Source of the DNA: an uncultured Succinivibrionaceae bacterium
GTDB lineage: Bacteria > Pseudomonadota > Gammaproteobacteria > Enterobacterales > Succinivibrionaceae
DNA length: 36,018 nucleotides
Assembly (NCBI GenBank): GCA_949286015.1
Contig: CASEBB010000009.1
Location: forward strand, 1 to 36,018
Direction of reading: 5' to 3'
Shown: positions 1-36,018 of the stretch, one piece after another
Numbering within the stretch: the stretch's first letter is position 1
How the letters are laid out: each line of letters begins with the position of its first letter
Translations under genes and position numbers: made by a program
Notes under the pieces: model-generated
What the model saw: the letters and a program-made list of their open reading frames with translations, nothing else
Told to the model about the DNA's origin: nothing
The model's database searches: none

Positions 1-3
1 TTG

Positions 4-98
4 TTTGGAACGGTGCTGAGGTAGGATTGTATTCTTGTTCAGGACCCTCCCTATTAAAACGGGAGGAAGCCATGTGCGTAAGCACATGGAGACTTCAC
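4..98 (+). repeat. Contig-end inverted repeat, left copy (probable mobile-element end)
   Basis: These 95 bp match the reverse complement of 35924-36018 exactly by eye. The copy contains two perfect hairpins: CCTCCC/GGGAGG (46-51 with 61-66) and CCATGTGC/GCACATGG (70-77 with 82-89, loop GTAA). The second is enclosed by GAAG/CTTC (66-69 with 93-96). Subterminal palindromes like these are typical of IS200/IS605-type element ends, whose right end also forms the 3' part of a TnpB guide RNA. No transposase is inside the window, so the family is inference. The shared sequence stops sharply at 98, which I read as the element boundary. Confidence 0.85.
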
Positions 99-106
99 AA
101 CGTCGC

Positions 107-112
107 TATAAT
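107..112 (+). promoter_or_regulatory. Possible -10 box upstream of usg
   Basis: A perfect TATAAT hexamer lies nine bases past the repeat boundary. No good -35 box sits 16-18 bp upstream; that position falls inside the repeat end. It could be a weak or hybrid promoter made by element insertion, or chance. Confidence 0.25.
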
Positions 113-257
113 GGCAAATGTACGCCGTAGCTAGAGGGATGAGGCGCTACTGAAAAGCAAAGGCAGACTACAGCGCAGCTTTGCTGTGGCCGTGCTCCTG
201 TTGCTTGCTGTTTACTCATGCCTACTGCTACAAAGCGCTTTGCTGAGGATGTTCCTG

Positions 258-1259
258 ATGAAGATTGCCCTTTACGGCTATGACACCATTGTCGGTAAGC
301 TGGTGCTGGAAGCTCTGGAAGAAGACCCAAACATCAAGTTAGATGCTTTCTATCCCCTTACCCCTATCCCTGGCGATTACGATGCCGTACCGGTGCAGGG
401 AAAAAACTATCCTCTCGTGTACGTCGACGAGTTTGATTTCTCCCAAGCGCAAGTGGCGATCTTTTTGACCACTAAGGACGAAACCGCCCGCCTGGCCTCC
501 AAAGTCCAAAACGCAGGCTGTATCCTCATTGATAACAGCCACCTTTACGCTGCCCAAAAGGATGCCCCTCTGGTGCTGCGTGAAGTGCAGGGCTATGTCA
601 ATGACGTGATTGCTAAGCGCTTAGCCTGTGTGCCGCTGGCCACCTCCAGTGAGATTGTGCTCTCCTTAAATCCACTGCATGATGAGTATGGTCTGAAAAA
701 GGCTGTGGTCACGGCGTTGATTTCCGCCTCCGAGCACGGTGAGCTTGGTACACAGACCTTAGCACACGAGACAACGTTGCTGTTAAATGGTATGAGTGTG
801 GATGTCACCGACTTCCCAGCGCAGCTGGCCTTTAACATTCATACGCGCATTGGTGAGCTCGACGAGAATGGCATCTCCGAGCATGAGCACATCATCCTCC
901 ATGAGGTCGAGCGCTTACTGGACATTAACGCCACGCAGCTGGCTTTAACCTGCATTCAGGTGCCAACCTTCTATGGCCACACCTTAAGCGTGCATGTGGA
1001 GTTAGAAGAGGATTGCTCGCTTGAGGACTTTAAAGCAGCCTTAAAGCAGAGAGCGGTGCTCTCTTTAGAAGAGGAGCTGCAGGATAAGTCCTTAGTGAGT
1101 CCTGTAAGCTGCGCCGAGCTTGACAATAAGCTCTATATTGCGCGCATTCGTAAGTTTGCGCGTGCCACCTTTGACTTTACGGTGGTCATGGACAATACCC
1201 GCCATGGTGAGGCTACCGCTGTTGTGGATATCCTGCACTTACTGCAAGCACAGCTGTAA
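258..1259 (+). CDS. usg: Usg-type protein, catalytically dead aspartate-semialdehyde dehydrogenase paralogue
   Basis: The 333-residue product matches E. coli Usg in length (about 337) and along its whole course. It has an N-terminal Rossmann segment (MKIALYGYDTIVG), a 'GCILIDNS' stretch near residue 95, 'EVQGYVND', the 'LISASEHGELG' helix region, 'VPTFYGH', and a C-terminal 'MDNTRHGEATAVVDIL'. In true Asd an NPxC motif holds the catalytic cysteine; here the aligned segment is VPLATSS, as in Usg, so no dehydrogenase activity is expected. The role of Usg is unknown. ATG 258 is chosen because GAGG at 245-248 is well spaced for it; an upstream in-frame ATG at 186 would add a leucine-rich leader absent from the family. 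In Pseudomonas and Vibrio an asd/usg gene precedes fimV/hubP, as here. No asd is visible because the contig ends. Confidence 0.9.
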   Translation: MKIALYGYDTIVGKLVLEALEEDPNIKLDAFYPLTPIPGDYDAVPVQGKNYPLVYVDEFDFSQAQVAIFLTTKDETARLASKVQNAGCILIDNSHLYAAQKDAPLVLREVQGYVNDVIAKRLACVPLATSSEIVLSLNPLHDEYGLKKAVVTALISASEHGELGTQTLAHETTLLLNGMSVDVTDFPAQLAFNIHTRIGELDENGISEHEHIILHEVERLLDINATQLALTCIQVPTFYGHTLSVHVELEEDCSLEDFKAALKQRAVLSLEEELQDKSLVSPVSCAELDNKLYIARIRKFARATFDFTVVMDNTRHGEATAVVDILHLLQAQL

Positions 1260-2428
1260 GTACCAGCACCAGCGTCAGTAGCAAGCAGTAGCCGCAGAGA
1301 AACAGCTGGGCTAAACACTCCCAACCAAAAAGAGAGCCGCCTTTGCTCAGCATGCGCAGCATACACAGCATGCGCCGTCACTGCGCTCATGCCCGCAAAC
1401 TTAAGCTCAGCCACTACCACCACCACTACCACAGGGGGCAAAAGTGCTGTAGTGAGTACCAGCTGTAAGTGGTGACGCGCAACATCTGCGCAACAGCGCA
1501 GTGCCACGCTACTGCTCTGGAGTTCTTGTGGATAGGCGCGAGTAAAGCCCGAGCGCAAAAGTGTGCCTCTTGAGAGTAGGGGCGGGCTCTGCTTAGCGCC
1601 TGCCAGCGGAGAAAGCTTCTGACGTAAGTGGCATACACGCGCACTTAAGCCCACCATGGCTTTATGCTGCTCTTGGTATACGTCGCTGCACCATGAGGAT
1701 TGGTGCTGCAAGTTAAGCTGAGGAGCCTACAAGCTATTTTTGGTTTTGGCATCTTAATCACCCTGAGGGATAGGGTTATGGTGCTTTGCGTGGTGCTGTT
1801 TACTCTGAGGTTAGCGTTTATGTGTAAGCAGGGGGCTCTGGGATAAGCAACGCCGCTTACGGCGTCAGCGTGTCCAGCGGGCAATCAATCCTCTCCTCCT
1901 CATTGGTGCTGTCTTAGCGCTGCTTTACAACGTGAGGTGTGAGCTGCCTCACGTGCTGCTATGTGCTTCCTAGGCAAACTAAGCGCTCTCTGTGCACAAT
2001 ACGCGCAATAAGGGCTCTTCTCCCATCACCGCTCTTTGCGTGAGCACATTTTCTCTAGTGAGCACATCTTCTGACCGCTGTCCCCCAAATATGCAGTTAC
2101 CACCGCATAAGCTGCACTTTTCCTCTCAGGATAAGTGTGCCTCCAGCGCTTTCCCCTCCGTGCTCACATGCATTTGCTTTCTGGCTCGCGCTTGCTGCTA
2201 TGACCGGCGCTAGCAACACGATAGCAAGAGCAAAAACCGTATGTGCACTAATCTAGCGCAATCGGGGGCTTAAATGCCTTATTTACGGCCTTTGTGGCCA
2301 AGTTGCCGCCTCTGACTCTCCCTGTCAGTGTAAAACCCAAACCTGAGCTCAATGGCTTAAACATGCCTTTGGTCATGAGGGTATTGCCTTTTGCACACCT
2401 CTTGCATCAGGTTAGCAGATTTTTTTGT
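1260..2428. other. 1.17-kb stretch without a convincing gene
   Basis: The ORFs here are short, lack ribosome-binding sites and give proteins rich in Cys, Ala and Arg with no recognisable domain. I see a perfect 8-bp hairpin, ACGTGAGG/CCTCACGT, at 1930-1954 without a T-run, and a CAC/TAC-rich simple stretch near 1419-1435. No tRNA or known RNA was recognised. Confidence 0.6.
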
Positions 2429-2456
2429 TTGTCAGTCGTAGCGTCTGTCATAGAAT
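2429..2456 (+). promoter_or_regulatory. Sigma70-type promoter of fimV/hubP
   Basis: TTGTCA (2429-2434) and TAGAAT (2451-2456) each match consensus at five of six positions and are separated by 16 bp. The start of transcription would fall near 2463, giving a leader of about 30 nt before the ATG at 2493. A GGTGG ribosome-binding site is at 2481-2485. The gene is therefore probably transcribed independently of usg. Confidence 0.65.
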
Positions 2457-2492
2457 TGGCAAGCAGGTAAGAACTCATTTGGTGGTTTTGAT

Positions 2493-5400
2493 ATGAGCTT
2501 GTATAAGCATCTGTTAGCCGTAATGATCACATCTGTGTTCATTACCTCGCATGCCTGGGCTGAAGAAGACTTTTCTATCAGCATTACGGGCCCAGATGGA
2601 GAGGTCGCTGCACCAGCTCCAGCACCACGTCCTGTGCAACCTGCACCTGCACCCGCACCTGTTGTTACCCCACCACAAGCACAAGCTCAAACTCCGGCTC
2701 CTAACGCCGGTCGTGGCATTACCACCACCACGCCTGCCGCTCCAGCGACCGTAGCTGCTACTACCCCAACCACGCCTGCAACTACGCCTGCTACTCCGGC
2801 GTCGCAGGTGACCCCTCCTACTACCCCTAATCAGGGTGCAACCGCGCCAGCTGCTAATACCCCAGCGCTCGGTCTTGATGGGCAACCTCTGCCACCAAAC
2901 GTCATGGCCCAGCACATGGTGCAGCCTCGTGATACCATCTGGTCAATTGCACACCAATACTCGGCGCCTTACGCTAACGTCAACGAGTTCCAAGCCGTTG
3001 CCTCTATTTACCGTAATAATCGCAACGCTTTTGATAACGACAATGTCAACAACATTCGTCGTGGCGCTACCTTAAACATTCCTGTCGCCCAAGAGATGGC
3101 TTTAGAGCAAACCTCTACCGGTTCTCAGCTCTTAAGCCGTGGCACCATGACGCTGCCACCACTCAATCGTGGGCAAATGCCACAGCCTGGCGTTACCGTC
3201 AACAACAATCTCTTTATTGCCGGTCAGCCTGAGGCCCAATCGGAGCCACCTGTAGGTCAGCCTATTGGTGTTTCTAATAACCCTCTGATTCCTCCTTTAT
3301 CAGATGGTACCCCTGTTGCGGGCAGCACCCCTACCTTTGTCGCACGCGAAACCTTACTGCGTGATGTCAACCCTGTGCTGACGCCAAATGATGGTTATGA
3401 CAATCCTGAGGCGCAAATTCTCTCTGATGAGCAGTTAGCGGCGCAAAACGCTAATCGCACTCAGACCTTTGTGCCACAGCTGTCACAGTCCAGCCTCGAT
3501 CTGCGTGCTATCGAGCAAATGCTCGATAAGACGGAGCGTAATATCCAGAGCGCGCAGCAAGATATCTACAAGCGCTTAGACAACAATATTCAGCGCTCGG
3601 CTCAAGTGGCGCGTGATACCGCCCAGATTGCCGCTAAGGAAGAGGTTAGCGCTTTAATCAATCACTACGAGCAAGTGATTGCAGAGCTGCAACAGTCCAA
3701 TAACGATCTGCGTACCTCCTTATCGCGTATCGATCAGCAAGTCAATCAGATTCGCGGCATGCAGTTAGAGACTGCCGATTCGGTGGCAGCCTTAGGCCAG
3801 CGCGTAGAGAATGAGCCTGTCGCTTCTTCTCCGTTTAGCTTTGGTGATGGCATGAGCATGTCCAACCCAATTACGTGGTTGTTGCTGGGCTTTGGCATCA
3901 TCGCTTTACTGCTGTCGTTAGGTCTGTTCTTATTTAAGAGACGCATTAGTCGCGAGCGTGCCAACCGCTTTGGCTATGAGGATGACGAGGGCGATTATGT
4001 AGATGATGACGATATGGCCATGAGCGAAATCATTGCTCAAGCCAATCGTGAGACGGAAGCCGCCCATCATAGCCAAGAGAAGCAGCAAAAGGACGAGCCT
4101 CGTGATGAGCCTGCGGTGGATGATGCGCCTGCACCAATCCATGATGAGCCAGTGCACCATGATGCCGACTCCTTTGACAACGGCTTTGATAACAGCGTAG
4201 GTGACTTTGCGGACGATCAACATGACGCGCCGCCAGCCAAGGGCAAACAGTCCTCTGCTATGGACTTCCACGATGAAATCGTGATGCCCAGTGCTGCCCC
4301 GTTAAACACTGCTGCTAAGAGTGCTGGGGCCAACTCCGCTGCGCGTAATGTCGGTGCTGCTTTAGCTGGTGCCGTGGCTGGTGCTGCCGCCGGTGCGGCG
4401 ATGAGTGCTGCTCCGGCAGCTGCTGCCCCTGCGCCACGACCAGCGCCACGACCAGCGCCAGCTCCTGCACCACAACCTGCTCCAGCTCCGGCGCCACAAC
4501 CAGCGCCAGCTCCGGTATCTCATACCCCTGAGGATGAGGCGCAAGCGGCATGGGATAGTGTCTCTACCAATGCCTCTACAGCTTTAGATAAGAGCGCGGC
4601 CAATGCTGCCGGTGATGAGTGGGCACAAGCCTTAGCTGAGCAAGAGGCCGGTGCGCAAAACGTCGATTTAGGCGGCGGTGGCCACGATGATGCCGGTTTT
4701 GGTGACTTAGGCGGCGATGCCGGTGGCTTCGGTGATGCAGGCGGCTTTGGTGACGCCGGTGGTGCTGATGCGACCTCTGGTGGTGCCGACGGCTTTGGCG
4801 ACTTAGGCGGTGACGCCGGTGACTTTGGCGATGCCGGTGGTACTGATGCAACCTCTGGTGGTGCCGATGGCTTTGGCGACTTAGGCGGCGACGCCGGTGG
4901 CTTTGGTGATGCCGGTGGCGATGCGGGCGGTTTTGGTGACGCGGGCGGCGATGCCGTAGCGGCGCCAGCTGCTGATGATGCCGGTGGCTTTGGTGACCTT
5001 GGCGGTGACGCTGGTGGCTTTGGTGATACCGGTGGCGATACCGGTGGCTTTGGCGACTTAGGCGGCGACGCTGGTGGCTTTGGCGATGCCGGTGGTGATA
5101 CTGGTGGCTTTGGCGACATCGGTGGCGATACTGGCAGCTTTGGCGGCGATGCTGCTGCCGACGGTTTTGGTGACTTAGGTGGCGACGCCGGTGGCTTTGG
5201 TGATGCCTCTGGCGGTGCTGACGGCTTTGGCGACCTTGGCGGCGACGATGGCGGCTTTGGTGACGCTGGGGGCGGAGACTTCGGTGACATAGGTGCTGAC
5301 GGTGGCTTTGGTGATGCCTCTGGCGGTGACTTTGGCTCCTCAGGTTTTGACGACCTCTCCACAGGTGACTTTGGCGCGGACATCGGCGGCGATGATGCCA

Positions 5401-8400
5401 AGCAGTTTGCTGCCTCGATGCAAGGCGCTGGAGGGGCCGACTTCCCAAAAACTGATGCACTAGCCTCTCCTGCGGTCAATCAGGCTAGTGCAGGGCACAA
5501 TGACCACCAGCCAGCCGCAGCTGCGGCCCCACAGGATGCTAAGAGCACTTCTACACTGACCACCGTAAAAGAGGTGGTAGTGCCTGCAGCGGCAGCAGCT
5601 GCTGCGGGTGTGGGCGCAGCACGCGCTGCACAAGCAGCGCCAGCAGCGGCACCGGCAGCCTCTCCTGCGGTCAGTGACTCTGCCCCTGCCCCTGCGGCTG
5701 CGGCTGCACCTGAGACTGCTGCGCCTGTCAGCCCTGAAGGGGCCGAGCAGGCAGCAGCTCTAGATGATGTTGATTTTGGCGCTCTGGCCGATGAGCTTGA
5801 TGGCACGGATACCTCTGCACCTGTAAGCGGTGACAGCGGGAGCGAGGCTGTAGCTGTAGATGGTGCCGGAGCTGATGATTTAGCCGGTTTAGAGGGCTTA
5901 GAGGGTTTAGGTGATGCGGCCGATCTCACCGCCCCTGAAGATCTGGCGGCGGCGGGCTTAGGTGATGAGAATCTGCCAGCAGCAGATGGTGCTGACCTCA
6001 CAGGTGGCGGCTTAGATGATCTCGGTAGCTTAGATCTGCCTGCTGCAGATGCTGCTGCTGATGCTGCTTCTAGCAGCGACACGGCGGCGCTGGGTGGTGC
6101 TGACGACTTAGCGGTCTTAGACGGTTTAGACGGCTTAGGTGACGCGGCTGATCTCACTGCCCCTGAGGATCTCGCGGCAGCGGGCTTAGGTGATGAGAAC
6201 CTGCCTGCAGCAGCAGACGCTGCTGACCTCTCTGGTGTCGGCTTAGACGACCTCGGTGGCTTAGAGCCACCTCTTTCTGATGCTGATGCAGCTGCTGCCA
6301 GCAGCGGCGCTGATGTCGCGCTGGATGGTGCTGACGACTTGGCGGGCTTAGACGGCTTTGGTGATGCGGCTGATCTTGCTGCCCCTGAGGACTTAGCAGC
6401 AGCGGGCTTAGGTGAGGAGCTTTTAACTCCAGAGGCCGGTGCTGAAGCTGTTCCTGAGCTTGATACTGAGGCTGCTGCCGCTAAGGCAGCGGAGCCACAG
6501 GTCGTCATTCCTGATGAGTTCCCAGAGATTGCAGCTTTAGATGCGGCTACAGAGAGCGGAGTCTTACCAACCAAGCCAGAGGTGCAGCCAGAGCAAGCTG
6601 CGGATACAGATGTAGCAGCGCCAGAGGCACCTGCGGGTGACGCCTTTGCTGATTTTGATATTGACACTGATCAGCTGGCGGCTGTCCCTACGGATATTGA
6701 TGGCACTCCTGACGAAATTAAGGAGATGCAGCAGGCCCTTGCAGGTGACAATAAGGACGCTTCTTCTGAGCTGCCAATGCCAGACTTGTCAGAGCTGCAA
6801 GAGCAGGGTCAGCAACCTGATCTGCAGAGCCTGTCGGATCTGGATAGCCTCGCGACTGCGACTGCGGATAACAACCTGCCAGAGCCGAGTGCTGAGGGTG
6901 ACAACCTCTCGGCTGCTTTAGCGCAAGGCCCAGAGGATAGCGCTTTAGGTGCTCCTGCTGCGACGGGTAGTGACGCGGGCAGTGAGGGGGACTTACCTGG
7001 CTTTGATGCAGGCTTAAGCCATTTATCTGACTTTGAGGGTACTGAGCCACAGCCAGAGGCTGAGCCTGTCATTGATGATAGTCTGCTCGGGGAAGAAGAG
7101 CTTACTGCCCCTGAGGATCTCACCTCTTTTGCTGATCTGTCTTCACCTGAAGAGCAGAGTATTCCTGACGATTTAAACGCGTCTGAGGAGCTGACGGCTC
7201 CTGAGGATCTGGCGGCCTTTGCGGATTTAAACCCAGAGGCGGCGGCCTTACCTGCAGATGATGCTACGGCGAATGCGCTGGGTGATGACCTGCCAACTGA
7301 GGCTCAAGATGCGGCGGCTATCTTTGGTGGTCATGACGACCTGTTTGCCACCCCAGAGGAAGCGGCGGCTTTAGGTGAGCACACCCAAAGTGAAGCTTTA
7401 GGCGAGGTGAATCCGGCGCCAGCTCATGACATGGCCCCTGAGGTAGCTGACACTGTTCCGGAAATGAGCAGTGAAGAGGCGATGCTGGCACAGGCCTTAA
7501 ATGGCACGCCAGAGCCTGCAGCAGAGCCAGATAGTGCTGACAGTCTCGGTGCTGAGAGCATCGGTGCTGACATGGCGGCGCCTGCTGATGCTGATGTGGA
7601 TATTGACGCTGCGTTAGCAGATAGCCACGCAGGGCAGGATCCTTTTGCCGCTCCGGATGATGCTTTTGCCCCTGATGGGGAAGAGCTGCCAACGGAGCTG
7701 GATACCCTCTCGGATGCCTTTAATAGCGATGCCGACCTCGATGCTTTAGCCCAAGAGGCCATGCCACAAGCGGCTACGGATGAGGCTAAGGATCTGGCTT
7801 CGGTCTTAGGCACTTCGTTAGAAGATGCCAACTTACAAGACATGGGCGAGCCAGAGCACGATACGGCTTCTGCCTTAGAGGCAGAGGAGAGTGCGCCTCA
7901 AGTCGACTTGCCAATGCCTGACCTCACGGATCTCGCACCTGAGGAGCAGGATGTTGCAGCCCCTGATGATTTTGCTGCGGATCCAGCTGCGCTTGATGCG
8001 GGTGAGTCTGGTGTAAAGGATCTGTCACAAGTAGAGGGCGTGGTGCATGGGGATGACTCCGTGCAAGGGCGCGACTTTAGTGACATGTTAGCGGACGTGG
8101 CGGCTAACGCGGCCCCTGAGGTTGCACCTGCTGCACCTGCTGAGGCTGCGCCAGCTGAGGTCGAGCCAGAGTCAGCAATGACTGCAGAGCCAGATCTGGC
8201 TGCAGAGCCATTAGCTGACATCATGGCAGAGCCTGCAGCTCCTGTCGCAGAGGCAGAGCCTGCTGTCCCTGTAGCCGAGGCAGAGGTGGAGCCAGCTGTA
8301 GAGAGCGCTGAGGAACCACTTAACGCTGATGACCTCTTTGCTGACTTTGGTGGCAGCGATGCTGACGCTGAAGGTGAGGGCGGCTTGCAAATTACCCCAG

Positions 8401-11400
8401 CGGCAGCGGCGGACGCAGAGTTAGCGCCAGAGCCGGAACCAGCTGTGGCTGCTATTGAGCCTGAGCCAGAGGCGGAGGCTACTGCTGCGCCAACTGCTGC
8501 GAGCGCCGAGGAACCTCTTAGCGCAGACGACCTCTTTGCTGATTTTGGTGTCAACAGTGCTGACGCCGATGATGAGGGCGGCCTGCAGATTACCCCTGCA
8601 AGCTCGGTCGAGGTGCCAGAGCGTACTGAGGCTCAAGATGATCTCTTTGCTGCTAACCCTGCTGACACCGGTAGTGGCTTAGGAAGCACGGCTGCTGAGG
8701 CTAATCCTTTTGCTGAGCCAGCTGTGGCTGCTGATGATGACAATATCTTTAGCGGCTTTACAGCGGGTGCTGACGATGAGGAGCAGCCTTTAGAGATCAC
8801 CCCAGCAGCGGGTATTGCGCCAGCGCCAAGCGCTGCCGAGCAGGAAGCTGAGTCCGAGCCGGTGGCAGAGGCTGCGCCGTTAGCGCCAGCTGAGCCAGCA
8901 GCGGCGCCTGAGCCAATGGCAATTGAGCCAATGACCGCTAGTAGCGATGCGGAGTCTGCTGTAGAGCAGAGTCCAGAGCCTGCCTCTGATTTTGCGGCTG
9001 ACCTGACTTCCGTGCCAGATGCAGCAGAGCAGCTTACTCCTGAGGCGGCTCCTGATCTCACTGCTGATCTTGAGTCCTCTTTAGCTACGCCAGATCTCGA
9101 TAACATTGATCTTGAGGGCGATCTTTTAGGTACTGAGGGCGGTGCACCTGAGGATACGGCTGCACTGGACGCAGATCCATTTGCCTCGGCGCCAATGGAG
9201 CATGAGCCTGATCTAAATACGGCTTTTAGTGCCACTGATGCTGATTTGGGCTCTGACGCTGATAGTTCCTTAGAGGATTTATCCCTGTCAGATGACATGC
9301 TCGCTGGTGCTGATCTTTCTGATTCTTCCCCAGAGACAGATGCGGTCACAGCAGAGCAGGCTGAGCCTGACTTTGCCGACTTTGTGTCCTTTGCACAAAA
9401 TGCGGCCACCCAGCAACCAGCCACAGATGAGCCTGCAGCTACAGCGGCGCCTGCCGCTGCGGCAGCGCCTGCTGCTAGCAGTGCCTTTACTCCAAATGAT
9501 GGTGATTTACCTCTAACGGAAGAGGATGCTGCTTCGTCTGATGTCTTACATCATCATGAGGATGTTGCTGACTCCTTTGGTGAGGATGCTGCCGGTGGAG
9601 AGCAAATTGAGCCGCTCGCGGCGCCAGAAAACTTTGGTGCGGCGGATGAGGCGCATACGTCCTTAGCTGAGGATGAGATGACGCCAGCGGCGCCACTTGA
9701 GGTGGAGCAGCCTGCAGCTGATGGCAGTGATGGTGGTGACAACATCTTTGCTGATAGCACGGATGCTACCAATATGGTAGAGCCAGAGGCATCTGACACC
9801 AGCGCTGCTGATGCCTTCTCTGGTAACCTGAGCGATCTTGATGGTGAGAGTGCTGCTCACGAGCCAGAGGATGACTTTAGCTTTGTGGACTTTGCGCAGA
9901 ACCTTAGCCAGCAACAGCCAGCTCAGCCTCAGGTAGAGGATGAGAGTGGTGATGCGGAAGATCAGGAAGCCTTACTGGCAAGAGATTCCGAGCGTGAGCT
10001 GCGCCCTGATACTCATGAGGTCAATAAGGAGCTTGATGACTTAGTTCAGGGTGACTTCCACGGCTTTGATAACTTTGGGAATGAGCATCCTATCAGTGAT
10101 CATGAGCATGTGGATAACACCTTGGAGTTCCCTGAGGATGGCAAGCTCGATGGCACTTACTCTGATGCTGATACCAGCTTTGATGCTGATGCCAGCCATG
10201 AGATTCTCGATCGCTTAGATCAGGTTCCAGCTGAGCCAAATCTGGCTACAGAGCCTGAGCAGGCAGTTGAGCCTGTACAGGTAGCAGAGCCTGAGCAAGT
10301 TGCAGAGCCTGCTGCCCCTGCTACGCCAGAACCAGCGGTAGAGACCGCAGCTGAGGTAGCTCCAGAGACGGTTGCTCCTGCTGCTGAGACCGTGGCAGAA
10401 CCAGAGCCAGAAGCTGCAACAGTGGCAGAGTCTGCTACCGAGCAAGCTGCGCCTGTTGCTGAGCCAGAGCAAGCTTTTGCTGAGCAAGCTGAGCCAGTTG
10501 CTGAGCCAGAACAAGCTGCTGAGCCAGCTGAGCCAGAGCAAGTTGCTGCAGAGCCTGTTGCGCCTGTCGCTGAGCAACAAGCTGCTGAGCCTGTCGCTGC
10601 TGAACCTAGCAATGAGATCCCTGTCGCTGACACGGAACCAAATCCTGAAGATTCTTCCTTTACGGAGCATCTTGACGAGTTAAACGACCTCGACAATATC
10701 GTTAATAACGAGTTCCAAGGCCTTGCTAACTACGTCAACAACCACGATGAAGAGCGTCGCGACGAAGAAAACGATCTGATCATGCCAGAGCGCATGCCTG
10801 ACTCGGAGTCAATGGATCTGTCTGATGATGAGATCGACTCTGCTTTAGAGCATGTGGGTGAGCATGCGCAAAGCGACGCTTTTGCTCCGGAGGAACAAGC
10901 TCCTGTAGCGACCCCTGAGAGCCAAGAGAGCGGCACTGACAAAGACTTTAGTTTAGACAGTGGCGAGCATGACGATCTTGAGCAGCTGCTAAACGACAGT
11001 GACTTTGCGGGTATGTCGACTTACGACGAACTAGGCGATGAAGAGAATGACGATGATGAAAACGACATGATCATTCCTTCGGCGGAAGAGCAGCTGCCAG
11101 AGTCAAATGTGGCCGATAAAGACTTTAGTCAGGCCTATGGCGACTTTGAGCGGCACTTAGCTGAGCCTCAAGCGGAAGCTGCTGTTGCTGCTGACGCTGA
11201 TGATTCCTTTGCTGATCTCGATGCCGCTGCTGCTGATACTGTAGCTCCAAGCGACATCGAAGATGCGGTGGCTACGGCCATGGCGGAGGATAATGGCGAG
11301 CAAGTCATCAATCCAGCGCCAATTGAGGATGCTGACGTCAGTGCAGAGCAAGACATCCCACATGCTCACGATGCGGAGCAATTAGGTGGTGATGAGGAAG

Positions 11401-13406
11401 TAGCTGCTACGCCAATTGCGGGCACTGGTGCCGACGATGTGGTGGCTGATGCTGACTACGCTGACCTCAATGAGCACTTAGCTCCAGAGGCGAACTTAGC
11501 TGAGGTTAATGCCGCCTCGGACTCTGTCCCTGAAACCACGGGTATTGATGAGGCTGGTGAGCCAGTAGTCGATACTGTGGCTGAGGATGTTACCCCAGCG
11601 GCGGTGGAGCAAGCTGAGGACGCGCTCTTACAAGAGCAAGAAGAGCGTCTGGACACGGAGCCAGTTGCAGTACAGGAAGCTGATGCTGCGCAAACAGCAG
11701 AAGCTCAAGCCCTTGAGGGTGAGCTTGGCAGTGGTATCGTGGAGGATGCTGACTTTGCGCCTGCTCCTGAGGCAGAGGCCGAGCAAGCTTCTGTTGCCGA
11801 GCCGACCTCGGTGGTAGAGCCAGCTGTAGAGCCACAGCCAGAGCCAGAGGTTTCCTCTGTGCCGGAGACTGCTGCTGTAGAGCCACAGCCAGAGCCAGAG
11901 GTTTCCTCTGTGCCGGAGACTGCTGCTGTAGAGCCACAGCCAGAGCCTGCCACTGACAACAGCGCTAACTTAGAGCCACCGCTAAACGGTGATGCTGATA
12001 CGCCATCGATGTGGTCGGTGCCACAGGATGACTTTGATATCAGCAACATCTCCGGTGCACCAAAGCATGTGGAAGCTGAGGGCGAGGCAGAGTTACCTGC
12101 TGCTGATACTGCTGCTGAGGCCACTGCTGCTGACGACTCTGTGACCCCAGAGGAGCCATCAGCAGAGGAGCAATTCCTCAACAGTGCAGGCTTTACCACT
12201 TCGTCTTTTGACGATGAGGCGCTCAGCGCTGCTGCTGATGCTGATACAGCTGATGCTGCTGCCAGCGTGGGCAGCCCAGCTGCGGACAGCACGGCCGAGG
12301 CTGCTTTTGCTGAGCCGGAGATGGCAAGTCCAGAAGTAGCTGACGACCTCTTTACAGAGGAGCCTGCTGTTGCCACGGAGCCTCATGAGTCCGAGCTGAG
12401 CTCGGCGCCAAGCTCTGAGCTGGAAGCGGATCTCGTTGCTGCTTCTGAGCCAACGACTGTAGCTGAGCCTACTGCTGCTGCCGCTGATTTTATGAGCGGT
12501 GGTGACATTGACGCGGTTGCGGGCAGTGATTTGCCGCAGATGTCAGGTGATGAGAGCGCTGCTTACAATGTCGCAAGCGACGCTTTTAACACCGAGGCTG
12601 CTAGCAGTGACGACCTCTTCCTCGACAGTGATGGTCATGTGGGCTATGACGAGAGTGATTTGAGCCAGGTCGATATCAGCGACCTCAAGGCACCAAATCT
12701 GGACGTCTCGCCTGACATTGATGCGCCACTTAACTACGACGGTGTTACCGCCAGCGACCTCATGAATATGATGGATGGCTCAGGTGACCTCGTAGATGGT
12801 GCTGATGCTACGGCAGCTGAGTCTGTAGCTCCTGATGCGGCAGCGCCTGAAGCGCTGGAGACGCAGCCAGCAGCCACGCCAGAGCCAGCCGTGCAGCCAG
12901 AGATGGACGCCTCTGCCCCTAGCGGTGTGGAGACGGAGCAGCACTTTGGTGCAGACATCATGAGCGAGCAGTCGCCTGCGCAGCCAGAGGCAACTCTGGA
13001 TGACAATGGCTTTAGTGGGGAGATTCCTGCTGACTTTAGTAACGAGGACAGCTTAAACTTTGATGACGCATCCTTTACGCAGCATGGCTTTGACACTAAC
13101 AGCTTCCAAGACGCCTTTGATGAGGGCGTAGCTTCGGGAGCGGCTGACTATAGTTGGGATCCTTTCCCTCAATTCCCACAAGGTGAGGAGAGTTCCCAAA
13201 GTGGTGAGGGTGTCGCGCCTGAGGCGGATAACACGCCGAATGAGCAAGACCTCTATAACGAGGCCTTAGCGCACTACGAAAGGGGTGAGTTCCTTGAGGG
13301 TGCGCGCTTAGCGCGTGAGATCCTGTCCCGTACTAAAGACACGTCTTTGGCGGCGGCCACGCAAGACATGATTGACTCTTACGCTGAGGCTTATCCTACT
13401 GCTTAG
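2493..13406 (+). CDS. fimV: Giant FimV/HubP-type polar landmark protein (3637 aa)
   Basis: Architecture follows Vibrio HubP/Pseudomonas FimV: signal peptide (residues 1-23, ending SHAWA), a short 'SISITGPDGE' strand like the 'IQIKGPK' of HubP, a Pro/Ala/Thr linker, a LysM domain (about 140-200; 'QPRDTIWSIA', 'IRRGATLNIP'), a coiled-coil-like stretch (about 335-430), one membrane helix (about 457-482) followed by KRRISRERAN, then about 3100 acidic cytoplasmic residues. The last 55 residues ('NEQDLYNEALAHYERGEF') resemble the TPR-like FimV C-terminal domain. In the family the periplasmic LysM binds peptidoglycan and the acidic tail recruits polarity partners such as ParA-type ATPases. Known members are usually about 700-1800 residues, so this one is exceptional. 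The acidic tail is built from degenerate Ala/Asp/Glu/Pro/Gly repeats. truA, the usual next gene, is absent. ATG 2493 is supported by GGTGG at 2481-2485. Confidence 0.9.
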   Translation: MSLYKHLLAVMITSVFITSHAWAEEDFSISITGPDGEVAAPAPAPRPVQPAPAPAPVVTPPQAQAQTPAPNAGRGITTTTPAAPATVAATTPTTPATTPATPASQVTPPTTPNQGATAPAANTPALGLDGQPLPPNVMAQHMVQPRDTIWSIAHQYSAPYANVNEFQAVASIYRNNRNAFDNDNVNNIRRGATLNIPVAQEMALEQTSTGSQLLSRGTMTLPPLNRGQMPQPGVTVNNNLFIAGQPEAQSEPPVGQPIGVSNNPLIPPLSDGTPVAGSTPTFVARETLLRDVNPVLTPNDGYDNPEAQILSDEQLAAQNANRTQTFVPQLSQSSLDLRAIEQMLDKTERNIQSAQQDIYKRLDNNIQRSAQVARDTAQIAAKEEVSALINHYEQVIAELQQSNNDLRTSLSRIDQQVNQIRGMQLETADSVAALGQRVENEPVASSPFSFGDGMSMSNPITWLLLGFGIIALLLSLGLFLFKRRISRERANRFGYEDDEGDYVDDDDMAMSEIIAQANRETEAAHHSQEKQQKDEPRDEPAVDDAPAPIHDEPVHHDADSFDNGFDNSVGDFADDQHDAPPAKGKQSSAMDFHDEIVMPSAAPLNTAAKSAGANSAARNVGAALAGAVAGAAAGAAMSAAPAAAAPAPRPAPRPAPAPAPQPAPAPAPQPAPAPVSHTPEDEAQAAWDSVSTNASTALDKSAANAAGDEWAQALAEQEAGAQNVDLGGGGHDDAGFGDLGGDAGGFGDAGGFGDAGGADATSGGADGFGDLGGDAGDFGDAGGTDATSGGADGFGDLGGDAGGFGDAGGDAGGFGDAGGDAVAAPAADDAGGFGDLGGDAGGFGDTGGDTGGFGDLGGDAGGFGDAGGDTGGFGDIGGDTGSFGGDAAADGFGDLGGDAGGFGDASGGADGFGDLGGDDGGFGDAGGGDFGDIGADGGFGDASGGDFGSSGFDDLSTGDFGADIGGDDAKQFAASMQGAGGADFPKTDALASPAVNQASAGHNDHQPAAAAAPQDAKSTSTLTTVKEVVVPAAAAAAAGVGAARAAQAAPAAAPAASPAVSDSAPAPAAAAAPETAAPVSPEGAEQAAALDDVDFGALADELDGTDTSAPVSGDSGSEAVAVDGAGADDLAGLEGLEGLGDAADLTAPEDLAAAGLGDENLPAADGADLTGGGLDDLGSLDLPAADAAADAASSSDTAALGGADDLAVLDGLDGLGDAADLTAPEDLAAAGLGDENLPAAADAADLSGVGLDDLGGLEPPLSDADAAAASSGADVALDGADDLAGLDGFGDAADLAAPEDLAAAGLGEELLTPEAGAEAVPELDTEAAAAKAAEPQVVIPDEFPEIAALDAATESGVLPTKPEVQPEQAADTDVAAPEAPAGDAFADFDIDTDQLAAVPTDIDGTPDEIKEMQQALAGDNKDASSELPMPDLSELQEQGQQPDLQSLSDLDSLATATADNNLPEPSAEGDNLSAALAQGPEDSALGAPAATGSDAGSEGDLPGFDAGLSHLSDFEGTEPQPEAEPVIDDSLLGEEELTAPEDLTSFADLSSPEEQSIPDDLNASEELTAPEDLAAFADLNPEAAALPADDATANALGDDLPTEAQDAAAIFGGHDDLFATPEEAAALGEHTQSEALGEVNPAPAHDMAPEVADTVPEMSSEEAMLAQALNGTPEPAAEPDSADSLGAESIGADMAAPADADVDIDAALADSHAGQDPFAAPDDAFAPDGEELPTELDTLSDAFNSDADLDALAQEAMPQAATDEAKDLASVLGTSLEDANLQDMGEPEHDTASALEAEESAPQVDLPMPDLTDLAPEEQDVAAPDDFAADPAALDAGESGVKDLSQVEGVVHGDDSVQGRDFSDMLADVAANAAPEVAPAAPAEAAPAEVEPESAMTAEPDLAAEPLADIMAEPAAPVAEAEPAVPVAEAEVEPAVESAEEPLNADDLFADFGGSDADAEGEGGLQITPAAAADAELAPEPEPAVAAIEPEPEAEATAAPTAASAEEPLSADDLFADFGVNSADADDEGGLQITPASSVEVPERTEAQDDLFAANPADTGSGLGSTAAEANPFAEPAVAADDDNIFSGFTAGADDEEQPLEITPAAGIAPAPSAAEQEAESEPVAEAAPLAPAEPAAAPEPMAIEPMTASSDAESAVEQSPEPASDFAADLTSVPDAAEQLTPEAAPDLTADLESSLATPDLDNIDLEGDLLGTEGGAPEDTAALDADPFASAPMEHEPDLNTAFSATDADLGSDADSSLEDLSLSDDMLAGADLSDSSPETDAVTAEQAEPDFADFVSFAQNAATQQPATDEPAATAAPAAAAAPAASSAFTPNDGDLPLTEEDAASSDVLHHHEDVADSFGEDAAGGEQIEPLAAPENFGAADEAHTSLAEDEMTPAAPLEVEQPAADGSDGGDNIFADSTDATNMVEPEASDTSAADAFSGNLSDLDGESAAHEPEDDFSFVDFAQNLSQQQPAQPQVEDESGDAEDQEALLARDSERELRPDTHEVNKELDDLVQGDFHGFDNFGNEHPISDHEHVDNTLEFPEDGKLDGTYSDADTSFDADASHEILDRLDQVPAEPNLATEPEQAVEPVQVAEPEQVAEPAAPATPEPAVETAAEVAPETVAPAAETVAEPEPEAATVAESATEQAAPVAEPEQAFAEQAEPVAEPEQAAEPAEPEQVAAEPVAPVAEQQAAEPVAAEPSNEIPVADTEPNPEDSSFTEHLDELNDLDNIVNNEFQGLANYVNNHDEERRDEENDLIMPERMPDSESMDLSDDEIDSALEHVGEHAQSDAFAPEEQAPVATPESQESGTDKDFSLDSGEHDDLEQLLNDSDFAGMSTYDELGDEENDDDENDMIIPSAEEQLPESNVADKDFSQAYGDFERHLAEPQAEAAVAADADDSFADLDAAAADTVAPSDIEDAVATAMAEDNGEQVINPAPIEDADVSAEQDIPHAHDAEQLGGDEEVAATPIAGTGADDVVADADYADLNEHLAPEANLAEVNAASDSVPETTGIDEAGEPVVDTVAEDVTPAAVEQAEDALLQEQEERLDTEPVAVQEADAAQTAEAQALEGELGSGIVEDADFAPAPEAEAEQASVAEPTSVVEPAVEPQPEPEVSSVPETAAVEPQPEPEVSSVPETAAVEPQPEPATDNSANLEPPLNGDADTPSMWSVPQDDFDISNISGAPKHVEAEGEAELPAADTAAEATAADDSVTPEEPSAEEQFLNSAGFTTSSFDDEALSAAADADTADAAASVGSPAADSTAEAAFAEPEMASPEVADDLFTEEPAVATEPHESELSSAPSSELEADLVAASEPTTVAEPTAAAADFMSGGDIDAVAGSDLPQMSGDESAAYNVASDAFNTEAASSDDLFLDSDGHVGYDESDLSQVDISDLKAPNLDVSPDIDAPLNYDGVTASDLMNMMDGSGDLVDGADATAAESVAPDAAAPEALETQPAATPEPAVQPEMDASAPSGVETEQHFGADIMSEQSPAQPEATLDDNGFSGEIPADFSNEDSLNFDDASFTQHGFDTNSFQDAFDEGVASGAADYSWDPFPQFPQGEESSQSGEGVAPEADNTPNEQDLYNEALAHYERGEFLEGARLAREILSRTKDTSLAAATQDMIDSYAEAYPTA
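4692..5352 (+). repeat. GGFGD(L/A)GGDA degenerate repeat tract inside fimV
   Basis: About 220 codons (from residue 734) encode roughly 19 copies of an FGD core in Gly/Asp-rich context (GGFGDLGGDAGGFGDAGG and variants). The DNA units are related but synonymously diverged, so the tract is old and maintained rather than freshly expanded. Regular Phe in a Gly/Asp background gives a disordered 'spacer and sticker' composition. Confidence 0.9.
5868..6430 (+). repeat. Three tandem ~76-residue GADDLAGL...APEDLAAAGLG modules inside fimV
   Basis: Modules start at GADDLAG (5868, residue 1126), GADDLAV (6096, residue 1202) and GADDLAG (6327, residue 1279), with periods of 228 and 231 bp. Each holds 'GDAADL(T/A)APEDLAAAGLG'. 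Shorter echoes (EELTAPEDL) occur again near 7100-7215. The acidic amphipathic segments are candidate partner-docking sites. Confidence 0.85.
11826..11946 (+). repeat. Perfect 51-bp tandem duplication inside fimV
   Basis: Two identical 51-bp units (11826-11876 and 11877-11927) and a partial third (to about 11946) encode VEPQPEPEVSSVPETAA repeats. Identity at the DNA level shows a recent slippage or unequal-recombination event, unlike the diverged repeats elsewhere in the gene. Confidence 0.95.
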
Positions 13407-13430
13407 GATAGAGCAGCCGGTGTAAGCAAG

Positions 13431-13475
13431 AGGGCTGTAGTTGCCGTGATGGTAGCTGCGGCCCTTTGTTTTTGT
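13431..13475 (+). terminator. Rho-independent terminator of fimV
   Basis: A 15-bp stem, counting G-U pairs, runs from AGGGCTGTAGTTGCC to GGTAGCTGCGGCCCT around loop GTGAT. It is followed by TTTGTTTTTG, and begins 25 bp after the fimV stop. Confidence 0.85.
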
Positions 13476-13531
13476 GGGGCGCGTTAGTTTGAGCGTCAAG
13501 CACGCTCGATCAAGCGTCATCGTGGGGAAAC

Positions 13532-13624
13532 TGCCTTCCATCAGGTGTTTTACCCTGAGATTAGACGTTTGCTCAGGCTCTACTATCGAGATAAGGCGCC
13601 GTCAGGCGCTTTTAGGTTACCTAC
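13532..13624 (+). repeat. Dispersed ~93-bp intergenic repeat, copy A
   Basis: It matches 26481-26573 with a handful of substitutions and one indel. Shared blocks include ATCAGGTGTTTTACC and a long identical 3' block containing AAGGCGCC-GTCA-GGCGCTTTT, a short hairpin with four Ts. In this copy the outer inverted repeat (TGCCTAC/GTAGGCA in copy B) is decayed. Confidence 0.85.
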
Positions 13625-13648
13625 CGTCTGAAGAGAGGATGAGACTCA

Positions 13649-13713
13649 CCTGTACCATGCATCTCGAGGTGTGTCTTTGCCCTTACGCATCTCATCTGCT
13701 GTCACTTATGAGA
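13649..13713 (+). repeat. 65-bp direct repeat R1, upstream of the M15 gene
   Basis: It aligns without gaps to 14538-14602, with 51 of 65 positions identical by hand count. It starts CCTGTACCATGCATCTCGAGG and ends TATGAGA, 32 bp before the chosen start of the M15 gene. A partial relative lies on the minus strand at 31941-31970. Confidence 0.8.
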
Positions 13714-13745
13714 TCTCTCATTTTCTTCACTTTTGCGGAGCGGCT

Positions 13746-14534
13746 ATGACTGCTATTAGTCCAGAGCGCTATTTAGGTTTAGACACCACCGGCCTTACAG
13801 CCCACACCTGTAGTGAGGGCAGCGGTGCTTATGAGCTCTATGCCACCGAGGGCGCGTGGGCAGCCTTGCACGACTTACAAGCTGATGCCGCTAAACACGG
13901 CTTTTGCGTGCAGCCATGCTCAGCATTTCGCTCCTTTGCCCGTCAAGGCGCTATCGTCGAGGGTAAGTTTACTGGAGCGCGTCCCATCCTTGATCGTAAC
14001 GAGCAGCCTTTGCAGCCAATTCCCTCTGACCCCGTGGCTCGCTTACGCGCTATCTTGCTATTTTCCGCCTTACCAGGCTGCTCCCGCCATCACTTTGGCT
14101 CTGACTTTGATATTTACGACCCGCACTTATTACCTGCAGGGCAAAAGCTGCAGCTCACCGCCCAAGAGTATGCGCAGGGTAGTTACTTTTATGAGTTAGG
14201 GGTGTACTTGCAGGAGAGCCTCTCCCGCTTTGGCTTTGTACGACCGTATATGAGCGCTCCCGCCACGACTGTCACCAACACCGACAGCACCAACAACAGT
14301 AACAGCACTAGCACTCCCCAGAGTGCATCCGGTGCAGAGCAAGAGCAATGGGGCATCGGCCGCGAGCCGTGGCACATCTCGCATCTGGTCTCGGCCCGTG
14401 ACTGTTTGCGTGCTTACGATGCCGAGAGAGCCCTGAGCGAGATTGAGCGCAGTAAGTGGTCTTTTGCGCCTTTTGTGCGGCAGGTGTGGAGTGTGGACTT
14501 AGTGCAGGCGCTGCTACGCCCTGACTGTGCTTAA
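13746..14534 (+). CDS. M15-family zinc carboxypeptidase-like protein
   Basis: This is a 262-residue D-alanyl-D-alanine carboxypeptidase/VanY-like (M15B) protein, expected to cleave peptidoglycan peptides. The signature SRHHFGSDFD (residues 113-122) fits SxHxxGxDxD, with zinc ligands H115 and D122. REPWHIS gives the catalytic Glu207 and third ligand His210. No signal peptide or membrane segment is visible, so it is either cytoplasmic or exported in an unrecognised way. A Ser/Thr/Asn-rich stretch of about 30 residues (roughly 176-203) is inserted just before the EPWH motif, unusual for so compact a fold. ATG 13746 is preceded by GGAG at 13737-13740; an in-frame GTG at 13671 would add 25 residues starting inside repeat R1 and lacks a usable ribosome-binding site. 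It lies after the fimV terminator, so it is a separate unit. Confidence 0.82.
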   Translation: MTAISPERYLGLDTTGLTAHTCSEGSGAYELYATEGAWAALHDLQADAAKHGFCVQPCSAFRSFARQGAIVEGKFTGARPILDRNEQPLQPIPSDPVARLRAILLFSALPGCSRHHFGSDFDIYDPHLLPAGQKLQLTAQEYAQGSYFYELGVYLQESLSRFGFVRPYMSAPATTVTNTDSTNNSNSTSTPQSASGAEQEQWGIGREPWHISHLVSARDCLRAYDAERALSEIERSKWSFAPFVRQVWSVDLVQALLRPDCA

Positions 14535-14537
14535 GAG

Positions 14538-14602
14538 CCTGCACCATTCATCTCGAGGAGTGTATTTGCTATCACGCATCCCCTCTTCCGGCATCTATGA
14601 GA
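14538..14602 (+). repeat. 65-bp direct repeat R2, downstream of the M15 gene
   Basis: Second copy of R1, beginning three bases after the stop codon. The repeat period is 889 bp, so the M15 gene sits exactly between the two copies. Confidence 0.8.
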
Positions 14603-14627
14603 GCAACCATTCTGAGACGGCTACAGG

Positions 14628-17600
14628 TTAGTTGCTAAAGGCCTCAAAGAGGTATTTGTCCTCTCCCGAGAGGTTAGCGTTCGCGTCACTGTGAGTTTGC
14701 TGCTGCTGTAAGAGCTTTTGCTCCTCAAGGTGCTGCGCAAAGAGCTCTTGCAGCAGATGGTGCCGCTGCTGTGGCTCCATGTTATGGAGCTCTTGCGGGT
14801 GCTCAAGTCGCGTGGAGTGTACCGTAAGTAGGGTCAGCTCCGTATCGTTGCCATAACGCAATGGTAAGAACGGATTGGTGCCCGTACCCGTGCTCACATA
14901 GAGCATGGCAATCGGCGATAAGCGGTACAAGCCGTCCAAAAAGCCATTATTGATGTGCGTCGTGATCTCATCCAAGAACTCCACTTGATTAGACAAGACC
15001 GTACCACTTAAGATCAAGTCCGAGCTGTGGTAGCCCGTGGTCTGATACTGACGCGCATTACGCGGTGTATGCGTCAGCACAATGTTAAAGGTGCTGTCTG
15101 GGTCAACCTCAATCTGCCGGTACGAGGGTAAGAACACACCATACTGCGGGGCACTCTCATCGGCAATGCCAATGATCGAGAGCTTTGCGCCCATATAGCG
15201 TATTGTGCGACTCTCATTGAGCAACATATCGAAGTTGTAGCGGCGGTACATGCTTAAGTACTGCTCAAAGTGAATGCTGTAGTCGTGGTCACCAGGAATG
15301 GCGTACACGCCCAGCGGCGCTTTAAGCATGAATAACGGCCGTAAGCCCACCTCACGTGTCCATGGCTCGCCTAAGGCGATATCACCAGTAAAGACAATGA
15401 GATCAGGACGCTGCTTCGTGATCTTCATGACGAGATCAGACATGTGCTGGCGGTTGTACATCGCACTGGCATTGAGATTACTGATCTGCATGATGCGCAT
15501 GCCATCAAAGGCCTGTGGCACATTCAGCTCTACCGTGACATAGTTGATCTGCGGCAGCATCATGATTTTGGCGGTGCTGATACAGGCCATAACCAGACTG
15601 AGCGCTAAAAAGAGATAGCCTGCACGGCGTACCGTCAGCGCCAGAATGTTGCCGAGGTACTGCTTTAAGTTCGCTCTAAACTTCGTGTAGAGCGGGCTAT
15701 TCATCTGCTGGAGCTGCTCAGCGCTATAGACATGCACCTTAGAGCCATCATAGGTGGCAGTGCCATTACCAGTGCCACCAGCGCCAGCACCATGGACCGA
15801 GGCGGCAGACAGTGGCGAGTGACTGATCACCTTAACATTGCCTTGCGCATCCACGCGCACCTCTCCTGAGGCAAACACAGTGGCATCAGCATTAATGCTG
15901 CGGGTGTGGTCAGCATTGACCTGAGTCTCATCACGTAAGTCGCTGGCAAAAGAGGCAATAGCGGTCGCTTGGCGCTGCTCATCCTCAGATAACGCGGCTA
16001 AGTCGGAATAGACATCATGTGCCTGCGGATGCGCTTTATGCCCATGGCTCACGTTGTGTCGTACCCACGCATACTTTGGGTCAATTAAGCTGTTGTCGCC
16101 TGATTGCTGGGCCGTAAAGATATCGTGCTCGGTTTGCATTACCAGCTGACGCACCGCGCGTGGTAAGACCTTAAAATCAAAGCCTAAGTGCACTTTGGCG
16201 CGCGCCGAGAGCGCCATGCTGGCACCATCAGCAGCGATATTGGCAATCAGCGTCTGGTGGTTGCTACAGCTCTCTTCAGGCGTTTGCAGTATTTTCTTGT
16301 TAGCCGCCTCTACCGCAGCAATGTTGGCATTAGTCGCGGTGAGTGTAGCAGGGGCAATATGAGCCATGGCGGCCGTAGCAGCAGTCACCACTGCGGCCTG
16401 TTGTTGCGGTTGTTGTGTCGCTTGCTGCCAGCAGCGGTGTAAAGGATAGTGATTCTCCGCTGCACTGCTCTGTACACAAGGCGCGGCCTTTTGGGCTGTC
16501 TCTTGGGTTGCGGACGCAGGCTGCTGGGTCTCGATTTCTGCTAGAGAGTGCAGCGCGAGGTAGTTGCTTACTTCAAGGGCCGCATCTGTAGCGCCCATCA
16601 TGAGATCGGACGAAGCGAAGTCTGCCTCCACAGAGGCGCTCTGAGAGGCATGAGCAGCATGAGGCAGAGGATGCGACGTCTCTGGCACAATGTCAGAAGC
16701 AGAAGCTGTCGTAGCCACAGTAGCAGCTGCCGCTGCGGCGGCAGCGGCCTGATCACGCGCCACTTGCGCTTGCACGCTTGGGTGCACCGTATTCTCCCAC
16801 ACGCCACGCACAGTAGTGCTCGACTCGGGATTTTGCGCGGAGCGGGTTTGTGCCGCCGCTTGCTCTTGAGCCCATTGCTGCTGACTGCGTAAGCTAATGT
16901 ATTGCTCAGGCCGTGGAATATTGGCCCGCACGCCCTCAGTAAAGGTCATGGCGCTGCCATCAATAGCCGTACCGGCCTGCTTTGCAGGAGCTTGCTCCTT
17001 AACAGGAAGATGGGCCTCAGGCACCTTAGCAAGGGCCGCCTCTAAGCTGCCGTCCTTACTGTTAGAACGGCGCAGCATGTCAGAGAGCTTAGGCAGAGGC
17101 AGCTGATTGTTAAGATAGTCGCGGTACGAGCTATCGAGGTACTCATCAGCTGTGGCCGCCGTAGTGTAGGTGCCATCGCGCTCGGCGCGCTTTGGCAACT
17201 CCCGTGGGTAAGGCGTGCCATCAGGGGCAATAAAGCGCGTCTCTGCATCCACCTGCGCAGGCTCAAGTGGCTGCAGGGTAGGCGCAGAGAGGGCGTCACG
17301 GCGCTCTTGGCTGCCTTGCGCGGCATAGACGGCAAGGCGCTTTAACGTACTCTTACGTGAGGTCTTACCATTGGCATCCTGCTCAATAAAGTTGTCCCAG
17401 TTAATGTTGTACTCATCGTAGGAGTTGTCAGGCGTATCAATGGTATAGCTGGTCGAGGCGTTAGCACCGCTGCCTTGGGAGACTGCACTGCTGTAGGCCA
17501 CATTGGTGTTAGGCACCAAGTTTACAGGCTCTACAGAGGCGTTTGCTTGTACCTGCTCGCGTTGCCGCATGGTCTCTTGCAGGCCGCGTAAGCGCGCTAA

Positions 17601-18305
17601 CTCCTCTGGCGTCAGCGTACTGAGCGGATTGACCTTGGTGGAATAGGTCACCAGTGGTGGTGTCTGTGGGGCGCCGTGACGACGCGCGGCCGCCATAGCC
17701 GCTTCACCGGTAGCAGGGGCGGTAGCAGAGGCGACAGCAGTTGCAGCAAAGGTTGCATTACTCTGGGAGCCAGCTGAGACAGCGCTTTCCTCGGTGGCGT
17801 TAGCGTTAAAGGCCGTAGGGTGGGAGACGGCGTGGGCTTTGCCGTTTTTGGCGTAACGCCATGGATGAATCTTGCGATCGCGCTGCAGGCGCTGGCGCTC
17901 GGCGGCGAGGAATTCTTGTACTTTAAGGTGCTCGTAGCGACGTAAGATGGCGCCGATGACGGGCCAATTGTAGACATTGAGGCCAAAGTAGTTATAGCGC
18001 TTTATTACCCTGAAGCTGGTCAGGGCTAAGGACACGCACACCACTCCCAAAGCCAGAGGAATGAGGAAAAAGATCAGGTTGGTCAGAAAGACCGTGAGGT
18101 AGAAAAAAGGCGCAGGAATATTGTCGCCTTGGTAGCTGCCATACGATACCAAGAGCTGGTGAGAGGCGACTGCCAGTGCCACGACGGCACTGCCGGAAAT
18201 GCGGAGAACCCGATTCCAGCGAGTCAGCGCACTTACGAGGTAGACCACAATCAGGGCTACCGCGAAAATGTTGGCGCTGATCAGCAATAAGAAGTCGGCA
18301 ACCAA
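14628..18305 (-). CDS. Membrane metallophosphoesterase-like protein with degenerate active site and giant insertion (1225 aa)
   Basis: Three N-terminal membrane helices (about 4-27, 33-57, 66-100) and a fourth (896-918) precede a C-terminal domain (about 925-1165). It aligns with YaeI/YkuE-type phosphoesterases: 'MRIMQISNLNAS', 'LIVFTGDIA', 'GVYAIPGDHDY', 'IVLTHTP', 'LPLRYGNDTELTLLTV'. In that family metals are bound by DxH, GD, GNH(D/E), H and GHTH. Here DxH reads N943-L-N945 and the GHTHGGQ segment reads G-T-V-L-S-N-Q (1101-1107), so most ligands are gone; D975, H1007 and H1079 remain. I infer a pseudoenzyme. Between helices 3 and 4, normally close, lie about 790 low-complexity residues rich in Ala, Gln, Ser and Thr. 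The start is TTG (18303-18305), backed by GAGG seven bases upstream. The gene converges on the M15 gene. Confidence 0.85.
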   Translation of the reverse strand: MVADFLLLISANIFAVALIVVYLVSALTRWNRVLRISGSAVVALAVASHQLLVSYGSYQGDNIPAPFFYLTVFLTNLIFFLIPLALGVVCVSLALTSFRVIKRYNYFGLNVYNWPVIGAILRRYEHLKVQEFLAAERQRLQRDRKIHPWRYAKNGKAHAVSHPTAFNANATEESAVSAGSQSNATFAATAVASATAPATGEAAMAAARRHGAPQTPPLVTYSTKVNPLSTLTPEELARLRGLQETMRQREQVQANASVEPVNLVPNTNVAYSSAVSQGSGANASTSYTIDTPDNSYDEYNINWDNFIEQDANGKTSRKSTLKRLAVYAAQGSQERRDALSAPTLQPLEPAQVDAETRFIAPDGTPYPRELPKRAERDGTYTTAATADEYLDSSYRDYLNNQLPLPKLSDMLRRSNSKDGSLEAALAKVPEAHLPVKEQAPAKQAGTAIDGSAMTFTEGVRANIPRPEQYISLRSQQQWAQEQAAAQTRSAQNPESSTTVRGVWENTVHPSVQAQVARDQAAAAAAAAATVATTASASDIVPETSHPLPHAAHASQSASVEADFASSDLMMGATDAALEVSNYLALHSLAEIETQQPASATQETAQKAAPCVQSSAAENHYPLHRCWQQATQQPQQQAAVVTAATAAMAHIAPATLTATNANIAAVEAANKKILQTPEESCSNHQTLIANIAADGASMALSARAKVHLGFDFKVLPRAVRQLVMQTEHDIFTAQQSGDNSLIDPKYAWVRHNVSHGHKAHPQAHDVYSDLAALSEDEQRQATAIASFASDLRDETQVNADHTRSINADATVFASGEVRVDAQGNVKVISHSPLSAASVHGAGAGGTGNGTATYDGSKVHVYSAEQLQQMNSPLYTKFRANLKQYLGNILALTVRRAGYLFLALSLVMACISTAKIMMLPQINYVTVELNVPQAFDGMRIMQISNLNASAMYNRQHMSDLVMKITKQRPDLIVFTGDIALGEPWTREVGLRPLFMLKAPLGVYAIPGDHDYSIHFEQYLSMYRRYNFDMLLNESRTIRYMGAKLSIIGIADESAPQYGVFLPSYRQIEVDPDSTFNIVLTHTPRNARQYQTTGYHSSDLILSGTVLSNQVEFLDEITTHINNGFLDGLYRLSPIAMLYVSTGTGTNPFLPLRYGNDTELTLLTVHSTRLEHPQELHNMEPQQRHHLLQELFAQHLEEQKLLQQQQTHSDANANLSGEDKYLFEAFSN

Positions 18306-21185
18306 ATCCCTACCTCAGACTACTTGCTCTGTTTTCCTAAACCTAGAATTAAGGACTGCAGACGTGAGCGTCTGTGTTGACCTGTGCTGTGGGCATAGTG
18401 ACGATGCTTGTTTGCCTGTTTGCAAGTTTGCCCTGCGCAGCATGGCTTTGCTTTGCTTTGCTGTGCATGGCAGGTGGAAGCGTGCAGAAAAGCAGATAGA
18501 CAGGTCGATGTTGAGCGGGCAAATACCTTGGCTGACTCCTTGAGCGCAAAACGCTGCTCGTAATATAGACAAGAGCGCAGAGCTCTTGCACACCATAGAC
18601 GTAAAGGCGGCATGCTGCCATGGCCTGCGCGGCACAGGACACATGCAGGGCGCTGCCTTAATAAGGCAAACACAGTCAGAGGAACAAAGGGACGGCAGCC
18701 ACTCAACTTAAGAAGAAGGCTGCTTGTAAGACAGACGATCTCTACCACCGCTACCAGTAGTTACTTGTAACTGGCAGCAAACCCATACCAGAGATCTCAA
18801 AGACGCGTAAAGAGGTAGGAACAGGGACAAAGGCACACTCTGCGGCAGTAACTACCTAAGCCAAAGGCAACAGTGTTGTCAGCGGTGACAGCCTCATAAA
18901 AGCTGTCGGGGGTAGGCTTTAACGGCATGCTGGGCATGCGCGCTCCGCTAAGACAGTGTGACCTGCACCTGATATAAGAATAAGCTGAACACAAGCACAG
19001 TTTTACCACGTAAGACCACTAGAGGTGTTGCTCTTACGGGCACTGTAGTGCTGCCGCATGAATACGCGGCGTGCCTCACCTGCACCTGTAGAGCGTTTTG
19101 CGCGCGCATGCAGGGAAGGCAGCTACATCAGGTGCCTATATCCAACTCTGTCCACTACCCTCTGTACCGCCAGAGGCTCGGTTTCTCCGGTGTCAGGGTG
19201 TGTGGAGATCCGTAAGTTTGAACTGCACCTGATGCAGGAGAAAAAGAGCCAAAAGAGAGAACCCTTTTTTGCCCGAGGCTGTGGGGTCACTGCCTTGGTG
19301 TGGTGCGCGTAACCCTGTAGTGCGGCGCACTCACAGTACTAAGGCATGGCGGCAAAGTGCTCGAATCTTTGCCACAGTCTCGCTCTCTGCTACGTCAGGC
19401 TTGGTCTGACTGCGGGTCTTTTTGCCTAAAAATTGGTCTGGCGTTGTTGCAGATAGTGTGGGGAAACACACAAAACTACGTAGATTTGCTGTGCCGAGGC
19501 GCGGGTGCAGTTAAGCGTTTAAGCTGTGCGCGGCAGCGCTGTCCTTGATTTGTATACCAAGATCTGGAGAGCGTGACAGCAGCATCTACGGTAGCGTTAA
19601 CGAAAAGTCTACTGGATTGATATTTCAGTACACACACACGTTGTCTGTAAAATGCTCCAACGTCATGGTCATATTATGGCGCAAAAACCATCACTTGCAC
19701 ATATCTATTTTTTGCAATTTTTTGTCACGTATCACAATTTAAAGCTTAAATTAGCCGGTCTGCGCAGCAAAGTGTGTGTTATAGCTAGACAGCTGTAAGG
19801 CTCATAGAGATACAGCATGGTGGGAACACCACAAAGGTGCGTGCAAGCGTTTATGATATCTTGATTTTAACCTTAAAGGTTATGGGGCACGCAAGTCACG
19901 GGGGCACAAAGCTGATATAGCTGCCAAAGCAGCTTGCGGTAGGCTTGCTGATTATTGCTCTACAGGATCAAAGCAGTGCAGGAGCTAATACTGTGTGCCC
20001 TGCTCAGCTGGCTATTGCTAAATAAAGGTGATTTATAAGCCAGATCTGCGCACAATGCTGAGGTGAAAGTGACGGCAGTTAGCCAAAGCTATGCTCTTAT
20101 ATGGTGCAACAGAGCGCACATGGTGGTGCGGGGTGGAGCTGGGGTTGATATTTCTTGTCATAAAACAGGTTAGCTTAGGGTAACTTTGGTATACCAACTG
20201 GGAGAGAGTGTCTGAGGAGGGTACAAGCTGAGGCTGTGGTGGCTTAGGAGTGATGGCGGTATCGAGTGGCCTCAGCTTTAGGCAGCGATAACGAGTGCGG
20301 GCGGTAGGTCTAAGGCGCAAGGTTGAAAGGTTAGGCTCAATTGGCAGGTGAGTAGGCTGGCTGGCGCTGCAGTGTAGGTATTTGGGGCAACTTAAAAGCA
20401 GCTGTTAGGGTGAGAGAGTGTTTCCCATGTGTGAGCACTGCTATTTGCCATGAACCTACCGCAGAGATAAGTCGCGGTAGCGACGCTTGCTGCTCCATAT
20501 CAGGTGGCTGCAAGGGTATGACACCCACCTCAAAGGCCGATTGTAAGCCAACATAGGGGGAAAACACTCTCATTAGGGTTACGCGGAGGCGGCGCGAGCG
20601 GGGCGCAAATCGTTTGTAGCCACAGTGCTCCTGTAAGCGCTTGCGCTTAAGGCGTACACTGCGGAACTATCTACAGAGGAGCGACAGCCACAGGGTGTAT
20701 CTACACCTGACTTTTCCTTAGAGGAGGTGAGGCTAAAAACACAGTAATAGCGGCTATTGCCTGCTGTTGCGCTTGAAGCTCACCGTCAGAACTTGCCCGC
20801 TAAAGACCAGCGTCAAGGCCTTTGTTGCGAATTTTTTGCAAGTAGCGGCTTTTTTTCCACATGGTGTTGCATCTTGTACCACTGCCCGTAAGGGCATGTC
20901 TAAGCGGCTGTATGAGTCATGAGTTGGTGCCGCAAAAAGCGCCTAAGTTATCGCTAACCAACCCCTAAGCGAGTGCTAACTCGGGCGTCTTAAGCTAAAC
21001 ATCGTAGGCAATGAGCGGCATGGGTGCTGCGGTTCTGAGCACAGAACTAATGCGCCTGCTTGTTCCCAGATTGCTTAGTGTGCTCTGCTCATTGCCTGAT
21101 ATCGCTTATCCTGCCTCTGTACAGGCTCCATGGCCTTACAAGCAGTAGCATTACTGTGTTCTTATCTTTTGCAATGGAGGCGGCC
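18306..21185. other. 2.9-kb stretch without a convincing gene
   Basis: Candidate ORFs are short, lack ribosome-binding sites and show no domain. Notable DNA: hairpin GGCAAAG/CTTTGCC at 19351-19373; AT-rich segment 19600-19760 with GCAAAAA...TTTTTTGC followed by AATTTTTT; TAAGCGC/GCGCTTA hairpin near 20636; GGTGTA/TACACC near 20694; and four copies of the octamer ATCAGGTG or its complement (18966, 19127, 19226, 20499). It may be decayed coding DNA or a large regulatory spacer; I cannot tell. Confidence 0.6.
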
Positions 21186-21404
21186 ATGAGAAAGTCAGTT
21201 TGTCTGAGTCTAATCTGTGCGGCGAGCGTATTTTTGGCCACTGCCTGTGTGCCGGTTTATCATGACAACCCACCTCCACGGCCGGTGCCTGCTGCGCAGG
21301 GCCCGCATCACTCGCGCCCAGCTCCGCCACCTGCGCACCGTCCTGCTCCGCCACCACGTCACTGGAAGCACCACAATAACCCACGTATTCCTGGGCCGCG
21401 TTAG
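21186..21404 (+). CDS. Small Pro/His-rich lipoprotein
   Basis: The 72-residue product starts MRKSVCLSLICAASVFLATAC. Basic N-region, hydrophobic core and the ATA-C21 site suggest a signal peptidase II lipoprotein, although position -3 is Ala rather than the preferred Leu. The mature part is almost entirely Pro, His and Arg (PPRPVPAAQGPHHSRPAPPP), likely extended and possibly metal- or surface-binding; no family is recognised. ATG 21186 has a perfect GGAGG five bases upstream (21176-21180), which favours it over the in-frame ATG at 21174 that overlaps the Shine-Dalgarno sequence. It is the first of three small envelope genes on this strand. Confidence 0.75.
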   Translation: MRKSVCLSLICAASVFLATACVPVYHDNPPPRPVPAAQGPHHSRPAPPPAHRPAPPPRHWKHHNNPRIPGPR

Positions 21405-21414
21405 AGCTCAAGAT

Positions 21415-21440
21415 GGCTCTTAGAGCAGGCTCTAAGAGCC
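21415..21440. terminator. Perfect stem-loop after the lipoprotein gene
   Basis: GGCTCTTAGAG / CTCTAAGAGCC forms an 11-bp perfect stem with loop CAGG, ten bases after the stop codon. There is no T-run, so it could be an mRNA-stabilising or processing hairpin rather than a classical terminator. Confidence 0.5.
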
Positions 21441-21618
21441 CTGATCACACCGCCTGCGTTTGACCACCATAAATGGGCCAAACGATGTGGCCTTATGCGC
21501 CTAAGTTGCGCCTTGTGGCTGAGGCCACACTTTACCGTGCGTGGTAGTGCTAAGCTCTCTTCACTGTTGTGCTTATCGCAGCAAGCTTTTCTCAGTGTGC
21601 AGCAGTGAGGTGACACGT

Positions 21619-21738
21619 ATGGGGCGGGCGTTGTGTCTGGAGCTGTTGTGCGTAGCCATAGGAGGCGGCCTTAGTGGTTGCTCATGGCATCACAGCGGGC
21701 ACCACTGTGTAGCCAGTACTACCACGGTAGGACGCTAA
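21619..21738 (+). CDS. Tiny His-rich lipoprotein (39 aa)
   Basis: The product MGRALCLELLCVAIGGGLSGC has a textbook lipobox L-S-G-C21, followed by an 18-residue mature part starting SWHHSGHHC. The hydrophobic core holds one Glu, which is unusual. ATG 21619 follows GAGGTGA (21607-21613) with good spacing; the longer in-frame ORF from 21541 lacks a signal. His and Cys in the mature part suggest metal binding, and its neighbours are also His-rich secreted proteins. At this size chance cannot be excluded; the exact lipobox and ribosome-binding site together are the main evidence. Confidence 0.55.
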   Translation: MGRALCLELLCVAIGGGLSGCSWHHSGHHCVASTTTVGR

Positions 21739-21777
21739 TACCGCTGGCTTCTGCTCTGGTCAGCGGGGAAGTAAGTA

Positions 21778-21800
21778 AGTTTGTTTGTTTGTTTGTTTGT
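21778..21800 (+). repeat. (TTTG)5 tract in the leader of the ZraP-like gene
   Basis: Five perfect GTTT units begin at 21779, ending six bases before the Shine-Dalgarno sequence GGGAGAGG (21806-21813). The 23 bases 21778-21800 are the exact complement of 32986-33008, the start of a candidate small RNA. Unit-number change would alter leader length and pairing. Confidence 0.9.
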
Positions 21801-21818
21801 TGGTTGGGAGAGGTCTCT

Positions 21819-22397
21819 ATGAAGACTTTTACTAAGTTGTCCCTAGCCTTAGCGGCGGTCGGTGCGCTCGCTTTAAGTGCGCCATCTTTTGCTGGCTGGC
21901 ATGATGGCTGGGGCCATCGCGGTGGCGGCTACTGGTGCCAAAACTACGATGGTGACTGCTACCGCCATCAGGGCTATCGCGATGACTACGGCCCACGTCA
22001 CTGGAATGGCCCACGCCACTTCAACGACGACCGTGGCTGGCGCGGCCACCGTGGCTGGGACGGCGATCGCCCATGGCGTGGTCACCGTGGTGCCATGAGC
22101 ATGTGGGGCGGTCACCGCTATGACCATGGCTATTGCCTGCGTCACGATGCGCCAATGGCTGACTGCATCGGCTCTAAGGCCTACGAGCAGTTCAAGGGCG
22201 AGTTTGACCAGCTGCAACAGCTGCGTGAGCAGACCTTTGTCAAAAAGCAGGTGCTCGACGCTTTAGTTAACACCGGCGAGAACAATGCGCAAAGGGTCGA
22301 GGCTGCTGCCAATGACTTTGTGCAGGCCCGTGATAACTACCGCTCGGCCCGTGCTGCTTTAGACCAAAAGATTGAGCAGTTCTACGACGCGCAATAA
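21819..22397 (+). CDS. Secreted ZraP/Spy-like periplasmic protein with Gly/His/Trp/Arg-rich N-terminus
   Basis: The 192-residue precursor has a clear Sec signal (residues 1-25, ending APSFA before GWHDGWGH). The next 80 or so residues are rich in Gly, His, Arg, Trp, Tyr and Asp (e.g. RGWRGHRGWDGDRPWRGHRG) and include four Cys. The last 75 residues are helical and charged ('YEQFKGEFDQLQQLREQTFVKK', 'ARAALDQKIEQFYDAQ' are typical), resembling the helical-hairpin core of ZraP/CpxP/Spy periplasmic metal-binding chaperones. Assignment rests on pattern only. ATG 21819 has GGGAGAGG five bases upstream; the longer frame from 21678 has no signal. A leader (GTTT)5 tract and a strong terminator frame the gene. 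The neighbouring lipoproteins suggest an envelope metal or stress function. Confidence 0.65.
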   Translation: MKTFTKLSLALAAVGALALSAPSFAGWHDGWGHRGGGYWCQNYDGDCYRHQGYRDDYGPRHWNGPRHFNDDRGWRGHRGWDGDRPWRGHRGAMSMWGGHRYDHGYCLRHDAPMADCIGSKAYEQFKGEFDQLQQLREQTFVKKQVLDALVNTGENNAQRVEAAANDFVQARDNYRSARAALDQKIEQFYDAQ

Positions 22398-22428
22398 GCG
22401 GTAACTCCCAGCGGTACTTTTACCATAG

Positions 22429-22481
22429 AGCCTCAGAGCAGGGGTAAGCGTGCTTGCCTCCGCCCTGAGGCTTTTTGTTTT
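22429..22481 (+). terminator. Rho-independent terminator of the ZraP-like gene
   Basis: AGCCTCAG/CTGAGGCT (22429-22436 with 22465-22472) forms the base of a long hairpin whose upper part also pairs (GGGGTAAGC with GCTTGCCTC). TTTTGTTTT follows. It lies 31 bp after the stop codon. Confidence 0.9.
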
Positions 22482-22793
22482 GGGGCTGTTCTGGCGTTAC
22501 GTGTGGCGGCGTAGTGGGTAAGCAGCAGGATAAGCTTGCTGCTGCTACTCCTGATCAGGGCAGCAGCTCGCGGCAGGACTTATCTTAAGGCTGAAGGCGT
22601 CAGCGCCACTATCATCACTATCATCGCCACTACCATCAGAGCAGCGTCCTCGTGATGTCATTGGCTGTTGTCAGCATGTAGCAATTGGCCAGCAACTGGC
22701 CTTGAGTAGCAACGCTACAGGAGTAAACGTTGTTAAGACAGCATCTCAAATGGTGCCATATATCCGCAGATATAGGCCATTTTTCTCAATAGA
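22482..22793. other. Gene-free stretch before trxB
   Basis: No ORF of interest. There is a simple CATCACTATCATC-type stretch near 22608-22630 and a perfect inverted repeat TATATC-CGCA-GATATA at 22759-22774, about 20 bp upstream of the putative trxB -35 box, which could be an operator. Confidence 0.45.
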
Positions 22794-22822
22794 AGTACAC
22801 GGCAGAATTGCTTTGCTATACT
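22794..22822 (+). promoter_or_regulatory. Probable trxB promoter
   Basis: TATACT (22817-22822, five of six to consensus) lies 17 bp after a weak -35 box AGTACA (22794-22799). The leader would be about 85 nt. Confidence 0.45.
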
Positions 22823-22913
22823 TGTCTCCATAAGGCATGAACGTAGGCGCTTTGCGCGACTGTGCCCGCTGCGTGAAGCATCATCGCACGCCCCTTGGAG
22901 AGAAGAGGTTCTT

Positions 22914-23846
22914 ATGGAAAAGGTTGTCATCATTGGCTCCGGCCCTGCTGCCTGCACCGCAGCTATCTATTGCGCCCGCGCCGAGTTAAAACCAGTGATG
23001 GTCATGGGCTTTGAAGAAGGCGGTCAGCTGACTACTACCCCTGAAGTCGGTAACTGGCCAGGTGCCCTCGGCGATCCTAGCGGCTTTGACCTCATGCACC
23101 AAATGTTAAAGCACGTGCAAGAGCTGCCAGTAACGCTCGAGCACGACGTGGTGCAAAGCGTGGACTTTAGCGATCCTGAGCACAAAAAGCTCAAGCTCTC
23201 GGGCGGTAAGGAGATCGAAGCTAAAGCGGTCATCGTGGCTACTGGTGCCCGCGCCCGTTACCTCGAAATCCCATCTGAGGCCAAGTTTAAAGGCAAGGGT
23301 GTGTCGGCCTGCGCTACCTGCGATGGCATGTTCTTTCGCAATAAGGTAGTCGCGGTGATTGGTGGTGGTTCGGTGGCCTTTATTGAGGCGCTGTTCTTAA
23401 CCAACCTCTGCTCTAAGGTGTACTTAATTCACCGCCGTGAGGGCTTCCGTGCCGAGCAGATTCTCGTCGAGCGCATCAATGAGCAAGTCAAGGCCGGTAA
23501 GGTCGAGCTGGTGCTCAATGCCAAGGTGCAGGAGTATGTTGGTGACGACCTCTTAAGTGGCATTGTGCTGGATGTAAAGGGCGAGCGCCGTGAAATTCCG
23601 TTAAACGGCGTCTTTGTCGCTATCGGTCATCAGCCAGCTACAGAGATCTTTAAGGGGCAGGTGGATATGGACGACGCCGGTTACTTAAAGGTGAACCGTC
23701 TGTTACCACCAGCGACCGCGACCTCGTGTCCTGGCGTCTTTGCCGCTGGTGACTGTGCTTACCCTTACTATCACCAAGCGATTGTGGCTGCCGGTGCGGG
23801 CTGTCAGGCAGCTTTAGATGCGGAGCATTACATCCTCGGCCTGTAG
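22914..23846 (+). CDS. trxB: Thioredoxin reductase
   Basis: This 310-residue flavoprotein transfers electrons from NADPH through FAD and a redox disulfide to thioredoxin in the cytoplasm. Visible motifs are the FAD-binding GSGPAACTAAIY (8-19), the redox-active CATC (133-136, in SACATCDGMF), the NADPH-binding GGG (150-152) with HRREGFR, and the C-terminal FAD contact GVFAAGDC. Length is slightly under the usual 315-320. The second dinucleotide motif reads GGGSVAFIEAL instead of the common GGGDSAVEEAL, conservative but worth noting. ATG 22914 is preceded by AAGAGG (22903-22908). The gene is monocistronic by spacing and converges on dapE. Confidence 0.93.
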   Translation: MEKVVIIGSGPAACTAAIYCARAELKPVMVMGFEEGGQLTTTPEVGNWPGALGDPSGFDLMHQMLKHVQELPVTLEHDVVQSVDFSDPEHKKLKLSGGKEIEAKAVIVATGARARYLEIPSEAKFKGKGVSACATCDGMFFRNKVVAVIGGGSVAFIEALFLTNLCSKVYLIHRREGFRAEQILVERINEQVKAGKVELVLNAKVQEYVGDDLLSGIVLDVKGERREIPLNGVFVAIGHQPATEIFKGQVDMDDAGYLKVNRLLPPATATSCPGVFAAGDCAYPYYHQAIVAAGAGCQAALDAEHYILGL

Positions 23847-23881
23847 TGTGGTCGGGTAGGGGAGCAAAGAATCACTCCAAG

Positions 23882-23977
23882 GCAGCAGCATCTGCTGCAC
23901 TTGAGGTAGGGTTTGGCGCCAGTAATTGGCGCTTTAGCGTTCTCTCTTGGGATTAATACGGCGCCTTCTGGCGCCGT
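23882..23977. terminator. Hairpin cluster between convergent trxB and dapE
   Basis: Three perfect hairpins: GCAGCAG/CTGCTGC (23882-23898), GCGCC/GGCGC around AGTAATT (about 23916-23932), and ACGGCGCC-TTCT-GGCGCCGT (23958-23977). The last is symmetrical and could terminate both genes; T-runs are weak (TTGCTGTTTC on plus). Confidence 0.5.
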
Positions 23978-24049
23978 TGCTGTTTCTGTGCAGGAGAACA
24001 GAGAGTAGCGCGCCTGCCTTAGACGGCGCGGCTCGCAGTGATGCTGCTC

Positions 24050-25282
24050 CTACAAATGCAGCTGCTCTAACACCCGCTCGTAAATCTCACTTAAGGTGTC
24101 GAGATCCGCTACCTTTACGCACTCATTGACCTTATGAATGGTGCCATTGCATGGGCCAAACTCCAGCGTCTCTGCACCCAGCGGCGCAATAAAGCGACCA
24201 TCAGAGGTGCCTCCTAAGGTATTAAGATCCGGCTGTAAGCCCGTCTTCTCCTTTACCGCAGTGCTCAGCGCTTTTACTAATGGCCCCTCACGCTCGCTGA
24301 TAAATGGCAGGCCATTAATGACGTAGCGTACCGTGGCGTAAATGCGCAGCTTTTCCAGCTTCTTTTCCACCATGTGCTGCAGTTTAAGTGGCGTCTGCTG
24401 CGGGTTAAAGCGCCAATTGCACATGATCTGGCAAGTGCCTGGGGCAATGTTCTCTGCACCCACACCGGCATTGAAGTTGGTGACATTAAAGGACGTTGGT
24501 GGGAAGTCAGCATCACCGTTATCAAGAGGTGTCTCTAAGAGGGCGGCAATGAGGCGAGCACCAGCATGGGCGGCATTGTTAATCTGCTCAGGGTAGGCAA
24601 CGTGACCCTGCGTACCATGAATGGTAATGTGCGCCGTCATCGAGCCACGACGACCAATCTTAATGGTATCGCCTAAGGCCTTGCTGCTTGAGGGCTCACC
24701 GACCACACAGTAGGTAGGGTAGATCTTCTCTTTTTTCAGCCACTCCGCCACAAAAGGAATGCCACCGACCGCATCGCCTTCTTCATTGGAGGTGACTAAG
24801 AGGCCGACGGTGCCCTTAAAGTCAGGATGTTTGCTCACAAAGCGCTGTAAGGCGGTGGTCATGGCTGCATCAGAGCCTTTCATGTCAGCGGCGCCGCGAC
24901 CATAGAGCATGCCATCTTTAATGGTATGGGTAAAAGGTGGGCTTTGCCATGCGCCCTCATCGCCTGGGCTTACCACATCGGTATGACCTAAAAATAGCGT
25001 AAATGGCTTAGGCACCACGAAGCCGCTCGGATCAAAAAAGCCGTGCTGGGCTTTGATCATCTCGGGATCGCCCTCAAAGTTAGCGCTGCTCTCGCGGCTG
25101 CACAGGGCTAAGAGATTAAATGTTGGGTACATCTGCTCACGCAGCGTGCGGCAGTTAAAGCCTGCGGCCTTAAGCTCGCGCTCTAAGATATCTTGGCAGC
25201 CGTGGTCATCAGGGGTAATGGAGGGACAAGCGATCAGCTCTTGCGTGAGCTTGAGCGTAGGAGAAATAGCGGAATCAGACAT
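24050..25282 (-). CDS. dapE: Succinyl-diaminopimelate desuccinylase
   Basis: DapE hydrolyses N-succinyl-LL-diaminopimelate in the lysine/peptidoglycan-precursor pathway as a di-zinc M20 peptidase. Metal and catalytic residues are present: GHTDVV (H100, D102), AADMKGSD (D133), SNEEGD (E167 catalytic, E168), GEPSSS, and the C-terminal GTIHKVNE histidine; GGTSDGRF is also typical. At 410 residues it exceeds the usual 375-380 because of an extra segment of about 30 residues (62-92, 'SRESSANFEGDPEMIKAQHG') before the GHTD strand. The ATG at 25280-25282 has no clear Shine-Dalgarno sequence (CCCTACTGTTTCCTC precedes it), suggesting weak initiation. It converges on trxB. Confidence 0.95.
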   Translation of the reverse strand: MSDSAISPTLKLTQELIACPSITPDDHGCQDILERELKAAGFNCRTLREQMYPTFNLLALCSRESSANFEGDPEMIKAQHGFFDPSGFVVPKPFTLFLGHTDVVSPGDEGAWQSPPFTHTIKDGMLYGRGAADMKGSDAAMTTALQRFVSKHPDFKGTVGLLVTSNEEGDAVGGIPFVAEWLKKEKIYPTYCVVGEPSSSKALGDTIKIGRRGSMTAHITIHGTQGHVAYPEQINNAAHAGARLIAALLETPLDNGDADFPPTSFNVTNFNAGVGAENIAPGTCQIMCNWRFNPQQTPLKLQHMVEKKLEKLRIYATVRYVINGLPFISEREGPLVKALSTAVKEKTGLQPDLNTLGGTSDGRFIAPLGAETLEFGPCNGTIHKVNECVKVADLDTLSEIYERVLEQLHL

Positions 25283-25637
25283 GAGGAAACAGTAGGGTAG
25301 GGATAGCGGGGCGGTAATCGCAAAGGTACTCCAAGGTGGGGGAGGAGGCTTTGCGTTTAACTCAATATAGGCAGGGGAGTGTGTTCGCAGCGCTGTGATG
25401 CTTAGGAAGGAGTGATCTAATAACTGATGGATTCAGGGGATAGTGCTGGCAACAACTTACACCTCGAGATAAAGGGGGCGAGTGAGCCTGCCTACCTTAG
25501 TTGAGGCTAGCATGATTGCCCTAAATCCCGTCATCTATTAAGTCAGTCGCTCCATACTGGGTATTGCCCAGCATACTGGGGATAGCCCCAGCGCACAGGT
25601 TAAAGAGTGGACTGGGGCGGGCGCTGTATTAACTGTA
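25283..25637. other. Gene-free gap with tandem hairpins (downstream of the 216-aa gene)
   Basis: CATACTGGG-tattg-CCCAG and CATACTGGGG-atag-CCCCAG form two adjacent related hairpins (25557-25571 and 25576-25591), a small local duplication. They lie 47-81 bp after the stop of the minus-strand 216-aa gene and may end or protect its mRNA. No T-run follows on either strand. Confidence 0.5.
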
Positions 25638-26288
25638 CTAATCGTCGTCTTCAGTTGGATACTGTAAGAAGAGCTTACGCTCGAGGCGCAGGTACTGGTA
25701 AGCGCGTGGCTCGGTCTCCTTAATGGAGTAGCCGTCCTTGCGGCCATAGCGGATTTGTTGCAGCAGGTCGTAGTCAGCAGGGGCAACTAAGTCACCACGA
25801 GCGCGCACGTATTGACGGACGAAGTCACCTGCCAGTAAGCGATCCCATGGGAAGACGGTCGAGATCGAGCGCAGAATCAGCATGGCAATGGTGTCGATAA
25901 TGACAAATTGCTTTTGCTCTAACAGCTCTAAGAAGTTAGCAGCGGCCTCGGGATGGGCGGTGAGATCAAAGAAAGGCTGCACTGGGCCTTGGGCGCCATC
26001 GCTGTAGCTTAAATAGGCCTGATCGCCACTAATCTGCAGATAGGCCGGATTGATTTCCTCCTCTGCTTTGTGGGCCTCGATTTGCTCACGTAACTGTGGT
26101 GAGCACAGGAGTAATGGCTTAGCGCTCATGAGGGCGATGACGGCGCATAAGTCGGCAATGCCAAAAGTCTCGGCTTCACTGTCATCGATTTTCACGACGA
26201 TGGTGGCTTTGACCTCGTTCTCTGGTGGGCGGATTACCTTGTGCGCGTCTGGTGGGCATTCACTTTCGAGGCGTTCAATGTGAGCCAT
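25638..26288 (-). CDS. Unrecognised 216-aa cytoplasmic protein
   Basis: I do not recognise the family. The acidic, soluble-looking product has no signal peptide or membrane helix. The N-terminal half alternates short strands and helices ('KATIVVKIDDSEAETFGIAD', 'KPLLLCSPQLREQIEAHKAEEE'); the C-terminal half is helical ('FLELLEQKQFVIIDTIAMLILRSI') and ends with a charged segment 'RAYQYLRLERKLFLQYPTEDDD'. ATG 26286-26288 has AGGA about ten bases upstream, and composition and length support a real gene. Its upstream region holds three consecutive hairpins. It stands between dapE and the CobS-like gene on the same strand but with large gaps, so no operon is implied. Confidence 0.75.
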   Translation of the reverse strand: MAHIERLESECPPDAHKVIRPPENEVKATIVVKIDDSEAETFGIADLCAVIALMSAKPLLLCSPQLREQIEAHKAEEEINPAYLQISGDQAYLSYSDGAQGPVQPFFDLTAHPEAAANFLELLEQKQFVIIDTIAMLILRSISTVFPWDRLLAGDFVRQYVRARGDLVAPADYDLLQQIRYGRKDGYSIKETEPRAYQYLRLERKLFLQYPTEDDD

Positions 26289-26328
26289 GATGTTGTTCCT
26301 GTGATCCTCCGCGTCCTGCGGGGAGTGT

Positions 26329-26391
26329 GAGGGGAAGAGCCCCTCGCCTATTTGTATTGGTGTGGGCCAAGCCCACAGATGAAACTCTGTG
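26329..26391 (-). promoter_or_regulatory. Three consecutive hairpins upstream of the 216-aa gene
   Basis: GAGGGG/CCCCTC (26329-26345), TGTGGGC/GCCCACA (26361-26377) and CACAGA/TCTGTG (26374-26391, overlapping the second) occur 40-105 bp before the start codon. The second and third share bases and cannot form fully at once, so an alternative-fold leader is possible. No known riboswitch was recognised. Confidence 0.35.
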
Positions 26392-26480
26392 ATTACTACA
26401 AGAGTAAGCGGACACGCTGTGCTGGGGGCACTGCCATGTAAGGCAGCTAACCCTAGGGGGACAGGGCATAACGATGTAAC

Positions 26481-26573
26481 TGCCTACAATCAGGTGTTTT
26501 ACCTGAGAGTAGGCATTTGCTGAGGCGCTACGCTCGAGATAAGGCGCCGTCAGGCGCTTTTAGGTTACCTACA
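26481..26573 (+). repeat. Dispersed ~93-bp intergenic repeat, copy B
   Basis: It matches 13532-13624. Here the 5' part is a well-formed nested hairpin: TGCCTAC/GTAGGCA (26481-26487 with 26509-26515) outside TCAGGT/ACCTGA with loop GTTTT. The AAGGCGCC-GTCA-GGCGCTTTT hairpin follows. Further on come CAAGGCT/AGCCTTG (26606-26620) and CACCTG/CAGGTG (26640-26655). Confidence 0.85.
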
Positions 26574-26662
26574 CTTTGAGTGGGCTGCATCCATTCCTTA
26601 GGGTACAAGGCTAAGCCTTGCGAGGTATAAGCCTACACTCACCTGCACTCAGGTGACTACGC

Positions 26663-29600
26663 TTAAAGTCCCACAGTCATGCGCAGCTCTTGCACCACTT
26701 GCAACAGCTGTCCGCTGATAATCTCGTAGTTCTGACTCTTGAGCAGAATGATATCCAGCAAGATCGCAAAGAGCGTCAACAGTTGCAGTGCGTGCACATA
26801 CGGCCGCTGCGCCGTGCCCTTGTTCTTGACTAGGCAGTAACCAAAGATCAAGCGCATCACAATGCTGACGCCTAAAACGGATAAGCCCACAATGTAATGC
26901 AAGAAACCAAAGGAGACTAAGAGGCATAACACCACAACTAAGCCTAAGCCCTTGCCTGACATCATGCCACAAGAGTCAATCGGGTCTTGTGGGAAATTCC
27001 ATGTCAGTGTCGACGCGGTCGCTGCACTGAGCATCGCTGCAATAGCAAAGAGTAAGGTCGCCTCAAAGTAGCCTTGCGACATGATCATTAAGGTGTTGAT
27101 CAGCCAAATGAGGATCACCATCGGCGTGATCACTGAGGCCGCCAATAAGATCATGTCCCGCCGCCTGCGCGAGATAAAGGTGCTGATGCGGTAAATGCCG
27201 CGATAGGCCGTAAGGCCAATGAGCAGCTGGTACAACACAAAGGTGATCACACCCGCCTGCGCTAGGTGCAGGTCATGATGGAAATATGCTCCGACTAAGC
27301 CTGAGACTAAACCCACACAGAAGAAAGGAATAGCCATCGAGCTTGGGAAGGCAAAGCCTAAGCGCATCGCCATGTGTGGCGCGAGCAGCGATAAGGACGT
27401 AAAGGTAAAGAAAGACGCCCCTAACTGTCTGAGGTAGAGGAAGATCGCGATGCCTAAGCCAATGTGCTCCTTTTCCGGCATGTTGGCAAAGTTATAGCGT
27501 CCCTCGCTGTCACGCCGTTGCTTGTGCTTTAGCGCCTGCTGAGCCTTTAAGACGCTTTGGGCTTCACTTTGTGCTTGCGCTTGCACTTGCGCCTGCGCTT
27601 GCTCTTGAGCTTGCTCTAGCGCCTCTTCTTTGGCCGCGTATGCCTCCTCACCCAGAGCCGCGACCATGCTCGCCTCACCTAAGTCCATATCATGTGTCGG
27701 GGCAGAGAGGCTGGCCTTATTAGCCGCAGTCGCATTGGCAGTAGCAGTAGCAGCATTGACCTCGTCATCATCAAGTAAGAGACCGGTGTCCACTGCTCTT
27801 TCGGCACTGTCAACAGCTTCGCTCTCAGTTGCTGCTGCTTTGGCTGGGGTGCTGTGCTTGCTGTCTTGTGCTGCCAGCTCACGAGCGCGTCTAATGACCT
27901 CGCTTTGTGGCGTGGCCATGGATTCGCGTGCGGCTTCCTCCAGCGCTTCGGCATAAGCGCGCTCTTCCGCATCGGCTTCTGTCTCACTGGCTGTGAGGTG
28001 TGGCTCTTGGTCTAAGTAGCTTGGTGGTAAAGCCACTTGTGGCTGTAATCGTGAGCGCTCCGCTTGAATCTGCGCTTCTACTTGGGCATTGGTGCGATCC
28101 ACCCCCACAGCGTAGATGGGGCCTACATCCTCAACACTGTTGGCAGCTACTTGGCGATTTTTCTTGCTCGGGCCTACCACATAGTGGGGGCCGTCATCAG
28201 CAGTAGCGTCAGGGGTAACATTCTCAGGTGGCACTTGGGCCAGTAAGCCATCGCCCATACCGGCAGGGGTAGGGCCATGCTCCTCTTGCTCTGGCTGTGG
28301 AGTGCCCTCCACTAGCATGCCTGACGCTAACGCCGTGTCAGCTGGCAGTGGCTCAGCTGCTTCTTGTCCTTGTGCCTGTGTCGCTGTAGTTGCTGCTGCC
28401 GCAGCCGCAGCGGCTGCTTGCTGACGAGCCAGCTCTTGGGCGGCCTGACGGGCACGCTGTTGCTTTTGTTGCTGCTCGAGCTTCGTGGCATAGACACCAG
28501 GGTAGAGCGGGACTTCTTCCTCTTCAGCACCTGTATCGTTTGATGCAGCAGCATTGATCTGCGTTGCCGCAGTATCAGCAGCGCTGGCTGCCATCCCCAC
28601 GCCCTCAAGGCCATTAGTGGTGGTGACGCTGTCAGTAGCACCGTAATAAGGGGCTTGCACGCCTGGGGTAATGTACGAGACCTCAGGAGCTAAGTAGCCA
28701 TCCTCACTTTGTGGTACCGCCATCTCCAGAGGCTCTGTCTGCTCTGGCTGTAAGGCGGCAGTGCCGCCCATGCTCTCCAGAGGCAGAGAGGTCGAGGTCG
28801 CAGCGGGCACATAGTATGAGTCCGGAGCTGCTGCACTTGCTGAAAATTGTTCTGTGTCTGGGGCAGGGGCAGAGGCAGGGCTATTGGCCGCCGCTTGCTC
28901 GTCCGCGCGTGGCATGATACCAACGCGGTATTGCGGGGCACTTGCCGCTTGCGCAGCTAATTGCTGCTGTTGCTGCTTAATCTGGCGTGCGGTCATGCCC
29001 ACCACATAGTGTGGGCCATCATCCTCAGTATCGGCCGCAGGCTGTGGCTGTGGTGCATGGCGCTTAGTGACACCGACCACGTAATGGGGGCCGTCATCCT
29101 CACCGCTGCTGTCAGTGACACTTGGGCTAGGATTGACCGTGTCATAAGGGGAGTAGCCATAGCCATTGAGATCAAGGTTGCTTCCCTCTGGGCTGTAGCC
29201 TGCGTCGTTTGCACCGGCGTTTTGATAGTCATCCGGCACCATAATGGCAGGCTGAGCTTGCTCCGCTTGCAGTGAGCGCTGGTGTTGCTGTTGTGTTGCA
29301 GGAGTTGTAGGGCGTCCTTGCGTATCAAAAGCGTGGCCGCTTTCATAGGCATTGCCAAAACCAACACCCGAGACTTCTTCCTCATCTAAAGCCGTGCCGA
29401 CGACGGATCCGGAGAAGTGGTTGAGGCGCGTTTCATCGGTAGCGCTACCTAAAGCTTTGGCGGTAGGCAGACCGTTGCTATCAAAAGAACCACGACTGCC
29501 ACTTAAGTCCTGCTCCGAGATGTGCCCTAAGTCGATAATGCCACTTTCGGCGGCAGCAGCGGCTAAGGCTGCATCATTAACCATACCGCTATAGGGCATA

Positions 29601-31234
29601 CTGCTGCTCTGACCGGTGCTACCCACCGCTGCAAGTTCGGCTTGTGCGGCAGCTTGAGCCTCAGCTGCGGCGGCAGCCGCTGCGGCAGCGGCAGCTTGCG
29701 CTTTTGCTTGCTGCTCGCGTTCCCATGCCTCTTGCTGCGCACGGGCTTCTGCCTGCTCGCGTGCTTCTTGGTCATAAGCTACCTGATCGGCAGCTAAGGT
29801 CGAGCGTAAGCGGGCGGCAGCGGTGTGGCCACTGCTAGCAGCGTCACTCTGTGCTGCAAGGCGCTGGGCTAAGCTGTGATCATTGGCAATAATGTGAGTG
29901 CTGCCGGTGTTGACGGCACTTTGCTGGCCTTGATTGATACGCTGTAAGCGTGGCTCCGCAAAATCAGTATCAGCGCTATCGTACTGCGTCGCTTGGGCGC
30001 GCACAGCGGCAGCGGCGGCAGCGGGATCACGGCCCTCACGGCGGGCTTTTTCTTCGGCTGCGATCTCCGCCTCAAAGTTTTTGGTGGCCTGTTGCTGGCG
30101 TACTCTCTTTTTGGCGTTCAGGGCATTGATCTGCTTAATCACCTCGATTTCTTCAGGTGACATGCCCGTGATCACAGTGCTGTGTGGGGTGTAAAGGGGC
30201 GCCTTGCTGCGGTTTTCTAGGCCCATAATGGCGGTATGCCCCTCTGCGAGCATGGAGCCATTGTCTAAAATGGAGGTGCCTTGATTGCCATTAAGTGCAC
30301 GGGCTGGCGTGCTCGGCATAATCGGCGCAGGCGCTGGCTTTGGTGGTGCTTTCTTTACGGGAGTCTTTGTTACTGGTTCGCTTGGCAGAGCTGCCGAGGT
30401 GGTATTAGCCACTGGCAGAGGCGCATTTTTTCCCGCATTGGCCACATTGCTATCAGGGGCGGGCGCTGCTACAGGCGCAGCTGAGGCAGGATTCGCAGCA
30501 GTATCAGAGGCTGGAACCTGAGCAAAGATACTCTGCGCCATGAGGTTAGCAAAGTCCATTTGGTCTTCGCTATCAGAGGCGACCGAGTTGTCGTAGAGAG
30601 GTGCGCTGTCGCTTTCGCTGTTGCTTGCAGTAGGGGCGCTGCTCTTAGAGTCTAAGCTTGCGGCGCTGCCGGTGCTCGCGGCTTGAGAGGCGCTGCTGGC
30701 TGCTTTGTCGAGCTGGTATTCTTGGCCGTGCTCGTCGTAGAGCTTGATGCGTGGTTGCTCATCGTAGAGCAAGTCGACATTGACAGGGGCCGCAGTGCTC
30801 TCGCTGCTTGTGTCGGTAGTGTCAGTGGTGGCAGTAGTATCTGCAATGACAGGCGCAGGGGCAGAGCTTGCCGTTTCGGCTGGGGGGTTAGGCTTTTGCT
30901 CGGTTTCTGCGCTAGTTGGAGCAGCTTGATTTGCAGTGGTGTTGCTAGGGACAGAAGTGCTGTCTGCTAAGCCTTGCTCGGCAGTAGGGGTATTCGTCTC
31001 TTTTGTCTCAGAGGAAGTGGTCATGTTGGCGCTTTGTCCCTCACTGGAGGCAGGGCTAAGTTGGGGAGCGGTGAGGTCACTTTTGTAAGTGATCTCATAG
31101 GACAGGCTGGCAGGATTGTACTGAGCGGTGTCAGAATCACTATTTGGCTTGACTGCTACTGTGCTGGTCGTGCTCTGCGCAAGGGAGCCGTTGTCCTCAG
31201 TAGGCGGCGTCGAATGGTGCTGCGTATCGCTCAT
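26663..31234 (-). CDS. Large disordered protein with C-terminal CobS-like polytopic membrane domain (1523 aa)
   Basis: Residues 1 to about 1240 are low-complexity (Ala, Gln, Ser, Thr, Pro, acidic) with charged helical stretches such as 'REQAEARAQQEAWEREQQAK'. Residues about 1250-1523 hold several membrane helices whose order parallels cobalamin synthase CobS: 'AIPFFCVGLVSGLVGAYF' versus the FPLIGLLLG helix, 'LLIGLTAYRGIYRIS' versus LTGGFHLDGLADT, 'AATASTLTWNFP' versus SRGTAALLMYR, and 'AQRPYVHALQLLTLFAILL' versus [21 protein letters not shown]. The acidic motifs needed for CobS catalysis (DGLADTxDG, GD) are missing, so this is probably a non-catalytic relative; no cobalamin gene is nearby. 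A (D/E)DGPHYVVG motif recurs in the disordered part. The ATG lacks a Shine-Dalgarno sequence; a hairpin lies 22 bp upstream. Confidence 0.75.
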   Translation of the reverse strand: MSDTQHHSTPPTEDNGSLAQSTTSTVAVKPNSDSDTAQYNPASLSYEITYKSDLTAPQLSPASSEGQSANMTTSSETKETNTPTAEQGLADSTSVPSNTTANQAAPTSAETEQKPNPPAETASSAPAPVIADTTATTDTTDTSSESTAAPVNVDLLYDEQPRIKLYDEHGQEYQLDKAASSASQAASTGSAASLDSKSSAPTASNSESDSAPLYDNSVASDSEDQMDFANLMAQSIFAQVPASDTAANPASAAPVAAPAPDSNVANAGKNAPLPVANTTSAALPSEPVTKTPVKKAPPKPAPAPIMPSTPARALNGNQGTSILDNGSMLAEGHTAIMGLENRSKAPLYTPHSTVITGMSPEEIEVIKQINALNAKKRVRQQQATKNFEAEIAAEEKARREGRDPAAAAAAVRAQATQYDSADTDFAEPRLQRINQGQQSAVNTGSTHIIANDHSLAQRLAAQSDAASSGHTAAARLRSTLAADQVAYDQEAREQAEARAQQEAWEREQQAKAQAAAAAAAAAAAEAQAAAQAELAAVGSTGQSSSMPYSGMVNDAALAAAAAESGIIDLGHISEQDLSGSRGSFDSNGLPTAKALGSATDETRLNHFSGSVVGTALDEEEVSGVGFGNAYESGHAFDTQGRPTTPATQQQHQRSLQAEQAQPAIMVPDDYQNAGANDAGYSPEGSNLDLNGYGYSPYDTVNPSPSVTDSSGEDDGPHYVVGVTKRHAPQPQPAADTEDDGPHYVVGMTARQIKQQQQQLAAQAASAPQYRVGIMPRADEQAAANSPASAPAPDTEQFSASAAAPDSYYVPAATSTSLPLESMGGTAALQPEQTEPLEMAVPQSEDGYLAPEVSYITPGVQAPYYGATDSVTTTNGLEGVGMAASAADTAATQINAAASNDTGAEEEEVPLYPGVYATKLEQQQKQQRARQAAQELARQQAAAAAAAAATTATQAQGQEAAEPLPADTALASGMLVEGTPQPEQEEHGPTPAGMGDGLLAQVPPENVTPDATADDGPHYVVGPSKKNRQVAANSVEDVGPIYAVGVDRTNAQVEAQIQAERSRLQPQVALPPSYLDQEPHLTASETEADAEERAYAEALEEAARESMATPQSEVIRRARELAAQDSKHSTPAKAAATESEAVDSAERAVDTGLLLDDDEVNAATATANATAANKASLSAPTHDMDLGEASMVAALGEEAYAAKEEALEQAQEQAQAQVQAQAQSEAQSVLKAQQALKHKQRRDSEGRYNFANMPEKEHIGLGIAIFLYLRQLGASFFTFTSLSLLAPHMAMRLGFAFPSSMAIPFFCVGLVSGLVGAYFHHDLHLAQAGVITFVLYQLLIGLTAYRGIYRISTFISRRRRDMILLAASVITPMVILIWLINTLMIMSQGYFEATLLFAIAAMLSAATASTLTWNFPQDPIDSCGMMSGKGLGLVVVLCLLVSFGFLHYIVGLSVLGVSIVMRLIFGYCLVKNKGTAQRPYVHALQLLTLFAILLDIILLKSQNYEIISGQLLQVVQELRMTVGL
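28103..29098 (-). repeat. Recurrent (D/E)DGPHYVVG peptide motif in the 1523-aa protein
   Basis: Five sites: DDGPHYVVG at residue 713 (29072-29098), DDGPHYVVG at 738 (28997-29023), a decayed APQYRVG near 766-772 (about 28919-28939), DDGPHYVVG at 1013 (28172-28198) and DVGPIYAVG at 1036 (28103-28129). The surroundings are low-complexity, so retention of this 9-mer suggests a functional short linear motif. Confidence 0.9.
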
Positions 31235-31256
31235 AGTTTAAGCAGAGGCTACTGCG

Positions 31257-31274
31257 CTTTGTCTGGAGACAAAG
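31257..31274 (-). promoter_or_regulatory. Stem-loop just upstream of the 1523-aa gene
   Basis: CTTTGTC/GACAAAG with a four-base loop forms a perfect 7-bp stem 22 bp before the ATG, in a leader without a Shine-Dalgarno sequence. A second short palindrome, GGTAC-ttgg-GTACC, is at 31301-31314. Either could act in translation or transcription control. Confidence 0.35.
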
Positions 31275-31940
31275 GACAGAGCCGCCCTCCAATATTAGGT
31301 GGTACTTGGGTACCGGCTAAAGATGCCAATGAGTCTCACGTACTGTAGCGTGAAGCTGGCAGCACAGACCGAAGTTACAGTCCTGTTAGGCCTTGCTGTC
31401 CTGTAAAAAAGCCCTGTGTACGAGTGTTGCTGTCTTGACAAGACCACACGCTACCTCTTGGCAGCGACTCATTGTGCCTTTTCAAATTGTAGCATCAAAA
31501 TGGGGCTAAAGCGCGTGATAAAGCGGGTTTTAAGGGGTATGAGCAGGGGTAATTACAGGTGGTGCCATACTACTTTGCTGCCCAGAGGACAGGCTGTGGT
31601 GTTAATGTGGTGGCTCTTTTTTCCTGAGCGTGAGCTCTGTGGCAGGGCGATGATGACAGCTCGCAAGCGCCATGACGCCTGTTTAGCAGGTGCGCAAGGT
31701 TGGTAGTAGGTGGCTTTTTCGCGCCACTGCAAGAGCTACCGTGAACTGTCTTTGTTCAGGGGTAGGACAGGAGAGTGCTCTGGTGAGGTGAGCCACTGTG
31801 GAGCGACGTGCTCTGCTCTGCTTTGCGCAGCAGTGTCCGCACGCTCTTTTGTGCCTTTGTCGGCACGGGTGGTTCATGGCAGTACTTTCAGGAACAAGTG
31901 ATCGCATCAGTGAGGGGGGCAGGGTAAGTCAGGGGAAGTT

Positions 31941-31970
31941 CCACACCGTAAGATGCATGGTGCAGGTGAG
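31941..31970 (-). repeat. Partial R-type repeat R3
   Basis: Read on the minus strand, CTCACCTGCACCATGCATCT matches the beginning of R1 (13645-13664) with one difference, and a further GGTGTG block is shared. It lies immediately outside the MITE-like element. Confidence 0.65.
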
Positions 31971-31987
31971 CCTGCGCTTGTCTTCAG

Positions 31988-32216
31988 CTGTAGTTCCCGC
32001 TTTTTATTTTCTGTCCATGAGAACGCTCAATAGGCCTTTGTTGGTAAACCGCATGTATATCAACAAACTGCTAAGACACTCTGGGCCAAAACTCTTTATG
32101 GGCAGATAAAAGTTAAATTCTGCCCATGCATTAATGATGGTTGTGCCAAACCTGATAAAACAGGGATTTTTACCTGCTGTGAGGTATGGGCAGAATATTA
32201 AAAGCGGGAACTACAG
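31988..32216. mobile_element. MITE-like element, 229 bp
   Basis: Terminal inverted repeats begin CTGTAGTTCCCGCTTTT on both sides: 17 identical bases, 28 of 31 matching overall by hand alignment. The element is flanked by a perfect 5-bp duplication TTCAG (31983-31987 and 32217-32221). Internally ATGGGCAGA/TCTGCCCAT forms a 9-bp hairpin (about 32097-32126) related to the inner part of the ends. No transposase is encoded, so it would move in trans. A 5-bp duplication with CTGTA-type ends is compatible with IS4/IS1634-like transposases, but that family call is tentative. Confidence 0.8.
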
Positions 32217-32914
32217 TTCAGTCAGAGCACGCATGATTGCTCTGTTGCTCCTCAGGTGTCAAGACAGGGGACGCACAGGAGTTTGCTGCTTTATGCCACC
32301 ATGAGAGTACAGGAAGATCACTGGCGCCGCTGAGCACCGCCTGAGAGTCAGACCTCACCACAAGATACGGCTTGCAAGCCAGCCTAGAGCCAGTCACATA
32401 AAAGCAACAACACGAGACGCAGCTCTTGTGTTGAAAGGTGTCCTGTCCTCCGGCCACCCAGATAGTCCCTCTTGGCATCAAGAGTGGTACTTGAGCGCAA
32501 AAGGGCCAAGCCGCTGCTCACCTCAAGTGATAAGCGGCCGCATCAGCAGCAGCTGCTGCAGTAGGCGCATGCAGGCGCATAAGGCACATCAGACCTCAAT
32601 CCCGTTGTCTCTTGTTTCTTGTTCCCCAACCTTACCCCCGCTAACAAGACCAGCAGGCTGCTCTGCTTTCGCTCCTAAATGCCCTTTGATGCGTAATGAG
32701 GTGAAAATTGCGTATACCACCTGCTACGCACTCTTGCTCTCACCTTGAGCTTTCCCTGTCCTTGCGCCACGTAAGTGCAGCAAGCGCTGCTTGTATACCG
32801 CCATTTGCTGCCACCTTACCACCGGTGGCAAGAACTTTTTCTTGACCACAGGGAGCTAAGCCGCATCTCTTCTCACCTCACGGCCGCTGTTAACCAAGCA
32901 GCAGTGCGCTAGCA

Positions 32915-32941
32915 CCCTATTGTTGAAAATAGGGCACTTTT
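32915..32941 (+). terminator. Terminator-like hairpin upstream of the sRNA promoter
   Basis: CCCTATT/AATAGGG (32915-32921 with 32928-32934) followed by CACTTTT. It ends ten bases before the next promoter and may isolate it from upstream transcription; what it would terminate is unknown. Confidence 0.5.
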
Positions 32942-32950
32942 ACCTGCTAA

Positions 32951-32980
32951 TGCACAAAGTGTATCTATCCAAAGTATAAT
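32951..32980 (+). promoter_or_regulatory. Sigma70-type promoter of the candidate sRNA
   Basis: A perfect TATAAT (32975-32980) lies 18 bp after TGCACA (four of six to TTGACA). The expected start is A32986, directly at the (CAAA)5 tract. Confidence 0.65.
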
Positions 32981-32985
32981 TTAAG

Positions 32986-33072
32986 ACAAACAAACAAACA
33001 AACAAACTGACAGCGTGTATGTAAAAGAGGGGCGTAGCTGCTCCAAAGTGATGGCTTTTTTGCCATCATTTT
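32986..33072 (+). ncRNA. Candidate small RNA with 5' (CAAA)5 tract
   Basis: The predicted transcript of about 87 nt has all parts of a bacterial sRNA: a promoter with correct spacing, an unstructured 5' seed A(CAAA)5CT, a middle hairpin GGGGC/GCUCC, and a terminator (TGATGGC-TTTTTT-GCCATCA then TTTT). The seed is the exact complement, over 23 bases, of 21778-21800, the leader of the ZraP-like gene right before its Shine-Dalgarno sequence. No ORF fits inside it. It matches no sRNA family I know. Expression and pairing are inference. Confidence 0.5.
33049..33072 (+). terminator. Rho-independent terminator of the candidate sRNA
   Basis: TGATGGC (33049-33055), loop TTTTTT, GCCATCA (33062-33068), then TTTT. 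The 7-bp stem is perfect. Confidence 0.65.
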
Positions 33073-33121
33073 GCCCGCGCCGCTTATTCATTTGAGGATC
33101 TTTTTGGGGTAGAATAAGAGT

Positions 33122-33280
33122 GTAAACGACCGTACCAGTCAAGCGCTCGGTGCTTTAGGGAGAAATCCTGCTTGACTGCAGTAAGACGCAAGAGAGGTCT
33201 CGGCTCTAGCTTGCTTAAAGTCGAGACCTCCCTTGTGGCACTGCTGGAGGCCGCTACTTTTAGAGGTACAGCGGTGATGA
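33122..33280 (+). ncRNA. Second structured-RNA candidate
   Basis: Two long perfect stems occur close together: CAGTCAAGC/GCTTGACTG (33136-33144 with 33170-33178, enclosing AGG/CCT) and GAGGTCTCG/CGAGACCTC (33194-33202 with 33222-33230). A third, CCGCT/AGCGG, is at about 33251-33274. A possible promoter precedes (TAGAAT 33110-33115, weak TTCATT 33087-33092, 17-bp spacing). There is no clear terminator or known family match; 6S, RNase P, SRP RNA and tmRNA signatures were looked for and not seen. Confidence 0.35.
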
Positions 33281-34067
33281 AAATCGTTTAGTGCTAGATG
33301 CTCGCTACGCTAGATGATTTGAAAGCTCTCCTTTGTATGGTTTGTTTACGTGGTTACCACGGCAGAGTGCCAACTTTGCCAAAGGGGTGCTCTCCTGGTA
33401 ACTCCCCTAGTCAGGCGCATAACGCGCGCAGAGTAACGACGATAAAAGAGCGTGCGGCTATCTTGTTTGCGAGCAATAACAAGGATCACCAGCTGCTTTA
33501 TATAGGCCGCAGCTGGATGTAACCCAAGCGCTTTGCTGGGGGCAGTGATCTGGCACCGTGTCATCACTGCCTCTTCTTTTCTTTGTATTTACGGTTGCTT
33601 CCACTAGGGGAGAGGCCGCGCATAAATATCAGCAAACTCCCTACGCTAATGGTGTATGACGTGAGGAGCATATACCATGAGGCGTTTTCCTTTTCTCAAC
33701 CTTACCACCAGCCCTCAACTGCCATCACAGCATGCACTGTACGTGGGGGCCAGCAATCTCCGCTCGTGCCATATAGGTACGGAGACGACAGCAGTGAAAT
33801 GTTTCTTGCTTGTCTCTTGTCACGTGTGGTAAGGGATGATCCTGCATCTACCTTCTAACTGACGCTAACCTTTTCCGGCACCGACTCTTTGACGGGATCG
33901 GCTGACAAGAGGTGAGCTCTTGAGTTGTAGGTGTAATCGCCGCCTGAATTGGGTGGCCTTTTGTCTTGTCTTGTCATGAGGTGGAGGCAACACACAGACA
34001 CGCCGCTCTTTCTTAGGAAAGTCCGACCCTCATTGGCTTTGGTGATCAACTGCTGCAAAGGTGCAAA

Positions 34068-35564
34068 TTGCTTAGGTCGATTCTCGTCCACCTTGGTCGT
34101 TTCATGCGCATGTATTTGATCTCATGCTTTGTCTGCGTCTTGGTGGTACCGCTCTTCTTTAACCTCGCGGATATCCTCTTTGGGCCGCTGCCTAATCAGG
34201 ATCTGCTCTATGTGCTGTGCGCGCTCTTACCGGCCGTGAGCAGTGCCGTGTATGTCTACAGGCAGCGCCAGCGTATCAACTCTGACGAATTAAGCTTCTA
34301 TGTGCGCGAGCGCCTGCGTAAGCAGCCGCTCTTTGTGGCTCATTACTTTGCCTTAAATGGCCTCATGGTGCGTGAGGTTTGCCCGCTTGCGCTGGATCTC
34401 TCGGCGTTAGAGCAGGCTACAGATACCGAGATGAATAGCGCCATGATGGTCTATAAGTCCCATGCTCCTGCTGACCTCTATGCGGTTGGACACAACAATC
34501 AGCAGGTTATCAATGAGCAGGTAAGGCGTGCCTTATTCTTCATCGATCCTATGTGCAAAAACTTAGGATTGACGGGCAAGAGCCTTGCCTTAGCACGGCG
34601 CTCTTATCTGCAAGGTGTGCGTGGCTTTGCGGTGGGCAGTAATGGTGTGCGTACTGGTCTTGTCGGGGAGTTGCCATTTTTAGAGAAGCAAGCACAGCTG
34701 CGTGGCCCTTACCTCTGCCAGTACATGCTGATCAGCTTAATTCGCACTTTACTGCGCTCGCTGCCAGAGGAGCAGTTAGACTGCTATCAGGAGCTGTTGT
34801 GGAATCAGCCGCTCATCAAGCAGGTAGCCTCCCTGCTGTTAGAGGTGCCACCAAGCGCGATCACGCCGCAGTACCAAAATCGCTACTCATACATCCTGCA
34901 ACATGAGCTTTTCCGCTTAAAGAAGCAGGCGCGCACGCAGTTTCAATTTAGCTCTGACGCGCACAGTTTTACCTTTGATGGGGAAAAAGCAAGTGCCAGC
35001 TATGGCCCTTATGCTGATGCCACCATGGGACAAAATGGCTATCAGGGCTTTAGTTATGACTTTGGTGCAGGGCCTTCGACCGCAAAAGAGTGGTCTTATG
35101 CCCAAGAGGGGCAGCAGGCGCGTGACGGTGCTTACTACTCCTATCGTAACTTCTACCGCGATGCCTACGCCCAAGCGCAGCAGGGAGATGCGAGCAAGGG
35201 CTACGATCATTCATTTAAGCGGTCTCAGGACACGCAGCAAGAGCAGCACAAGCAGCAGAGCACGGCATCATCAGGGGCAGGTCAGCAGCAGACGAGCAGC
35301 AGACCATACCTGACGCGCTTGCAGCGGGCTTATCGCACCTTAGAGCTGGACGATGATGCCACGCTGGCGCAGGTCAAAAGACAGTACCGGCACTTAGTCT
35401 TTAAGTACCATCCTGACCACATTCACGGCTTTATGGCGCTGCCAGACGCCGAAAAAGCGGCGCTGACACAGCGCCTGCAAGAGATTGTGCAGGCGTACAG
35501 CTACATCATGCGCATTTGCGCAGATAAGGACAGCAAGGTGCGTCGTCCAGCGGCCGCCTCGTAA
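34068..35564 (+). CDS. djlA: DjlA-like membrane-anchored J-domain co-chaperone
   Basis: The 498-residue product has two N-terminal hydrophobic helices (about 13-33 and 45-63), a helical middle domain (about 80-290) resembling the TerB-like region of DjlA ('ALFFIDPMCKNLGLTG', 'LISLIRTLLRSLPEEQ'), a Gln/Ser/Tyr/Gly-rich linker (about 300-415), and a C-terminal J domain (about 420-485) with the HPD motif at 448-450 (KYHPDH) that stimulates DnaK. DjlA normally has one membrane helix and about 270 residues, so the second helix and long linker are additions. The start is uncertain: TTG 34068 has AAAGG (34057-34061) upstream; ATG 34104 or 34110 have poor ribosome-binding sites. lptD, its E. coli neighbour, is not present. 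The symbol is given by architecture only. Confidence 0.75.
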   Translation: MLRSILVHLGRFMRMYLISCFVCVLVVPLFFNLADILFGPLPNQDLLYVLCALLPAVSSAVYVYRQRQRINSDELSFYVRERLRKQPLFVAHYFALNGLMVREVCPLALDLSALEQATDTEMNSAMMVYKSHAPADLYAVGHNNQQVINEQVRRALFFIDPMCKNLGLTGKSLALARRSYLQGVRGFAVGSNGVRTGLVGELPFLEKQAQLRGPYLCQYMLISLIRTLLRSLPEEQLDCYQELLWNQPLIKQVASLLLEVPPSAITPQYQNRYSYILQHELFRLKKQARTQFQFSSDAHSFTFDGEKASASYGPYADATMGQNGYQGFSYDFGAGPSTAKEWSYAQEGQQARDGAYYSYRNFYRDAYAQAQQGDASKGYDHSFKRSQDTQQEQHKQQSTASSGAGQQQTSSRPYLTRLQRAYRTLELDDDATLAQVKRQYRHLVFKYHPDHIHGFMALPDAEKAALTQRLQEIVQAYSYIMRICADKDSKVRRPAAAS

Positions 35565-35923
35565 CGCAATGCCACTCAGCAGTGAGCATCACCGTGCGGT
35601 GTGAGCCTACAGGGCCGTGTTAGTGGCGCTGGGCAATAGTGTGTGCACCAGCTGCCGCTTAAGCGCTTAACCTTGGCCACCTCTTGTAGCGACTATGGGG
35701 CATCTCTCAGGGATGCCCTTGTTATTTGTGCTCTGTATGGGGCCATCTATAGGGTTACACACACGCACCAGCCCCGCAGGTGGGAATGGTTTGTGAACAG
35801 TGCTGGCAGCATGTAGTGACATAGCCGCTAAAGCAAGCAGCGCGCAGCGAGCAATGGCGCGGTCTTAGAACAGGTGCGACCAGTGCGCTCTGTGTGCTCT
35901 GTGCGGTCGCGTGCCTCCTTTTA
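35565..35923. other. Gene-free 3' stretch
   Basis: No ORF of interest. The sequence is rich in GTG/CAC words, contains the terminator at 35698-35727, and runs to the repeat boundary at 35924. Confidence 0.55.
35698..35727 (+). terminator. Probable terminator of the djlA-like gene
   Basis: GGGCATC (35698-35704) pairs with GATGCCC (35712-35718) around TCTCAGG, followed by TTGTTATTT. It is 134 bp after the stop codon. Confidence 0.65.
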
Positions 35924-36018
35924 GTGAAGTCTCCATGTGCTTACGCACATGGCTTCCTCCCGTTTTAATAGGGAGGGTCCTGAACAAGAATACAATCCTA
36001 CCTCAGCACCGTTCCAAA
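35924..36018 (-). repeat. Contig-end inverted repeat, right copy
   Basis: Exact reverse complement of 4-98, with the same palindromes. The shared sequence ends at 35924 with GTGAAGTC, mirroring the left boundary. Both element bodies would therefore lie outside the window, pointing away from each other. Confidence 0.85.

Follow-up and report, generated by a model that had tools for sequence, protein, structure and literature searches.

A complementary CAAA/TTTG repeat pair in an uncultured Succinivibrionaceae bacterium: a probable coincidence beside a candidate structured RNA

Does a predicted short RNA that begins with a tetranucleotide repeat control a distant gene whose leader carries the complementary repeat? 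The question is raised by a stretch of 36,018 bases (the window, which is the whole contig C9 of genome G000, an assembly of 4.47 Mb in 241 contigs), in which an A(CAAA)5CT microsatellite lies at a predicted RNA start (32986-33008, plus strand) and an AG(TTTG)5T tract lies upstream of a gene for a secreted protein (21778-21800, plus strand). Our analysis suggests that the (CAAA)5/(TTTG)5 match most likely arose by coincidence between two microsatellites of a common type, and that the conserved features of the locus are a likely promoter and a hairpin lying before a predicted structured RNA; we regard this reading as probable.

The complementarity itself, which had been noticed from the sequence, was borne out: 32986-33008 is the exact reverse complement of 21778-21800 over 23 bases, and a (CAAA)4 run arose by chance in none of 100 shuffles of the 36 kb. 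The match is separated by five bases (21801-21805) from GGGAGAGG (21806-21813, plus strand), which reads as the likely Shine-Dalgarno sequence, in agreement with the distance of six bases given before if this is counted to the first Shine-Dalgarno base. The ATG at 21819 opens a gene (21819-22397, plus strand) for a 192-residue protein that had been described as secreted and ZraP-like. The protein does have a likely signal peptide, but its identity as ZraP is weak, as the ZraP entry NF008584, with a cut-off of 200 bits, gave 21.6 bits (E 0.0002) and covered residues 1-44 only, that is the signal-peptide end, and its family is not established. No Pfam family was found for the protein at E 0.001. 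A counterpart with 96% identity is present in the sister genome G002 and distant relatives (29-53% identity) in six further genomes of the genus; none of the 14 (TTTG)4 loci found in the genus lies on the contigs of those six. In addition, a scan called no promoter-like site in 21300-22600. Two other features of this part of the contig were observed. The first is a strong palindrome, GGCTCTTAGAG-CAGG-CTCTAAGAGCC, at 21415-21440, which follows a small lipoprotein-like gene, has no T-run and differs in G002 in its outermost pair, with both sides changed (A-T versus G-C). The second is a frame of 3637 residues at 2493-13406 with a signal-peptide-like start and long Gly/Asp/Ala-rich repeats, which appears FimV-like by eye.

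Most of the question can be settled with Candidatus Anaerobiospirillum pullicola (G002), a chicken-gut candidate species according to the available part of its description (PMC8035907). It is the nearest relative among the genomes compared and the only one found with both loci, which share a contig, follow the order of the window and are separated by 13 kb; the comparison rests on this one sister species, represented by an 81% complete metagenome assembly. The leader of G002 keeps (GTTT)5 at the same place, directly before the likely Shine-Dalgarno sequence, while the putative RNA has a single CAAA unit (TTTAAGGCTACAAACTG; CTACAAA between TTTAAGG and CTGACAG). The sequence-only reading had named the conservation of unit numbers in relatives as a check and had counted one tract persisting where the other is lost against itself; this is the pattern found, and trans-acting control through matched tracts is left unsupported. 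With the leader tract kept in G002 and only one CAAA unit in its putative RNA, coincidence is the most likely explanation of the match.

The surrounding sequence has been conserved quite differently. In detail, G000 and G002 are identical at 32 of 32 positions in 32919-32950, at 27 of 30 in the promoter, at 7 of 22 in the tract (32986-33007, 13 of them gapped), at 30 of 36 in the middle of the predicted short RNA (33008-33043, plus strand), at 29 of 29 in the hairpin that follows, at 43 of 47 in the spacer after the hairpin and at 450 of 463 (97%) in the structured block (33120-33582), with 91% in the stretch after the block. The three neighbouring genes show 95-96% identity, the preceding spacer (32300-32918) 76%, other spacers 71-85% and the leader stretch with its tract (21769-21818) 62%. 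Within this conserved frame no piece is less conserved than the RNA tract. Of the RNA of about 87 nt that had been proposed, the conserved unit from promoter to hairpin (32951-33072) stands out from the spacer before it, but its trans-acting role through matched tracts is not supported. Conservation of a likely promoter and hairpin that precede a predicted structured RNA also counts for the coincidence.

The repeat type is both variable and common. Three of the four orthologous tracts that were compared differ by at least two units between G000 and G002: the leader tract measures 23 and 20 bases, respectively, the RNA tract 22 bases and one unit, the C115/C45 tract 23 bases and TTGTTTTG, and the C8/C42 tract 10 and 18 bases. 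On these comparisons the length of a tract varies with the locus. At least one (TTTG)4 tract occurs in seven of the ten genomes of the genus, and after merging of overlapping matches 14 tract loci were counted (three in G000, two in G002, one in G001, two in G007, one in G005, four in G004 and one in G006). Since the type is this common, complementarity between two CAAA/TTTG tracts is automatic, any two such tracts on opposite strands being complementary by nature.

Two observations count against coincidence, namely the calculated pairing in G000 (-30.1 kcal/mol) and the position of the tracts. The genome of the window has three of them, two on the window contig and one on C115, and two of the three lie 11 kb apart on the same contig; among the 14 loci of the ten genomes, two tracts on one contig were found only here. 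By our own arithmetic, based on 11 within-genome pairs and about 4 Mb for each genome, the chance of one pair within 11 kb is about 6%, and the nearness of the two window tracts is mildly unusual, no more. The tract on C115 (L005 311-333) likewise reads (TTTG)5 in the sense direction and precedes an ATG at 372 by about 40 bases. Complementary microsatellites can pass for a small RNA and its target, and one related genome can settle most of the matter.

The signals that define the short RNA were found in part. The likely sigma-70 promoter TGCACA-18-TATAAT is present at 32951-32980 (plus strand), as had been claimed, with TATCAT as the -10 hexamer in G002; one site of this quality was found in the region against a mean of 0.9 in shuffled sequences, and by its count the site is thus no more than expected. 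Upstream of it lies an inverted repeat, CCTATT-GTTGAA-AATAGG (32916-32933, plus strand), a possible operator, one pair of which is broken in G002 by a difference at base 32917. At the other end, the terminator that had been postulated corresponds to a hairpin, AAAGTGATGGC-TTTTTT-GCCATCATTTT (33044-33072, plus strand; -14.7 kcal/mol for 33045-33072). This hairpin is there and is conserved, but only TTTT stands at its end and is counted within its own stem, and a terminator scan made no call; we consider it a likely weak terminator or processing site. Farther downstream a possible second promoter, TTCATT-17-TAGAAT (33087-33115, plus strand; TAAAAT in G002), was seen by eye; the scan made no call there either.

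Beyond the sister species the unit could not be followed as a whole. A blastn search with 32900-33120 found matches in four of 40 relatives' genomes (own included), over the whole length only in G002 and through the tract or the hairpin alone in G005 and G009. With 33003-33080 and E<=1, matches were obtained in nine of the ten genomes of the genus; besides the G000/G002 locus these were pieces of at most 33 bases, mostly over the hairpin. When the structured block, the short unit and the leader were compared by blastn with nine stretches of genus genomes, only a 26-base piece of the short unit was recovered (L078, E 0.15). It might be argued that the 87-base unit is nevertheless a conserved trans-acting small RNA, with the conserved segment CAAACTGACAGCGTGTATGTAAAAGAGG and not the tract as its seed. 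Indeed, CAAACTGACAGCGTGTATGTAAAAGAGG and the hairpin are identical in both species; the short T-run of a hairpin that the terminator scan passed over and the absence of a full-length homologue from the eight other genomes of the genus speak against it, however, and we consider this reading rather unlikely. We read the 87-base unit instead as a putative leader or short companion RNA of an orphan structured RNA.

This structured RNA is suggested by the block of about 463 nt at 33120-33582 (plus strand), which starts 47 bases downstream of the short-RNA hairpin and, judged by its fold z and its conservation, is a candidate non-coding RNA of no known family. Folding of 33120-33585 gave -187.6 kcal/mol (z -5.8, 100 shuffles), and the first 301 bases of the block gave a z of -5.45; the best 160-base piece of the block reached -5.5, compared with -3.5 to +1.3 for pieces outside it. 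In the predicted structure, pairing of 33122-33131 with 33339-33349 closes a multi-branched core. A hairpin with a T-rich tail forms the 3' end of the block (33538-33582, plus strand; -21.4 kcal/mol); identical in G002 and absent from the terminator-scan calls, it is the likely terminator of the structured RNA.

Of the 154 predicted pairs, 149 are unchanged in G002, four are changed on one side and kept and one is broken; none of the 154 is changed on both sides between G000 and G002, which means that true covariation is lacking. When the 13 substitutions were placed at random, 4.3 pairs were broken on average, and one pair or fewer in 2.2% of 5000 trials, in a test that favours the block somewhat because its structure had been predicted from G000. 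The minus strand gives a poorer fold than the plus strand, with three and two broken pairs (structure from G000 and G002, respectively) against one and one on the plus strand, the changed-and-kept pairs being four and five on either strand. On the basis of two near-identical sequences the block is a candidate structured RNA.

Something other than an RNA might explain the conservation of the block, such as a DNA site or an unrecognised small protein. The evidence comes from two sequences only, with no double-sided pair changes, and a 39-residue frame at 33172-33291 is not cut by the G002 insertions, both of which would suit such a reading. On the other hand, the two longest frames in the block (74 and 73 residues) are crossed by a single-base insertion in G002, the z values of the block lie below those of the pieces outside it, and its 3' end is a hairpin with a T-rich tail; we consider a non-RNA explanation unlikely. 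With a conservation slightly above that of three neighbouring genes, a folding energy far below that of its shuffles and no fitting Rfam family, the block is a tangible candidate for a structured RNA specific to this lineage.

Several known identities were considered for the block and rejected. It is not a 6S RNA, as there is no RF00013 match in it and the one 6S match of the genome (E<=1) is located at C144:6116-6321 (68.1 bits), and not a tRNA or tmRNA, of which ARAGORN finds none in the window. A longer coding frame is rejected on account of the insertion already mentioned. It is also unlikely to be the leader of the DnaJ-domain gene at 34068, since the two are on different contigs in G002. 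A search of Rfam over the window (E<=1) gave three matches, none over the gathering score and none in 32900-33600, and a search over 32800-34070 gave one (mir-204, 19.9 bits compared with a gathering score of 48.4 bits). The block was found in two of 56 genomes of the family, both of them sister species, using blastn and a covariance model of 33122-33353 that was built from two sequences and run with stricter filters in the 56-genome search. The same model, applied to seven loci around DnaJ-domain genes of other members of the genus, gave three pieces with E values of 0.28 to 2.9. No relative of 32919-33590 was found by blastn in plasmid and phage collections, and one exact 29-base pattern of the block was not found in viral contigs.

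In G002 the stretch downstream of the block, from the structured RNA to the DnaJ-domain gene, is broken by an element with the end CAGGGCTGTCAAATTAAGC. Window positions 33596-33733 are matched by two G002 stretches (L021 15400-15987 and L025 1423-1730); both contigs end shortly after the shared 19-base element end, and the two contig ends form a direct repeat of about 140 bases (98%), which is long for a target duplication. IS1634-like elements make long target duplications. In G001, a more distant member of the genus (L078 2292-6052), the same two flanking genes enclose 3.76 kb with no frame of at least 120 residues and a lowest 160-base z of -3.8. Finally, L026 1354-1485 is a stretch of about 130 bases that is a high-copy repeat of the window's own genome, in which 40 matches besides the orthologous place were reported (87-97% identity), 40 of 239 first-look candidates having been scored.

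Taken together, we propose the following course of events for the window. From the promoter at 32951-32980, transcription is predicted to begin at about 32986. Some polymerases would likely stop at the weak terminator at 33072, yielding the short RNA, and others would read through into the 463-nt structured RNA (33120-33582), which may also have a weak promoter of its own with a start near 33120. The CAAA tract at the predicted first transcript base would probably be a neutral product of slippage, the length of which changed without selection for pairing. The sequence, its conservation, the tract lengths and the fold statistics are shown directly; transcription, slippage, read-through, neutrality of the tract and any function of the structured RNA are inferred.

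Two further alternatives to a neutral tract appear improbable. The tract could act as DNA, as a repeat at the transcription start whose length affects how strong the promoter is or which start is chosen; its first base is the sixth after the -10 hexamer and the two species differ in it, and changes of promoter spacing by repeat length are a documented route of phase variation in the part of the literature available (PMC8295292), but it lies downstream of the hexamers and not between them, and any effect is confounded by the different -10 hexamer of G002.

The other alternative, which we likewise hold to be doubtful, is an antisense control peculiar to the species of the window, in which expansion of CAAA gave a conserved short RNA a new 23-nt seed for 21778-21800 and probably also for the (TTTG)5 leader on C115. 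The exact 23-base pairing in G000 is stronger than the best of 784 background stretches (-14.9 kcal/mol; window stretches of 181 nt without (TTTG)3), pairing of the same 5' segment with the C115 leader reaches -29.2 kcal/mol, both TTTG tracts run in the sense direction and precede a likely start codon by 19 to 39 bases, and bases 1-12 of the short RNA are predicted to be mostly unpaired. However, the pairing is absent from G002, where the 5' segment and its own leader give -11.7 kcal/mol compared with a median of -10.6 for that segment over the 784 window stretches, and the G002 counterpart of the C115 leader lacks the tract. The unrestricted full-length duplex in G000 (-56.2 kcal/mol compared with a background 1% point of -58.5) is not exceptional either, although unrestricted duplex folding permits long looped duplexes and is a poor measure, for which reason the 5' segment alone was computed afterwards. 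Moreover, the Shine-Dalgarno sequence is already predicted to be paired in the leader folded alone. Still more improbable is the broader version, that microsatellite expansion in one species gave an antisense seed to a conserved short RNA next to an undescribed structured RNA, and that this short RNA captured every mRNA with a complementary leader microsatellite; if true, this would be the birth of a small-RNA regulon by slippage.

With respect to known systems, the titles and abstract starts among the literature matches listed contained nothing on CAAA/TTTG repeats as small-RNA seeds or on this structured RNA in Anaerobiospirillum. The block resembles the orphan structured RNAs obtained by comparative genomics in being a structured intergenic block without an Rfam family; as far as the accessible parts of those reports go, however, such collections compare many homologues (PMC2864571, PMC8040213), whereas the candidate in the window consists of two near-identical sequences with no covariation. 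The RNA tract shares with the phase-variable nadA of Neisseria meningitidis a repeat near a promoter. The nadA repeats, in the portion of the source at hand, act with a repressor and on the spacing of distal promoter elements (PMC2791445), while the window tract follows the hexamers and is placed at the predicted start. The nearest tested system found, within what the available text covers, is RepG of Helicobacter pylori, a conserved and abundant small RNA which pairs through its terminator loop with the homopolymer G-repeat of the tlpB leader, as shown experimentally (PMC8295292). In contrast to RepG, the window locus would have a repeat on both partners, the RNA copy is unconserved and the pairing is predicted only; in place of a conserved repeat-pairing region there is one CAAA unit in G002. 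On the mRNA side, the tract at 21778-21800 lies five bases before a likely Shine-Dalgarno sequence, in a stretch with no promoter-like call; if the mRNA starts upstream of it, it would be, as in the excerpted account of RepG and tlpB (PMC8295292), a simple repeat of changeable length in an mRNA leader with which a small RNA could pair.
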